A stretch of 64,000 bases of DNA from Mycobacterium heckeshornense. Lineage in GTDB: Bacteria > Actinomycetota > Actinomycetes > Mycobacteriales > Mycobacteriaceae. The stretch is taken from positions 1,736,001 through 1,800,000 of the forward strand of contig NZ_AP024237.1 of assembly GCF_016592155.1 (NCBI RefSeq), in the 5' to 3' direction. Every line of letters begins with the position of its first letter. The first letter of the stretch is position 1. The notes below the pieces were generated by a model. The model made no database searches and was not told the DNA's origin. It was given only the letters and a program-made list of their open reading frames with translations. Made by a program: the position numbers and the translations under genes. Positions 1 through 64,000 of this stretch are shown piece after piece.

Positions 1-470
1 TAGAGCCGAAGCGGCGCTACTGGGGTCGCGGTGTGGTCGACACCAGCCAACCCGAGCCTCCGATAGGCCAGGCAGCCGTGCGCCGGGTCGGCGCCGATGT
101 CACAGTGCTGACGTATGGCGGACTGGTCGCCACGGCCTTGTCTGCTGCGGAAACCGCTGAGCGGCAACATGGTTGGAGCTTGGAGATCGTCGATCTGCGA
201 TCATTGGTGCCCTTGGACTTCGACACCGTCGCCGCGTCAATCCGCCGCACCGGACGGTGTGTGGTGCTACACGAAGGTCCGCGCAGCCTCGGCTACGGCG
301 CCGGGCTGGCCGCTCGCATCCAAGAGGAGATGTTCTACGAGCTCGAGGCGCCGGTGTTGCGCGCCTGCGGATTCGACACTCCGTATCCCCCGGCACGGTT
401 GGAAAGGTTGTGGCTGCCGGGCCCGGACCGATTGCTGGATTGTGTCCAACGCGCCCTGGAGTTGCCGTGA
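1..470 (+). CDS. bkdB: Branched-chain 2-oxoacid dehydrogenase E1 beta subunit, 3' part (BkdB/PdhB)
   Basis: Open at the window edge; 156 C-terminal residues are visible, in the frame whose codons start at position 3 (EPKRRYWGR...). The visible part is the transketolase C-terminal domain of the E1 beta chain ([13 protein letters not shown], then [17 protein letters not shown] and [17 protein letters not shown]). With E1 alpha it decarboxylates branched-chain 2-oxoacids using thiamine diphosphate and passes the acyl group to the E2 lipoyl domain. The stop TGA at 468-470 overlaps the GTG start of bkdC (467-469), so the two are translationally coupled. It corresponds to H37Rv Rv2496c. Confidence 0.9.
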
Positions 471-1642
471 CCGTCAAGGCATTCGTCGTACCCGACCTCG
501 GTGAGGGGCTGGAGGAAGTGACGCTGTCGTCGTGGAACGTGGCCGTCGGCGACGACGTCGAATTGAACCAACCGCTGTGCACGGTGGAGACGGCCAAGGC
601 CGAAGTCGAAATACCAAGCCCGTACGCGGGCCGGATCGTCGAAATTCACGGCACAGAAGGTGAAGTCCTTCCGGTCGGCTCGCTGCTGGTGCGCATCGAG
701 ATGGCGTCTGACGCGGCGGAAACCCCGTCGAACGGTGAATCATCCACGCGCAGGCCGGTACTGGTGGGATACGGGGCCGATGACACCCTCGACACCAGTC
801 GGCGGACAGCGACCGCGGGACGTCCGAAAGCCAAACCGGCGGTGCGGAAACTGGCCGCCGAACTGCTCGTCGACCTGAATGACGTGCCGCCCGGGCCGGA
901 CGGCATCATTACCCGCGAGGCCGTGCTGGCTGCCGCCGGCGTCGGTGCTGACCGTACAGGTGTGTCCTACGACGTAATGCCGGTACGCGGCGTGCACGCG
1001 GAGATGGCGCGGCGAATGACTTTCTCGCGCAAGGAAATTCCAGATGCGCATGCCAGCGTGCAGGTCGACTGTACGAATCTGCAGCGGCTGTGCGATCGGC
1101 TTCAGCTAACACCGTTCGTGCTCACTTTGAGGTTCGTGGTGATCGCGCTGACCCACCACAAGATCCTCAACTCCACCTGGGTGGACGGGCCCGACGGACC
1201 GCAAGTGCGTACCCATCACGCCATACACCTAGGGTTCGCGGTCGCTGCCCCCCGCGGCCTGCTGGTGCCGGTGGTCACCGACACGCAGCACAAGACCACC
1301 CGTGAGCTTGCCGAATGCGTGGCCAGCCTCACCGAGCGGGCCCGCGCGGGCACGCTCAAACCCGCAGAGCTGCAGGGCTCGACATTCACCGTCTCCAACT
1401 TCGGTGCCCTCGGCCTCGACGACGGTGTGCCGGTGATCAATTATCCCGAGGCCGCGATCTTGGGCATGGGTTCGCTGCGGCCCCGGCCCATGGCCGTCGA
1501 CGACGCCGTCGTCGTGCGCCCGCAGATGACATTGACGTGTGCATTCGACCACCGCGTCGCCGACGGCGCGGCGGTGGCGGGATTCCTAGGTGAGCTCCGC
1601 CGACTCATCGAGTCGCCGGAAACGGCGCTGGCCGACCTGTAG
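467..1642 (+). CDS. bkdC: Branched-chain 2-oxoacid dehydrogenase E2, dihydrolipoyl acyltransferase (BkdC/PdhC)
   Basis: 391 residues; H37Rv Rv2495c is about the same size. The GTG at 467 is chosen because it overlaps the bkdB stop and places the lipoyl domain at the N-terminus. The open frame extends upstream to 173, but only over bkdB. Lipoyl domain: residues 1-80, with the lipoylated lysine in VETAKAEVE (about K44). Peripheral subunit-binding domain: about 123-155 ([17 protein letters not shown]). Catalytic acyltransferase core follows, ending with the FDHRVADG active-site motif. It transfers acyl groups from E1 to CoA; the reduced lipoyl is reoxidised by Lpd encoded elsewhere. Confidence 0.93.
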
Positions 1643-1736
1643 CGACCACACCTAACTCGCATACCGAGTCCGAGACAACGTCCGAAAATGCCTCGGCGGC
1701 TAAGGCAATACGACCGAGATCGACTGTTTGCGAGTG

Positions 1737-2495
1737 CTATTTCCGCCGCGCCGCCGCCAACCGGAATGCGAACTCCGGCGACATGATCGAGGCAGCCTGC
1801 GGCCCCAGCTCGGCGCGTTTGGCCAGCTCATGCTGCTCGGTGTCGATCGACCCCGGGCTGGCGGTGGCCCGCATGGTGGCCTTGGTGGCGAGCACAATCT
1901 CGCGTGGTGCTGCTGCTGGTCCCGCCGCCAATTCCAGGGCGGCCGCGACCGGATCGTCGGCGACGCTAAGGGCCAGCCCGTGCGCCACCGCGGCGTGGGC
2001 GTCGAACGACATCCCGAATAGCAGGGCGGCGCGGGCGACCTGCGGGCCGACGGCCCGGTGCAGCATCCACGTGGCGCCGCCGCCGGGATGGAGTCCCAGC
2101 TTCTGAAAGCGCGCGTCAAACACCGCGGTGGGCCCGGCGATCCGTACGTCGGCGGCCATCGCCAGGTTCAGGCCCGCCCCGACTGCCACACCGTTGACCG
2201 CGGCGATGGTGGGTAGCGTGCAGTTGCCGACCGCCATGAAGCCGTCATAGAGCCGCAGCAGCGCCGATTCGGCGGCCTCGCCCAAGGCACCCAGGTCGGC
2301 GCCCGCGCAGAAGGCTTTGCCGGCGCCGGTCACCACGACGGCGTGCACTTGTTGGTCAGCCTCGGCGCGCTGCACCGCGGCACGCAGCTGGGCCGACATC
2401 GCATCGCTGACGGCGTTGCGCCGGTCGGGGTCGTTGATGGTGATGAGCGCAACGTGGTTGTCGACCCTGTAGAGAACGAGATCCGACCGGGCCAT
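1737..2495 (-). CDS. echA14: Enoyl-CoA hydratase/isomerase family protein (EchA14-like)
   Basis: 252 residues from the ATG at 2495, which follows a clear GGAGGA ribosome site. The frame is open to 2555, but the extra residues are basic and atypical. Crotonase fold: oxyanion-hole segments [15 protein letters not shown] and [20 protein letters not shown], then [18 protein letters not shown]. The family hydrates or isomerises enoyl-CoA in fatty-acid beta-oxidation; the exact substrate is unknown. Very similar to my recollection of H37Rv Rv2486, which also neighbours lipQ. Here the two genes are separated by the integrated element, supporting insertion into an ancestral echA14-tRNA-lipQ layout. 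Confidence 0.88.
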
Positions 2496-2665
2496 CTGGC
2501 TCCTCCGCGAAATAGGTGTTTGCTCGTGGTGTCGGCGTCGAAGTGGTAAGCCCACTAGACCCGACCATCGCTGCGGCTAGGTCAGGGTAATCGGTGGCGA
2601 TTGACCGCCGACGACCACACCGTAAGTGCCGGCACTTCGCCACAAAATCCTCACCAGCCCCACTG

Positions 2666-2690
2666 GTGCCCCCGGCAGGAATCGAACCTG
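2666..2690. repeat. attL, 25-bp copy of the tRNA-Arg 3' end
   Basis: Exact match to 13425-13449. It corresponds to the T-arm and acceptor 3' strand of the tRNA gene. The flanking bases differ (G before, T after, against A and C at the other copy). This is the displaced original 3' tRNA end. Confidence 0.9.
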
Positions 2691-2844
2691 TTCGGCGTGT
2701 CGGTGCGGCCAGTTTCTCTACCAGCGGTTTCTGTGCTGCTAGCTGCGTAGACAGCACTTTCACCGGTTGACAGTATAGGACACTGCCGGACACGTTGGTA
2801 CATTCTTGTTGTCTCGTATGTTGCACGGAGAGGATCGGGAGCCC

Positions 2845-3954
2845 GTGGCCAAGCAGCGCAGAACACGCCGCGGGTTCGGCCGGCTGCGCCGGCTGCCGAG
2901 TGGCCGCTGGCAGGCCGCCTACACCGGCCCGGACGGTCGCGTGCACAAGGCATCTCGAACGTTCGGCTCGAGGACCGACGCCGAAGGCTGGCTGGCCGCC
3001 GAGCGCCGCAAGATCGACCTGGGCACCTGGGGATCGGTGGAGCGCTCCGATGGCATCACCCTGCGCGCCTACGCCCAGCGGTGGATCGAGCAGCGCAACC
3101 TGCGCCCGCGCACCCGCCAGCTCTACGAGAGCATGCTTGATCGGTTGATCCTGCCCGAGCTGGGCGACGCCAAGCTGGCCGCGCTGACCCCGGCGACGGT
3201 GCGGGCCTGGCACGCCGGACTCGGCACCGAGCATTCGACCCGCAACGCGCACTGCTACGCGCTGCTGCACGCCATCTGCGTCACCGCCGTCCAGGACGAA
3301 GTGCTCGACGCCAACCCCTGCCGTATCCGCGCCGCGATGCAAACCAAACGCCGCCGCGACATCGACATCCTCACACCCGCCGAGTTGGACAAGCTCGCGG
3401 CGAAAATGCCTGCACCACTTCGCGCGTCGGTGTTGTTGGCCGCGTGGTGCGGTCTTAGGTGGGGCGAGACCTCCGAGCTACGCCGGCACGACATCGCCGA
3501 GGATTGCTCGGTGCTGCGCATTCGGCGCGCCGTCACCTACCGCAGCGGCAGCTTCTATGTTGGGGAGCCCAAGACCCGCGCCGGGGTACGAGATGTGGTG
3601 GTGCCGCCGCACATCCGGCCGGTCCTGAAGGCGCATCTACGCAAACATGTTGGCGCGCAACCCGATGCGCTCGTGTTCGCGGATGACGATGGTGGGCATC
3701 TGCGGTCGGACAAGTACCGGGTCCATTGGGAGAAGGCCCGCGCCGGGATCGGCAAACCCCGGTTGCGCGTGCACGACCTGCGTCACGTCGGCGCTGTTTT
3801 GGCCGCCCAAAGTGGCGCCACCACAGTCGAACTCATGCACCGCCTCGGTCACACAACCCCAGCGATGGCGCTGCGATATCAGCATGTCGCCGAGGGTCGC
3901 GACGCCGAAATCGCCGAGAGACTATCGGCTTTAGCTGCGGGCAAGCCGCGATGA
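2845..3954 (+). CDS. Tyrosine recombinase / phage integrase, phiRv2-like (Int1)
   Basis: 369 residues from GTG 2845, preceded by an AGGATCGGGAG ribosome site; the frame is open to a TTG at 2806. The N-terminal arm-binding domain (GFGRLRRLPSGRWQAAYTGP) resembles the phiRv2 integrase of M. tuberculosis. A SAM-like core-binding domain (about 75-155) follows. The catalytic domain has Arg in CGLRWGE, HDLRH, LGHTT and the tyrosine in RYQHVAEGRD. It lies 155 bp from attL and reads into the element, the usual position for the enzyme acting on this att site. It would integrate and excise the element by site-specific recombination. Its stop overlaps the next start (ATGA). Confidence 0.93.
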   Translation: MAKQRRTRRGFGRLRRLPSGRWQAAYTGPDGRVHKASRTFGSRTDAEGWLAAERRKIDLGTWGSVERSDGITLRAYAQRWIEQRNLRPRTRQLYESMLDRLILPELGDAKLAALTPATVRAWHAGLGTEHSTRNAHCYALLHAICVTAVQDEVLDANPCRIRAAMQTKRRRDIDILTPAELDKLAAKMPAPLRASVLLAAWCGLRWGETSELRRHDIAEDCSVLRIRRAVTYRSGSFYVGEPKTRAGVRDVVVPPHIRPVLKAHLRKHVGAQPDALVFADDDGGHLRSDKYRVHWEKARAGIGKPRLRVHDLRHVGAVLAAQSGATTVELMHRLGHTTPAMALRYQHVAEGRDAEIAERLSALAAGKPR

Positions 3955-4370
3955 CGTTCCAGGGCGAGCTTGTCCGGTTCCTGCGCCTTCTCGGAAAAGA
4001 GCCGACGTCGCGGCGAAAGTGGCGCGCCCTCGAAATCTACTGCGCGCGCTGCAATGACCTGGCGGCCGAGGTGTTCCGCGCGCCGACCGGCCCCGTTCCG
4101 CTGTTGGCCGTCTATCGCGGCCTGAAAACTCCCAATGTCGAGCCGGGAACGATACGGCCAATTGGGTTGCAAGGCAAAAGTATTCGTGACGACTACACCC
4201 ATGTTCTTCCGTTAGCTAGCGGACGGCAGGACGGTATCGAGCTGGCCTGCCGCTGCGGCAAACATGTGATCGCCGCGGCGGCCGTGATCCGCGCGGCGCG
4301 GCGACGCCGGCAGCGGCGACTCGTCGTCGCGCCGCGACACGCCGACGAGGACCACAGATTGTCACAGTAG
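3951..4370 (+). CDS. Element-encoded zinc-ribbon-like protein, unknown function
   Basis: 139 residues; ATG 3951 overlaps the integrase stop (ATGA), so it is coupled to int. Two cysteine pairs (YCARC near residue 27 and ACRCGKH near residue 101) could bind one zinc ion in a ribbon. The C-terminus is arginine-rich (AARRRRQRR), suggesting nucleic-acid binding. Similar small Cys proteins follow integrases in actinobacterial phages. No specific family is recognised. A longer ORF in this frame starts upstream but would overlap the integrase heavily. Confidence 0.7.
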   Translation: MTFQGELVRFLRLLGKEPTSRRKWRALEIYCARCNDLAAEVFRAPTGPVPLLAVYRGLKTPNVEPGTIRPIGLQGKSIRDDYTHVLPLASGRQDGIELACRCGKHVIAAAAVIRAARRRRQRRLVVAPRHADEDHRLSQ

Positions 4371-4477
4371 GTTGGCCTGTCGGTTAGGCTGGCATTCAAC
4401 GTCATCGGGCCTGCCCCGGAACGCTCGCGATTTTTTGATTGGGCGGCGAGCCGATCCCTGAGGAGGGACGGCAAACC

Positions 4478-4681
4478 ATGCCCAACAAACGACAGTCGCC
4501 GCCGCGTCTACTCGGCATTCCAGAGGCCGCTGCCTACTGCGGCGTTCATCCTCGCACTCTTCGGCGCTGGATCGCCGCCGGCCACATCCAGGCCCATCGT
4601 GTCGGTCCAAAGCTGTTGAAGATCCACGCCGCCGACCTCGACGCCTTCGTCGGCCGCGAGCCGGTCGGAGCCGCCCAATGA
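4478..4681 (+). CDS. Helix-turn-helix excisionase-like DNA-binding protein
   Basis: 67 residues from ATG 4478, which follows a strong GAGGAGGGACG ribosome site. The frame is open upstream to 4439, but the site selects 4478. A single winged HTH of the excisionase/MerR type fills the protein: LLGIPEAAAYCGVHPRTLRRWIAAG, then the wing IQAHRVGPKLLKIHAADLDAFV (quoted in parts). Its place just after the integrase suggests a recombination directionality factor, possibly also a regulator. Its stop overlaps the next start (ATGA). Confidence 0.8.
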   Translation: MPNKRQSPPRLLGIPEAAAYCGVHPRTLRRWIAAGHIQAHRVGPKLLKIHAADLDAFVGREPVGAAQ

Positions 4682-4935
4682 ACCGCGAAGGCCGGGCAAG
4701 GCCCGGCCTCCATGGTCACACAACAACGGTGACCAGTATACGCCGCCGCCAGGACGGCTATGCTGCGCCGGCCGCCGACGAACGCGCTGAGCAGCGGCTA
4801 CTGGCCGCCGCGCGCCGGTTCGGCTTCCGGCTGGCCGTTCAGTGTTTGGACTGTCGGCGCTGGCTGGTCGATCCAGCCAGTGTCGCGGCACATCGCGGCC
4901 CGGTCTGCCGTGCAAGGGCAGGTGACGGCCGATGA
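4678..4935 (+). CDS. DUF6011-like small zinc-motif protein
   Basis: 85 residues; ATG overlaps the previous stop (ATGA). The C-terminal segment CLDCRRWLVDPASVAAH, with a further Cys in GPVCRAR, matches the pattern of DUF6011, a small actinophage zinc-finger family, as I recall it. Function unknown. The N-terminal 25 residues are low-complexity, and a downstream start is possible. It is coupled to the DUF2742 gene that follows (ATGA overlap at 4932). Confidence 0.65.
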   Translation: MNREGRARPGLHGHTTTVTSIRRRQDGYAAPAADERAEQRLLAAARRFGFRLAVQCLDCRRWLVDPASVAAHRGPVCRARAGDGR

Positions 4936-5264
4936 CCGCGACACGCTTTGACTCCCGGCAGGTGAGTTGGTGGTCGGTTTACGAATACGTCGAGTCCCTT
5001 GTTGCCCAGGCGAATTGCGGTCCGGTCCCGCTGGCCGGCACATCAGCCTGGCTCACGCTGGCCGATGATGACCCGGCCAAGCTGCTGGCCGTCGCTGAAG
5101 CCGGCGTCCACTGGTGTTTGCGAATCGACGCGCTGCAAGCCGAGCTGGCCGAAGCATCGAAAGCTGTTTCAGCGGCAGCGGATTGGCGACACGTCGCCGC
5201 CGAGATCACCCAGCGCCGCGCCGCCGAGGCGACCGGTACACGAATCCCACGAAAGGCTTCCTGA
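4932..5264 (+). CDS. DUF2742 family protein (phiRv1/phiRv2-type)
   Basis: 110 residues; ATG overlaps the preceding stop. The core VSWWSVYEYVESL, PLAGTSAWLTL, DDPAKLLAVAEAG and SKAVSAAADWRHVAAEI aligns with remembered members encoded just before the replication gene in the phiRv elements of M. tuberculosis. Function is unknown. The conserved position directly upstream of the DUF3631 NTPase suggests a replication accessory role (inference). The stop TGA at 5262-5264 overlaps the next ATG at 5264. Confidence 0.8.
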   Translation: MTATRFDSRQVSWWSVYEYVESLVAQANCGPVPLAGTSAWLTLADDDPAKLLAVAEAGVHWCLRIDALQAELAEASKAVSAAADWRHVAAEITQRRAAEATGTRIPRKAS

Positions 5265-6985
5265 TGAGCGCACACTTAGACCCTGAGCTGGTCGAACGCG
5301 GACGGCAAATCATCGCAAGCGGCAAGCACGCGCCACGCGGCGACGTGGACCGCTCCGACGAACTGCACGACTGGTACGGCGAAGGCGAGCCGGAGAGCGG
5401 CGCGGAGCTGCTTGACGACATCGAATCGTTCGCCGCTCGATTCCTGGCGCTCCCAAGCGAACATCATCTTGTCGCGCTTAGTTTGTGGGCAGTGCACACG
5501 TGGGCCATCGAAGCGTTCTATACGACACCGCGGCTTGTGCTTGAGTCCCCGGAATGGGGTAGTGGCAAAACTCGGGTACTGGAAGTGCTCGAAAAACTGT
5601 GCTACGCGCCACGGCTGATCGTCTCGACATCTCCAGCAGCTTTGTATCGGCGCATCGACGCTGCCGGTGACCATCCTCCGACCGTTTTGCAAGACGAAGC
5701 CGACGCGATATTTGGCCGGGGAGCGAGCACGCAGGCCGAAGACTTGCGAGCGATCTACGACAACGGCTATCGACGTGGTGCCGTCGTTGACCGCTGCGTC
5801 GGGGACGCCAAAAACATGGACGTGCGTGATTTTCGCGTGTTTGCGCCAGCGGCGCTGGCCGGCTTGGAGGGCAAGATTCCCCGCACGGTCACCAGCCGCG
5901 CAATCGTCATGCACATGCGCCGCCGGTTACCTGACGAACGCCTCAGCGACTGGCGTGAAAGGGACGTCGAAATCGAAGCGCGGCCGCTGCGTGCGGGCAT
6001 TGCAGCATGGGTCGAGACCGCACTCGACGCGCTGGCGCAGGCCCGGCCCGGCATGCCGCCTGGCGTGCGCGACCGGCGTGCCGAGGTTTGGGAGCCATTG
6101 TTATCGGTCGCCGACGTGGCCGGAGCCGACTGGCCGGAGCGTGCGCGCGCCGCCTGCTCTTACTTCGAGTCCAATCCCGAGGATCGACTGTCGCTTGGTG
6201 CGCGGCTGCTCCGCGACATCCAGGACGTGTTCGGCAACCGGGAGCGCATGTTCACTGCCGACATCCTCACCGCGTTGACATCCGACGCCGAGTCCGAATG
6301 GTCCGACCTGTTCGGTAAACCGCTCAACGAGCGCCGGCTAGCAAAGGAATTGAAACGCTATGGCGTCGTCTCTGAGACCGTGCGTATTGGCGATGCGCGC
6401 GCCAAAGGGTACCGGGTCGAGGGTCAAACAGGGCTTGGGCAGGCGTGGTCACGCTGGCTGCCCGACGCTATCAAGCGTGACATCCGTGACAAGCGTGACA
6501 TTGCAGGTCAGCGCGTCACGGATAGAAATCCGATCCGTGACAAGCGTGACATCGGCACGGATGAGCGTGACATCCGTGACACAAGCGTGACATCGAAAAC
6601 ACCATCTGAGCAGCTGTTTTCCGAAAATGTCACGCTTGTCACGGATGTCACGCATACAAACGGAAAAGTTGGTGACGAGCGCTCGGATGACACCCAGCCG
6701 CCCGAGCCGGACACCACTCGGGCGGGTGATGCCACCGACCGCACCACCGACGACACCGAGCGGGTCCAGCAAACTACCGAGCGTCTTAACGGAACCCACC
6801 AGACAGCCGACCGAGAGGAGATGACTACGGTGCCAACGCCTAGCGCCGCCGAACCAGACGGCCACGCCGGGAAGCCGGCACGCCGCCTCTGCCCGTGCGG
6901 GCGGCCCGCGCCCATCAACCCTGAGACCGGGCTCTGCTACTGGTGCGAACGCAAGGCCGCCGCAGCCGAGCGGGAGGCGCGCTGA
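5264..6985 (+). CDS. DUF3631 P-loop NTPase, probable replication protein of the element
   Basis: 573 residues from ATG 5264 (TGATG overlap with DUF2742); the open frame runs back to 5114 over that gene. Walker A is ESPEWGSGKT (about 94-103) and Walker B is TVLQDEAD (about 145-152). The DUF3631 domain occupies about 270-400 (VRDRRAEVWEPLLSVADV..). A hydrophilic linker of about residues 404-545 includes RDIRDKRDI-type repeats, which reflect an iteron-like array in the DNA (6475-6653). The C-terminus carries a zinc-like motif (CPCG..CYWC). DUF3631 proteins in phages and islands act as primase-helicase-like replication factors. The in-gene repeats recall lambda O, where the origin lies inside the initiator gene. 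Confidence 0.82.
   Translation: MSAHLDPELVERGRQIIASGKHAPRGDVDRSDELHDWYGEGEPESGAELLDDIESFAARFLALPSEHHLVALSLWAVHTWAIEAFYTTPRLVLESPEWGSGKTRVLEVLEKLCYAPRLIVSTSPAALYRRIDAAGDHPPTVLQDEADAIFGRGASTQAEDLRAIYDNGYRRGAVVDRCVGDAKNMDVRDFRVFAPAALAGLEGKIPRTVTSRAIVMHMRRRLPDERLSDWRERDVEIEARPLRAGIAAWVETALDALAQARPGMPPGVRDRRAEVWEPLLSVADVAGADWPERARAACSYFESNPEDRLSLGARLLRDIQDVFGNRERMFTADILTALTSDAESEWSDLFGKPLNERRLAKELKRYGVVSETVRIGDARAKGYRVEGQTGLGQAWSRWLPDAIKRDIRDKRDIAGQRVTDRNPIRDKRDIGTDERDIRDTSVTSKTPSEQLFSENVTLVTDVTHTNGKVGDERSDDTQPPEPDTTRAGDATDRTTDDTERVQQTTERLNGTHQTADREEMTTVPTPSAAEPDGHAGKPARRLCPCGRPAPINPETGLCYWCERKAAAAEREAR
6475..6653. repeat. Iteron-like array, candidate replication origin of the element
   Basis: Twelve short units of the type GCGTGACAT or CCGTGACA. 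Forward GCGTGACAT copies start at 6475, 6493, 6544, 6565 and 6585; forward CCGTGACA at 6484, 6535 and 6574. Reverse units start at 6511, 6627, 6637 and 6645. The forward block 6475-6501 and the reverse block 6627-6653 form an exact 27-bp inverted repeat. The block 6565-6593 is the same with a 2-nt insertion. The spacer 6594-6626 is less GC-rich than its surroundings. The array lies inside the replication gene. Origin function is inferred. Confidence 0.75.
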
Positions 6986-7320
6986 TGGGCGCGTTGATCG
7001 ACCACGAGCGCTCGACGTGTTTATGCGACGTGGGCTTGCCCGGCTACTGGCTTGCCACGTGCGTCAAACCGGACGGCGACACAGTTCTGTGGCTGGTGGA
7101 TCGCGACGAGCTGGGCGGTGACAACCGCTGCTGCGGTTACGGCGACGACGTGGCCCACGAACAGCTCGGCCCGCTGCCGTTCGAGTACGCGCAGCGTATC
7201 GCGGCACTCGACCGGCGCCGCGGGTACCGCTGCGGGCGACGCACGCGGTCCGGCACCGTGTGCCGGATGCGGGTCACGCGGCCGGGCGACGCCTGCGAAT
7301 GGCACCGGGGCACGCCATGA
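6985..7320 (+). CDS. Element-encoded small protein with C-terminal Cys/His motif
   Basis: 111 residues from ATG 6985, overlapping the DUF3631 stop (TGATG). The C-terminus RCGRRTRSGTVCRMRV followed by GDACEWHRG has the spacing of a small zinc knuckle common in mycobacteriophage proteins. The central part is acidic and polar (VDRDELGGDNRCCGYGDD). No function is recognised. It is part of the tightly packed rightward operon; its stop overlaps the next start (ATGA). Confidence 0.65.
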   Translation: MGALIDHERSTCLCDVGLPGYWLATCVKPDGDTVLWLVDRDELGGDNRCCGYGDDVAHEQLGPLPFEYAQRIAALDRRRGYRCGRRTRSGTVCRMRVTRPGDACEWHRGTP

Positions 7321-7478
7321 CCGGCCAGCCTCCCCGCCCGCGCATCGTCCCGGCGACCGCTCGGCTCGACCCGCCGCGCCGGCAACCGCGTGCTCGGCGT
7401 ATCACCCGGCAGCGCCAAGCCGCCGCGTGGCGGCAAGCCGCAGCGGGCGGTCTCGGGAAACCTCGGCGGGCGCAATGA
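7317..7478 (+). CDS. Very small Arg-rich protein, unknown
   Basis: 53 residues; the ATGA overlaps on both sides support it as a coupled operon member. It is strongly basic (MTGQPPRPRIVPATARLD, then RRQPRARRITRQRQAAAW), which could bind nucleic acid. No family is recognised, and such short basic frames are common in GC-rich DNA, so confidence is moderate. Confidence 0.5.
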   Translation: MTGQPPRPRIVPATARLDPPRRQPRARRITRQRQAAAWRQAAAGGLGKPRRAQ

Positions 7479-7828
7479 CACTCGACGAGACCGACCTGCG
7501 CGCCGCGTATTTCTGCGTGGCCGAGGTAGTCCGTCGCCGCCGTTTATCTGGCCAGCCGATCCCGAGCTGGTTGCGCGGGCACTTCGACCGTCTTGACCGC
7601 GCCGTTCGCGCCGCAGCCGCGTCCACTTCGGGACATGAATCCGGTTGCGCCGAGCAAGAATTGCAGCAGCAATGGCTGACAGCCACACAGGCCGCGCAAG
7701 CGCTCGGTGTGTCCGCTCGGCATGTGCGGCGTCTGGCCGCCGACCTCGACGGCCAGCTCGTCGGCGGCCGCTGGCTGTTCTCGGCGGATGTGGTCGGTGA
7801 ATACGCAGAAGAAAGGCAACGGCGTTGA
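7475..7828 (+). CDS. Helix-turn-helix protein of the element
   Basis: 117 residues from ATG 7475 (ATGA overlap). The open frame continues upstream but overlaps two genes. N-terminal helical region: TDLRAAYFCVAEVVRRRRL. C-terminal HTH: WLTATQAAQALGVSARHVRRL, then GGRWLFSADVVGEYAEER, an excisionase/MerR-like winged helix (quoted in parts). It may be a transcriptional regulator or a packaging/replication accessory. No CI-like repressor was found in the element, so this is one of only two candidate regulators. Confidence 0.72.
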   Translation: MTLDETDLRAAYFCVAEVVRRRRLSGQPIPSWLRGHFDRLDRAVRAAAASTSGHESGCAEQELQQQWLTATQAAQALGVSARHVRRLAADLDGQLVGGRWLFSADVVGEYAEERQRR

Positions 7829-8064
7829 GCAGCACCGAAACCGAGTCCGAGCTGTGGCGAGCGGCGCTGGAGGAATACCTGGCGGGTCTTTCCAGCGTCG
7901 ACTTCGCTGCGCTTGCGGCGCGGGTCCGCCCGCCCGGCGACTTCGCCGGCGATGTCACGGCCCGTCACCGCCGCATCACGGAATCCTTGACGGCCAAAGC
8001 GGCGCAGCTTCGCAGCCTGCCACGCGACGCCGACGGCCCGCTAGCCCAGGGGAGGTCCAGGTGA
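7825..8064 (+). CDS. Small element protein, unknown (TTG start)
   Basis: 79 residues starting at TTG 7825, overlapping the previous stop (TTGA). Acidic and helical: ESELWRAALEEYLAGLSS then DFAALAARVRPPGDFAGDVT. No family is recognised. The stop overlaps the GTG of the coiled-coil gene (GTGA), so it sits in the same coupled operon. Confidence 0.6.
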   Translation: MSSTETESELWRAALEEYLAGLSSVDFAALAARVRPPGDFAGDVTARHRRITESLTAKAAQLRSLPRDADGPLAQGRSR

Positions 8065-8768
8065 CGAAATCGTCCTCGACACAAGACATTGCGGCACAAC
8101 TGGCAAAGGCCGAAGCCGAAGCCGCCAGGCTGCGCGAACACGCGGCGGCGATAGCCGAAGCCGAGCAGACCGCGCGCGACGCCACCGAATTGCGTTACTA
8201 CCGGGGCTTTTACGGCACCCAGCTCGACGGCTACCGCGAGCGCCGCGACGCGGCGATGGCGAAGCTCGATGAGCTGGCCGCCGCCGACCGGCTCGACCTG
8301 GCCGAAGCGGTCGCCGCGTTCGACGAACTACAGCGCCGTGACGCCCAAGCCGCTGCCGCCGCCGCCCACGCAGGCCGGCTCGACGGCATCGACCCGCTGC
8401 CGGACCGGCACAACGGCGCGCCGCGCACCCGGCCGCCGCGCGTGCAGCGACTCTACGCCGGACTGACATTCACCGCATGGCTCGACGGCGTGATCGCCGG
8501 ACGCGCACAGGCCGCCCACGACCGGCATTTGGCCGAGCTACAGGCCCAGGCAACCCGAGTGATCGACGAGGCAGCCGCGACGGCCCGCGAGCAAGCGGCG
8601 AACGGCGAGCCGGCCGCGACCGACACTCCGGCAAGCATCCGCGAGTTGGCCGAGCAGGCAGGCACCCCGGCCATCGACGAGCAGGCCGTCGCAGTCGCAG
8701 GCTTGCGCCGAGCCGAACTCAACGCCGAGCAGGCCAAGCTCGATCAGCTTGTGGCACAAGGCAACTGA
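8061..8768 (+). CDS. Coiled-coil element protein, unknown
   Basis: 235 residues from GTG 8061, with a GGGGAGG ribosome site and a GTGA overlap. Long Ala/Glu/Arg-rich helices with heptad character (AAQLAKAEAEAARLREHAA, ELQAQATRVIDEAAATAREQ) indicate coiled coils. A short aromatic stretch, RYYRGFYGTQLDGYRERRDAA, quoted in part, interrupts them. Similar proteins between replication and packaging genes in phage islands are uncharacterised. A scaffold-like or capsid-redirecting role would be speculation. Confidence 0.65.
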   Translation: MTKSSSTQDIAAQLAKAEAEAARLREHAAAIAEAEQTARDATELRYYRGFYGTQLDGYRERRDAAMAKLDELAAADRLDLAEAVAAFDELQRRDAQAAAAAAHAGRLDGIDPLPDRHNGAPRTRPPRVQRLYAGLTFTAWLDGVIAGRAQAAHDRHLAELQAQATRVIDEAAATAREQAANGEPAATDTPASIRELAEQAGTPAIDEQAVAVAGLRRAELNAEQAKLDQLVAQGN

Positions 8769-8784
8769 GCACGAAGGGAACCGC

Positions 8785-8967
8785 ATGCCGACACTCAGCT
8801 ACGGCAACCAGGCACCGATCACACTCACGGCCGCCGAGGCAACAACAGTCCTCGACGCGATGCGCGCCGCAACCGCCGACGGCGGCAACCAAGGCAGCGT
8901 CGTGACGGTCGCCGGCCTGACACTTCTGATCGGCCCCTCGACGCCAGTCGCCGTCACCACGACATGA
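8785..8967 (+). CDS. Small element protein, unknown
   Basis: 60 residues from ATG 8785 with an AGGGAA ribosome site. Sequence MPTLSYGNQAPITLTAAEA.. ends VAGLTLLIGPSTPVAVTTT. It looks like a compact beta-rich domain with one helix. No cysteines and no recognisable family. The stop overlaps the next ATG (ATGA). Confidence 0.6.
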   Translation: MPTLSYGNQAPITLTAAEATTVLDAMRAATADGGNQGSVVTVAGLTLLIGPSTPVAVTTT

Positions 8968-9209
8968 CCGGAGCGGAGCCGCCGCGCTTCCCGAGTTGCT
9001 GGGCGCGGCACGCGCCGAGCGGTCTGGCAGTCGGGTCCGGACCGCTCGGCGCACCCACCCAGGGGGTAACCCCCCGGCCGCGCCGCACAGACCGAAGCGC
9101 CTTAGCAGCTCAGCTTGTGCGTGCGGCCCGGCGAAACGCCGTTTTTGCCAGCTTGTCGCGGCAGCGCCGGGTTCCCCGGCTCATAGACCCTGACCAGGGA
9201 GGACGATGA
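8964..9209 (+). CDS. Possible small basic protein upstream of terS
   Basis: 81 residues; ATG overlaps the previous stop, and its own stop overlaps the terS ATG (ATGA), the pattern seen throughout this operon. Composition is Arg/Pro-rich (TPRPRRTDRSALAAQLVRAA, FASLSRQRRVPRLIDP), and two other frames here are also open, so coding status is uncertain. Only the coupling supports it. Confidence 0.42.
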   Translation: MTGAEPPRFPSCWARHAPSGLAVGSGPLGAPTQGVTPRPRRTDRSALAAQLVRAARRNAVFASLSRQRRVPRLIDPDQGGR

Positions 9210-9601
9210 GCATGCAGGCACCAAGACCACCGCGCGGGTTAGCTGCCGCGGGCCGCAAACTGTGGCGCGAAGTCGTTGCCGAAGCCACCGCCGAGGGCCT
9301 GGTTCTGACCGCGGTCGAGCGGTACTGGCTGGAGACGGCGGCCAAGCTGGTCGATCAGGCCGCAACCCTTGAGGCCGAGCTGGTCGGCGCACCGAAGATG
9401 GTGCGCGGGTCACAGGGCCAGGAGGTCATCAACCCGCTCATCTCCGAGCTGCGCCAGTTGCGACAGGCGGCGGACCGATCACTCGCCCGGCTGCGAATCG
9501 AGCCAGATGAATCGTCGAACGCCAACATCCGCGTGATCAGCACCAGCAGCACTCAGGCGCGTCGCGCGGCTCACACGCGCTGGCGCGGCGCGGGCGCATG
9601 A
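9206..9601 (+). CDS. Phage terminase small subunit, P27-like
   Basis: 131 residues from ATG 9206 with an AGGGAGG ribosome site. It matches the P27-type small-terminase layout: GLAAAGRKLWREVVAEATA, then LTAVERYWLETAAKLVDQAA, LEAELVGAPKMVRGSQGQ and NPLISELRQLRQAADRSLARL. Small terminases recognise the packaging site and recruit the large terminase motor. No large terminase is encoded in the element. A lone terS is typical of packaging-redirecting satellites, which use a helper phage TerL. Family assignment rests on remembered pattern. Confidence 0.72.
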   Translation: MSMQAPRPPRGLAAAGRKLWREVVAEATAEGLVLTAVERYWLETAAKLVDQAATLEAELVGAPKMVRGSQGQEVINPLISELRQLRQAADRSLARLRIEPDESSNANIRVISTSSTQARRAAHTRWRGAGA

Positions 9602-9858
9602 GGCGAATCGGCAGCACATCCGGCCTACGCGAGCTGCTGATCGCGGGGCATGAACCTTCGTGGCAGCGCTGGCGTATCCCCGGCCGGGCCTGCGACTTCG
9701 AACTCGACCTGAAAGCCGGCCGTCCGGTCGTGGTTTCCTCGGCGCAACTGCTGGCCGCGCTGATGCGCGCCGGCCTGCCTCACCGCGAGTTCGCGTTGGG
9801 CGGCCAGCATCACGGCGGCGCGTTCGTCCTGGACGAGCATGACCGGCTGGTCGAATAG
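9598..9858 (+). CDS. Element protein downstream of terS, unknown
   Basis: 86 residues, ATG overlapping the terS stop. Sequence RRIGSTSGLRELLIAGHEP, then FELDLKAGRPVVVSSAQLLAAL (quoted in part) and REFALGGQHHGGAFVLDEHD. No family is recognised. It is the last gene of the rightward operon; the next kilobase carries repeats and no clear gene. Confidence 0.6.
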   Translation: MRRIGSTSGLRELLIAGHEPSWQRWRIPGRACDFELDLKAGRPVVVSSAQLLAALMRAGLPHREFALGGQHHGGAFVLDEHDRLVE

Positions 9859-10075
9859 TCGCGGTCGATTCGGCCACTACCGCCGACCGATAGCTCGCTG
9901 CGGGAAGCTGAGCGTACGCAAGTTTGCGTTGTCCCAGGTTGCTGGCATCGACAACTTGGGTGACCTGCACAAGCCTTGAATCGACAGTGGTCGAGACGTT
10001 TGCTGGTAGGTGTACCAATCTGGAACCTGATCTTGAACCGACCGACCAGGACGCCATCGCCGGACAGCCGGTCGC

Positions 10076-10115
10076 GGCCGTCGCCAGCAACCACGGTGCT
10101 TAAGACCGTGGTTGC
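10076..10115. repeat. 40-bp hairpin direct repeat, copy 1
   Basis: Identical to 10701-10740. It contains an inverted repeat with arms GCCAGCAACCACGGT and ACCGTGGTTGCTGGC around GCTTAAG; in this copy the 15-bp arms extend to 10083-10119. Confidence 0.85.
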
Positions 10116-10260
10116 TGGCACCAACCACAACGTTGGCCGTTGTAGTTGCCGGTCGCGAAGCCGAGCAGATCAGCGCGGCCGCAAAAAAGCGCGAGCAGTC
10201 GCCGAACGGCACCGCTGGGAAGCTGAGCAGCGCCGCGTAAATAACGAAACGGTAACGGTA

Positions 10261-10302
10261 GATGTGGCAGATCTGCCACATCTGGGCGGTCATTTGACGG
10301 CG
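10261..10302. repeat. 22-bp palindrome plus flank, unit 1
   Basis: Perfect palindrome 10261-10282 (arm GATGTGGCAGA) followed by GGCGGTCATTTGACGGCGG. Repeated at 10438-10480 with arm GATGTGGCCGA and the same flank. Confidence 0.8.
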
Positions 10303-10437
10303 GTGCAGCGGGCGGCTATCGCGTGCGAGGCGCTGCCACTGCTCGAGGAGGAAGGCCGCCGCAAAAAAGCGCGAGCGGCAGCGGAGGAGCAACGTCGTCG
10401 CGCAGCCTTGCGCAACACGGAAAACAAGCTCAGTCAG

Positions 10438-10480
10438 GATGTGGCCGATCGGCCACATCCTGGCGGTCATTTGACGGCGG
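10438..10480. repeat. 22-bp palindrome plus flank, unit 2
   Basis: Perfect palindrome 10438-10459 (arm GATGTGGCCGA), then the same GGCGGTCATTTGACGGCGG flank as unit 1. Confidence 0.8.
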
Positions 10481-10528
10481 GGAAAGTGCGGCTATCGCCT
10501 TGGAGTCGCCACCCACCGACCCGGAATC

Positions 10529-10558
10529 CCCAGATGTGGCCGATCGGCCACATCTGGG
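10529..10558. repeat. 30-bp perfect palindrome, unit 3
   Basis: Arms CCCAGATGTGGCCGA; contains the same 22-bp core as unit 2 but lacks the GGCGGTCATTTGACG flank. Confidence 0.8.
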
Positions 10559-10700
10559 CAGCCGGGAGAAACCGAAACAACGCGCACCCAGGTCCAGTGA
10601 TATTACCGCGCGCGTGCGGCCTCCGCGACACGCCGCTCGTCCAGCGTGGCGAGCCACATTGTGAGCGTGCGCCGATCAATCATCAGCATTTCACGGGACC

Positions 10701-10740
10701 GGCCGTCGCCAGCAACCACGGTGCTTAAGACCGTGGTTGC
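10701..10740. repeat. 40-bp hairpin direct repeat, copy 2
   Basis: Exact second copy of 10076-10115. Here the right arm diverges after TTGC, leaving an 11-bp stem. The two copies bracket the palindrome-rich 585 bp between them. Confidence 0.85.
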
Positions 10741-10867
10741 CCATGACCTGCTGCGAAGCTTCTTGGCCTGACTGTCCGGATCGACACCCAGCGAATCGCA
10801 ACAGGGAGTCAGGATTACAGCCCTTCTCTGGTGACCCTCGGCGCGCCGGCACTGGCATGTGCGGTCA

Positions 10868-11203
10868 TCATGACCGCGCGTGAGCTACCCGGCCGTCGTC
10901 GGTGGCCGGGTAGGCAGTCTTGGTGGGTGGCCGGCCGACTTGCGCGAACGGCGCGCGCGCCGCGCGGTCGCGCGCGGCGCTGACGACTTTCTGCCAGCGG
11001 CTCCAGTCGGCGCGCGCAGCGAAGGGCTGTAGGGCTGGCGTGTCGGGCAGGCTGGTGTCCCGCCGTAGCGGCCAGCGCCGGCGTATCACCCCGGCCAGCA
11101 CCGAGCAGCCGGGTCGGTGACGCACGATGGCGATAGTCGAGTTGCCGTCACTGACCGGATCCGCCGAGGCGGCGCAGCGGGCGCAAGCGAAGAACTCCAC
11201 CAT
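10868..11203 (-). CDS. Element-encoded Cys/His protein, unknown
   Basis: About 111 residues from ATG 11203; GTG 11209 is an alternative start and no strong ribosome site separates them. The N-terminus FFACARCAASADPVSDGNST followed by HRPGC has a CxxC..H..C arrangement suggesting zinc. The rest is basic (RRRWPLRRD, RAARAPFAQVGRPP). Last gene of the leftward block; function unknown. Confidence 0.5.
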   Translation of the reverse strand: MVEFFACARCAASADPVSDGNSTIAIVRHRPGCSVLAGVIRRRWPLRRDTSLPDTPALQPFAARADWSRWQKVVSAARDRAARAPFAQVGRPPTKTAYPATDDGRVAHARS

Positions 11204-11260
11204 CGCCACTAGTGTGCAGCACGCCAGCGGCGCGCCGAGTCTGCCGCGACCTGGCCGTCG

Positions 11261-11560
11261 TTACGGGACCACATATCGCCAAGTGGTCGGTTCCCGGTTC
11301 AGGCATGCCGGCGGGTAGTCGCCGTAGATCCCTCGGTCGTCTCCGGCCATCACCCAGGCGTGCTGGCGGTCGGCGCGAGCGGCCAGCTCGGCGAGCTGCC
11401 GGCGCCGCGCATCGCGCGCGGCGCACATGTCGCGGTAGGCCCGTTTGAGCGTCCAGGCCATCAGCACGATGGCCGCCAGGCCGATGATCCACCAGATGAA
11501 GTGCGCGATGATTCCGACGAGCAGCAGCACGGCGAAAAGATGACCGAGGATTCCCGTCAT
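11261..11560 (-). CDS. Small membrane protein of the element
   Basis: 99 residues from ATG 11560, overlapping the stop of the upstream gene (ATGA on the minus strand). One long or two short membrane segments lie at residues about 4-40 (LGHLFAVLLLVGIIAHFIWW, IIGLAAIVLMAWTL). A basic cytoplasmic part follows (KRAYRDMCAARDARRRQLAEL). Small membrane proteins in integrated elements often affect host or superinfecting phage, but nothing specific supports that here. Confidence 0.65.
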   Translation of the reverse strand: MTGILGHLFAVLLLVGIIAHFIWWIIGLAAIVLMAWTLKRAYRDMCAARDARRRQLAELAARADRQHAWVMAGDDRGIYGDYPPACLNREPTTWRYVVP

Positions 11561-11802
11561 GGTGCTGAGTCCCACCGCTCCACGATGCGCCGGTAAGTGT
11601 CGTGGTCGATGTGGTCGTCGAGGTACTGGATCACCCGGTCCGGGCCGGGGTAGCCGGACAGGTCGTGCTCGCCGAGCAGGCCGGGGTATTCGGCCAGCAG
11701 GTCGTCGATGATGCGGCCGACATTCCACGTGTCGCGGCCGTCCCACGGCAGTGTGACCAGCACGTAGCGGATCAGGTCTTTACGGGTGACGGTTGCCCTC
11801 AT
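11557..11802 (-). CDS. Small acidic element protein, unknown
   Basis: 81 residues, MRATVTRKDLIRYVLVTLPW, then NVGRIIDDLLAEYPGLLGEHD and DRVIQYLDDHIDHDTYRRI (quoted in parts). It overlaps both neighbours by ATGA, so it is part of the leftward operon. Predominantly helical and acidic. No family is recognised. Confidence 0.65.
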   Translation of the reverse strand: MRATVTRKDLIRYVLVTLPWDGRDTWNVGRIIDDLLAEYPGLLGEHDLSGYPGPDRVIQYLDDHIDHDTYRRIVERWDSAP

Positions 11803-12122
11803 CGCGTACCTGCTTGTTCGGCGCGCAGGTCACCTTCAGCGCGAAGGTCGCCTTCGACGACGAACCGTAGCCGGTCGGCGTAGGTGATCGTGTCGGCGAT
11901 TTTCCCGGCCAGCTCGAACGCGCGCGTCGCGCGGGCACCGGATAGGTGTTCCTCGGCCCAGCGGGCGCGGGTCAAAGCGTCGCGCAGCAGATGGCGGCAC
12001 TCGTCGAGGCACTTGGCGGCTTCGGTGATCCCGCTGGCCGCGCCGGCGCGGGCTTCCTCGGCGCGGCGGCGTTCCTCGGCCAGCTCGGCGGGCGTCGCCT
12101 GCCGGTAGTCATCGCGGCCCAT
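11799..12122 (-). CDS. Helical element protein, unknown
   Basis: About 107 residues from ATG 12122; ATG 12134 is an alternative and the frame is open to 12197. Sequence GRDDYRQATPAELAEERRR.. then ITEAAKCLDECRHLLRDALT and ATRAFELAGKIADTITYADR (in part). Long amphipathic helices, likely coiled coil. It overlaps the end of the second recombinase gene by about 14 bp and is coupled downstream by ATGA. Confidence 0.6.
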   Translation of the reverse strand: MGRDDYRQATPAELAEERRRAEEARAGAASGITEAAKCLDECRHLLRDALTRARWAEEHLSGARATRAFELAGKIADTITYADRLRFVVEGDLRAEGDLRAEQAGTR

Positions 12123-13041
12123 CGGCGGCTCCATCGTCGTGTTGGGCGCGCGCACCGCCCGCGGCCAGCCGGTTGATCGCTTCCGTGCGCCGAGCATCCG
12201 ACACCTGAGTGTAAATGGCGGTGGTGTTCAAATTGGCGTGCCGCAGCAGGGTTTGCGCGGTGCGCAGATCGGTGCCGTCGCTGACCAGCTTGGTTCCGTA
12301 CCAGTGACGCAGCCTATGTGCGGTGCCGCCTGGAATGCCGGCGCGATCCATTGCCTGCCCGATGATGTCGGCGACGCCGCGTGGCCGGATCGGCTGCCCG
12401 CGCCGGCGCGCGTTGCCCGGAAACCACCAACCGCGCCGGGGCATCGTCTCGGCGGCCTCAACCAGCAGCGGATGCAGCGGCAGTATCGCGGTCACGTTGC
12501 CCTTGCCGGTCACCCGCAGGGTGCGCGCCTGGGGGTCAACGTCCTCGCCGCGTATTTTGGCGATTTCATGCACCCGCAAGCCCGCGAACGCCGCCAACAG
12601 GATCATCACACGGGTGCGGTGATGCATGCGCACCGCGAGCAGGTTTTGCAACTGCTCATCGGTGATCGGCCGGGGTACGCCTTTGGAGGCCTTCGGGCGT
12701 GGTAGCTGCGCTGCGGCATTCGTGCCGCCGTTTTGCCCCAACCAGCGGTAGAAGCTGTGAATGTAGCCGTAGTAGGCGGCGCGGCTGTTGGGCTTCAAAT
12801 TGGGCCGGCCAAGGAACCGGGCGATGTCAAGGGGCCGCACCGACTCCACGCCCACCCCGGCGAATTTCTCCAACCGGCGCAACACACCCAGGGTTTCGTT
12901 GATCGTGCGGTTGGAGCGGCCCGCGCCGCGCATGTACAGCTCCCAGCGCTCCAATGCGCTCAGCTCGCCATCGTCATCGCCGGAACCGGCGGCGGGCACC
13001 ACCAACGCCAAATGCCGGTGGCGGTGTCGGGCCGCGCTCAT
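12109..13041 (-). CDS. Second tyrosine recombinase of the element (Int2, XerC/D-like)
   Basis: 310 residues from ATG 13041, overlapping the upstream stop (ATGA). The frame is open to 13224, but that part lies over the neighbouring gene. N-terminal core-binding SAM-like domain: about 28-115 (ERWELYMRGAGRSNRTINETL in part; YYGYIHSFYRWL). Catalytic domain: Arg in GLRVHEIAKIRGEDV, HRLRHWYGT, LLRHANLNTTAIYTQV with the nucleophilic Tyr. All catalytic residues are present. Unlike Int1 it lacks an AP2-like arm-binding domain and resembles XerC/D-type enzymes. It may resolve multimers, act at the repeats at 10.1-10.7 kb, or be the integrase of a formerly separate element. Confidence 0.88.
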   Translation of the reverse strand: MSAARHRHRHLALVVPAAGSGDDDGELSALERWELYMRGAGRSNRTINETLGVLRRLEKFAGVGVESVRPLDIARFLGRPNLKPNSRAAYYGYIHSFYRWLGQNGGTNAAAQLPRPKASKGVPRPITDEQLQNLLAVRMHHRTRVMILLAAFAGLRVHEIAKIRGEDVDPQARTLRVTGKGNVTAILPLHPLLVEAAETMPRRGWWFPGNARRRGQPIRPRGVADIIGQAMDRAGIPGGTAHRLRHWYGTKLVSDGTDLRTAQTLLRHANLNTTAIYTQVSDARRTEAINRLAAGGARAQHDDGAADGPR

Positions 13042-13340
13042 AGCCGCACCAACCGTACTGCGGTGGCCAGGTCGTCGAACACGCACCCGCAATGCGCGCA
13101 GCGCGCCGGGCCCGTGTAAAACTGCGCCCGAGTCTGCCGCAGCCACGCGGCCTTGTGCTGCCCGCACATCAGCACCGCCTCGCAGCCGTGCAGGTTCACC
13201 CGCCAGCCGGCCGGCCGGCGGCATCGCCGACCCTCACCGGCGGCGGGCATCTCACAACCCGGCGGGCAATCGAACATAGACACCACCGCCTCCAACCCGT
13301 CACCGGCCCGGCACAACTGGCGGTAGGACCCAATGGACAT
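13038..13340 (-). CDS. Cys-rich putative zinc-binding protein upstream of Int2
   Basis: 100 residues from ATG 13340 with a GGGAG ribosome site. Cysteine clusters MFDCPPGCEMP, GRRCRRPA, MCGQH and ARCAHCGCVFD suggest two zinc sites. It is the first gene of the leftward operon and begins 84 bp from attR, so the operon promoter must lie within that short stretch or in the tRNA region. Function unknown. Confidence 0.65.
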   Translation of the reverse strand: MSIGSYRQLCRAGDGLEAVVSMFDCPPGCEMPAAGEGRRCRRPAGWRVNLHGCEAVLMCGQHKAAWLRQTRAQFYTGPARCAHCGCVFDDLATAVRLVRL

Positions 13341-13424
13341 GTGGCTCCCATCTGTTTGTGAGCCACACCGAAGAAGCCTAGTTGCACGAATCTTGCGCGA
13401 CGGTCTATCTGCGCTGGTCAGATA

Positions 13425-13449
13425 GTGCCCCCGGCAGGAATCGAACCTG
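13425..13449. repeat. attR, 25-bp core inside tRNA-Arg
   Basis: Exact copy of 2666-2690. Here it forms the 3' end of the intact tRNA gene, so integration restored a functional tRNA at the right end. Confidence 0.9.
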
Positions 13450-13499
13450 CGACCTAGGGATTAGAAGGCCCTTGCTCTATCCAACTGAGCTACGGAGGC
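13426..13499 (-). tRNA. tRNA-Arg (anticodon TCT)
   Basis: 74 nt on the minus strand, no encoded CCA. Acceptor GCCTCCG pairs with CGGGGGC (one G-T pair), discriminator A. D-stem GCTC/GAGC, anticodon loop CTTCTAA, T-stem GCAGG/CCTGC with TTCGAAT. It reads the codon AGA, rare in this GC-rich genome. It is the integration target: its 3' 24-25 nt recur at 2666-2690. Confidence 0.95.
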
Positions 13500-13683
13500 A
13501 ATGCGCAGGTCAGTCTATCGAACGGCGGGCACGCGCCCGGGTCAGCGGCGCAACGCCGAGCCGAATGCCATGAGACACAAGAACCATTCACTAGTGTGTG
13601 ACGCACGGCACATGTACGCTACCGCTGGCCGCATGCCAGGTCCGGCGGCGGTGCATGCGCCCGGCGTCAAGGAGTGGCGTTGG

Positions 13684-14943
13684 ATGAGCATGGCTATGGA
13701 GGTGACCACGCGGTGCTCGCGGGCGGGCGCCCGGATATTGCAGCAGGGCCGGCACCTGGCGGCAGACGCGGTCGGTACCTACCGCACTGGTGCCCTGCTG
13801 CTGCGGGGGTCGCCCTTTGCTCTTAGCTGGTTTGCTGGCTGGCTTTCGGCGGAGTTTTCCCCGCAGGTGCTGACCGGGCATGCGTTGTCCCGGATAACGC
13901 CCCTGCCGGTCGGGCGGGTGGCCGCGGCGTGGGCGGCCCAACGGGCCGATCAGATCCTGACTGCCGCACTTGAGGAGTCATTCGGACCTCGGTACCGCGA
14001 TCGGGTATGCCATCCGGTCGGCGATCAGCGCGGGGCTGTGCGCCGCGATGGGCTGTGGCATTCGGTCGGGCATCGTCGGCGCTATGCGGCGCAGACGTCG
14101 GACATCGCCTATGGCCCGAATGGTCGCGACAACCTGCTGGACATCTGGCGCCATCCCGATCTGGTAGACGGACACCGTCGCCCGGTACTGGTGCAGGTGC
14201 CCGGTGGCGGGTGGACCATCAACGGCAAACGCGGGCAGGCGTACCCGCTGATGGGCCGCATGGTCGAGCTCGGCTGGATCTGTGTGTCCATCGACTACCG
14301 TAAGAGCCCCTGCAGCGCGTGGCCGGCACATATCGTCGATGTGAAGAGGGCGATCGCGTGGGTGCGAGACAACATCGCCGACTACGGCGGAGACCCGGGT
14401 TTCATCGCGATCACCGGTGGTTCTGCAGGTGCCCACCTGGCCGCGTTGGCCGCGCTCACCGCAAACGATCCGCGATTTCAGCCCGGGTTTGAACACGCCG
14501 ACACGACCCTGCAGGCCGCGGTGCCGTATTACGGCGTCTACGACTTCACGAAAGCCGAGCACATGCATGAACTGATGCTGCCGTTCCTCGAGCATTTCGT
14601 GATGCAGACCCGATACGCCGACGACCCGGAATTATTCGCGTCGGCGTCGCCAATCTCGCACGCTCACAGCGCAGCTCCACCGTTTTTCGTGCTGCACGGC
14701 GAGAACGATTCGTTGATTCCACGAACACAGGCCCGGGCCTTTTGCGCAACTCTTCGTGAAGCGCGCGCATCGACGGTGTGCTATGCCGAGCTCGTCAACG
14801 CCCACCACGCTTTTGACACCGTCGCCACCGTGCGCTCGCGCCTGGCTGCAGATGCAGTCGCGGATTTTCTTGGCGTGATCTACTGCCGACACGTTCACTC
14901 GGAGGTGGCTTCTTCGATTGACCGTGCAACTCCGGCCAGCTGA
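13684..14943 (+). CDS. lipQ: Carboxylesterase/lipase, hormone-sensitive-lipase-like (LipQ)
   Basis: 419 residues from ATG 13684, which has AAGGAG nine bases upstream; the frame opens at 13501 directly after the tRNA. Alpha/beta hydrolase: oxyanion segment QVPGGGWTI (in place of HGGG), nucleophile in TGGSAGAHLA, acidic residue in HGENDSLIP and histidine in NAHHAFDTV. The N-terminal 100 residues carry a hydrophobic stretch (GALLLRGSPFALSWFAGWL) that could bind membrane. Matches H37Rv LipQ (Rv2485c) in size and place. Physiological ester substrate unknown. Confidence 0.85.
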   Translation: MSMAMEVTTRCSRAGARILQQGRHLAADAVGTYRTGALLLRGSPFALSWFAGWLSAEFSPQVLTGHALSRITPLPVGRVAAAWAAQRADQILTAALEESFGPRYRDRVCHPVGDQRGAVRRDGLWHSVGHRRRYAAQTSDIAYGPNGRDNLLDIWRHPDLVDGHRRPVLVQVPGGGWTINGKRGQAYPLMGRMVELGWICVSIDYRKSPCSAWPAHIVDVKRAIAWVRDNIADYGGDPGFIAITGGSAGAHLAALAALTANDPRFQPGFEHADTTLQAAVPYYGVYDFTKAEHMHELMLPFLEHFVMQTRYADDPELFASASPISHAHSAAPPFFVLHGENDSLIPRTQARAFCATLREARASTVCYAELVNAHHAFDTVATVRSRLAADAVADFLGVIYCRHVHSEVASSIDRATPAS

Positions 14944-15143
14944 ATCGCACACCGAGCTGTCCAATTTATTGGTCTAGCAGGCCATTTCGTGACTTGTCCA
15001 CTGGCCGACGAGCTCCTCGGCGCGGATCCGCACAATCAGCTGCCACCACCGCGTCAACCGGACTAGCGTTGTCTTGGCACAGGTCGCGTATCACGGGAGG
15101 CTTGAGTGGCGATGCCAGCGCGGTCGCGTCGGAGGTGGCAACG

Positions 15144-15243
15144 GTGACTGATTCCGTCGACTCGGCCGAACTGCCGGCCGAGCTGGGAGCGGTCGACTAT
15201 CTGCTGCACCGGGGAAGCCAACCCGCGGACTCGGTCCGGAATC
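15144..15243 (+). other. Out-of-frame N-terminal codons of the WS/DGAT gene
   Basis: GTG 15144 with GGAGG eight bases upstream starts MTDSVDSAELPAELGAVDYL, then LHRG. This is the expected N-terminus of the Rv2484c family. The continuation GEANPRTRSGI lies in the frame of the gene at 15244. The switch falls at the G run 15211-15214. Restoring the frame needs two added bases or one removed. Confidence 0.75.
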
Positions 15244-16617
15244 ATGGCTGTCGAAATCCTCGACGCCACGCCGGACTGGGAGCGGTTCCGGGCACGTTTC
15301 GAAAACGCCTCCCGCCGGGTCCTGCGGCTGCGCCAGAAGGTGGTAGTGCCCACGCTACCGACCGCGGCGCCGCGCTGGGTGGTCGATCCCGACTTCAACT
15401 TGGACTTCCATGTGCGACGGATGCGCATCCCCGAACCCGGCACATTGCGGCAAGTGTTTGACCTGGCCGAGATAATTCTGCAGTCGCCGCTGGACATCGC
15501 GCGGCCACTGTGGTCGGCAACACTTGTCGAGGGGCTCGCCGAGGGCCGCGCCGCCATGCTTTTGCACTTCAGCCACGCGGTCACCGACGGCGTGGGAGGC
15601 GTGGAGATGTTCGCGCGGATTTACGACGCCGAGCGCGACCCACCTGCGGAGCCACCACCGCCGCAACCGATTCCCCAGGATCTGTCGGCCAACGACTTGA
15701 TGCGGGAAGGCCTCAACCACCTGCCCGGCACCATTTTCGGCGGGGTTCGCGGCGCGCTGTCGGGAGCGGTCTCGGTGCTCGGCCGAGCGGTTCTTAACCC
15801 GCCGTCGGCGATCGCCGGCGCACTACAGTACGCGCGCTCGGGTATGCGGGTGATGAGCCGGGCCGCTGAGCCGTCGCCATTGTTGCGGCGGCGCAGCCTG
15901 GCCATCCGCACGGAAGCCCTCGACATCAAGCTTTCCGACTTGCACAGGGCGGCAAAGGCCGGTGGCGGATCAATCAACGACGCCTACCTCGCCGGCCTGT
16001 GCGGAGCGTTGGGGCGCTATCACCAGGCACTCGGCGTCCCGATCGCCACGCTGCCGATGGCGGTGCCGGTGAACCTACGCGCCGAGGCCGATCCCGCGGG
16101 TGGCAACCGATTCACCGGTGTCAACCTGGCCGCGCCAATCGGTACCGCCGACCCGGTGCAGCGCATGCGCAAGATTCGAGCGCAGATAACGCAGCGCCGA
16201 GAGGAGCCGGCGATGGACATTATCGGCTCCATTGCGCCCGTGCTCAGCATCTTGCCGGCACAACTGCTGGAGACGATTACCGGGGCAGTAATCGGCTCCG
16301 ACGTGCAAGCCAGCAATGTGCCTGTTTACCAAGGAGATACCTACATCGCTGGCGCAAAAATACTGCGGCAGTACGGAATTGGCCCACTGCCAGGTGTTGC
16401 GATGATGGTGGTGTTGGTTTCCCGCGCGGGAGTCTGCACGATTACGGTACGCTACGACAGGGCCGCAGTCAGGCATGAGGCGTTGTTCGCGCGGTGCCTG
16501 CTGGACGGTTTCGATGAAATCCTGGCGCTGGGCGGCGAACCGATACCGCACGCGGTGCCTGCGTCGTTTTCCGTCCGGCCCGCTGACGCGCCATCTCGAT
16601 CGGTGTCAGACTCATGA
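15244..16617 (+). CDS. Wax ester synthase/diacylglycerol acyltransferase family protein, frameshifted 5' end
   Basis: 457 residues from the first ATG in this frame; the native start is probably GTG 15144 in another frame. The family makes triacylglycerol or wax ester from acyl-CoA. The active-site region is HFSHAVTDGVGGVEM, a variant of HHxxxDG with the first His replaced. The C-terminal domain has the conserved segments PMAVPVNLR, GNRFTGVNLAAP and SNVPVYQGD. It corresponds to H37Rv Rv2484c. It overlaps the next gene (ATGA at 16614), forming a lipid-synthesis operon with plsC and plsB2. If initiation occurs at 15244, roughly the first 33 residues are lost but the catalytic part remains. Confidence 0.82.
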   Translation: MAVEILDATPDWERFRARFENASRRVLRLRQKVVVPTLPTAAPRWVVDPDFNLDFHVRRMRIPEPGTLRQVFDLAEIILQSPLDIARPLWSATLVEGLAEGRAAMLLHFSHAVTDGVGGVEMFARIYDAERDPPAEPPPPQPIPQDLSANDLMREGLNHLPGTIFGGVRGALSGAVSVLGRAVLNPPSAIAGALQYARSGMRVMSRAAEPSPLLRRRSLAIRTEALDIKLSDLHRAAKAGGGSINDAYLAGLCGALGRYHQALGVPIATLPMAVPVNLRAEADPAGGNRFTGVNLAAPIGTADPVQRMRKIRAQITQRREEPAMDIIGSIAPVLSILPAQLLETITGAVIGSDVQASNVPVYQGDTYIAGAKILRQYGIGPLPGVAMMVVLVSRAGVCTITVRYDRAAVRHEALFARCLLDGFDEILALGGEPIPHAVPASFSVRPADAPSRSVSDS

Positions 16618-18263
16618 CTGCTGACGACGACAAGTCGCCTCGTGACCTGCGGCTACCCGGTTCGGTCGCCGAAATCCTTGCCAGCCCACCGGGTCCCGAC
16701 ATCGGCGCGTTCTTCGACCTGGACGGAACCTTGGTCGCGGGCTTCACGGGTGTCATCCTCACCCAGGAGCAGTTCCGGCACCGCGAGATGGGCGTGGGGG
16801 AGCTGATCACGATGATTCAGGCCGGGCTCAACCATCGGCTCGGCCGCATCGAGTTCGAAGAGCTCATCACCAAGGCAGCTTGGGTGCTTCGCGGGCGCCC
16901 ACTCAGCGACATGGAGGAGATCGGCGAACGGTTATTCGCCCAAAAGATCGAGTCCCGGATTTACCCGGAAATGCGGGAGCTGGTGCGCGCGCATATGGCG
17001 CGCGGTCACACGGTGGTGCTCAGTTCCTCCGCGCTGACCATCCAGGTCGACCCGGTGGCCCGATTCCTGGGAATCCCCAACACCCTCACCAACAAGTTTG
17101 AGGTCGATGAGAACGGCATCCTCACCGGGCATGTCGTCAGGCCGATCCTGTGGGGTCCGGGCAAGGCTGCGGCGGTCCAGAAGTTCGCCGCCGAGCACAA
17201 CATCGACTTGAGCCGAAGTTACTTCTATGCCGACGGAGACGAAGACGTCGCGTTGATGTACCTGGTGGGCAATCCCCGGCCGACCAATCCCGAAGGCAAG
17301 ATGGCCGCGGTGGCGCGGCGCCGCGGCTGGCCGATCTTACGGTTCACCAGCCGCGGCAGCGGAGGTCTCGTCGGACAGCTGCGGACGCTGATCGGTGTCG
17401 GTTCGATGGTTCCGGTCGCTTCGGTCGCGTTGGGCCTGGGCCTGCTGACGCGCAACCGGCGCCGCGGCGTGAATTTCTTCACCTCCACCTACTCGCAACT
17501 GCTGCTGGCGGCTAACGGTGTGCATCTCAACGTTATCGGCGCCGAGAATCTGACCGCACAGCGTCCGGCGGTGTTCATCTTCAACCACCGCAACCAAATT
17601 GACCCCGTCATCGTCGCCGCCCTGGTGCGTGACAATTGGACCGCGGTAGGCAAGAAAGAACTGGAAAGCGATCCGATCATCGGCACCTTGGGTAAATTGC
17701 TCGACGCAGTCTTCATCGACCGCGACGACCCAACCGCCGCCGTGGAGACGTTGCACCAGGTCGAAGAACGGGCGAGAAACGGGCTCTCGATCGTCATCGC
17801 CCCCGAGGGCACCCGGGTCGACACCACCGAGGTCGGGCCATTCAAGAAAGGGCCGTTTCGCATCGCGATGGCAGCAGGTATCCCGATCGTGCCGATCGTG
17901 ATCCGCAACGCGGAGATCATCGCCGCCCGCGACTCCATCACGATGAACCCGGGCACGGTCGATGTCGCAGTGTTTCCACCGATTCCGGTCGATCACTGGA
18001 CGCTCGACACGCTGCCGGAGCGCATCGCCGAAGTGCGCCAACTGTATCTGGACACGCTGGCCAGCTGGCCAGTCGACGAGCTACCCGAGATACCCCTCTA
18101 CACCCATAGCAAAAAGTCGGCACCGGCCAAAACCAAGGCGGGCAAAGCTGCCGCCAAGACGGCCAAGAAAGCCGCACAATCGAGACCATCGAAGAAGCAC
18201 GCGGCCAAGCCGGATCATGCGGAGACGCGCGCGCGGACAGCTCGGCCGAAAGGACGACCGTGA
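16614..18263 (+). CDS. plsC: Bifunctional HAD phosphatase / 1-acyl-glycerol-3-phosphate acyltransferase (PlsC)
   Basis: 549 residues; ATG overlaps the previous stop. N-terminal HAD-IB hydrolase: FFDLDGTLV (D35 nucleophile), [13 protein letters not shown], and [12 protein letters not shown]-terminal PlsC acyltransferase: HX4D box in NHRNQID (about residue 324), then [19 protein letters not shown] and APEGTR. An Ala/Lys-rich tail (about 500-549) could contact DNA or membrane. Together these would acylate lysophosphatidate and act on a phosphate ester. H37Rv Rv2483c has the same fusion. The stop overlaps the first plsB2 codon. Confidence 0.9.
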
Positions 18264-18640
18264 CGACATCGGCTGCCGACACAGGCACATTCAGTACGAC
18301 CGACGACACGTTGGTATTGGCGTCGGTATCTTCATCGGTCGAGGCCGAGCTGCTCAACGACTGGCTGGACCGTCAGCGCCAGCGTCATCCCGAGACCAAG
18401 ATCGACGTGCTGCGCCTGCCGCCCCGCAATGCGCCGCCGGGCGCCCTGGCCCAGCTCGTCGAGCAGCTCGAGGTCGATGAGGACCGGTCGATCGTGCCGG
18501 TGCGGGTGTTCTGGCTACCGCGGGCCGAGGGCGGGCCGCTGAGTAGGGCGGCTGGGCTTATTCCCGGTTGGGATCCGTACCATCCCAGTGAACGCCAGCA
18601 ACGGCGTATCCTGCGCAGCGACCCCGGCGGGCGCGAGTAG
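18260..18640 (+). pseudogene. plsB2: plsB2, glycerol-3-phosphate acyltransferase, N-terminal fragment
   Basis: 126 residues ([20 protein letters not shown].., [50 protein letters not shown]) match the start of H37Rv PlsB2 (Rv2482c). The frame then stops at TAG 18638-18640. The expected continuation [14 protein letters not shown] lies one frame over, so one C is missing from the run 18622-18625. The stop TAG overlaps the GTG of the next fragment, so coupled reinitiation is possible if the deletion is real. Confidence 0.85.
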
Positions 18641-20048
18641 TGGCCGGCGAATCGGCCAAGGTGTCAGAACTACGCCAACAATGGCGCGACACCACCGTCG
18701 GTGACAATCCGCGCGACTTCGCCCATTTCGTCACCCGCCGCGCCATCCTGGCGATGGAACGCGTCGCCTACCGGTTGCTCGGCCCGGAGTACAAGTCGCC
18801 GCGGCTGGTGAAACCAGAAATGTTGGCATCGGCCCGTTTTCGGGCAGGACTGGAGAAGATTCCCGGCGCCACAGTGGAGGAGGCCGGCAAGATTCTCGAC
18901 GAGATGGCCACCGGGTGGAGCCGGGTGTCGGTCGATGTCGCCGTCGGACTGAGCAGGCTGCTGATTCGCGGGTTCGACCCACAAATCGACTACGACCAGT
19001 ATCAGGTCGCGGCGATGCGCGCAGCACTTCAGACGCATCCCGCTGTGCTGCTGTGGTCGCACCGGTCGAACCTGGACAGCGCGGTGCTGACGGTGGCGCC
19101 GCAGGAAAACGGGTTGCCCAGGGCTCATGTGTTCGGCGGGATCAACATGGCGTTCGGCTTGATGGGCCCGCTGCTGCGCCGTTCCGGCGTCATCTTCATC
19201 CGACGCAACATCGGCGACGACAGGCTGTACAAGTACGTACTCAAGGAATACGTGGGCTACCTCGTCGAAAAACGGTTCAACTTGAGCTGGTCTATCGAGG
19301 GCACCAGGTCGCGAACCGGCAAGATGTTGCCGCCCAAAATGGGCCTGATGAGCTATGTGGCCGACGCCTATCTGGAAGGGCGCAGCGAAGACATATTGCT
19401 GCAGCCGATCTCGATCAGCTTCGACCAGCTGCATGAGATCGCCGAGTACGCCGCCTACGCGCGCGGCGCGGAGAAACGGCCGGAGGGAATGGGTTGGCTG
19501 TACAACTACATCAAGGCCCAGGGTGAGCGCAACTACGGCAAGATCTACGTCCGGTTCCCGGAGGCGGTTTCGATGCGCGCGTACCTCGGGCCGCCGAACG
19601 GACCGATAGCGCAGGATCAAGCTGCCAAACGACTTGCGCTGCAAAAGATGTCGTTCGAAGTAGCGTGGCGCATTCTGCAGGCGACGCCGGTGAACGCGAC
19701 TGGGCTGGTGTCTGCGCTGCTGCTTGCCACCCACGGGGTGGCGTTGACGCTCGGCCAGCTGCATCGCACCCTGCAAGAATCCCTGGACTACCTGGAACGC
19801 AAACACACGCCGCTGTCGACCAGCTCGTTGCGGCTGCGGACCCCGGAAGGTGTGCGAGCGGCAGTGGATGCGCTGTCCAACGGGCACCCGGTCACCCGCG
19901 TGGACGGGGGACGGGAACCCGTGTGGCGCATCGCACCCGAGCACGAGCACGCGGCGGCGTTCTACCGCAACTCGGTGATTCACGCATTCCTGGAAACCTC
20001 GATCGTCGAACTCGCGCTGGCCCACGCCCGGCATGCCGACAGCGATAG
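18640..20048 (+). pseudogene. plsB2: plsB2, central fragment with acyltransferase domain, truncated by an IS110 element
   Basis: From GTG 18640, about 470 native residues precede the insertion at 20048/20049. The catalytic motifs are intact: HX4D in [25 protein letters not shown] with [15 protein letters not shown], and [14 protein letters not shown]. The enzyme catalyses the first acylation of glycerol-3-phosphate. After [12 protein letters not shown] the frame runs into the IS and ends at 20130. The last third of the protein is separated (21564-22131). With the upstream frameshift, the locus looks inactive unless the truncated core works. Confidence 0.88.
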
Positions 20049-20069
20049 ACATCCCAGGGTCGTAAGTTG

Positions 20070-21293
20070 TCAAGCGGCTTGGGTGTCGTGGGTGGTTTGG
20101 CGGTGTGCCCAGGCCTTGTGTTCGTTGTAGATGGTGCGGTGTCGTAGGCAGCCGTGGAGGATGCCGACGAGGCGGTTGCCCAGGGCGCGTAGTGCTTGGT
20201 GGTGCAGGTCTCCTGCGGCGCGGCGATGGTCGTAGTAGGAGCGTGCGCCGGGGCTGGTTGATAGGGCGCAGAACGCCCATTGGTCGATCGCGTCATACAG
20301 GCGGCGGTTGCGAACGTGGCGGGCCAGCACGGCGCGTTTCTTGCCTGAGGCTACGGTCAAGGGTGACGTTCCGGCGTAGTTCTTGCGAGACTTGGCGTCG
20401 GTGTAGCGGTTCGGGTCATCCCCGAACTCACCGAGCACCCGGGCGCCGAGCACAACACCGAGTCCTGGCAGGGAGAGGTAGATGTCGGCGTCCGGGTGTT
20501 TCTCAAAATGTGCGGCCAGTTCGGTTTCGAGCTCGGCGATCTGGCAGTTGAGTTCGACGATGATGCCCACCGCGGCGCGGGTGGTCGCTCCGAAGGCTGC
20601 GGTGACCGCGGCGGGGGCGGTGAGCTGTTCGGTGCGCAGCAGGGCTGCGATCTGTTGGGCGCGGGTGTCGAGGTTACGTTGGCGCCCAGCGGCTTTGAGG
20701 GCCGAACGGATTTTTGACAGGCTCAGATGTGCGGCTTCAGCGGGAGTTGGAGCGCGGCCCAAAATGGCAAGGGCATCACGGTCTGACAGGTCGTCGAATG
20801 CCTCCAGTGCCGCCGGGTAATACTCACGCAAAGCGCTGCGCAGCGCGTTGGTCTGTCGAATACGGGCCCAGATCAGGTTTTGGTGTCCGCGTGCCAATAC
20901 CTTGACCGCTTCGGCAATGGGGGTGTCACCCGCGACCATGCGGTGATTGTGCCGATCGGTGCGCACCAGATCGGCCAGTAGCTTGGCGTCGCCGGCATCA
21001 GATTTCGCCCCGGAGACGTGGTGGCGGTCGCGGTAGCGGGCCACTGCGAGCGGGTTGACCGCATACACCTGGTAGCCGGCCGCGGTCAGCGCCTCGACCC
21101 ATAAGCCGCGGTCGGTTTCGATGCCGACCACGACGTGGCCGGGTTCTTCAGCGTGGGTGGCCACCAGCTCGTGGAACCCGCGGATACCGGCGAGTCCTTC
21201 GGGCAGTCGCCGCGAGGCCAGCCGAGCGCCGTCGGTGTTCATCAGGTAAATGTCGTGGTGGTCTTCGGCCCAGTCGTCTCCAATGAAGATCAG
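20070..21293 (-). CDS. IS110 family transposase (DEDD recombinase)
   Basis: About 407 residues. N-terminal RuvC-like DEDD domain: [36 protein letters not shown] and [20 protein letters not shown]-terminal Transposase_20 domain with the catalytic serine region: [20 protein letters not shown], then [20 protein letters not shown] perfect AAAGGAGG (complement at 21302-21309) lies eight bases before CTG 21293, and no ATG/GTG/TTG occurs at that spacing. The frame itself is open to 21464. The product catalyses RNA-guided recombination in well-studied relatives. Confidence 0.88.
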
Positions 21294-21560
21294 TGAAATC
21301 GCCTCCTTTGTCCGAAGTCTTGCTGTTTCCCATTGAGCCCAAGGGACACCCGGCGGCGACCTAATGGATTCAGTGCTCGAACGGCACGACACCCCATCAG
21401 CGCTACAGGCGACCCTCACCAACCGGCAGGGGCACGATCTATCGCTAGGAATCGACGAACACACTCCCGGGTGAGCCAGTGCTCACCTACCGGCGGCTCG
21501 GTGACCAGCCTCCCCGATCCAGGCCATTACCTAGTCAACGGCGCGCTGATCGGTTCCCAT
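21294..21560 (-). ncRNA. Candidate IS110 bridge RNA region (non-coding left end)
   Basis: Upstream of and co-oriented with the transposase, as in IS621-type elements. As transcribed from the minus strand it contains AGCGATAG (plus coordinates 21439-21446), identical to the target at 20041-20048. It contains GGGGTGTC (21388-21395), matching the element's right terminus GGGATGTC (20048-20055) with one change that allows G-T pairing. It also contains CCATTAG (21361-21367), complementary to the left terminus CTAATGG (21557-21563). Their order (target guide, then left and right donor guides 20 nt apart) fits the known two-loop design. A left target guide was not resolved. Confidence 0.65.
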
Positions 21561-21563
21561 TAG

Positions 21564-22131
21564 GGTAGCGGCGTTCTGGTCGCAAGCGATGCGGTTGCGC
21601 GATCTGCTGAAGTTCGACTTCTACTTCGCCGATTCAGCCACATTTCGGGACAACATTGCCGAAGAGATGGCGTGGCACCAGGATTGGGAGGCCCACCTCG
21701 CGGCGGGCGGCGACGAGATCGACTCGATTTTGTATGCCAAACGACCGCTGATATCTGATGCGATGCTGCGAGTCTTCTTCGAGGCGTACGAAATTGTCGC
21801 CGATGTATTGCGTGATGCCCCAGCGGATATCGGCGCCAAGGAGTTGACGCAGTTGGCTCTTGGCGTGGGGCGCCAATACGTGGCCCAGGGACGAGTCCGC
21901 AGCAGCGAGCCGGTGTCCACGCTGTTGTTTGCCACCGCGCGCCAAGTCGCCGCCGACCAGCACCTGATCGAGCCCGGTCCGGACTTGGCCGCACGCCGCA
22001 ATGCGTTCCGGCAAGAACTCCGCGATATCCTGCGTGACTTCAACCATGTCGAGCAGATCGCCCGCCACCGGTTCGTCGCTCGCGAAATCGAGGCCCGTCA
22101 GGCGCGGCAAGCCGGCAGCCAAGCTCGCTAA
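21564..22131 (+). pseudogene. plsB2: plsB2, C-terminal fragment beyond the IS
   Basis: Reads [20 protein letters not shown] to the end ARQAGSQAR and matches the last quarter of PlsB2. The first ATG in frame is at 21589. It has no start signal of its own, and separation from the catalytic part makes independent function unlikely. Intact apart from the insertion. Confidence 0.88.
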
Positions 22132-22163
22132 CAGGCATTTCGCCAGCGCCATAGGCTATACCC

Positions 22164-24172
22164 ATGACCGATGTGCCGGCCACGAGCCGGCGGCGCACAA
22201 TGCCGTGGCCGCTGCTGGTCGGGGTCGCGGCGCTGGCCGGCGGCACCGCCGCCGGAATCTCGGCGTTGTCGCTCGCGGATGCGTTGACCGCGACCGGGTT
22301 ACCCGACCCGGGTCCATCGACCACGCTGGGGTTGCCGGTGGTGCGCGCCATCGGTGAGGTCGCGGCGGCGCTGGCGGTCGGGGCGTTTATGTTCGCGGCA
22401 TTCTTCGTGCCTCCGCAACCCAACGGTGTGCTCGATGCGCCCGGATACCGTGCGCTTCGCCTCGGCACGGTCGGGTCGGCGGTATGGGCGGTGTGTGCGG
22501 CGTTGCTGGTGCCACTGACAATTTCCGATGTCTCAGGTCAACCGGTCGCGGCACACCTCAACCCCGCGAGGCTGTGGTCGTTGGCGAGTCTGGTCAATAC
22601 CGCGTCCGCGTGGCGGTGGACCGCTTTGCTGGCGGCGGCGGTGATGGTGGCGAGTCTGGCGGTGCTGCGCTGGTCGTGGACGCCGCTGCTGCTGGTCGGT
22701 TCACTGGTGACGCTGATTCCGCTCGGACTGACCGGCCACTCATCAGCGGGCGGTTCGCATGACCTGGCCACCAACAGTCTGCTCATTCATCTTGTCGCGG
22801 GCGCTCTGTGGGCCGGTGGCCTGCTGGCGTTGCTGGTGCACGCCATCCGCGGGGGCGAGCACACCGATGTGGCCGGGCGGCGGTTCTCCGCCGTCGCGTT
22901 GTGGTGTTTCGCCGCGATGGCGCTCAGCGGCGTGGTCAACTCCCTGGTGCGGGTCTTACCGTCCGATGTGCTGGGCACCGCCTACGGCCGGTTGGTGATC
23001 GCCAAGATCGTCGCGCTGTGCGTGCTCGGTGTGGCCGGCTGGCGGCAGCGACGCACGGAGTCGCTGCGCTGCAGGCAGATCCGGGTTCGCGGCGCGCATT
23101 AATCCGATTGGCACTGTTCGAGGCCGCGGTGTTCGGCGTGACATTCGGCGTCGCCGTCGGGCTGGGCCGCACCCCGCCACCACCACCGCCGATCGTCAAT
23201 CCGTCGATCCCCGACGTGAAGATCGGCTACGACTTCGCCGGGCCACCGACCGTGGTGCGGGTGCTGTTCGACTGGCGCTTCGACCTGATCTTCGGGACGT
23301 CGGCGCTGGTGCTGGCCGCGGTGTACGTGGCCGCGATGCTGCGGTTGCGTCGCCGCGGCGACCACTGGCCGCGCGGGCGGACTTCGGCCTGGCTGCTGGG
23401 TTGCGGGGTAATGCTGTTCGCCACCTCGTCGGGGGTCGGCCGCTACATGCCGGTCATGTTCAGCATGCATATGGCCGCCCACATGCTGTTGTCCATGCTG
23501 GCGCCGATCCTGCTGGTCCTGGGCGCCCCGGTCACCCTCGCACTGCGGGCGCTGCCCCCTGCCGGTCACGACGAGCCGCCGGGTCCGCGCGAGTGGCTGC
23601 TGGCTGCGCTGCACAGCCGGCCGGCCCGGTTAGTGACCAACCCCGTGGTGGCGGCGGTGGTGTTCGTGTCGGGTTTTTACGGCCTGTACTTCGGCGGCAT
23701 ATTCGACGCCGCGGCCGGCAGCCATTTCGGCCACCTTGCAATGAACGCACATTTTCTGCTCAGCGGCTACCTGTTCTACTGGGTGGTGATCGGCGTTGAC
23801 CCGACGCCGCGGCCGATCCCGGCGCTGGCCAAAGTTGCGGTGATGTTCGCATCGTTACCGCTGCACGCATTCTTCGGCGTGGTGCTGATGAGCACGCGGA
23901 ACGTCCTTGGTGAAACGTTCTATCGCTCACTGCATTTGGGCTGGCATGCCGATCTGCTCGGCGATCAGCGACTGGGCGGGGCGATCGCCTGGGGGGCAGG
24001 GGAAATACCGCTGGTGATAGTGATGATCGCGTTGCTGGTCCAGTGGACGCGCAGCGATCAGCGGACGGCCCAGCGGCTGGACCGGGCGGCCGAACGCGAC
24101 GACGACGCTGAGCTGGCCGCCTATAACGCGATGCTGGCGGAGCTGGCCCGCCGCGACGCCACGCGACCTTAA
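22164..24172 (+). pseudogene. CopD/CtaG-type multispanning membrane protein, frameshifted
   Basis: Two frames give one protein of about 669 residues, like H37Rv Rv0102. Frame 1 (22164-23102, ATG) holds the CopD-like half with about eight membrane helices (LLVGVAALAGGTAAGISAL, GALWAGGLLALLVHAIRGGE). Frame 2 (from about 23069 to 24172) holds the CtaG half: MHMAAHMLLSMLAPILLVLG, LAMNAHFLLSGYLFYWVVIG and LHLGWHADLLGDQ with histidines typical of copper delivery to cytochrome oxidase. The switch at 23069 is explained by loss of one C (CGC-CTG read as CGCTG). Adjacent to plsB2 here, unlike in H37Rv. Function could be restored if the deletion is a base-calling error. Confidence 0.8.
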
Positions 24173-24445
24173 GCCGTGGTCAACGGCGCGCCCCCAGCAA
24201 GGCGCCAACCGCGTGGTTTCAGACGGCTGCCGCGGCGTGCCGACATCCGGCGACCCAGCTGAGAATCGACTGCTCTGCCGGCGGGTTAACGGGACCGGTT
24301 ATCCCCAGTCGCCGCTTGTTCCACAACCGCGGCCCACTCGGTGGCCGGCATCGACCGGATTGTCGGGTGTTGCGGGCTCAATGAGAGCGCCACCGGCTGG
24401 ATCGCCACCGACGGCGCCGCCGAAACCGGGAAAGGAATGAGTGCA

Positions 24446-24901
24446 ATGTTTGAAACGCCGCTGACCGTGGTCGGAAACATCGTTAACGACCCGATACGTC
24501 GGGAGGTGGGCAACCACGAGGTAATGAAATTTCGGGTGGCGAGCAACTCGCGCCGCCGCGGCGCCGACGGCACATGGGAGGCCGGCAACTCGCTATTCGT
24601 CACCGTCAACTGCTGGGGCAAGCTGGTCTCCGGCGTGGGCGCATCATTGCGCAAGGGCTCGGCGGTGATCGTGGTGGGGCACGTCTACACCAGCGAGTAC
24701 GAGGACCGCGACGGCAATCGGCGCTCGGCGGTGGAGATGCGCGCCACCGCTGTCGGCCCCGACCTTTCCCGTTGCATCGCGCGGGTGGAGAAGACGGTTG
24801 CCGCCGACACGGACCCAACACCGCGAGCCGACGTCGAAGCCGTCGACCCGGATCAGGCGGACCACGGCGACGACGCGGCGGGGCTGCCAATGACGGCTTA
24901 G
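24446..24901 (+). CDS. Single-stranded DNA-binding protein paralogue (Rv2478c-like)
   Basis: 151 residues. ATG 24446 (MFETPLTVVGNIVNDP) is preferred: AAAGGA lies nine bases upstream but only one base before the alternative ATG 24437. OB fold: FRVASNSRRRGADGTW, SLFVTVNCWGKLVSGVGASL, VIVVGHVYTSEYEDRDGNRR. The tail is acidic with Asp/Ala and lacks the DDDIPF tip of the main SSB, so it is the accessory paralogue rather than the replication SSB. Upstream 24173-24445 shows no gene. Confidence 0.88.
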   Translation: MFETPLTVVGNIVNDPIRREVGNHEVMKFRVASNSRRRGADGTWEAGNSLFVTVNCWGKLVSGVGASLRKGSAVIVVGHVYTSEYEDRDGNRRSAVEMRATAVGPDLSRCIARVEKTVAADTDPTPRADVEAVDPDQADHGDDAAGLPMTA

Positions 24902-25019
24902 CGATCGCACCGGCGCGCCCGGTCGCAGCGGGTCACCACGTGACAACCGAGTGGTGCCGGCCGTTGCCTACGATGGGCTGCGGGCAACCTTCCCAAGACC
25001 AGAGAGGCAACACTGCTGC

Positions 25020-26696
<1,677 letters not shown>

Positions 26697-26745
26697 TGTC
26701 GGCTGCATCAGCGCTGGCATGGGTGCTGAGGCAGGAGCAGTCGGC

Positions 26746-29700
26746 ATGAGGATCGATCCACCGGCTACCAGCCTCCACGGCGGCGTCGACTGGACCAAGT
26801 TCACCCGCGACGAGGACATCCCGGACTGGATCAGGAAGGCCTACGCTGACAGCTACCGCGGCCCGCACAGCGACAAACCCCCCGACGCCGGCACGCCGTC
26901 GTCAGCCGGACTCGGTGCCGCTGAGCAGCCCGTGGAGGCCGTCACAGCCGGCCTGCTGAGCGCGCACTACCGGCTTGGGCGGCACCGCCCCGCGGGCGAA
27001 AGCCGGGTCGCGGTGTACGGCGCAGACGACCCGGCCGGGTTCGGTCCGGCGCTGCAAGTGGTGACCGACCACGGAACCATGCTGATGGATTCCGTCACGG
27101 TGCTATTACATCGGCTCGGCGTGGCTTACCTGGCGATCATGAACCCGGTATTCGAGGTGCGTCGCAGCTTGAGCGGAGACCTGCTGAGCGTCGAGCCGCC
27201 AACCGGTGCCACCGAAAGCGTCGAAGAGACCTGGATTCACGTCCAGCTGTCCCCGTCGGTCGACCGAAACGCTCTCGCCGAAGCCGAACGTCTGCTCCCC
27301 GGTGTCCTCGCCGATGTCCGGCAAGTCGCCACGGACGCCGCAGCGATGATCGCCACGCTTAACGAACTGGCCGACGACGTCGACACCAACCGCAACGGAC
27401 ACTACGAGGGACCAGACAGACAGGATGTGGCGGCGCTGTTGCGGTGGCTGACCGACGGAAATTTCATGCTGCTCGGCTACCAGCGTTGCCCCGTGCATGA
27501 CGGGCGGGTCTACGGCGACGAGTCGACCAGCAGCCTGGGTGTGCTGCGCCGGCGCAAAGGGTCGCGCCCCCGGCTGACGGACGACACCAAACTGCTGGGC
27601 TGGGCGCAGACCACCGCCGCGAGCTACCTTCGTTTCGGCGCTTATCCGTATGTCGTCGCGGTCCGTGAAAACGCCGAAGGCAGCGTCTTCGAGCACCGCT
27701 TCGTTGGGCTTTTCACCGTCGCCGCGATGAACGCCGACGTGCTGGGTATCCCCATGATCTCGAGCAGGGTCCGTGACGCGCTCGCACTGGCCGACCGCGA
27801 CCCGAGCCATCCGGGGCAGCTGCTGCTCGACGTCATCCAGACCATCCCGCGTTCGGAGCTTTTCGCGCTGAGCGCTGAGCAACTGCTGTCGATCGCCAAA
27901 GCCGTGGTGGACCTTGGATCACAGCGGCAGGCGCTGCTGTTTCTGCGTGCCGACCCGCTCGGGCGTTTCGTGTCTTGCCTGGTTTATCTGCCTCGTGATC
28001 GCTACACCACGGCGGTGCGCTTGCAGATCGAGGAAATTTTGGTGCGTGAATTCGGTGGGGCCAGCCTCGAATTCACTGCGCGTGTCACCGAATCACCTTG
28101 GGCACTACTGCATTTCATGGTCTGGCTGACAGAGGACGGGCATTCGGTCGACACGTCGGAGTCCAAACGGGTCCGCGTCCAAGCGCTGCTGACCGAGGCC
28201 GCCCGCACCTGGTCCGACCGGCTGATCGGTGCAGCCGCGACCGGCGCCATCGGGCAGCTTCAAGCCGAGCACTATGCGGCGGCGTTCCCCGAGTCCTACA
28301 AGCAGGCCGTCACCCCGAACGACGCCATCAACGACATCACCGTCATCGACGAGCTGACCGACGATTCGGTCAAACTGGTGTTGTCAGAACACGACTATGA
28401 CGACACTGCGCGGCTGACATGGTATCTGGGTGGCCGTACGGCATCGTTGAGTCAGCTGCTTCCAATGCTGCAATCCATGGGCGTGGTGGTGCTCGAGGAG
28501 CGGCCGTTCACCGTCACCCGGCCCGACGGACTAGCGGTGTGGATCTACCAGTTCAAGATCACTCCGCAACCGACCGTACCGCTGGCGCCGCCGGGCCCCG
28601 AGCGAGAGGCTACTGCGCAGCGGTTCTCTGATGCGGTCGCCGCGATCTGGCAGGGCCGTGTCGAGATTGACCGGTTCAACGAGCTGGTGCTGCGTGCGGG
28701 GCTGACCTGGCAACAAGTCACGGTACTGCGCAGCTACGCCAAATACCTGCGGCAAGCGGGATTTCCCTATAGCCAATCGCATATCGAATCCGTGCTCAAC
28801 GAAAACCCGCACACCGCAGGTGCGTTGGTCGCGCTGTTCGAAGCGCTGTTCGACCCCGACCCGTCCGGCTCGCGGAAAACCCGCGACGCGCAAGCAGCCG
28901 CCGCCGCGGTGACCGCTGATATCGACGCGCTGGTGAGCCTGGACACCGATCGTGTGTTGCGAGCATTCGCGTCGCTGATCCAAGCGACGCTGCGCACCAA
29001 TTACTTTGTGAAGCGCGTCGGTTCAGCCCGCAGCCAGGATGTGCTGGTGCTGAAACTGGACGCCCAGTTGATCGGTGAGCTGCCGGAGCCGCGGCCGAAG
29101 TTTGAAATCTTCGTCTATTCCCCCCGCCTCGAAGGCGTGCATCTGAGATTCGGCCATGTGGCGCGCGGTGGACTGCGCTGGTCGGATCGCCGCGAAGACT
29201 TCCGCACCGAAATCCTCGGTCTGGTCAAGGCACAAGCAGTCAAGAACGCCGTCATCGTGCCCGTCGGCGCCAAGGGCGGCTTCGTCGTCAAGCAACCCCC
29301 GCTGAGCACCGGCGATGCCGCTGCCGACCGCGACGCCATCCGCAACGAAGGCATTGCGTGCTACAAGCTGTTCATCTCCGGGTTGCTCGATGTCACCGAC
29401 AACGTCGACCACACCAGCGGCAAGGTCAGCCCCCCGCCAGGGGTGGTGCGACGCGACGGCGACGACGCCTACCTGGTGGTGGCGGCCGACAAGGGTACCG
29501 CCACCTTCTCCGATATCGCCAACGACGTCGCCAGATCCTACGGGTTCTGGCTTGGCGACGCGTTCGCCTCCGGCGGTTCGGTCGGCTACGACCACAAGGC
29601 GATGGGCATCACCGCCCGGGGCACTTGGGAATCGGTGAAACGACATTTCCGGGAGTTGGGTGTCGACACCCAAAGCCAGGACTTCACCGTCGTCGGCATC

Positions 29701-31602
29701 GGCGACATGAGTGGTGATGTGTTCGGCAATGGCATGTTGCTGTCCAAGCACATTCGGCTGGTGGCTGCCTTCGATCACCGACACATCTTTGTCGACCCGG
29801 ATCCCGACGCCGCCAGTTCCTGGGAGGAACGGCGGCGGCTGTTCGAGCTGCCGCGTTCCAGCTGGGACGACTATGACAGGTCGCGGATCAGCACTGGCGG
29901 CGGGGTGTACAGCCGCGAACAGAAAGCCATCCCGATCAGCGACCAGCTGCGCACCGCGCTGGGCATCGACGACGACGTCAGCGAGATGACGCCGCCGAAT
30001 CTAATCCGCGCGATTCTGCGGGCGCCGGTCGATCTGTTGTTCAACGGCGGTATCGGCACCTATATCAAGGCGGAAACAGAAAATGACGTCGACGTCGGCG
30101 ATCGTGCCAACGACGCGGTGCGGGTCAACGCAAACCAGGTACGGGCCAAGGTCATTGCAGAAGGAGGCAATCTCGGTGTCACCGCGCGGGGCCGCGTCGA
30201 GTTCGACCTGTGCGGCGGACGGATCAACACCGACGCGCTGGACAATTCGGCCGGCGTGGACTGCTCGGACCACGAGGTCAACATCAAGATCCTGGTCGAC
30301 TCGCTGATCACCGCGGGCAAGGTCAAGCCCGAAGAGCGCAGCCGCCTGCTTGAGTCGATGACCGACGAAGTAGCCGAGTTGGTGCTCACCGACAACGCCG
30401 ACCAAAACGACCTGATGGGCACCAGCCGGGCCAACGCTGCCAGCCTGCTCAATGTGCACGCGCGCCAGATCAAACAGCTTGTCGCCGAACGTGGTCTAAG
30501 CCGCGAACTCGAGGCGCTGCCATCGGAAAAGGAGATTCGCCGGCGCGCCGAGACCGGCATCGGCCTCACCTCACCCGAGCTTGCGACCTTGATGGCACAC
30601 GTCAAGCTGGCGCTCAAAGACGAGGTGCTGGCCAGCGATCTGCCCGACCAAGAGGTGTTCGCTGCCCGGTTGCCGCAGTACTTCCCCTCCGTGCTGCGCG
30701 ACCGTTTTGGCTCTGAGATCCGCTCGCATCAGTTACGCCGTGAAATCGTAACCACGATGCTGGTCAACGAACTGGTCGAGGCGGCCGGTATCACCTACGC
30801 CTACCGGATCACCGAAGACGTCGGGGTGAAGCCGGTCGATGCGGTACGCACGTACGTGGCCACCGATGCCATCTTCGGGATAGAGAAGCTGTGGCGGCAG
30901 ATCCGCGCCGCAGACGTGCCGGTTGCCACCTCGGACCGGATGACGCTGGACACCCGGCGCTTGATCGACCGCGCCGGACGCTGGTTGCTCAACTACCGTC
31001 CGCAACCGCTGGCCGTCGGCGCTGAGATCAACCGATTCGGGAAGAAGGTGCAAGAGCTGACACCGCGGATGTCGGAGTGGTTGCGTGGCGACGACAAGGC
31101 GATCGTGGAAAAGGAAGCCGCAGAGTTCGCGTCACAGGGCGCACCCGAGGAGTTGGCGTACATGGTCGCAACCGGGCTGTATCGCTACAGCCTGCTCGAC
31201 ATCATCGACATCGCCGACATCGTGGACCGCGATCCCGCCGAGGTCGCCGACACCTATTTCGCGCTGATGGACCGTCTCGGAACCGACGGTCTGCTGACCG
31301 CGGTGTCGGCGCTTCCACGGGATGATCGCTGGCAATCCCTGGCGCGCTTAGCGATTCGGGACGACATTTATGCTTCGCTGCGCGCGTTGTGCTTCGATGT
31401 GCTCGAAGTGGGCGAGCCCGACGAGAGCGGCGAAGAGAAGATTGCCGAATGGGAACACACCAGCGCCTCCAGGGTGGAGCGCGCCCGCCGGACACTGACC
31501 GAGATTTATGAGAGCGGAGCAAAGGATTTGGCCGCACTATCGGTGGCTGCGCGGCAGATCCGCCGCATGACGCGTACCAGTGGACGAGGATCGTCTGGGT
31601 GA
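26746..31602 (+). CDS. gdh: NAD-dependent glutamate dehydrogenase, large 180-kDa type
   Basis: 1618 residues from ATG 26746 ([10 protein letters not shown]), with AGGAG eight bases upstream; the ATG at 26719 is a less likely start. Very large GDH of the bacterial NAD-GDH (GDH2-like) class: N-terminal ACT-like regulatory regions, then the catalytic core with [54 protein letters not shown] and [11 protein letters not shown]. It oxidises glutamate to 2-oxoglutarate and ammonium. Full length with no frame break across 4.9 kb, unlike its neighbours upstream. It corresponds to Rv2476c and is coupled to the thioesterase gene (GTGA). Confidence 0.94.
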
Positions 31603-32012
31603 GCACCGGATTCGTCGCGGCCGTCCCAGTGCGTTGGTCGGACATCGACATGTATCAACACATCAACCACGCGACCATGGTGACGATCCTTGAGGAGGCG
31701 CGTGTCCCGTTTTTGCGAGAGCCTTTCGGCGCCAATATCACCACAGTCGGTCTGCTGATCGCCGATGTGCGGGTTAGCTACAAAGGTCAGTTGCGGTTGG
31801 TCGATTCGCCGCTGCAGGTGACCATATGGGTGAAGCGGCTACGCGCGGTCGACTTCACGCTCGGCTACGAGGTACGCTCGGTCAACGCAGCGCCTGAGTC
31901 GAAACCTGCTGTGATCGCCGAGACGCAGCTGGCGGCGGTTCATATTGATCAACAACGGCTGGTGCGTCTTTCGCCACGTCAACGGGAGTACCTGCAACGG
32001 TGGTTGCGCTAA
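31599..32012 (+). CDS. Hotdog-fold acyl-CoA thioesterase (Rv2475c-like)
   Basis: 137 residues; GTG overlaps the gdh stop. 4HBT thioesterase pattern: [20 protein letters not shown] places the catalytic Asp (in [11 protein letters not shown]), followed by LEEARVPFL. It probably hydrolyses short or medium acyl-CoA; the substrate is unknown. Operon with gdh and the next gene. Confidence 0.88.
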
Positions 32013-32662
32013 CTGAGCGGGGACTCTGGCTAACCGACCCGGCGCACCGCAAAGATTTGGCCACTTTCGTCGACCGCGCGTTGCGCCTCGACGAGGCTGC
32101 CGTCATCCGTCTTCGAGCTCGCCCGGGAGGTTTGTTGACGGCTTGGGTGGCAACCGGTTTCGATGTTCTGGCCAGCCGGGTAGTAGCCGGCATCGTGCGC
32201 CCCGAGGATTTGTCCGCTGCCGCAGACCAATTGGCGCGAGGCCTCGCTGCGATGGATAGCTCCGGCTATGTCGATCCCGGTTTTCCGATGGACTCGGCAT
32301 GGCGGGGGGCGTTGCCGCCGGAGTCGGGCTTCACCCATCTTGATGACGTACCGGCCCGGGTGATGCTGGATTTGGCGCAGCGCGGCGCACGCCTCGCCAA
32401 GGATCACGGCAGCTCCCACGGCCCGCCGGTCTCGCTGCTTGACCAGGAGGTTGTCGCAGTCAGCTCGGCCGACGTCAGCGTCGGTATCCCGATGCGCTGT
32501 GTGTTTACTTTGACTGCAATGGGTTTCCTGCCGCAGTCCCCGGATGCAGTTGACACGGACGAGATCGTACGAGTGCGTATTCTGCCGTCCTGGCTACGAA
32601 TCGACGCTCGATTCGGGTCGGTGTATCGGCGTCGCGGCGACCCGGCGCTGGTGTTGCGGTGA
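32000..32662 (+). CDS. Conserved mycobacterial protein (Rv2474c-like)
   Basis: 220 residues from GTG 32000, overlapping the thioesterase end by 13 bp. Sequence [40 protein letters not shown], and TRIRLPSWLRI-like C-terminus (VRVRILPSWLRIDARFGSVY). No known domain is recognised, but size and position match H37Rv Rv2474c. Last gene of the gdh operon. Confidence 0.8.
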   Translation: MVALTERGLWLTDPAHRKDLATFVDRALRLDEAAVIRLRARPGGLLTAWVATGFDVLASRVVAGIVRPEDLSAAADQLARGLAAMDSSGYVDPGFPMDSAWRGALPPESGFTHLDDVPARVMLDLAQRGARLAKDHGSSHGPPVSLLDQEVVAVSSADVSVGIPMRCVFTLTAMGFLPQSPDAVDTDEIVRVRILPSWLRIDARFGSVYRRRGDPALVLR

Positions 32663-33233
32663 GGTTTGGTGGTTCTTCGGTTTTAAACGGCCAGTTGTGA
32701 CGTGCACGTGGTCACGGCCGACGAAATAGCGGCAGGCGTGCTCGTGTGGGCTGCTCTGCACCCTGGGTGCAAGAGCGGGTGAGGACCTGCCGGCGCGACA
32801 TCGGTTACGGCGAAAATGCTCGGGGTGGTCCGACACAAGATTCGTTGGCGCTGCCTGCAAGACGACCGTCAGCGCGAGTCGTTTAGCGAGGCGATCGCAC
32901 AGGTGCCACGCACCCTGGGAGTTTCGGGAGGCGGTTTTCTACGTGGCGATCGTCCCAGCCGCGGCCGCTGGCAGCGCGATCCGCACCCCGGGGTTTTTGC
33001 CCAATGCGACGGGTGTATAGGCGTGCCCTGAAGCCCGCGCTGAACGCGTTCGCAGCACATTCGGCGACAGATGCCCAACCTCAACCGAGGCTTGGGCGAC
33101 CCGGGTAGGCCCACGTCCGTGCGCACTGGCAGCAGCGGGCGCGCGCTGGTGGTCACACCGCATATTCCGCCTCGTCAAGTGTTTGGAACACGGAGGATGA
33201 ACGGATACAAAGCGCCGCAAGACGATCACGTTG
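32663..33233. other. Gap of about 570 bp without a recognisable gene
   Basis: Short frames on both strands give no family I recognise. H37Rv has Rv2473 and Rv2472 near this place; they are absent here. It lies next to the decayed cluster 33234-35046 and may hold further remnants. Confidence 0.6.
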
Positions 33234-33620
33234 CTACTTTTTGGCGCGCGGTAAGCGGCAGCCGGTGTAGCCGGAAACGACGAGATTACCCCGGTATCCA
33301 ATTTTGATGAAGATTCCAGTGGGACCGGAGAACCACACGTCGTGATTGCCGGGTTGATCCTGCATCACCTGAACATTGGTGGCGCCGATCTTGGCGGCGG
33401 CTTCTTTGGCGGCTTCAAGAACCTTCGCCCAATCCGATTCGGAGAGCGGCACGCGAACGGCAACTTGATCCGGCAAAAAGTACCTCTTTCCGTCGGTTTG
33501 CTCGTAGGGGTGCTCACAATTTCCGGTTGAGCCCTCGTGGGGTGTTTCCCATGTTATCGACGGGATTATATTCGTTGCCGCACTTGTAATCTCAGTCGTC
33601 ACCGACGGCGATGGCGGCAT
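33234..33620 (-). pseudogene. LppA/LppV-like lipoprotein, 3' fragment lacking the signal peptide
   Basis: 128 residues; the C-terminal domain (CEHPYEQTDGKRYFLPD, PLSESDWAKVLEAAKEAAAK, DQPGNHDVWFSGPTGIFI, VVSGYTGCRLPRAKK) matches the mycobacterial LppA/LppB/LppV family. No signal peptide or lipobox precedes it. The upstream bases instead encode the end of a hydrolase fragment in another frame. The N-terminal half of the lipoprotein was evidently lost in a deletion joining the two genes near 33600. Confidence 0.78.
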
Positions 33621-34750
33621 GTGTTTGAAGCCCGGTGTGGGTGTCCAACACCAGCAGCTTGCGATCAGGGTTGTCTTTTACAGCTTTATCAACCGCCTGC
33701 AGGTCGGCGAGGTTCTTGGCGCCGGTTCGGTCCGCATCGTAACGGCGTTGCCACGCTTCATAATCGAGCCGCTCTTGGAAGATCGCACCTGGCTCATTGG
33801 GTGGGGGGATGTTTTGCCCTGCGCCCAATCCGGATGCTGGGCTTTCAACGCTTCGGCCTGCGTGGCGGCGGCTTGGGCCTGCGCCAATTCCTCGCCCAGC
33901 GTCAGCCGATTGTAACGGTCGCGGTCCACAGCCGGCAGCCCGTCATGGTTTCCGAGCAAATGGTCATGCCGATAAAGCCAATCCCGCTCCTCCGGAGTGA
34001 GCTCCATCCACAAGTCGTGAAGTTGGTTGGGGTCCTCCGGCAGCGGCTTAGACAGCGCATCTTGAATGTCGCGGCGGTCATCATGCGGTGGGTTCTGGTC
34101 GTCGGGTTTCGCTGGGGATTCCGGTGCGTCGAGCGCTTGGATCCCAGCGGGGTCGTACCCATCCGTTCGCAGGTTGGTTTGCGACCTCTGCAGGTAGTCC
34201 GAGTAGCCATTGCGGATCGACTGTATTCGGATGAGGGTGTCCCTGGTGTCATCGATCGCTAGGTGTTCGAGATCCGAGATGTGCCGATCGAGAACCTGTA
34301 GGTCGTGCGCAGACAGCTGACCGCTGCGTTCGAGTGCGTAGGCCTCACCGAGTTGCCTGTCGATATCTTCGAGTTGACGCTCCAGGCCCGCAATAAGCAC
34401 GCCGCACGTTCGCTGCGTTTCAGCCAGTGTGGCGGCGACATTCTCCAGATCCGCCCCGATCCTCGGTAATTGGGCCGCCTGCACACCCAGCGAGGATGTA
34501 ACCCGCTGTATTCGGCGGAGTCGTTGATCGGATGCTCACCGGTTTCCCGGTTCCAGGACGCCTCAAAGCGGCTGCGCGCATCGGCGAACGCATTCCTGGA
34601 CTCGGTCGTGCACTGGCCCGCATTGTGAAAAGCCTGCGCCAAATCTGCAATCTGCTCCGGACGGCCGCTTTGGATGCTGTTGTTGACCGCCCAAGGATCT
34701 CCCCCGGCCGCGGTGATCAGCTTGCCGAGACTTATATTTTGGAGCTGCAT
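33592..34750 (-). pseudogene. Rv2797c/Rv2542-like alpha/beta hydrolase (DUF1023 type), truncated and frameshifted
   Basis: Three frames join into one reading: MQLQNISLGKLITAAGGDPW..SAEYSG (34750 down), then SSLGVQAAQLPRIGADLENV.. to HPDWAQG (to about 33820), then QNIPPPNEPGAIFQERLDYE.. to THTGLQTHAAIAVGD. Each switch is repaired by one extra G (plus-strand C runs 34502-34504 and 33817-33819). The first part resembles a WXG-like helical domain. After AIAVGD the serine-hydrolase domain is missing and sequence of the lipoprotein gene follows. The same order, DUF2563 / hydrolase / Lpp, is known in M. tuberculosis. Confidence 0.75.
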
Positions 34751-35046
34751 TGCACCGCTCGCAGCGTTGCGGCGTTGTTCTTCTCCATTTCGGTGAAATC
34801 AGCTGCGACTGCGCGGGCCTTTCCGCCGATGTCGGTCAGGGTCTGTTGGTGGGCTCGCAGTCTGGCCGTGTGATGGGTGTGCGCGTCGGTGACCGCTACA
34901 CAAAACGCATATGCCGCGGCGAAGTCGCCGAACATCCCGCGCACCGGTGTTGTCCCGGCCAGGTGATTGGCCCCGTCGTCCGCGTGCCGGCCTGCCCGGT
35001 GGGAATCGTCGGCTCCCGAGTGCAGCAATCCGGTGTTGACATACAT
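34732..35046 (-). CDS. DUF2563 family protein (Rv2798c-like)
   Basis: 104 residues, MYVNTGLLHSGADDSHRAGR.. to NNAATLRAVQCSSKI, close in size and sequence to remembered DUF2563 members. All-helical, ESX-substrate-like length. The family sits upstream of the hydrolase and lipoprotein genes in mycobacteria. The frame here is intact, although both partners are broken. It overlaps the hydrolase start by 19 bp. Confidence 0.75.
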   Translation of the reverse strand: MYVNTGLLHSGADDSHRAGRHADDGANHLAGTTPVRGMFGDFAAAYAFCVAVTDAHTHHTARLRAHQQTLTDIGGKARAVAADFTEMEKNNAATLRAVQCSSKI

Positions 35047-35165
35047 CGCAACCCTTTCCCGAACTGTGGGTCAAGGCTACAGCGTCGCGTTTGCCGGTCA
35101 ATTCACCCGTTGACCACCACGCCACATCAGGTGGTTGCATGCCTGAGGAGCGGCCGAACACAAGG

Positions 35166-35618
35166 CTAGCCGTTGTCCGGATTGGTATAGATTCGGCTCG
35201 GGGTGATCAGTACGGCGGCTCGCCGCTCCTCAGCCATCACCCGGTCGTAGGTGGTCCAATCGTCGTGGCTGCCACCCGCGGCTTGAAAGATGTTGCGCAA
35301 CAAGATCCGCAGGGCTTCGTCATCGACATCGGCGTGTGGGTCGTCCGGACCGATTATCTCGGCGTGGCCCTCGACGGTAGCCCATTGCCAGCCGGCGCGG
35401 GCGACGATCGTCGCCCGAGAATCGGTGCGCAAGTTGCGCAGCTTCAGTGAGCCACCGATAGCCACCAACCCGACGACGTCTGCCTTCGTCAGTGGGTGGG
35501 GCAAGACGCCGGCGTTGACCACCGACGCCTGAATACTGGCGTCATTGCGCAAGGTGGCAAAGACACACAACCCGCGGTCTCTCGACAACAGCTCGGCAAA
35601 AACGGAAAGATCGGTCAC
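35166..35618 (-). CDS. PPOX-class flavin/F420-dependent oxidoreductase
   Basis: 150 residues from GTG 35618 (MTDLSVFAELLSRDRGLCVF); GGGAG lies eleven bases upstream, and a longer frame opens at 35675. Split-barrel flavin-binding fold: FATLRNDASIQASVVNAGVL, VVGLVAIGGSLKLRNLRTD, ATIVARAGWQWATVEGHAEI. The family binds FMN, F420 or similar cofactors and reduces varied substrates. No specific substrate can be assigned. Transcribed toward the decayed cluster. Confidence 0.82.
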   Translation of the reverse strand: MTDLSVFAELLSRDRGLCVFATLRNDASIQASVVNAGVLPHPLTKADVVGLVAIGGSLKLRNLRTDSRATIVARAGWQWATVEGHAEIIGPDDPHADVDDEALRILLRNIFQAAGGSHDDWTTYDRVMAEERRAAVLITPSRIYTNPDNG

Positions 35619-35786
35619 GACGTCAGTGTCTCCCAGCGCCGAACGTGAGCGTAGTTGGTCGGCATCGGGTCGCATCGGAACACCGCCATTCGGCCCGCTA
35701 GCGCCTCGACTCCCCGGGAGTGCTGCGGGAGACCAAGCCGGCCCGATTCAAGAACTTGATATCGCATCGGTCGGCCTCGCGGCGCA

Positions 35787-37361
35787 CTACACCAGCCAGG
35801 CTGCGGCGTTCGGCGGCAGTTTCCCGTTGGCCAAGTCCGTACTGGCAAGCAGCAGCTCGCCGTCGGGCAGGGTCAGCAAGCGATCGCCGGCGTTCAGCGC
35901 ACAAATCAAGCCGCCACCGCGCCGAAAAATCAGCGCCTCGCGCGGCGCGGGCAGCCAATCGATGCGGTCACCGTCGAATTCAGCACGCGTGCGCCGTAAT
36001 TCAACCGCGCGCCGGAAGAACGACAGCGTCGAGGCGGGATCGCGAAGCTGTTTTTCGACGGTTACCGCCGCCCATTCAGGCGGCATCGGCAGCCAGGTGT
36101 CAGAGCAAGCGGAAAACCCGAACGGAGGGGCATCGCCGCTCCACGGTATCGGCACCCGGCAGCCGTCGCGGCCACGTTCGGTATGCCCCGAGCGCTCCCA
36201 GGTCGGGTCCTGCAGCACCTCGTCGGGCAACTCCACGTCGGACAGGCCCAGCTCCTGGCCGTTGTAGAGGAACGCGGTGCCCGGCAAGGCGAGCATCACC
36301 ATCGCCATGGCTCGCGCCCGCTGCAGCCCGACTGCCCCGCCGCCGTAGCGGGTGACCTCCCGTCCGACGTCGTGGTTGGCCAGCGTCCACGTCGGGGGAG
36401 CGTCTTCGATCGCCGCAGCGGCCAACGTGTTGTCGACCGCGTCGCGGATGTCGTGGGCATCGAACTCAGCCTTGGCCAACCGGAAGTTGAAACCAAGATG
36501 TAGCTCGTCGGGCCGCAGGTATTCGGCCCAGCGGGCGTTGTCATCCACCCAGATTTCGCCGATCGTGACCGCGCCGGGATAGTCATCGACGATCCGGCGG
36601 ATGTGGCGGTGAATCGCATGCACGCCGGCGTGGTTGAACCGCGGGTCGTCGTCCCGGTGGCGCAGCAGCCGGTTGCCTTTGGCCTTCATGTCCGGCAGGC
36701 CGGGGGGTTTGGCCATCCCGTGTGCGACGTCGATGCGAAAGCCGTCCACACCGCGTTCCAGCCAGAAACGCAGCGTCTTCTCCAGGTCGTCGAAAACCTC
36801 AGGGTTGTCCCAATTGAGATCTGGCTGAGCGGCGTCGAACAGGTGCAGGTACCACTGGCCCGGGGTGCCGTCCCGCTCGGTAACCCGGGTCCAGGCCGGT
36901 CCACCAAAAACCGACTCCCAGTTGTTCGGCGGCATCGATCCGCCGGGTCCACGGCCGTCGCGGAAGATGTAGCGATTCCGCGCGGCGCTGCCAGGCTTCG
37001 CCGCCAGCGCGGCCTGAAACCACGGGTGCTGCGAACTGGTGTGGTTGGGCACCAGGTCCATGGTGATCTTGATCTGGTGCCGGTGCGCGCCGGCGATCAG
37101 CCGCTCGAGCGCGGCCATGCCGCCGAACAGCGGGTCGACATCACGGGGATCGGCGACGTCATAGCCGTGGTCGGCCATGGGTGAAACGGTGACCGGGTTG
37201 AGCCAGATGGCGTCGACGCCGAGCAGGGTCAAATACTCGAGGCGGGCCACCACTCCGTCCAGGTCGCCGACGCCGTCGCCGTTGCTGTCGGCGAAGGATC
37301 GCGGATACACCTGGTAAAACACCGCATGCGACCACCACGCGCGGCCACCACCGCGACCCAT
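35787..37361 (-). CDS. aglA: Alpha-glucosidase, GH13 family (AglA)
   Basis: 524 residues from ATG 37361, overlapping the glbO stop. GH13 motifs in order: DLVPNHTSSQHPWF, GVDGFRIDVAHGMAKP (nucleophile Asp in FRIDVA), VTIGEIWVDD (acid/base Glu) and LANHDVGREVT. The C-terminal beta domain is short (DRLLTLPDGELLLASTDLAN). It hydrolyses alpha-1,4 or alpha-1,6 glucosidic bonds or transglycosylates; related enzymes act on maltose or trehalose-like substrates. H37Rv Rv2471 lies in the same place. Confidence 0.92.
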   Translation of the reverse strand: MGRGGGRAWWSHAVFYQVYPRSFADSNGDGVGDLDGVVARLEYLTLLGVDAIWLNPVTVSPMADHGYDVADPRDVDPLFGGMAALERLIAGAHRHQIKITMDLVPNHTSSQHPWFQAALAAKPGSAARNRYIFRDGRGPGGSMPPNNWESVFGGPAWTRVTERDGTPGQWYLHLFDAAQPDLNWDNPEVFDDLEKTLRFWLERGVDGFRIDVAHGMAKPPGLPDMKAKGNRLLRHRDDDPRFNHAGVHAIHRHIRRIVDDYPGAVTIGEIWVDDNARWAEYLRPDELHLGFNFRLAKAEFDAHDIRDAVDNTLAAAAIEDAPPTWTLANHDVGREVTRYGGGAVGLQRARAMAMVMLALPGTAFLYNGQELGLSDVELPDEVLQDPTWERSGHTERGRDGCRVPIPWSGDAPPFGFSACSDTWLPMPPEWAAVTVEKQLRDPASTLSFFRRAVELRRTRAEFDGDRIDWLPAPREALIFRRGGGLICALNAGDRLLTLPDGELLLASTDLANGKLPPNAAAWLV

Positions 37362-37765
37362 CAGAACGGTGAGTTGACCAGGGAGTGGGCCGCCATTTCC
37401 AGATAGTCGAGCAATTCCTTGCGGTGCTCGTCGTCCAGGGTCTGCGCGTCGATGGAGGCGACGGCGGTGTGCATGCATCGCAGCCAGGCGTCGCGCTCAA
37501 GCGGGGAGATCCGAAATGGCATATGGCGCATCCGTAACCGGGGATGGCCGCGCCGTTCGGAGTACGTTCGCGGGCCACCCCAGTACTGCTCGAGGAACAT
37601 CCGCAATCGCTCCTCGGCACCCGAAAGGTCCTCTTCCGGATATACCGGGCGCAGGATCTCGTCCTCGGCGACCAGCTGGTAGAACCGCGACACGATCGCG
37701 TGGAACGTTTCCGCGCCGCCGACGGCGTCGTAGAAGGACTGTTGCACCGGTTCCATCGCTTCCAT
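37361..37765 (-). CDS. glbO: Truncated haemoglobin O (trHbO, GlbO)
   Basis: 134 residues from ATG 37765; ATG 37756 is also possible, since the conserved SFYDAVGG starts at residue 10. Group II truncated globin: proximal His in RMRHMPFRI, Trp G8 region [12 protein letters not shown], ending [17 protein letters not shown] as in H37Rv Rv2470. It binds oxygen and CO tightly and is linked to respiration and oxidative or NO stress in mycobacteria. Overlaps aglA (ATGA), so co-transcribed. Confidence 0.93.
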
Positions 37766-37911
37766 TGTGGGGCATCACCTGCGGCACGACGGCACCCCGT
37801 GTCCGCCGGATCACCCGCGGGCACCTGATGTTCACCTTTTGACCAGGGCACACAGCCCGAATTGGCGTGCGATCGGGGGCGAATCATGGTGGACTGTTCG
37901 GCGGAGGACCT

Positions 37912-38559
<648 letters not shown>

Positions 38560-38623
38560 CCCGTCGTCGACTCAGCGGGGCAACGCGTCGGGGCGGAGCC
38601 GGGCAACCCCACGATGGGATACC

Positions 38624-38866
38624 GTGTGCGTCGTGAGCGTGATGGAGATCCACCTCTACTTCCTGGGAATCCCCCTGTTGCTGGTGGCCGTGCTGGCCGC
38701 GCTGATCTGGTCACGACGGGGACCGCATCCGGCGACGTACAAGTTGTCGGAGCCGTGGACGCATCCCCCGATCCTGTGGGCCGCCACCGACGAGGACGTC
38801 GGCGGCCGCCACGGACACGGCAACTCGGAGTTCAGCGTGGGGGGTGGCGCCAGTGGCCGGTGGTGA
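38624..38866 (+). CDS. Small single-span membrane protein (Rv2468A-like)
   Basis: 80 residues from GTG 38624 (GGGA seven bases upstream); ATG 38642 ([14 protein letters not shown]) is the alternative. One membrane helix ([18 protein letters not shown]), then a polar tail with [16 protein letters not shown] and a His/Gly-rich end. It overlaps the next gene by 23 bp. Function unknown. Confidence 0.75.
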
Positions 38867-39320
38867 AGTCGCGACAATCGCACCCGCCCAACTGCCGAAC
38901 GGGTGGGTCATCACCGCCAGCGGAAGAATTTCCGGCGTCACCGAGCCGGGCGATGTCTCGGTGCACTACCCGTTTCCGATCAAAGACCTTGTCACGCTTG
39001 ACGACGCGCTGACCTACGGGTCGCGGGCAGCCAAGGCGCGGCTGGCCGTCTACATCGGCGATCTGGGCAGCGACACCGCAGCGCGCGCCCGCGAGATCCT
39101 GGCGAACGTTCCGACCCCCAACAACGCGGTACTGGTAGCCGTTTCGCCTGACCAGCATGCGATCGAGGTGGTTTACGGCGCCCAGGTGCGCGGCCGCGGT
39201 GCCGAATCGGCGGCGCCATCGGCCGTGGCGGCCGCCGCGTCGGCGTTCAAAGAGGGCAACCTGATCGACGGGCTGGTCAGTGCGGTCCGAGTGCTCAGCG
39301 CGGGGATCTCGCCGATCTAG
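38844..39320 (+). CDS. DUF5130 domain protein (Rv2468c-like)
   Basis: 158 residues from GTG 38844 (GTG 38853 also possible). TPM-like fold: [60 protein letters not shown]. The family is related to TPM/YgcG-type domains and its role is unknown. Coupled to the small membrane protein upstream, so it may act at the membrane. Confidence 0.82.
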
Positions 39321-39355
39321 CTGACCGCATGGCCGCAAGCGGCCCCGCTCGTGGG

Positions 39356-41938
39356 TCAGGCCGTTCCCGAGCCGTCGAGTCGGCGGGCGTTCAGCGCGCG
39401 CTCCACCTCCGCGCGGCCCTCCAGCACCAGTCGGCGCAACGGCGGAGGCACGTCGGGGTCGGCCAGGAAGTCATCGGCGGCGGCCAGCCCGTCGTCGCTG
39501 ATGTCCCAGGACGGATACAGACCGATCACCACCGTTTGTGCGACTTCACTGGACCGCCGTGCCCACACCCCGGATATGGCCGCGAAGTAGCGCGGGGTGA
39601 ACGGCTTGAGCAGCTCGGCCTGACCGGGCGCGGTGATCCCGGCGATGATCGACCGTCCGACAACGTTGGGCAGCGTGTCGTCCTCGATCACCTTGTTCCA
39701 GGCGTCTTCCTTGACACGCAGTTGCGGCCGCGCCGCTGAAGCCTTGGCGCCGTTGCGCTTCCCGGCCGCCGTCGGGTCGCGCTGCACCTCGGCGTCGATG
39801 AACGGGGTCTCCGGCCCGTCGGCGTCGACGACGCCCGCGGCGGCCAGCGCCGCCACAATGCGCCACCGCAGATCGGTGTCCACCGCCAGACCTCTCAGCC
39901 CCAGCTCGGCCGGATCGGTGTCCAGCAACCGCGACAACACCTGGGTGTGCCGCTCGGATAGCACCGAAGCGCACAGCGCGTTGACGTAGGCCAGCTGGCG
40001 ATCCGATCCGGGCTCGGCGGTACGGGCCAGCTCCAGCAGCCGGTCCCCGAACGCCGGCCAACCGTGCTCGCGAGCCCAAACCGGCTCGGCGTAGGAGCCC
40101 AGTGCGGTCTGCGCCTGTTGCAACAGCCGTTGGGCCACCCCGATCTCGGTTTCGGCCTGGACTCCGCCCGAGACCAGCGCCACGAAATCGCGGGCCTTGA
40201 ATTCGGCGTTGCGGGTCATCTCCCAGGCCGCCGACCACACCAGCGTACGGGGCAGCGGCTCGGCGATATCGGCGATGCGCTCCAGCGCGGTCTGCAACGA
40301 GTGCTGGTCAAGCCGCAGCGAGCAATAGGTCAGATCGTCGTCGTTGACCAGCACCAACTGGCCACGCGAAACACCTTGCAGTGCTTGCACTTCTGTCGAT
40401 GGACCAGTGACGTCGAATTCTTCGCGGTGTACCCGCACGAGTTTGCCGGTACCGTCGTCGTCGTATAGCCCAACCGCCAGTCGATGTACGCGCGTTTCAC
40501 CGGCACCGGGCGCTGCGCCGCTCTGCTGAATCGCGAACCGGGTGAACCGACCTTCGGCGTCGACGTCGAAGTCGGCCCGCAGGGTGTTCAGCCCGGTGGT
40601 TTTCAGCCACTGCCGGCCCCAGTCGGAAAGGTCGCGGCCAGATGCCTTTTCGAGCGCCGCCAGCAGATCGTCGAACGTCGCATTGCCAAAGGCGTGCGTT
40701 TTGAAGTAATCGCGCAGCCCGGCCATGAAGTTATCGCGTCCCACGTAGGCCACCAGCTGTTTGAGCACGCTGGCGCCCTTGGCGTAGGTGATCCCGTCGA
40801 AGTTGACCTCGACCGCGGCCAGGTCGGGGATGTCGGCGGCCACCGGATGCGTCGAGGGCAGCTGATCCTGCCGGTAGGCCCACGACTTCTCGGCGTTGGC
40901 GAATGAGGTCCAGGCTTCGGTGAACTCGGTGGCCTCGCTCTGGCATAGCACCGAGGCGAAGGTGGCGAACGACTCGTTGAGCCACAGGTCGTCCCACCAC
41001 CGCATGGTGACTAAATCACCGAACCACATGTGCGCCATTTCGTGCAGCACCGTCTCGGCGCGACGCTCGTAGGACGCGCGAGTGACCTTGCTGCGGAAGA
41101 CGTAGTCCTCGATAAAGGTCACCGCACCCGCGTTTTCCATTGCGCCGGCGTTGAATTCGGGCACGAACAATTGATCGTACTTGCCGAATGCATAGGGCAC
41201 ACCAAAGTGCTTGTGGTAGAAAGCGAATCCTTGCTTTGTTTGGGTGAACAGTCGCTCTGCATCCATGTATTCGGCCAATGTGGCCCGGCAGAAGATGCCC
41301 AGCGGGATCTCGCCATGCTCGTCGATGTAGGTGTCGGTCCACCGGGTGTAAGGTCCGGCGATCAGTGCAACCAGGTAAGTGCTCATCCGCGGGGTAGTGG
41401 CAAACGTGCGGACACCGTCCTCGACGCTGAGAGGAGCCGCGTTGGAGATGACGTGCCAGTGGTCGGGTGCCCGCACCGACACGTCGAAGGCGGCCTTGAT
41501 GTCGGGTTGGTCAAAGCAGGCGAACATGCGCTTGGCGTCGGCGGTTTCGAACTGCGAGTACAGGTACACCTCGTCGTCGACAGGGTCGACGAAACGGTGC
41601 AGGCCCTCGCCGGTGTTGGAGTAGCGGCAGTCGGCGTCGACGACGACGACGTTGTGCCGGTCCAGCCCGGTCAGCGCGATCCCAGTCGACTCGTCGTAGC
41701 CGGACACGTCGAGCTCGCGGCCGTTGAGGGTGGCGCGATGAACAGCGTCTGCGGCGATGTCGATGAAGGTGTCAGCACCCGGCAGTGCCTCGAACTCCAC
41801 CGTCGTCGTCGACCGGAAGGTGCGCTCGCCCGGCCTGCCGTTGCCGTCGGTCAGGTCGAGGCTGATGCGGTACCTGTCGACGGTGATCAGGGCGGCGCGT
41901 TCGAGGGCTTGGTCACGGGTCAAATTGGGAAGTGCCAC
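39356..41938 (-). CDS. pepN: Aminopeptidase N, M1 zinc metallopeptidase (PepN)
   Basis: 860 residues from GTG 41938; H37Rv Rv2467 is about 861. Substrate motif GAMENAGAV near residue 260; zinc site HEMAHMWFGDLVTMRWWDDL followed by WLNESFA (HExxH with Glu 18 residues on). The C-terminal ERAP1-like helical domain is complete. It removes N-terminal residues from peptides in the cytosol. No frame breaks in 2.6 kb. Transcribed toward the DUF5130 gene. Confidence 0.94.
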   Translation of the reverse strand: MALPNLTRDQALERAALITVDRYRISLDLTDGNGRPGERTFRSTTTVEFEALPGADTFIDIAADAVHRATLNGRELDVSGYDESTGIALTGLDRHNVVVVDADCRYSNTGEGLHRFVDPVDDEVYLYSQFETADAKRMFACFDQPDIKAAFDVSVRAPDHWHVISNAAPLSVEDGVRTFATTPRMSTYLVALIAGPYTRWTDTYIDEHGEIPLGIFCRATLAEYMDAERLFTQTKQGFAFYHKHFGVPYAFGKYDQLFVPEFNAGAMENAGAVTFIEDYVFRSKVTRASYERRAETVLHEMAHMWFGDLVTMRWWDDLWLNESFATFASVLCQSEATEFTEAWTSFANAEKSWAYRQDQLPSTHPVAADIPDLAAVEVNFDGITYAKGASVLKQLVAYVGRDNFMAGLRDYFKTHAFGNATFDDLLAALEKASGRDLSDWGRQWLKTTGLNTLRADFDVDAEGRFTRFAIQQSGAAPGAGETRVHRLAVGLYDDDGTGKLVRVHREEFDVTGPSTEVQALQGVSRGQLVLVNDDDLTYCSLRLDQHSLQTALERIADIAEPLPRTLVWSAAWEMTRNAEFKARDFVALVSGGVQAETEIGVAQRLLQQAQTALGSYAEPVWAREHGWPAFGDRLLELARTAEPGSDRQLAYVNALCASVLSERHTQVLSRLLDTDPAELGLRGLAVDTDLRWRIVAALAAAGVVDADGPETPFIDAEVQRDPTAAGKRNGAKASAARPQLRVKEDAWNKVIEDDTLPNVVGRSIIAGITAPGQAELLKPFTPRYFAAISGVWARRSSEVAQTVVIGLYPSWDISDDGLAAADDFLADPDVPPPLRRLVLEGRAEVERALNARRLDGSGTA

Positions 41939-42081
41939 GGGTCTAAACTAGCCCGGCGACGATGCAGAGCGGGTAGCGCGATGGGGGAGCCGGGCAATCA
42001 AGTTCTCGCCACCGGGAACAGTTCTTCGGCGGCTACGGTTGTGCTGGACGGCTGTCCACAGCGTCGATGAGAGGATCTTGC

Positions 42082-42693
42082 ATGTCCGAGAAGTCAGTCG
42101 CCGATTTCTGGTTCGACCCGCTGTGCCCGTGGGCCTGGATAACCTCGCGCTGGATCCTCGAAGTGGAGAAGGTCCGTGACATCGCGGCAAACTTCCACGT
42201 GATGAGCCTGGCGATCCTCAACGAAGGCCGCGACGACCTGCCGGAGAAGTACAAAGAGGGAATGCAAAAGGCGTGGGGCCCGGTTCGGGTGGCGATTGCC
42301 GCGGAACAGGCTCACGGCTCCGAAGTGCTCGCACCGCTCTACACCGCAATGGGCACCCGCATCCACAACGAGGGCAACAAGGATCTCGACGACGTCATCA
42401 AGCAGTCGCTGGCCGACGTGGGTCTGCCCGCCGAGCTAGCGCAGGCCGCTAACACCGACGCGTACGACGAGGCGCTGCGCAAGAGCCACCATGCGGGCAT
42501 GGACGCGGTGGGGGACGACGTCGGCACCCCGACCATCCACGTCAACGGGGTCGCGTTCTTCGGTCCGGTGCTCTCGAAGATTCCGCGCGGCGAGGAGGCC
42601 GGCAAGCTGTGGGACGCCTCGGTGACTTTCGCGTCATACCCCCACTTCTGGGAGCTCAAGCGGACCCGCACCGAGCCGCCGCAATTCGACTGA
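42082..42693 (+). CDS. Mycothiol-dependent reductase, mycoredoxin-2-like, with CPWA active site
   Basis: 203 residues from ATG 42082 (AGAGGAT upstream). DsbA-like thioredoxin fold with helical insert, very close to H37Rv Rv2466c (Mrx2): [56 protein letters not shown]. In M. tuberculosis the motif is CPWC (Cys19 and Cys22). Here the second Cys is Ala (codon GCC, 42133-42135), leaving a monothiol site. The nucleophilic Cys and the cis-Pro loop (TPTI) are kept. The M. tuberculosis enzyme activates thienopyrimidine prodrugs and protects against oxidative stress. Confidence 0.9.
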
Positions 42694-42715
42694 GTGTGGC
42701 GAGGCTTCCGGCACA

Positions 42716-43216
42716 ATGGCGGGCATGCGCGTCTACCTGGGCTCCGACCACGCCGGCTACGACCTCAAGCAGCACATCATCGAGCATCTGAAGAAATCCG
42801 GGCACGAGCCGATCGACTGCGGCGCGTTCCGCTATCAAGCCGACGACGACTACCCGCCGTTTTGCATCGCCGCCGCCACCCGCACCGTGGCCGACCCGGG
42901 CAGCCTGGGCATCGTGCTGGGTGGTTCCGGCAACGGCGAGCAGATCGCCGCCAACAAGGTGCCCGGCGCACGCTGCGCACTGGCGTGGAACGTGGAAACC
43001 GCGGCGCTGGCCCGCGAACACAACAATGCCCAGCTCATCGGCATCGGCGGCCGAATGCACACGGTGTCCGAAGCGCTCGCGATCGTCGACGCGTTCTTGA
43101 CCGCACGGTGGTCGAAAGCCGAACGCCACCAACGTCGTATCGACATCCTCGACGAATACGAACGCACCCATGAGGCGCCGCCGGTACCCGGCGCGGAACC
43201 CTCGACGGCCGGCTGA
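42716..43216 (+). CDS. rpiB: Ribose-5-phosphate isomerase B
   Basis: 166 residues from ATG 42716 (MAGMRVYLGSDHAGYDLK). RpiB hallmarks: GSDHAG, DCGAFRYQADDDYPPF, LGIVLGGSGNGEQIAANK, and GARCALAWN, where other bacteria carry the active-site Cys. Mycobacterial enzymes use a Glu base instead (in GNGEQ). It interconverts ribose- and ribulose-5-phosphate in the pentose phosphate pathway. H37Rv Rv2465c; followed after 2 bp by nei. Confidence 0.93.
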   Translation: MAGMRVYLGSDHAGYDLKQHIIEHLKKSGHEPIDCGAFRYQADDDYPPFCIAAATRTVADPGSLGIVLGGSGNGEQIAANKVPGARCALAWNVETAALAREHNNAQLIGIGGRMHTVSEALAIVDAFLTARWSKAERHQRRIDILDEYERTHEAPPVPGAEPSTAG

Positions 43217-43218
43217 CC

Positions 43219-44025
43219 ATGCCCGAAGGGCACACCTTGCACCGGCTGGCCCGGCTGCATCAAAGACGTTTCGCCGGCTCGCCGGTGGCGGTGTCCAGCC
43301 CGCAGGGCAGGTTCGCCCGATCGGCGTCTGCTGTCGACGGGCTGGTACTGCGGCGCGCCAGCGTTTGGGGCAAGCACCTCTTCCACCACTACGTCGACGG
43401 TCCAACGGTGCATGTCCACCTCGGCTTGTACGGTCACTTCACGGAGTGGGCCCGTCGTCCCGGACTCGCCATCCCGCCACCGGTGGGGCAGGTGCGGATG
43501 CGGATGGTCGGTGCCGAATACGGCACCGACTTGCGTGGGCCGACGGTGTGCGAACTGCTCGACGAGGCCCAAGTGGCGGACGTGGTGTCGCGGCTTGGCC
43601 CCGACCCGCTGCGCCGCGATGCCGACCCGGCCTGGGCATGGACGCGGATTGCCAAGTCCCGCAGGCCAATCGGGGTCTTGCTGATGGATCAAACGGTGAT
43701 CGCCGGCGTCGGCAACGTGTACCGCAACGAACTGCTTTTCCGCCACGGCATCAACCCCTATCGGCCCGGTCGGGCGATCACCGGCGCGGAATTCGACGCA
43801 GCCTGGCGGGACCTCGTGACGCTGATGAAGGTTGGGCTACGCCGCGGCAAAATCATTGTGGTACGGCCAGAACACGACTGCGGAGCGCCGCCATACCTGC
43901 CTGACCGCCCACGCACCTATGTGTATCGCCGTGCCGGAGAGCCATGCCGGATCTGTTCGGCGACGATTACCGCCGCTGAGATGGAAGGTCGAAATATCTT
44001 CTGGTGTCGGGTATGTCAGCGGTGA
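43219..44025 (+). CDS. nei: Formamidopyrimidine/endonuclease VIII-type DNA glycosylase (Nei1)
   Basis: 268 residues, same length as H37Rv Rv2464c. N-terminal catalytic Pro-Glu after Met (MPEGHTLHRLARLH), H2TH domain (AGVGNVYRNELLFRHGINPY), C-terminal zinc finger CRICSATI..NIFWCRVCQR. It removes oxidised pyrimidines and nicks the abasic site by beta/delta elimination in base-excision repair. Starts 2 bp after rpiB, so likely co-transcribed. Confidence 0.92.
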   Translation: MPEGHTLHRLARLHQRRFAGSPVAVSSPQGRFARSASAVDGLVLRRASVWGKHLFHHYVDGPTVHVHLGLYGHFTEWARRPGLAIPPPVGQVRMRMVGAEYGTDLRGPTVCELLDEAQVADVVSRLGPDPLRRDADPAWAWTRIAKSRRPIGVLLMDQTVIAGVGNVYRNELLFRHGINPYRPGRAITGAEFDAAWRDLVTLMKVGLRRGKIIVVRPEHDCGAPPYLPDRPRTYVYRRAGEPCRICSATITAAEMEGRNIFWCRVCQR

Positions 44026-44162
44026 AAATGGCAGGTGAGATGCGAAGTGAGGTCAACGACGTTGCCGCTCAGGGGATTCCTGGGCAGTGGTGCCGATCGA
44101 TATAGGCCGCACGCCGAGAAAGACACAGTTTATTCATAGATACCTTGGGTATAACCGTATCC

Positions 44163-44522
44163 GTGAATAGATTCGCACGATTTGCCACAGCGACAGCCGC
44201 ACTTGCCGTTGGTCTCGGTTTGGCCGGGTTGGGTGCCGCAGCCAGCGCTCAGGCCCAGCCAGGCCCTTTCCCGCGATGGTGCCCTGGTGAGTTTTGGGAT
44301 CCTGGCTGGGGGGATAACTGGGACTGGGACCACTGCCACGACAACTGGCGTGGACCTGGTGGGCCGCCGCCCCCGCCGGGATGGGGGCGGGGTGGGCCAC
44401 CGCCGCCACCGCCGCCGGGATGGGGACCGGGCGGGCCGCCACCGCCACCGCCGCCGCACGGACCCGGGGTCCGGGTGGGCCTCCGCCACCGCGGTGATCC
44501 GGGGTGGCCGGGCCTAGTCTAG
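44163..44522 (+). CDS. Exported Pro/Gly/Trp-rich protein, unknown
   Basis: 119 residues from GTG 44163; a TTG at 44145 is in frame. Signal peptide RFATATAALAVGLGLAGLGAAASAQA (in part). The mature N-terminus is Trp-rich with two Cys (RWCPGEFWDPGWGDNWDWDH, CHDNW), then PPPPGWG repeats. After the repeats the sequence turns basic (VRVGLRHRGDPGWPG), which may reflect a frame change, since frame +1 there is also unusual. Such small exported proteins are common in mycobacteria and uncharacterised. Confidence 0.72.
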   Translation: MNRFARFATATAALAVGLGLAGLGAAASAQAQPGPFPRWCPGEFWDPGWGDNWDWDHCHDNWRGPGGPPPPPGWGRGGPPPPPPPGWGPGGPPPPPPPHGPGVRVGLRHRGDPGWPGLV

Positions 44523-44570
44523 TCCAGGGCTGACAGCGGCCGAACACACCTAAAGCGTCCGTAGCCTCCA

Positions 44571-44605
44571 AACCGCACCTGCCGACGAGCCTGGCAGGTG
44601 CGGTT
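44571..44605. terminator. Bidirectional hairpin terminator
   Basis: Perfect 13-bp stem with arms AACCGCACCTGCC and GGCAGGTGCGGTT around a 9-nt loop, between the convergent exported-protein gene and lipP. No U-tract, as usual in mycobacteria. Confidence 0.7.
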
Positions 44606-44629
44606 GCTACGTGCGGCGTCGGCTGCGCG

Positions 44630-45814
44630 TCAGTCTCTGCGGACGCCCAGCGCCGCGTAGACCTCGTCACTTAACGCCACACTGCGCGGGTCTGCGTTGG
44701 CCTTGGTGGCGTCGTAGCGATTCATCACATACGCGTAGCCGATCCGGTGCTCAAGGTCGACGAACGCGAACGACCCGCCCAACCCGCCGTGGCCGAAAAT
44801 CCCCGGATTGGGCCCATTGAGACGACGCTGGTTGAGCATGTAACCCAGGCCCCAGCCGTGGTCGGCGACCCGGGGACCTAGCACCAGGTCGGTCTCAAAG
44901 CCCCCCTGACAAACCCGGACCAGTTCCATGTGGCGGCGGGTGAGCAGCTTTTCCTCGGCCAGCGCGTTGTAGAACGTCGCCATGCCCAGCGCCGACACCT
45001 GGGCATTGTTGGCCGGAAACTCCAGCTCTCGCCACAGCGCCAGGTCATTCGAGCCCAGCTCGTCGTCGGGCACAAACCCCATCCCGACGGCCAGCCCCGC
45101 CTTGGGATGCTCGGCCAGCGTGACCGGACAGGCAGGCGCCTGCGCCGAGGCCAACATCTCCCGAATGTGGGGCTTGTCCACCAAATCCGCGCAGCGGTGA
45201 TGTTCGCCGGCGGGCAGGCCGATGTGGACGTCGATACCCAGCGGCTCGGCGACCTCGCTGCGCAGGTACTGGCCGATGGTGGTGCCGGTGACCCGGCGAA
45301 ACACCTCGCCGAGGATGAAGCCGAAGGTGAACATGTGGTAGCCCTGCGCGGTATTGGGCTTCCACCACGGCTCGGCGGCGGCCAGCCGGTCGCACACCAG
45401 GTCCCAGTCGGCCATCTGCTGCCAGGGCACGGGCTTGCGCGGACCGATCACCCCGGAGCGGTGGTTCATCACCATGGCCACGGTGATGTCTTGCTTGCCT
45501 GCCCGGCCGAATTCCGGCCAATAGCGGGCGACGGGCGCGTGCAGGTCGATCTCACCGCGCTCGGCGAGCCGGTGCACACACGTGCTCGTCAGGCCCTTGG
45601 TCCCGGACAACACCGTGGCCAGGGTGTTCTCGCGCCATGGCCGCGTGCCGGCAGCGTCCGCCGAACCGCCCCACAGGTTGACGACCAGGTCGCCGTCCAC
45701 CCAGACCGCGACCGCGGCGCCGACTTCGTTGCGCAGCGCGAAATTCTGCTCGAACGCATCCCGCACCCGCTCGAAGGCCGGCGCGCATGTTCCCTGAATG
45801 TCGACGTCGCCCAT
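44630..45814 (-). CDS. lipP: Beta-lactamase-fold esterase/lipase (LipP)
   Basis: 394 residues, same as H37Rv Rv2463. Class C beta-lactamase/esterase fold: catalytic SxxK in TVLSGTKGLTSTCVHRL, Tyr region QGYHMFTFGFILGEVFRR, and HGGLGGSFAFVDLEHRI near the C-terminus. No signal peptide. It likely hydrolyses short-chain esters; the substrate is unknown. Confidence 0.9.
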   Translation of the reverse strand: MGDVDIQGTCAPAFERVRDAFEQNFALRNEVGAAVAVWVDGDLVVNLWGGSADAAGTRPWRENTLATVLSGTKGLTSTCVHRLAERGEIDLHAPVARYWPEFGRAGKQDITVAMVMNHRSGVIGPRKPVPWQQMADWDLVCDRLAAAEPWWKPNTAQGYHMFTFGFILGEVFRRVTGTTIGQYLRSEVAEPLGIDVHIGLPAGEHHRCADLVDKPHIREMLASAQAPACPVTLAEHPKAGLAVGMGFVPDDELGSNDLALWRELEFPANNAQVSALGMATFYNALAEEKLLTRRHMELVRVCQGGFETDLVLGPRVADHGWGLGYMLNQRRLNGPNPGIFGHGGLGGSFAFVDLEHRIGYAYVMNRYDATKANADPRSVALSDEVYAALGVRRD

Positions 45815-45866
45815 CTGCTTGATCGACGTCCTCCTGGCTTCGTCGGCTATCGCGGACCCGGGTCGG

Positions 45867-45937
45867 AGCGGGCGACGGGAATCGAACCCGCGTCGCTAGT
45901 TTGGAAGACTAGGGCTCTACCATTGAGCTACGCCCGC
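45867..45937 (-). tRNA. tRNA-Gly (anticodon TCC)
   Basis: 71 nt on the minus strand. Acceptor GCGGGCG/CGCCCGC, D-arm with AATGGTA, anticodon stem CTAGT/ACTAG and loop CTTCCAA, T-arm GCGGG-TTCGATT-CCCGT. No encoded CCA. Confidence 0.95.
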
Positions 45938-46062
45938 AGAAAATTCTCGAGCGCGACTGTACGTCGGGGCAGACATCAAATCCAAATGAGGCCGTTCCGT
46001 GACTTCGGTGTGAGGCGACTGCCGCGACGGTGGACCCGGGCCGTAGGATCGCGAGGTCAGCG

Positions 46063-46139
46063 CGGGGTGTAGCGCAGCTTGGTAGCGCATCCGCTTTGGG
46101 AGCGGAAGGCCGTGGGTTCAAATCCCGCCACCCCGACCA
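46063..46139 (+). tRNA. tRNA-Pro (anticodon TGG)
   Basis: Acceptor CGGGGTG/CACCCCG, D-arm GCGC..GCGC, anticodon stem CCGCT/AGCGG with loop TTTGGGA, T-arm with TTCAAAT. The discriminator A is followed by an encoded CCA (46137-46139). It lies 45 bp before the tig start, so it is probably co-transcribed with tig. Confidence 0.95.
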
Positions 46140-46183
46140 GCGCAGCTCGCGTCAACCATGAATCGACACCAAGGAGCACACCC

Positions 46184-47419
46184 GTGAAAAGCACCGTCGA
46201 GCAGTTGAGCCCCACCCGGGTTCGCATCAATGTGGAGGTGCCTTTCACAGAACTCGAACCAGATTTCGAACGGGCATACAAGGAGCTGGCAAAACAGGTG
46301 CGGCTGCCCGGTTTTCGTCCAGGTAAGGCACCGGCCAAGCTGCTTGAAGCACGCATCGGACGCGAAGTGATGCTCGACCAGGTGGTCAACGACGCGCTGC
46401 CCAGCCGCTACGGGCAGGCCGTGACGCAGGCGGATGTGCGTCCGCTGGGCCAGCCCGAGATCGAGGTGACCAAAAAAGAATACGGCGAGGACCTGGTTTT
46501 CACCGCCGAAGTCGACGTGCGACCTGCGATGACGCTCCCCGACCTCAGTGCGCTGACCGTCACCGTGGACCCGGTCGAAGTCACCGACGAGGACGTCGAG
46601 AAGGAGCTGCAGTCGTTGCGCACTCGGTTCGGCACACTGAGGCCGGTCGAGCGGCCCGCGGCTGAGGGGGACATCGTTTCCATTGACCTGTCCGCCAGCA
46701 TCGACGGCGAGGAAGTCGCGGACGCGGCTACCGAAGGCCTCACGCATGAAGTCGGTTCCGGTCAACTGGTCGACGGCCTCGACGAGGCGATCGTCGGCTT
46801 GTCGGCCGGCGAATCGGGGGTGTTCACCACCACGTTGGCACATGGACCGCACGCGGGGCAGGAGGCTCAGGTCACTGTCACCGTTGGCTCGGTCAAGGAA
46901 CGCGAGCTGCCCGAACTCGATGACGAATTCGCGCAACTGGCAAGCGAATTCGACACCATAGACGAGTTGCGCGCGAATCTGGTCGAGCAAGTCCGCCGGG
47001 CCAAGCAGATCCAGCAGGCCGAGAAGATCCGCAATGCCACGCTGGATAGCCTGCTGGAGCAGGTGGACATCCCGCTGCCGGAGGCGATTGTGCAGGCCCA
47101 CGTCGACGAAACGATGCACAACGCACTGCACGGCCTCGACCACGACGAAGCCAGATTCGCCGAGGCGTTGGCCAAGCAGGGATCGTCGCGCGAGCAGTTC
47201 GACGCAAATGTCCGCGCCGCCGCCGAGAAGACGGTCAAGACGCAGCTGGTGCTGGACGCCCTGGCCGATGAGCTGGGCATCCAGGTCAGTCAGGACGACC
47301 TCACCGAACGGCTGGTGTCGATGTCCCGGCAATACGGTGTCGAGCCTGCGCAGCTGCTGTCGTTTTTGCAGCAGAACAACCAGTTGCCGGCCATGTTTGC
47401 CGACGTGCGGCGGGGTTGA
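46184..47419 (+). CDS. tig: Trigger factor, ribosome-associated chaperone, with early stop
   Basis: 411 residues from GTG 46184 (AAGGAG upstream). Ribosome-binding domain with the signature [12 protein letters not shown]-like PPIase domain ([19 protein letters not shown]..), and C-terminal helical chaperone arms. It stops at TGA 47417-47419 after FADVRRG. The expected continuation [20 protein letters not shown].. to AADEAAGEA, ending at TAG 47581-47583, is in the next frame. One extra G in the run 47412-47415 would restore it. Other tig genes carry this acidic tail of about 55 residues. It shields nascent chains at the exit tunnel; the arms are complete, so function may persist. Confidence 0.9.
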
Positions 47420-47631
47420 CGGTGGCCGCCGTGGTGCAGGCGGCAACGGTTAAAGACACGGACGGACACGTCATCGACACTGGTGAGTTGTTCGGTAAAC
47501 GCAGGGCTGACGAGGCCGATGAGGCTGAGGGGGTCGATGAGGTTGAAACCGCTGCGGCCGATGAGGCCGCCGGCGAGGCCTAGCACGGTGTCCCGGCCGG
47601 TCAGCGTGACCGACGTGGCGACATGACGCCA

Positions 47632-47642
47632 CGCTGTGAGCG
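47632..47642. promoter_or_regulatory. Candidate ClgR box upstream of clpP1P2
   Basis: CGCTGTGAGCG, a palindrome of CGCT and AGCG around three bases, followed by AAC, 85 bp before clpP1. It fits the actinobacterial ClgR pattern (CGC..GCG), with one mismatch to the consensus I recall. ClgR is an established activator of clpP1P2 in M. tuberculosis. Confidence 0.5.
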
Positions 47643-47726
47643 AACGCGGGCACTTCGGGGAGTGCATGACGTCGCCGGTTGGTTAATGTCGGTGCAGACG
47701 CAACTCGAGAAAGCAGGTATCCCGTC

Positions 47727-48320
47727 GTGACAGGCATGCGTACGAACACGCAGGGTCTCAACCTCACCGACTCGGTCTACGAGCGTTTGCTCGCCGAGCG
47801 CATCATTTTCCTGGGCTCCGAGGTCAACGACGACATCGCCAACCGGCTCTGCGCGCAGATTCTGCTGCTGGCCGCGGAAGATCCCGCCAAAGACATCTCG
47901 CTGTACATCAACTCGCCGGGCGGGTCGATCAGCGCCGGCATGGCGATCTACGACACCATGGTGCTGGCACCCTGCGATATCGCGACCTACGCGATGGGCC
48001 TGGCCGCCTCGATGGGTCAGTTCCTGCTCGCCGCGGGCACCAAGGGCAAGCGCTACGCGTTGCCGCATGCTCGGATTCTGATGCATCAGCCGATGGGCGG
48101 CGTGACCGGGAGTGCCGCCGACATCGCCATTCAGGCCGAGCAATTCGCGTTGATCAAGAAAGAGATGTTCCGGCTCAACGCCGAGTTCACCGGCCAGCCC
48201 GTTGAACGAATCATGGCAGACTCGGACCGCGACCGCTGGTTCACCGCGCAGGAAGCCTTGGAGTACGGCTTTGTCGACCACATCATCACCAACGCCCCAG
48301 TCAACGGAGCACCATCATGA
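47727..48320 (+). CDS. clpP1: ATP-dependent Clp protease proteolytic subunit 1
   Basis: 197 residues from GTG 47727 ([20 protein letters not shown]); the frame is open to 47679, and ATG 47736 is an alternative. Catalytic Ser in [14 protein letters not shown], His in LMHQPMGGV, Asp in the following helix region; [18 protein letters not shown] is the conserved Gly-rich strand. With ClpP2 it forms the essential hetero-tetradecamer fed by ClpX or ClpC1. The stop overlaps clpP2 (ATGA). Confidence 0.94.
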
Positions 48321-48952
48321 ATCCCGATATCCAGCCGCAGGCCCGCTACATCCTGCCGTCCTTCATTGAGCATTCGAGTTGGGGCGTCAAAGAATCCAAT
48401 CCGTACAACAAGCTGTTCGAGGAGCGCATCATCTTCCTCGGCGTCCAAGTCGACGACGCGTCGGCCAACGACATCATGGCGCAGCTGTTGGTGCTGGAGT
48501 CGCTGGATCCTGACCGCGACATCACCATGTACATCAATTCGCCCGGCGGCGGGTTCACGTCGCTGATGGCGATCTACGACACGATGCAGTATGTGCGCGC
48601 CGACATCCAGACTGTCTGCCTGGGGCAGGCCGCCTCGGCCGCGGCGGTGCTACTGGCCGCGGGAACACCGGGCAAGCGAATGGCGTTGCCCAACGCGCGG
48701 GTATTGATCCACCAGCCTTCGCTGTCGGGCGTGATCCAAGGCCAGTTTTCCGACCTGGAAATCCAGGCCGCCGAGATCGAGCGGATGCGCACGCTGATGG
48801 AAACCACCCTGGCCCGGCATACCGGCAAAGACGCCGCGCAGATCCGCAAAGACACCGACCGCGACAAGATCCTGACCGCCGAAGAGGCCAAGGATTACGG
48901 GATCATCGACACCGTGCTGGAGTACCGGAAGCTTTCTGCCACCACGGCTTAG
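48317..48952 (+). CDS. clpP2: ATP-dependent Clp protease proteolytic subunit 2
   Basis: 211 residues; ATG overlaps the clpP1 stop. Catalytic Ser in [14 protein letters not shown], His in [30 protein letters not shown] as in other ClpP2. The N-terminus [20 protein letters not shown] carries the processed leader of mycobacterial ClpP2, which docks the unfoldase. Partner of ClpP1. Downstream, mmuM follows directly; the transporter gene found here in H37Rv (Rv2459) is absent. Confidence 0.94.
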
Positions 48953-49003
48953 GGTCCCTGGCCCCTGCGCGGCCAGACGCAAACGCCCCCAACAACGCGG
49001 CGT

Positions 49004-49897
49004 TCAGGGTGCTTTTGCGACCGCTCGGGCCACGGCAGCGATGTCGGCCGGACGCACCCGGCAGCAGCCGCCGACGATGCGTGCTCCCGCCGACACCCAC
49101 TCCGGCGCCAGCTCAGCCGAGAACCGCGACTGGCCGACCCAGGCTCGCCGTGCGCTGTCCCAGCGCTCTCCGCTGTTGGGGTAGACAATCACGGGTTTGC
49201 CGGTCTGCCGCGCCACCGCGACCGCGGGCAGCACATCGTCCGGCGCGCAGCAGTTGACGCCGACCGCGACGATCTCCGGTACCCCGGCGGCCACCGCGAA
49301 CGCCTCGGCGAGTGGTTGCCCTGCCCTGGTACGGGTTCCCTCGATGGTGTAGCTGAGCCAGGCGGGCACTGCGAGCCGCCGCACCACGTTCACCAGCGCC
49401 TCGGCCTCGTCGACGTCGGGCACGGTCTCCAACGCGAGCACGTCCGCGCCGGCCTCAGCCAGCACCTCCAGCCGAGGCCGGTGCCAGGCCGCCAGCGCGG
49501 CGACACTAAGGCCGTAGCGTCCGCGGTACTCCGACCCGTCGGCGAGCGCGGCGCCATACGGGCCGACCGAGGCGGCGACCCAGCGGCCGTTGGCGCCCAT
49601 GCGATCGCGCGCAGTAGCTGCGAGTTCGACGCTGCGCCGCAGCAGCCGGACCGCGTCGTCGCGTCCGATGCCGCGGGCGGCGAAGCCGTCGAACGATGCC
49701 TGGTAGCTCGCCGTGGTCGCGATCATGGCGCCGGCACGAAAGTAGGCGGCATGCACCGTCGTGATTTCTTCGGGAGCGTCGATCAGCAGCCTGGCCGACC
49801 ACAACGGGTCCGATAGGTCATGGCCGCGCTCCTCGAGTTCGGTGGCCAGCCCGCCATCACCGATCAAGACGGTATCGTCGGCCACGGCGAATCCCAC
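49004..49897 (-). CDS. mmuM: Homocysteine S-methyltransferase (MmuM)
   Basis: 297 residues. Betaine/homocysteine methyltransferase barrel: LIGDGGLATELEERGHDL, zinc Cys in VGVNCCAPDD and GGCCRVRPADI near the C-terminus. It transfers methyl from S-methylmethionine or AdoMet to homocysteine, forming methionine. H37Rv Rv2458. Convergent with clpP2 and divergent from clpX. Confidence 0.9.
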   Translation of the reverse strand: MGFAVADDTVLIGDGGLATELEERGHDLSDPLWSARLLIDAPEEITTVHAAYFRAGAMIATTASYQASFDGFAARGIGRDDAVRLLRRSVELAATARDRMGANGRWVAASVGPYGAALADGSEYRGRYGLSVAALAAWHRPRLEVLAEAGADVLALETVPDVDEAEALVNVVRRLAVPAWLSYTIEGTRTRAGQPLAEAFAVAAGVPEIVAVGVNCCAPDDVLPAVAVARQTGKPVIVYPNSGERWDSARRAWVGQSRFSAELAPEWVSAGARIVGGCCRVRPADIAAVARAVAKAP

Positions 49898-50146
49898 GGG
49901 CTTAACTGTAGGATCGGCAAGCTCACCGGCTCTCGGTCGAGTAACAGCCGCGACACGCCAGGGACACGGCGGCGCGTTCCGGGCTGCTACTGGGCCGCCA
50001 AAGGGCTATGTTCGCAGCAGACAGGCACGAATACCACCGACGCTATTCGCCGCTATCGGTCGCGTCCGGCCCACGCAAGCGGGTAGCGTCGTGATACACG
50101 CGGCACACTGCGATGGACGGCGAAAAGGAAGTAGGCCCTCAGCACC

Positions 50147-51430
50147 ATGGCGCGCATCGGAGACGGCGGTGACTTGCTGAAGTGCTCCTTCTGCGGCAAG
50201 AGCCAAAAACAAGTCAAGAAGCTCATTGCGGGCCCCGGGGTCTATATCTGCGATGAGTGCATCGACCTGTGCAACGAGATCATCGAAGAGGAACTCGCCG
50301 ACGCCGACGACGTCAAACTCGACGAACTTCCCAAGCCCGCCGAGATCCGGGAATTTCTCGAGAGTTACGTGATCGGCCAGGACAACGCCAAGCGGACCCT
50401 GGCTGTCGCGGTCTACAACCACTACAAGCGCATCCAGGCCGGCGAGAAGGGGCGCGATTCGCGATCGGGTGAGCCGGTCGAATTGACGAAGTCCAACATC
50501 TTGATGTTGGGACCCACCGGTTGCGGCAAGACGTATCTCGCCCAGACCCTGGCCAAGATGCTCAACGTGCCGTTCGCCATCGCTGACGCCACCGCGCTCA
50601 CCGAAGCCGGTTACGTCGGTGAGGACGTGGAAAACATTCTGCTCAAACTCATCCAAGCCGCCGACTACGACGTCAAACGCGCCGAGACCGGCATCATCTA
50701 CATCGACGAGGTCGACAAGATCGCCCGCAAGAGTGAAAACCCTTCGATCACCCGCGATGTGTCCGGGGAAGGTGTGCAGCAGGCACTGCTGAAGATCCTC
50801 GAGGGCACGCAGGCCTCGGTGCCCCCGCAGGGTGGCCGCAAGCACCCGCACCAGGAATTCATCCAGATCGACACCACCAATGTGCTGTTCATCGTGGCCG
50901 GCGCCTTCGCCGGGTTGGAGAAGATCGTCGCCGACCGGGTCGGAAAACGCGGGCTGGGCTTCGGAGCCGAGGTGCGCTCCAAAGCCGAGATCGACACCAC
51001 CGACCACTTCGCCGAGGTCATGCCCGAGGATTTGATCAAGTACGGGCTGATCCCGGAATTCATCGGCCGACTGCCGGTGATCGCCTCGGTGACCAATCTC
51101 GACATGGATTCGCTGGTCAAGATCCTCTCCGAACCCAAAAACGCCCTCGTCAAGCAGTACACCCGGCTGTTCGAGATGGACGGTGTGGAACTGGAGTTCA
51201 CCCAGGATGCGTTGGAGGCCATCGCCGAACAGGCGATCCACCGCGGCACCGGCGCTCGCGGTCTGCGCGCGATTATGGAGGAAGTCCTGCTGCCCGTGAT
51301 GTACGACATCCCCAGCCGTGACGACGTCGCCAAGGTTGTGGTCACCAAGGAGACCGTGCAAGACAACGTGCTTCCGACGATCGTGCCGCGTAAGCCGTCG
51401 CGCACCGAGCGCCGCGACAAGAGCGCCTAG
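50147..51430 (+). CDS. clpX: ATP-dependent Clp protease ATP-binding subunit ClpX
   Basis: 427 residues. N-terminal zinc-binding domain ([15 protein letters not shown]), AAA+ module with Walker [15 protein letters not shown] and Walker [14 protein letters not shown], pore loop [11 protein letters not shown]-like loop region, and sensor-2 [12 protein letters not shown]. Unfoldase delivering substrates to ClpP1P2. H37Rv Rv2457c. It has its own promoter region (49898-50146 holds no gene). Confidence 0.95.
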
Positions 51431-51443
51431 CGAGCCGGCCGGG

Positions 51444-51468
51444 CCGGGCAATCGGAGCGGTTGCCCGG
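51444..51468 (+). terminator. Hairpin terminator after clpX
   Basis: Perfect 8-bp stem CCGGGCAA/TTGCCCGG with a 9-nt loop, 14 bp after the clpX stop. The 300 bp to korA shows no other gene. Confidence 0.6.
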
Positions 51469-51738
51469 CGGTGTCCCCGCTTCTTAGAGTTGGCGTGTCA
51501 GCAAAAGTGACGAACGCCACAGTTTTGCCTTGCCGGCGTGGTATCCGCGGGCGTGACCTTGGTGTTTGATTGCATACCGATGGCGTGTTCCCACGCGTCG
51601 GCGTCAACGAATGCTTAAGAGCAGTGCCATAATCGGTACTGCCGGTGACATAAAACGTGGGTGGGTCCGCTGCGGCGGCAGATACTGGAGCCGTGACGCA
51701 GGGTGGCCGTACGCAGAGAAGTAACGGAAGGCGGGGAC

Positions 51739-53685
51739 GTGGGTCCGAACGGCGACGGAGCCGGTTCAGAATCTCATAGCGCTGGTACGGCGACGCGGCA
51801 GCAGCTGGAAAAAGTCGTCATCCGCTTCGCCGGGGACTCCGGTGACGGGATGCAGCTCACCGGGGACCGATTCACTTCCGAGGCGGCGCTTTTCGGCAAC
51901 GACTTGGCCACCCAACCGAACTTTCCAGCTGAGATCCGCGCGCCCGCCGGCACACTGCCCGGTGTCTCGTCCTTCCAGATCCAAATCGCGGACTATGACA
52001 TCCTGACCGCCGGCGACCGGCCCGACGTGCTGGTGGCCATGAACCCCGCAGCGCTGAAAGCCAACATCGACGACCTCCCACGCGGCGGAATGGTGATCGC
52101 GAACTCCGACGAATTCACCAAACGCAACTTGGCCAAGGTGGGCTACGAAACCAACCCACTGGACAACGGCGAGCTGTCCGACTACGTCGTGCACGCCGTC
52201 CCGATGACCACGCTTACCCTAGGGGCCGTCGAGGCGATCGGCGCGTCGAAGAAGGACGGCCAGCGCGCCAAAAACATGTTCGCGCTGGGCCTGCTGTCGT
52301 GGATGTACGGCCGGCCGATCGAGACCAGCGAACGATTCATCAGAGAGAAATTCGCCCGCAAGCCCGACATCGCCGAAGCCAACGTGCTGGCGCTCAAGGC
52401 GGGCTGGAACTACGGCGAAACCACCGAGGCATTCGGCACGACCTACGACGTCTCGCCGGCGAAGCTGCCGCCGGGGGAATACCGGCAGATCTCGGGCAAC
52501 ACCGCGCTTGCCTACGGCATCGTCACCGCCGGTCAGCTGGCGGGCATCCCGGTGGTGCTCGGCAGCTACCCGATCACCCCGGCGTCCGACATCCTGCATG
52601 AGCTGTCCAAGCACAAGAACTTCAACGTCATCACCTTCCAGGCGGAGGACGAGATCGCCGGAATCTGCGCCGCGTTAGGTGCGGCCTACGGCGGCGCACT
52701 GGGCGTCACCAGCACGTCGGGACCGGGTCTTTCGCTCAAAGCCGAAGCGATCGGCCTCGGTGTGATGACCGAGCTGCCGCTGCTCGTCATCGACGTGCAG
52801 CGCGCCGGCCCGTCGACCGGGATGCCGACCAAGACCGAGCAGGCCGACCTGCTGCAGGCGATGTACGGGCGCAACGGCGAATCCCCCGTCGCAGTGCTGG
52901 CACCACGGTCGCCGTCGGACTGCTTTGACACCGCCCTAGAGGCGGTGCGGATCGCAGTGTCCTACCACACCCCGGTGATCCTGTTGTCCGACGGTGCCAT
53001 TGCCAACGGCTCCGAACCGTGGCTCATCCCGGACATCAGCACGCTGGCACCCATCGAACACACCTATGCCAAGGCCGGTGAACCATTCCAGCCGTATGCC
53101 CGCGACCCGCAGACCTTGGCCCGCCAGTTCGCGATTCCGGGCACTCCCGGACTAGAACACCGCATCGGCGGGCTGGAGTGCGCAAACGGCTCCGGCGATA
53201 TCTCCTACGAGCCGGCCAACCATGACTTGATGGTGCGGTTGCGGCAGGCCAAGATCGCCGGTATCCGGGTGCCCGACCTGCAGGTCGACGACCCCAGCGG
53301 TGACGCAGAACTGCTGCTGATCGGGTGGGGAAGCACCTACGGCCCAATCGGCGAAGCGTGTCGACGGGCGCGCCGCAAGGGCATCAAGGTCGCCCACGCC
53401 CACCTGCGTCACCTCAACCCATTCCCGGCCAACCTCGGTGACGTTTTGCGCCGTTATCCGCAGGTCGTCGCCCCCGAGATGAACCTCGGCCAGCTCGCGA
53501 TGCTCCTGCGTGCGAGGTATCTGGTCGACATCCAGTCCGTGACCAAGGTTCAGGGCGTCTCGTTTTTGGCCGACGAGATCGGGCGCGTAATCCGCGCCGC
53601 GCTGGGCGGGACTCTGGCCGAAATCGAGCAGGACAAAACCACAGTGGCCAGATTGGCGGTGGCTACGGTTGGGGCAGGGAGTTAA
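51739..53685 (+). CDS. korA: 2-oxoglutarate:ferredoxin oxidoreductase alpha subunit (KorA)
   Basis: 648 residues from GTG 51739 (GGAAGG upstream); GTG 51703 is a weaker option. The fused gamma domain comes first (VVIRFAGDSGDGMQLTGDRF, about 25-200), then the pyrimidine-binding domain (LGSYPITPASDILHELSKH, TSTSGPGLSLKAEAIGL) and a C-terminal domain with LLIGWGSTYGPIGEA. With KorB it decarboxylates 2-oxoglutarate to succinyl-CoA with ferredoxin, a CoA-dependent alternative to the KGD complex. H37Rv Rv2455c. Spaced 3 bp from korB. Confidence 0.93.
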   Translation: MGPNGDGAGSESHSAGTATRQQLEKVVIRFAGDSGDGMQLTGDRFTSEAALFGNDLATQPNFPAEIRAPAGTLPGVSSFQIQIADYDILTAGDRPDVLVAMNPAALKANIDDLPRGGMVIANSDEFTKRNLAKVGYETNPLDNGELSDYVVHAVPMTTLTLGAVEAIGASKKDGQRAKNMFALGLLSWMYGRPIETSERFIREKFARKPDIAEANVLALKAGWNYGETTEAFGTTYDVSPAKLPPGEYRQISGNTALAYGIVTAGQLAGIPVVLGSYPITPASDILHELSKHKNFNVITFQAEDEIAGICAALGAAYGGALGVTSTSGPGLSLKAEAIGLGVMTELPLLVIDVQRAGPSTGMPTKTEQADLLQAMYGRNGESPVAVLAPRSPSDCFDTALEAVRIAVSYHTPVILLSDGAIANGSEPWLIPDISTLAPIEHTYAKAGEPFQPYARDPQTLARQFAIPGTPGLEHRIGGLECANGSGDISYEPANHDLMVRLRQAKIAGIRVPDLQVDDPSGDAELLLIGWGSTYGPIGEACRRARRKGIKVAHAHLRHLNPFPANLGDVLRRYPQVVAPEMNLGQLAMLLRARYLVDIQSVTKVQGVSFLADEIGRVIRAALGGTLAEIEQDKTTVARLAVATVGAGS

Positions 53686-53688
53686 CGC

Positions 53689-54780
53689 ATGACTGACCTG
53701 ATTGGCGAGCTGACGGGCGCGGATCTTCCGGTGACGCCGGTGTTGACCAAGAACTCCGGCGTACCCACCACCGACCAGCCGCAGAAGGCCAAAGACTTCA
53801 CCAGTGACCAGGAAGTCCGCTGGTGTCCGGGCTGCGGCGACTACGTCATCCTCAACACCATCCGTAACTTTTTGCCCGAACTCGGGCTGCGCCGCGAGAA
53901 CATTGTCTTTGTCAGCGGCATCGGGTGCTCCAGCCGATTCCCCTACTACCTGGAGACCTACGGTCTGCATTCGATCCACGGCCGTGCGCCGGCCATCGCG
54001 ACCGGTTTGGCGCTGGCCCGACCCGATCTGTCGGTATGGGTCGTCACTGGTGACGGCGACGGGCTCTCGATCGGCGGCAATCACCTGATCCACGCGCTGC
54101 GCCGCAACGTCAATCTGACGATCCTGCTGTTCAACAACCGCATCTACGGCCTGACCAAAGGCCAGTATTCGCCCACATCCGAAGTCGGCAAGGTCACCAA
54201 GTCGACCCCGATGGGCTCGCTGGACCAGCCGTTCAACCCGGTATCGCTGGCGTTGGGTGCCGAGGCGACTTTCGTTGCGCGCGCGCTGGATTCGGACCGC
54301 AACGGTCTGTCGGAAGTGCTACGCGCCGCCGCCCAGCACCGCGGCGCCGCGCTGGTCGAGATCCTGCAGGACTGCCCGATCTTCAACGACGGCTCGTTCG
54401 ACGCGCTGCGCAAGGAGGGCGCCGAAGAGCGGGTGATCAATGTCCGGCACGGCGAGCCGATCACATTCGGCGCCAACGGTGAATACTGCGTGGTGCGTTC
54501 CGATTTTGGACTCGACGTAGCCAAGACCGCCGACGTTTCCGCCGAGAGCATCGTCGTGCACGACGCGCACGCCGAGGATCCCGGGTATGCGTTCGCCCTT
54601 TCGCGGCTGTCCGACCAGAACCTCGAACACGCCGTCATGGGGATCTTCCGCCAGATCACTCGGCCGGCCTACGACGACGCGGCCCGCACCCAGGTCAGCA
54701 CCGCGAAGAAGTCGGCCCCAAGTGACCGCGCTGCGCTGCAATCGCTGCTGCGCGGACGTGACACCTGGACCGTCGCCTGA
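53689..54780 (+). CDS. korB: 2-oxoglutarate:ferredoxin oxidoreductase beta subunit (KorB)
   Basis: 363 residues. Thiamine diphosphate-binding half: [49 protein letters not shown] and [18 protein letters not shown]. The Cys residues in CPGCG and GIGC would ligate the 4Fe-4S cluster. H37Rv Rv2454c. Overlap-free operon with korA; mobA starts 2 bp after its stop. Confidence 0.93.
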
Positions 54781-54781
54781 C

Positions 54782-55426
54782 GTGCCGCAGTCCTCGACCC
54801 AGCCGATCGCCTTGGCGGGGGTGGTGTTGGCTGGAGGTGCCTCGCGCCGAATGGGCCGAGACAAAGCCACTTTGCCGGTGCCCGTGCCGGTTGCCGGAGA
54901 AGCTGCGTCACCGAACGAGCGTCGCGGTGCGACCACGATGGTCGAGCATGTCGTCGGCATTGTCGGCCAGCGGTGCAAGCCGGTTTTCGTCGTCGCCGCA
55001 CCTGGTCAGCGGCTACCCGCGCTGCAGGCTCAGGTCGTGCGCGACGAGGTGCGCGGACTTGGACCGCTGCTGGCGACCGGCCGTGGACTGCGGGCCGCCG
55101 CGGAGGCGGGCACTACCCGGGCCTTCGTCTGCGCGGTCGACATGCCGCTTCTGACGGTCGAGTTGATTGACGAGCTGGCCAACCGGGCCGCCCAGGTCGA
55201 TGCGGACGTGGTTTTGCCGTGGGACGGCCGTGACCACTACCTGGCCGCAATTTATCGGACCGACCTGGCCAAACGAATCGACGAGCTGGTCGCCGCCGGC
55301 GAGCGTGCGATGCGAGTCCTGGTCGACAGCGTCGACGCCCAACGGGTCGTGGTATCAGACTCGCGTCCACTGGCCAACGTCAATTCGGCCGACGATCTGC
55401 ACACCCTTCTGCAGCTCACGCGCTGA
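54782..55426 (+). CDS. mobA: Molybdenum cofactor guanylyltransferase (MobA)
   Basis: 214 residues from GTG 54782. Nucleotidyltransferase signature [20 protein letters not shown], then [16 protein letters not shown] and [18 protein letters not shown] with the metal-binding Asp. An insertion of about 15 residues ([17 protein letters not shown]) after the signature makes it longer than the remembered H37Rv Rv2453c (about 201). It attaches GMP to molybdopterin for bis-MGD enzymes. Probably transcribed with korAB. Confidence 0.88.
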
Positions 55427-56390
55427 CGGTCTTTGGCGCCGGACGAGCCGAACCAGACTGCAATTAGACGCGTGCGCAGTATTCCTTTCTAGCAAACCAA
55501 ACAATTCGTCACTCCTAATAGCTGATCTGGTGCGATTATTGGAATGAAGTTATTTGACATTGATAATCGTCCATTTTCTAGGTAAACGTATCACTGATCG
55601 GAAGTTTGCTCAGAAAGTCGACGGCTGAGTCCGAACGAAGGAACCAACCCGGATTACATTGTGCCGACGACAAATTCGTGATGGTGAGCGATAGGGAGGA
55701 AGAGCCCATCCCCGTGGTCTGCATTGCCGAGAAATGGCTGAAGCAAACCATTTCCGGCAAATTGTCATGAGGGCTGACGGCGGCTCATTCACGGTGCGAT
55801 GACGCTGACGTCGGAGCCGAGCCCAGACATGCACCCCTGGCTGCCGGACCGCACAGTAGAGCAACGAAATATGTTGGTGATAGCCAGGATTAGCAACAGT
55901 CTTCCTTCGCCTGACAGGAAGATCCCGGCGAGCTGACGTCCGGAGTGTTCCTCGGCCAGTTCGGGCACGTTAATTGAAATCGCTTGGCGCACAACTTATA
56001 TGGTTTATCCACCGGGCGTTCGGGGCAACGCCTCAAAGAATTTGCACACTAGCCGTCAAACGAGGAAGCAGCAAATCCACGACCCATGGGTCCTCTGCTG
56101 CTTGGTGAATCTGCTGTCTCTACCCACGCGAAATCTCATCAAAACCCGTGGCGCAGCTCACAATATTTGCGTGATTTGAATCACTATAACTTTGTTATGC
56201 CACAGCGCTGACGTCTTGGTCAAAGGCCGTATTAACCTGCATGAACCATCGGCTCACGTTGCCGTGATCAAGTCGTTATTCAACAGATATATGGCTTTAG
56301 CCCGAGATGACGAAATCAATCCAGTCTCGTACGGTCCCTCTCGGCCCGAGATGGGCAAACGAAAATCGAATCCACGGACCCGCGTGTGAG
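55427..56390. other. AT-rich gap without a recognisable gene
   Basis: About 960 bp, of which 55480-56340 is clearly lower in GC than anything else in the window. No frame on either strand gives a recognised family. A possible promoter, TTGACA at 55554-55559 with TCTAGG 17 bases later, reads rightward. It lies between mobA and the rpfE leader, where H37Rv has small genes (Rv2452c, Rv2451) that I cannot see here. Confidence 0.65.
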
Positions 56391-57139
<749 letters not shown>

Positions 57140-57153
57140 CCTGACGACTGGAC

Positions 57154-57183
57154 GCGGTGCCGGGCCTTCGGGCCCGGCACCGC
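57154..57183 (+). terminator. Strong hairpin terminator after rpfE
   Basis: 13-bp perfect stem (arms GCGGTGCCGGGCC and GGCCCGGCACCGC) with a TTCG tetraloop, 15 bp after the rpfE stop; then CGTTTGT. Confidence 0.8.
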
Positions 57184-57203
57184 CGTTTGTCCGGGGCTCA
57201 TCT

Positions 57204-58362
57204 TCACGGTTGACCGCCGCCGTCCGGCAGGACGAATGCCGACCGCGCCGCCACCGAGGCCAGATGCCGGGTCACCACGGCCTCTGGTATCAGCGCGGTG
57301 GCTCGGATGGCCGCGACATTCAGCAGGGTCGGCCGCAGGTTGATGACCTTGTCGATCAACGCCGACTCACGCACCAGCGGCTTGATCCGCGGGCGCCGGA
57401 ACGCGGCAAACCGGGCGAAGGCGTCGGGCAGGTTGGGGGCCCGCTGCACAAAAGCGGCCAGAATCGCGGCGTCTTCGAGGGCCTGGCAGCCGCCCTGGCC
57501 GAGGTGCGGGCGCATCGGGTGGGCCGCGTCGCCGACCAGCACGATGGGCCCGCCTGCCCACCGCCGGGCGGGGCGCGGTCGTAGAGGTCATTACGTAACA
57601 CGACGCTTTCTGCCGTCGCCGCCAGCACGGTTGGAAGGGGTTCAGGCCAGTCGGCGAACTTCTCCCGCAGGTAACCCAACTCTCCGTCCGGCGCGTGCTG
57701 GCCCTCGGCCGCACGCTCGGCCGCGAACCAATACGTGCCATCCGGCCCCATCGGGACGTGGCCGGTTTCGACGCCTGGCCCGAGCGTTTCCCCGGCCAAG
57801 TCCGGGTCCATCGCGTAGCGCGCGACGCCGCGCCCGGCAGCCGACGTAGCGGTCGGTCAGCGGGCCATTGAGGTGGCGCGCCACCATCGACCGCGTCCCG
57901 TCGGCGCCGACCACCGCGCGCGCCGTGCGTACCGTGCCGTCCGACAATTCGATCCGCACTCCGTCGGCGCTGTCGGCCATGCCGACGGCCTGCAGCCCGT
58001 ATTTCCACCGAGCCGGGCCCCAGCACGTCGGTGAGGATGTCGCGCAGCACCGACCGTTTCACCATCACCAACGGCCCACCAAGCGCCTTGACCAACCGCT
58101 CGGGCGCCGGGCGGCGCAACCATGAGCCGTCTCTCCAGCGCAGCGCACCCGTGGTGATCCGCCCGCCCGCTTCACGGACCGCGTCGCCCGCACCGATGTA
58201 GTCGAGCGCAGCCAACGCGTTGGGCCAGATGCTGATTCCGGCGCCCGTCGACGTGCCGGTGCGCTCCTCGATGACCGTGACCTCATAACCGCACCGCTGC
58301 AACGCCACCGCGCTAGCCAGGCCCGCGATACCCGCGCCCACCACCACGATGCGTTGCGCCAT
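57204..58362 (-). pseudogene. FAD-dependent aromatic-ring monooxygenase family gene with three frame breaks
   Basis: From ATG 58362: MAQRIVVVGAGIAGLASAVA (FAD Rossmann GxGxxG), then LGPGSV. The frame then changes to RWKYGLQAVGMADSADGVRI, VVGADGTRSMVARHLNGPLT and DRYVGC. It changes again to VARYAMDPDLAGETLGPGVE.. to LYDRAP, and again to RRWAGGPIVLVGDAAHPMRP (second FAD motif) to the end. Breaks lie near 58018-58021 (+1 in a C run), about 57840 (several bases) and about 57565 (-1). Family members hydroxylate aromatic or other rings. Three breaks make a non-functional gene likely unless the sequence is poor here. Confidence 0.85.
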
Positions 58363-58419
58363 GGACCTCAACCTATCGCGAGGTGGGGAAGCCAATAACG
58401 CGTGTGCTACGCAAGACGC

Positions 58420-60417
58420 ATGACCGCAACCGCATTTGACAACCTCGATGACTACCTGGCGCTGCCACGGGTCTCCGGCCTGGCGGTCTCAGCCGACGGC
58501 TCGCGGGCCGTCACAACGGTGGCTGAGCTCAACGACAAACGCAGCGAATATGTCAGCGCCATCTGGGAACTCGACCCGGCGGGGCGGGCACCCGCGCGCA
58601 GGTTGACCCGCTCGGCCCACGGTGAGTCGTCGCCGGCGTTCACCGCCGACGGCGATCTGTTGTTTGTCTCGTCGCGAGCCCGACCCGAGAAGGCCGACGA
58701 CGAGAAACCGCCGGCGTCGCTGTGGCGGCTGCCGGCCAACGGCGGTGAGGCCGCCGAAGTGCTGGTCATGCCCGGCGGTGTGTCGGTGGTGCAAAGCGCT
58801 CGCACGGTCGAAGTAACAGTGGTCGGCGCGCCGCTGCTGCCAGCGGCGCAAACTGTCGAGGACGATCGGCGGTTGCGTGATCGACGCCAAGACAGCGGGG
58901 TAACCGCGATCCTGCACACGAAATATCCAGTCCGTTACTGGGACAAGGACCTTGGGCCGGACGAACCCCACTTGTTCGATGCGAGCGGCCCGCGTGATTT
59001 GACCCCACAGCCAGGTGCAGCGTTGCACGAGGCTGGGTTCGACATCAGCCCAGACGGCCAATTCCTGGTGACGACTTGGCGTGTCGCCGGACCCGGGCCG
59101 GTGCAGCGCTCGGTGTTGTTGCGGGTCGACTTCGAATCCGGACGGCGCACCGTCATCGCAGACGACCCGGATGCGGATCTGGAGCGCCCGGCTATCTCCC
59201 CGGACTGCCAGGCCGTGGCGTTCACCCGGGAAACAATCGCCAACCCCGATTGCGCGCCTCGAAGGACGTTGCATTACTTGCGGTTTGGCGAGGAACCGGC
59301 GGTCGTCGCGCCAGACTGGGATCGCTGGCCGACGTCGGTGGCGTGGTCGAGCGATGGCACCTCGTTGATCGTCACCGCCGATCAGGCCGGCCGTGCGCCG
59401 GTGTTCACGATCGACGTATCTACATCGACCGTCACCCAGCTCACGACCGACGACTTCGCCTACACCGACGTCAGACCTGCCCCGGCCGGAGTGCTGTACG
59501 CACTGCGCAGCTCTATCACGTCGCCCCCACACCCGGTTCGGATCGACCCAGACGGAAGCATCACAGTATTGCCTTGCATTGAATTACCCAGGCTGCCAGG
59601 CACTTTGGAAGAGATCACAGCCAGCGCGCCGGACCGAACAAGGGTGCGCTCGTGGCTGGTGCTCCCCGAAAACCCCGGCCCGGCACCGCTGCTGGTCTGG
59701 ATTCACGGTGGTCCGGTGGCCAGCTGGAATGGCTGGTCGTGGCGGTGGAACCCCTGGTTGATGGCTGCCAAAGGCTACGCGGTGCTGTTGCCCGACCCCG
59801 CGTTGTCGACCGGCTACGGCCAGGGATTCATCCAGCGTGGCTGGGGAGCATGGGGCGCGGCGCCATTCGACGACCTGATGGCTGCCACCGACGCTGCCTG
59901 CGCACACCCGCGCGTCAACGCCGCACGAATCGCCGCAATGGGAGGATCATTCGGCGGATACATGGCTAACTGGGTGGCCGGTCACACCGATCGGTTCGCC
60001 GCGATCGTCACACATGCCAGCTTGTGGGCCCTGGACCAATTCGGTCCGACGACCGACCGCGCCTATTACTGGCGTCGCGAGATGACGCCGGAGATGGCAG
60101 CGATCCACTCCCCGCACCGGTTTGTCGATCAGATCACCACCCCGATGCTGGTCATCCACGGCGACAAGGACTATCGCGTTCCGATCGGCGAAGCCCTCCG
60201 ACTGTGGTATGACCTGTTGGCCGAATCAGGCTTATCCGCGGGCGCCGACGGAAGCAGTCCGCACCGGTTTTTGTACTTCCCGTCCGAACACCACTGGGTG
60301 CTGGCGCCGCAGCACACCAAAATCTGGTACCAGGTCGTGATTGCGTTCCTCGCCGAACACGTGCTCGGGGAGACCGCCGAATTGCCCGAACTGCTCGGAG
60401 TAGGGTCAGCGCCGTGA
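58420..60417 (+). CDS. S9 family prolyl oligopeptidase / acylaminoacyl-peptidase-like
   Basis: 665 residues from ATG 58420 (MTATAFDNLDDYLALPRVSG); six more codons are open upstream. N-terminal beta-propeller with repeats (SADGSRAVTT, SPDGQFLVTT, SSDGTSLIVT). C-terminal alpha/beta hydrolase: nucleophile in GGSFGGYMANW, acid in HGDKDYRVPIG, His in PSEHHWVLAPQH. Cytosolic peptidase, exact substrates unknown. Its GTG-overlap with the next gene (60414) suggests an operon. Confidence 0.9.
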   Translation: MTATAFDNLDDYLALPRVSGLAVSADGSRAVTTVAELNDKRSEYVSAIWELDPAGRAPARRLTRSAHGESSPAFTADGDLLFVSSRARPEKADDEKPPASLWRLPANGGEAAEVLVMPGGVSVVQSARTVEVTVVGAPLLPAAQTVEDDRRLRDRRQDSGVTAILHTKYPVRYWDKDLGPDEPHLFDASGPRDLTPQPGAALHEAGFDISPDGQFLVTTWRVAGPGPVQRSVLLRVDFESGRRTVIADDPDADLERPAISPDCQAVAFTRETIANPDCAPRRTLHYLRFGEEPAVVAPDWDRWPTSVAWSSDGTSLIVTADQAGRAPVFTIDVSTSTVTQLTTDDFAYTDVRPAPAGVLYALRSSITSPPHPVRIDPDGSITVLPCIELPRLPGTLEEITASAPDRTRVRSWLVLPENPGPAPLLVWIHGGPVASWNGWSWRWNPWLMAAKGYAVLLPDPALSTGYGQGFIQRGWGAWGAAPFDDLMAATDAACAHPRVNAARIAAMGGSFGGYMANWVAGHTDRFAAIVTHASLWALDQFGPTTDRAYYWRREMTPEMAAIHSPHRFVDQITTPMLVIHGDKDYRVPIGEALRLWYDLLAESGLSAGADGSSPHRFLYFPSEHHWVLAPQHTKIWYQVVIAFLAEHVLGETAELPELLGVGSAP

Positions 60418-61667
60418 CCGGAGCACAACGCGAATTCGACCTCGTCGTGTACGGCGCCACCGGCTTTGTTGGAAAGCTGACCGCCGAATACCTGGCCAGG
60501 GCAGGATCGGATGCTCGCATCGCCCTGGCGGGTCGGTCGATCGACCGCTTGCGCGCGGTGCGCGAAACGCTCGGCGAATCCGCACAGTCCTGGCCACTGG
60601 TCCAAGCCGATGCCTCCTCGCCGTCGACGCTGGACGCAATGGCGAAACGCACCCAGGTGGTCGTCACCACCGTCGGCCCCTACACGCGTTACGGCTTGCC
60701 ACTGGTTGCCGCGTGCGCCGCCGCGGGCACCGATTACGCCGACCTCACCGGGGAGGCCATATTTGTGCGTAACAGCATCGATTCCTACCACAAGCAGGCC
60801 ATCGACACCGGTGCACGTATGGTGCATGCATGTGGATTCGATTCCATCCCTTCGGATTTGAGTGTCTACGCACTCTACCGGTTGGCCAGCCAAGACGGTG
60901 CCGGTGAGCTTACCGACACCAATTTTGTGTTGCGCCGCTTCTCCGGCGGACTATCCGGCGGAACCATCGCGTCAATGGTCGAAGTGCTGCACACCGCATC
61001 CACCGACTCCGACGCGCGGCGTCTGCTCAGCGACCCGTACACACTGAGCAGCGACCGCGCTGCTGAACCGGATCTGGGCCGGCAGCCGGACATGCCGTTG
61101 CGCCGCGGCCGTGACATCGCCCCGGAACTCACCGGGATTTGGACGGCCGGATTCATGATGGCGCCATACAACACCCGAATCGTACGGCGCAGCAACGCAT
61201 TACTGGGTTGGGCGTACGGCAGGCGGTTCCGCTACAGCGAGCACATGAGCCTGGGAGCCTCGGTGGTTGCCCCGATGGCGTCTGCCATCGTCACCGGAGC
61301 AGGCAACGTGATGTTCGGGTTGGGCAGCCGCTATTTCCGGCTGCTGCCGCGTCGGCTGGTGGAGCGGCTGGCGCCCAAGCCCGGCACCGGTCCCAGCGAA
61401 GCTGCCCGCGAGCGCGGCTATTACCAGGCCGAGACCTACACCGCCACGACCACCGGTGCCCGTTATGTGGCGAGGATCGCGCAACAAGGCGATCCGGGTT
61501 ACAAGGCGACTTCCGTGCTGCTGGGGGAGAGCGGCCTGGCACTGGCCCTGGACCGCGACAAGCTCTCCGACCTGCGTGGTGTGCTCACCCCGGCGGCTGC
61601 AATGGGCGACGCGCTGCTAGCACGTTTCCCGGCCGCCGGTGTGTCGCTGCAGACCAGCCGGCTGTAA
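60414..61667 (+). CDS. Saccharopine dehydrogenase-like / trans-acting enoyl reductase family protein (Rv2449c-like)
   Basis: 417 residues; GTG overlaps the peptidase stop. N-terminal Rossmann fold: LVVYGATGFVGKLTAEYLAR, ALAGRSIDRL; then VVTTVGPYTRYGLPLVAACA and YADLTGEAIFVRNSIDSYHK (in part). The family includes the phthiocerol/phenolphthiocerol trans enoyl reductase Rv2953. The Rv2449c branch has no proven reaction. Complete, no frame breaks. Confidence 0.88.
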   Translation: MTGAQREFDLVVYGATGFVGKLTAEYLARAGSDARIALAGRSIDRLRAVRETLGESAQSWPLVQADASSPSTLDAMAKRTQVVVTTVGPYTRYGLPLVAACAAAGTDYADLTGEAIFVRNSIDSYHKQAIDTGARMVHACGFDSIPSDLSVYALYRLASQDGAGELTDTNFVLRRFSGGLSGGTIASMVEVLHTASTDSDARRLLSDPYTLSSDRAAEPDLGRQPDMPLRRGRDIAPELTGIWTAGFMMAPYNTRIVRRSNALLGWAYGRRFRYSEHMSLGASVVAPMASAIVTGAGNVMFGLGSRYFRLLPRRLVERLAPKPGTGPSEAARERGYYQAETYTATTTGARYVARIAQQGDPGYKATSVLLGESGLALALDRDKLSDLRGVLTPAAAMGDALLARFPAAGVSLQTSRL

Positions 61668-61764
61668 TTGCGCCGTGCTCCTCTGAACTGCTGTCAGTCG
61701 GGCTCGCTTGGTCTAGTGTCGTAAGTGTTTTCGACAACACCACAGCGACGAAAGTGACATAAAG

Positions 61765-62352
61765 ATGGCCGGCCTTGATGATCTCTTTGCTGCGATCCCC
61801 ACGCGTGAAATCGCAAACAAGTTAGGCGCCGACGAAGCGGACGTCAAGAGCGCCATCCAAACACTGGTGCCGGTGCTCGTTGGTGGACTGCACGAGAACG
61901 CGCAAAACCCCGAACGTGCCGCAGAGATTGAGTCCGCCGTCAGCCAGCATGCGGCTCGGGGGCTGCTGGACACGGGTGTCAGCGTCGACCAAGTCGACGA
62001 ATCCGACGGGCAGAAGGCGATCGCCAAGATCTTCGGCGGCAACGACACCGGTCAGGTCGCCGCGGCACTTTCACGTGCTGGCGCTGGCAATAATGAGTTG
62101 TTCCAAAAGCTTTTGCCGATCTTGGCGCCGATCGTACTGGCCTACATCGGCAAGCAACTAGGCGACAAGAAGGGGTCAGAGCCCGCGCGACAGCAGTCGC
62201 CTGAAGGCGTACTGGGCGACGTACTCGGCAGCATCCTCGGAGGAGCATCCGGCGGCGGCAACAAGTCGTTGGGCAGCATTTTGGGCAATGCGTTGGGAAG
62301 CAAAGCGGGCGATATTTTGGGCGGACTCTTGGGGGGCAAGAACAAAAAATAG
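61765..62352 (+). CDS. DUF937 family protein
   Basis: 195 residues. DUF937 helices (AGLDDLFAAIPTREIANKLG, VDQVDESDGQKAIAKIFGGN, FQKLLPILAPIVLAYIGKQL). A C-terminal Gly/Leu/Ser repeat region follows (LGSILGGASGGG, SLGSILGNALGSKAGDILGG) and the protein ends GGKNKK. Function unknown. Stand-alone gene; 62353-62519 upstream of the lectin gene holds no other gene. Confidence 0.85.
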   Translation: MAGLDDLFAAIPTREIANKLGADEADVKSAIQTLVPVLVGGLHENAQNPERAAEIESAVSQHAARGLLDTGVSVDQVDESDGQKAIAKIFGGNDTGQVAAALSRAGAGNNELFQKLLPILAPIVLAYIGKQLGDKKGSEPARQQSPEGVLGDVLGSILGGASGGGNKSLGSILGNALGSKAGDILGGLLGGKNKK

Positions 62353-62519
62353 TGAACACCGCAGCGGCATTCGGTTTTAATCAGTAATTTTCCCGTCGTT
62401 TTGATTGCAGTGAGCTGAACTGGCTCCGGCGAAGGCCGATGACAGTAAGCTCAGGCCGTGCGTTGAACATCACGCAGGGTCGATAGTTGGCCCTATGGTG
62501 CTGAGGAGATGGGAGTGAC

Positions 62520-63122
62520 ATGGGAGACACGCTGACTGCGGGCCAGAAACTGGTAAGAGGAGAGTCGCTCACCTCGAGCAACGGGGCCTACACCTTGACA
62601 CTGCAAGATGACGGCAACCTGGTCCTGGCGGTGCGCGGCAAGGCGATTTGGGCGACCGGCACCAACGGCCAAGATGTCGTGCGCGCCGAGGTACAACCGG
62701 ACGGCAACTTCGTGCTCTACACCGCGGACAAACCCGTGTGGGCCACCAACACCAAGGGCAAGAAGAATCCCAGGCTCGTCCTGCAGGACGACCGCAACCT
62801 GGTGCTCTACGCCGACGGCGGGGCAGCATGGTCGACTAAAACGGAAACCGATGCACCGCCACCACCGGCCCCCGAAGAGCCTGCCGCTGCGGCGGCACCC
62901 GCCGTTGAAGAACCCGCCCCCGAACCTGAGGCAGCGCCGGCAGAGCCGGCGCCGGCGCCGGAACCCGCCGCCCGGACGTACACCGTCGAATCCGGCGACA
63001 CGCTGTGGGCGATCGCCGAACGGTTCTACGGCGACGGCAGCAAATACCAGGTCATCGCCGACGCCAGCGGCATCTCGAACCCTGACCTGATTCACCCCGG
63101 GCAGGTGCTGACGATCCCCTGA
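62520..63122 (+). CDS. Mannose-binding B-lectin domain protein with C-terminal LysM
   Basis: 200 residues. Bulb-type lectin domain about 1-110, with three QDDGNLVL-type mannose pockets (LQDDGNLVLAVRGKAIW, QPDGNFVLYTADKPVW, LQDDRNLVLYADGGAAW). A Pro/Ala/Glu linker (about 112-155) precedes a LysM domain (YTVESGDTLWAIAERFYGDG to NPDLIHPGQVLTIP). No signal peptide is visible. It resembles the M. smegmatis mannose lectin MSMEG_3662, as I recall it. It would bind mannosylated glycans and peptidoglycan. Absent from this place in H37Rv. Confidence 0.88.
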   Translation: MGDTLTAGQKLVRGESLTSSNGAYTLTLQDDGNLVLAVRGKAIWATGTNGQDVVRAEVQPDGNFVLYTADKPVWATNTKGKKNPRLVLQDDRNLVLYADGGAAWSTKTETDAPPPPAPEEPAAAAAPAVEEPAPEPEAAPAEPAPAPEPAARTYTVESGDTLWAIAERFYGDGSKYQVIADASGISNPDLIHPGQVLTIP

Positions 63123-63225
63123 GCACTGCACGTTTTGGCGATGTGGCCGCTCGGATCGACAAGATCGGGCCGCCACAGCGGAGCTGCTTGGCCGATCGAG
63201 TAGGCGAGCTTCCTAGAATTGTGCG

Positions 63226-64000
63226 GTGACCCCCAACCCGAAGCCCGCCGTCAACCCTGCGGCAAAAGCCTTGCCCAAAACGTGGGATCCGGGCGCGGTC
63301 GAACGCGCGATCTACCAGGGCTGGGTGGATGCGGGATATTTCACCGCCGACCCGGCCAGCCCCAAACCGGGGTATTCGATCGTGCTGCCGCCGCCCAACG
63401 TGACCGGCAGCCTGCACATGGGTCACGCGCTCGAGCACACTTTGATGGATGCCCTGACACGGCGCAAGCGCATGCAGGGCTACGAGGTCCTGTGGCTACC
63501 GGGCACGGACCACGCCGGTATTGCCACCCAGAGCGTGGTGGAAAACCAGCTTGCGTTGGAGGGCAAAACCAAACAAGAGCTGGGCCGCGAGCGGTTCATT
63601 GAGACGGTGTGGCAGTGGAAGCGGGACTCCGGCGGCGCGATCGGGGCCCAGATGCGCCGCCTGGGCGACGGAGTGGACTGGAGCCGCGACCGGTTCACCC
63701 TCGACGAGGGCTTGTCGCGGGCAGTGCGCACGATCTTCAAACGGCTCTATGACGCCGGCCTGATTTACCAGGCCGAACGGCTGGTGAACTGGTCACCGGT
63801 GCTCGAGACCGCCATTTCCGACCTCGAGGTCACCTACGAAGACGTCGAAGGCGAGTTGGTGTCGTTCCGATATGGCTCGCTTGACGACTCGGAGCCGTAC
63901 ATCGTTGTCGCCACCACTCGCGTCGAGACAATGCTGGGCGACACCGCGATTGCGGTGCATCCCGACGACGAACGCTATCACCATCTGGTTGGCACCAGCC
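63226..64000 (+). CDS. valS: Valyl-tRNA synthetase, 5' part
   Basis: Open at the window end; 258 codons from GTG 63226 ([20 protein letters not shown]). Class I synthetase: HIGH-like motif in [20 protein letters not shown], then [20 protein letters not shown] and the start of the editing domain. It charges tRNA-Val. H37Rv Rv2448c, which also follows Rv2449c. Confidence 0.95.

Follow-up and report, generated by a model that had tools for sequence, protein, structure and literature searches.

How an island in which no capsid gene is found could be mobilised is the question raised by this locus. The window analysed is a 64,000-nt stretch of the Mycobacterium heckeshornense genome (GCF_016592155.1; NZ_AP024237.1, forward strand, 1,736,001–1,800,000), and all coordinates are window positions. 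The island, E1, lies at 2666..13449; the same genome contains four other islands, E2 to E5, whose make-up is related. E1 is probably a PICI-type integrative phage satellite without capsid genes, packaged by a Bernal13-like helper. A satellite had been proposed in a preliminary description of this DNA; it remains the best reading, and is strengthened by a newly recognized cos-like site. The att-bounded island, with its intact integrase, excisionase, NTPase with iterons, cos-like site, small terminase subunit (TerS) and p9598 protein, can be read from the sequence, and these features point to mobilisation by a helper.

Integration site and left-half genes

E1 is bounded by two exact 25-bp direct repeats, the right one being the 3' end of the tRNA-Arg(TCT) gene:

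2666..2690, +, attL, 25-bp copy of the tRNA-Arg 3' end (exact direct repeat)
13425..13449, +, attR inside tRNA-Arg(TCT) (exact direct repeat)
13425..13499, −, tRNA-Arg(TCT), integration site (ARAGORN)

Both the repeats and the size of about 10.76 kb given in the preliminary description are confirmed, the spacing of the repeats being 10,759 bp. An enoyl-CoA hydratase gene sits to the left of E1 in the window; at the empty site of a relative, G094, the matched part of this gene starts 36 bp from the same tRNA-Arg. Such a clean junction was seen in G094 alone, one of the six loci extracted. G001 and G012 have kept the left genes, but about 5.5 and 3.2 kb, respectively, separate them from the tRNA, and the left neighbour gene was not seen in the extracted stretch of G006, G009, G010 or G004.

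The left half of the island contains the following features:

2806..3954, +, tyrosine integrase, with R-K-HxxR-H-Y residues recognized by eye (PF00589 3e-13, PF14659, phrog_1 2e-63)
3951..4370, +, protein overlapping the integrase stop (no family match found)
4478..4681, +, excisionase, HTH_17 (PF12728 3e-12; NCBIfam 'excise' TIGR01764, 46.5 bits, cut-off 28.8)
4678..4935, +, DUF6011 small protein (PF19474)
4932..5264, +, DUF2742 protein, shared with E3 and several further DUF3631 islands (PF10888 3e-31)
5264..6985, +, DUF3631 replication NTPase (PF12307 1e-52)
6477..6651, +, in-gene iterons, 8 GTGACA and 3 inverted (TGTCAC), near the 3' end of the NTPase gene
6979..7320, +, small protein common to E3, G251 and other islands (sequence matches among islands)

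The integrase, the excisionase-like HTH protein and the replication NTPase with in-gene iterons (11 GTGACA/TGTCAC copies) were all correctly named at the outset, as the family matches above indicate. As in a PICI, the att-bounded island occupies a specific site and encodes both an integrase and an excisionase; it also has a replication protein of its own and a candidate replication origin, the iteron cluster, which would function as such. G74 and K75 in the GSGK stretch of the NTPase are invariant in a 16-sequence alignment. Among seven other replication genes examined, iterons were found at the same positions in E3 and L037 and with similar spacing in L049 and L053; there were none in L055 (DUF3631), and no cluster in the unrelated primases of E2 and E4.

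Packaging module and candidate cos site

The packaging module follows on the same strand:

7475..7828, +, second HTH_17 protein, at the start of the module (PF12728; matches in L152–L154)
7825..8064, +, small protein (85.5% to the corresponding E2 protein)
8061..8768, +, p8061, helical protein of the module (matches in L152, L153 and L154)
8749..8967, +, small protein, identical in E2 (E1/E2 comparison)
9063..9125, +, candidate cos site, core GCCTT/AGC at 9099–9106 (match to the joined genome ends of Bernal13)
9206..9601, +, TerS, small terminase subunit, P27 family (PF05119 24.9 bits, cut-off 24.7; phrog_1496 2e-14)
9598..9858, +, p9598, overlapping the TerS stop, at the position of the large subunit (TerL) of Bernal13 (after TerS in seven islands)

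TerS matches PF05119 and phrog_1496 and falls under the cut-off of the NCBIfam P27 model TIGR01558 (20.2 vs 45.6); its nearest phage relatives are those of Bernal13 (46%) and Mendokysei (44%). The small terminase is alone, as originally described: HMM searches of the 20 ORFs of E1 against Pfam and PHROGs revealed no TerL, capsid, portal, protease or lysis family, in keeping with the reported absence of structural and lysis genes and of the phiRv protease and capsid genes. Like a PICI, E1 lacks TerL, portal and tail genes among these ORFs, apart from one weak 'tail fiber' label (phrog_2857, 2e-6), and the packaging cue is present in sequence as both TerS and a cos-like site. Weak small-terminase-family labels also fall on the two HTH proteins (PHROGs, E 0.005 or worse).

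The p9598 gene follows TerS in E1, E2, L151, L152, L153, L154 and L162. The protein has no match in 50,697 phage records, its profile has no relative in IMG/VR, and its model (pLDDT 89) gave no credible fold match in PDB, VIA-align or BFVD. The p8061 model is helical (pLDDT 75, pTM 0.46); no phage relative was found in the same 50,697 records, and a fold search of BFVD alone returned generic helical matches only. At a guess, the two proteins may redirect head size or adapt TerS to TerL. The missing fold matches are no evidence of a new fold in either protein.

The cos-like site lies about 80 bp, and its core about 100 bp, upstream of TerS. Its local alignment to the Bernal13 end junction scores 53 (49/62 aligned bases identical), against a maximum of 32 in 300 dinucleotide shuffles; E3–E5 and three other stretches of the window score at most 27. 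The right-end half of the Bernal13 junction alone scores 40, and a wrong-order Bernal13 join therefore also reaches 40, while the left-end half alone misses the site (best 18, elsewhere). Enceladus ends joined in the wrong order reach 41, through G/C runs on the other strand of E1, and the Mendokysei junction gives only 28, the 95th percentile of the shuffles. The E1 match taken alone is thus moderate, and position and recurrence carry the call. Across 44 loci, the top six scores all lie upstream of TerS and on its strand. Four belong to satellites (L153, E2, L154 and L152), with the site 79–85 bp from TerS; the other two are those of prophages L155 and L157 (about 215 and 220 bp), which score just 38 and 36, the best of the remaining 38 loci reaching 32. 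In a third prophage region, G223, recognized here from its TerS and TerL, a match scoring 44 lies some 0.5 kb upstream of TerS. The core GCC[AT]T/AGC is kept in all nine aligned rows, those of E1 and E2 being alike. The scan gave no cos match in L151 and L162, which have TerS and p9598, and a weak one (28) beside TerS on the opposite strand in L160. The TerS of E4 (phrog_1459) finds no phage match better than a doubtful one (E 0.4); that of E5 resembles those of Mendokysei and Bernal13 (38–40%), yet no cos score stood out. As a DNA query against 297 genomes, the 131-bp cos region matched strongly only E1 and E2 (next best E 1e-4), and no match to the exact cos pattern was found among IMG/VR viral contigs.

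Related islands and alternative origins

A search of other mycobacteria, proposed at the start, yielded related islands, including L152, L153 and L154 from other species. These three retain the order HTH–p8061–TerS–p9598 and the cos–TerS arrangement, with no capsid or TerL matches; the genomes of L153 and L154 (G152 and G128) have no HK97 capsid match genome-wide and no Bernal13-type TerL. The att-bounded sizes are 10,613 bp for E2, 10,254 bp for L153 and 10,706 bp for L154; no att pair was found for L152. E2, in a tRNA-Val gene, shares its right half with E1 at 97–99.6% and has a different integrase and replicase. E3 holds the only HK97 capsid gene of the genome; its serine integrase, its insertion in a DUF222/HNH gene and its capsid, all features of phiRv1, are the basis for calling it phiRv1-like. 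As far as sequence can tell, this genome shows that capsid-forming and capsid-less islands exchange modules.

It is unlikely, but conceivable, that E1 is a phiRv-type capsid-carrying satellite that has lost its capsid genes by deletion and is now immobile. A 1,660-bp replication region is shared at 97.5% with the capsid-bearing E3, and TerS and capsid occur together in some islands, such as L055 of M. persicum; but HTH–p8061–cos–TerS–p9598 is a different module rather than a truncated capsid module, and it recurs without a capsid match in L152–L154.

That E1 is what remains of a Bernalvirus-like prophage, with cos and TerS retained after loss of the structural genes, seems quite improbable. 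Both cos and TerS are phage-like, Bernal13-like prophages exist in the genus (TerL at 66–69% in 3/297 genomes, any match in 24/297), and the cos–TerS arrangement also occurs in Bernal13-like prophage regions of three genomes (L155, L157 and G223). Against this, the same reduced layout is present in four genomes (10.25–10.76 kb in the three with ends found), p8061 and p9598 are unmatched in the phage records, the only phages matched by the DUF3631 NTPase are two of Pseudomonas, and modules recombine between islands, the right halves of E1 and E2 being nearly identical. In L155 and L157, TerS is followed by TerL, portal, protease, scaffold and capsid, an order not found in E1; these were the only fuller prophages encountered, and they share cos and TerS with E1, not the rest. 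The preliminary description had named two findings that would count against a satellite: capsid, portal or TerL genes inside the element, and relatives that are full prophages. Neither was made, the related islands read being small elements, some with a capsid gene.

A conjugation-moved integrative element (AICE/IME-like) with an incidental TerS is very improbable: same-family DUF3631 NTPases are widespread in Streptomyces and relatives, but no FtsK/Tra translocase, relaxase or coupling-protein family was found (20 ORFs against Pfam and PHROGs, 10 against NCBIfam), and the cos site and TerS would have no role. An immobile anti-phage island using TerS and p9598 as decoys to block helper packaging is scarcely credible, even though satellites often interfere with their helpers (PMC5052747) and p9598 occupies the TerL position, as PADLOC had no match in 10 island proteins (a set without TerS, p8061 and p9598), the att sites, like the integrase and the excisionase, look intact, and a cos site would be unnecessary.

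Proposed helper phage and mechanism

A search for prophages of the same genome with a P27-compatible TerL had been proposed; no resident helper was found, as the host genome has no Terminase_1 TerL over the cut-off, no portal and no Bernal13-type TerL, and its one HK97 capsid gene lies inside E3. Infection by a Bernal13-like phage (Bernalvirus, cluster T) would induce the island. The left integrase and the excisionase would excise E1, and the NTPase would produce concatemers of it by replication from the iterons. The satellite TerS would bind the satellite cos and recruit the helper TerL, and satellite DNA cut at cos would fill helper heads, either as a concatemer of four units or singly in small heads.

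Bernal13-type phage genomes measure 42.4–43.5 kb and the cos–TerS islands with known ends 10.25–10.76 kb, so that four units amount by arithmetic to 41.0–43.0 kb, about one phage genome, a fit that could be due to chance, coming from four islands of which E1 and E2 are not independent. This count leaves out L039 (10,918 bp; p8061, no TerS match), the E4-type islands (10,628–11,506 bp) and E5 (12,382 bp, apparently IS-interrupted).

A broader picture, offered tentatively, is that of a modular mycobacterial satellite pool: capsid-forming (phiRv-like) members may swap replication and right-end modules with capsid-less ones of the same cell. The capsid-less branch would combine its own cos with a cognate TerS and, instead of TerL, with p9598 as a new adaptor, and its four-unit concatemers would fill Bernalvirus-type heads.

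Comparison with known satellites

PICI-like elements have already been proposed in mycobacteria; according to section 9 of a 2023 survey, phage induction of particular mycobacterial PICIs had not yet been demonstrated (PMC10654092). Like E1, these candidates, phiRv1 and phiRv2 included, are described as small islands with replication genes, some with a terminase, and they have a tyrosine integrase at tRNA genes or a serine integrase elsewhere (PMC10654092). They were defined by an integrase and a major capsid gene, a pair present in E3 and not in E1; E1, E2 and L152–L154, having no capsid match, fall outside this definition and may be among the 'integrated elements' or 'phage-related regions' of the survey, section 9 of which, unlike E1, features no cos site (PMC10654092). 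E1 shares replication and right-end modules with the phiRv1-like E3; phiRv1 and phiRv2 themselves were compared by description.

The cos-type SaPIs (SaPIbov4/5) and EcCICFT073 are described as carrying the helper cos, with cos-to-cos units packaged by the helper terminase (PMC5052747, PMC6092414). On these descriptions, TerS is absent from EcCICFT073, and in SaPIbov5-type islands all that is kept of terS is its 3' part, next to a phage cos, whereas E1 has a whole satellite TerS beside its cos. The pac-type SaPIs, like E1, have no TerL and a TerS of their own that is expected to recruit the helper TerL; they package DNA by the headful mechanism from a pac site, whereas the E1 site resembles phage genome ends (PMC5052747, PMC6092414). 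The cf-PICIs also carry an integrase and packaging genes, but are described as encoding capsid, protease, portal, connectors and both terminase subunits (PMC10690885); E1 has TerS only, and no capsid, portal or large terminase. PICMIs, like E1, are described without a capsid gene, and the PICMI concatemer filling a full-size head is one model for the four-unit idea (PMC10803314). For PICMI115, with other genes and another host group, no terS homologue is reported and packaging looks headful, whereas E1 has TerS (PMC10803314). A satellite cos combined with its own cognate TerS and p9598 does not appear among the strategies in those parts of the satellite literature that were compared.

The cis site, the cognate TerS and a named phage group point to one helper family. 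Phages of the Bernal13 group grow on M. smegmatis mc2 155, and naming this family makes the induction of a mycobacterial PICI directly testable. E1 and its relatives would constitute a satellite class missed by capsid-based searches.

Palindromes and the leftward right-end module

The right end of E1 consists of a palindrome array and a leftward module:

10083..10740, no strand, palindrome array: hairpin repeat in two copies and three GATGTGGC-type palindromes (repeat analysis)
10868..11209, −, R113, right-end module protein (E2, E4, G251)
11261..11560, −, R99, membrane protein of a phage family (phrog_6131 8e-19)
11557..11802, −, R81, right-end module protein (E2, E3, G251)
11799..12197, −, R132, right-end module protein (E2, G251, G083)
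12109..13041, −, second tyrosine recombinase, mycophage type (PF00589 4e-24; 49.5% to phage Rem711)
13038..13340, −, R100, right-end module protein of 100 aa (weak 'tail fiber' label given above; E2, G251)

Among the matches listed for the palindrome array elsewhere in the genome, all lie in islands E2–E4 or are tRNA copies. The second, leftward module with its own recombinase is present as first described; it does not set E1 apart from the phiRv type, since the phiRv1-like E3 has an R81 relative (141 bits), and by sequence comparison the module is a shared family feature. The recombinase was considered as the integrase for the att site and rejected: it is shared at 99.7% by E1 and E2, which occupy different tRNA genes and whose left integrases differ (43% identity), so it is not the site chooser. 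Islands whose integrase best matches that of E2 are in tRNA-Val(GAC) at 8/9 loci (no att pair was found for L054). The choice of tRNA does not strictly follow integrase type, as L048, with an E1-type integrase, is in tRNA-Pro.

Organization of the E1 island

The host genome is a single contig of 4.96 Mb, of which the window covers positions 1,736,001–1,800,000. The preliminary description of E1 as an att-bounded element at tRNA-Arg(TCT) was confirmed: exact 25-bp repeats enclose a unit of 10,759 bp and the right-hand copy forms the 3' end of the tRNA gene. Genome G094 carries the empty site, in which 36 bp separate the tRNA gene from the aligned portion of the left-hand gene. From left to right, E1 comprises:

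2666–2690, left att repeat
integrase, excisionase, DUF6011 and DUF2742 genes, in this order
5264–6985, DUF3631 NTPase (replication gene), with iterons near its 3' end
second HTH protein gene
8061–8768, p8061 gene
9063–9125, candidate cos site
9206–9601, small terminase (TerS) gene
9598–9858, p9598 gene
palindrome-rich intergenic stretch (palindrome families at 10083–10740)
10868–13340, leftward, right-end module with a second tyrosine recombinase
13425–13449, right att repeat

The absence of structural, lysis and large-terminase (TerL) genes, also claimed earlier, held in searches of the 20 E1 ORFs against Pfam and PHROGs, in which no capsid, portal, protease, lysis or large-terminase family was matched; across the same 20 ORFs, one 100-aa protein received a weak 'tail fiber' label. 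GTGACA iterons lie inside the DUF3631 genes of E1 (6477–6651) and of loci L037, L049 and L053, and their spacing stays similar across species, down to 63–65% protein identity.

Candidate cos site

The closest phage relatives of the E1 TerS are those of Bernal13 (46%) and Mendokysei (44%), with genomes of 42.4 and 43.5 kb, respectively, and terS shortly after the start of each record. These records presumably start and finish at cohesive ends, and we take Bernal13-type phages to be cluster T. A query made by joining 50 bases from each end of Bernal13 scored 53 in E1 at 9063–9125 (maximum of 300 shuffles, 32), in a match that spans the junction, with 49 of 62 aligned bases identical, and ends about 80 bp upstream of TerS. 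The query was also compared with 44 loci, comprising 20 mostly DUF3631 places, 20 mostly at places with DUF3631 or TerS, of which a few overlap or adjoin the first set, and four loci from the host genome, and representing part of the DUF3631 and TerS places listed in the genus. The six top scorers were L153, the host island E2, L154, L152 and the prophages L155 and L157, and all six matches lie upstream of TerS on the same strand, at a distance of 79–85 bp in the satellites and about 215–220 bp in the prophages. None of the remaining 38 loci scored above 32 or had its match directly upstream of, and on the same strand as, TerS. A third Bernal13-like prophage region, located in G223 and recognized by its TerS and TerL, gave a score of 44 roughly 0.5 kb before TerS, and the junction GCC[AT]T|AGC is kept in nine aligned rows.

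The left half of the query by itself did not locate the site in E1, and the right half alone scored 40, as did a wrong-order join of the Bernal13 ends; a wrong-order join of another phage's ends reached 41, on G/C runs. The Mendokysei join scored merely 28 in E1, and L155 and L157 themselves scored just 38 and 36. The case for a cos site therefore draws more on its position, and on its repeated occurrence across four lineages, than on E1 by itself.

Relation to described satellites

Candidate mycobacterial PICIs, including phiRv1 and phiRv2, have been published, and the excerpted text defines them by an integrase and a capsid (PMC10654092); E1-like islands may be counted among its 'integrated elements' or 'phage-related regions'. 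According to excerpts of two further papers, PICIs are packaged through their own TerS with pac, through a helper cos in islands that lack an entire TerS, or through a protein that binds the helper TerS, with cos (PMC5052747, PMC6092414), whereas cf-PICIs carry a full packaging set (PMC10690885, in excerpt). E1 differs in having its own candidate cos and its own TerS without TerL, a combination for which no description was found in the excerpts of these three papers. Titles and abstract openings retrieved by a literature search likewise held no published example of a capsid-less mycobacterial satellite.

Helper phage and proposed mechanism

Mobilization by a helper had been proposed, with a prophage encoding a TerS-compatible TerL to be sought in the same genome. 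That search found no Bernal13-type TerL. Within the host genome, no PF03354 TerL exceeded the cut-off (best, 11.3 bits) and no PF04860 portal was matched, and a Bernal13-type TerL (66–69% identity) is present in three of the 297 genus genomes searched; a helper of E1 would therefore most likely come from outside the host genome. L155 and L157 are Bernal13-like prophages with the order TerS-TerL-portal-protease-scaffold-capsid. They and L197, each in a different mycobacterial genome, are Bernal13-like prophage regions and candidate helpers.

An infecting Bernalvirus-like phage would induce E1, which would be excised by the left integrase and replicated from the iterons; the satellite TerS, at the satellite cos, would then recruit the TerL of the helper. 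The p9598 product (86 aa) overlaps the TerS stop and occupies the position of TerL. It is 99% identical to a Mycobacterium heckeshornense protein. It had no match in phage records or, by profile search, in IMG/VR, and its confident structure model gave no fold match; any role as a TerS–TerL adaptor is guesswork. Those cos-TerS islands whose ends were located are 10,254–10,759 bp long, and four such units amount arithmetically to 41.0–43.0 kb, against phage genomes of 42.4–43.5 kb, which would suit concatemers filling full heads, although the agreement may be due to chance.

Related islands in the host genome and the genus

Four further islands were found in the host genome:

E2 (L031): tRNA-Val(GAC), exact 33-bp att, 10,613 bp
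E3 (L034): G000:C1:3346000-3365999, at about 7.1–16.0 kb, inside a DUF222/HNH gene, serine integrase
E4 (L035): tRNA-Val(TAC), 50-bp att with one mismatch, 11,506 bp
E5 (L032:4364-16788): tRNA-Pro(GGG), exact 43-bp att, 12,382 bp

E1–E4 have exchanged modules. E2 shares window positions 7416–10062 with E1 at 97.1% and 10837–13365 at 99.6%, but its integrase is only 43% identical and its replicase is a D5-type primase. E3 is a phiRv1-like island in a gene that we take to be of the 13E12 type; it shares 5144–6792 with E1 at 97.5% and contains the sole HK97 (PF05065) capsid match of the host genome. A tRNA-Gly is predicted within it (L034 11681–11755). In E4, both the replicase and the TerS (phrog_1459) differ from those of E1. 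The right-end module and the palindromes occur in varying combinations across E1–E4, and when E1 was compared with the whole genome at the DNA level, all 33 listed matches fell in these islands or in one tRNA copy. E5, whose genes include a P27 TerS and a D5-like primase, is absent from these listed matches; apparent insertion-sequence transposases lie alongside, and insertion sequences seem to interrupt the island. The host genome also has 57 integrase-family matches (e.g. G000:C1:1373943, 2752232, 2950832), many with identical scores and in neighbouring groups, as if an amplified multi-copy element carried several tyrosine recombinases.

DUF3631 is present in 58 of the 297 genus genomes, and matches to the E1 TerS in at least 65, a lower bound because the first pass restricts which candidates are scored. 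A capsid was recognized in 11 of the 25 DUF3631-anchored islands (E1 and E3 included), and others may have one, few capsid seeds being available. The order HTH-p8061-TerS-p9598, with an integrase, recurs in L152 (G024), L153 (G152) and L154 (G128), none of which has a capsid or TerL match, and PF05065 is unmatched throughout genomes G152 and G128. L151 and L162 have the TerS-p9598 pair only. An island in G251 combines a right module 93% identical to that of E1 with an E4-type middle module. Relatives of the DUF3631 NTPase (L057–L136) occur in Streptomyces, Amycolatopsis, Pseudonocardia, Corynebacterium and other bacteria.

The palindrome families are common to E1–E4. E1 contains six perfect palindromes with arms of at least 10, whereas the 50.6 kb to its right has three. 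We would guess at operator or recombinase sites, or at mobile palindromes in decayed ParB-like coding sequence. Inner letters vary jointly on both arms, as in GATGTGGC[AC]GATC[TG]GCCACATC, and in E3 the 7-bp spacer of one hairpin is in the inverted orientation.
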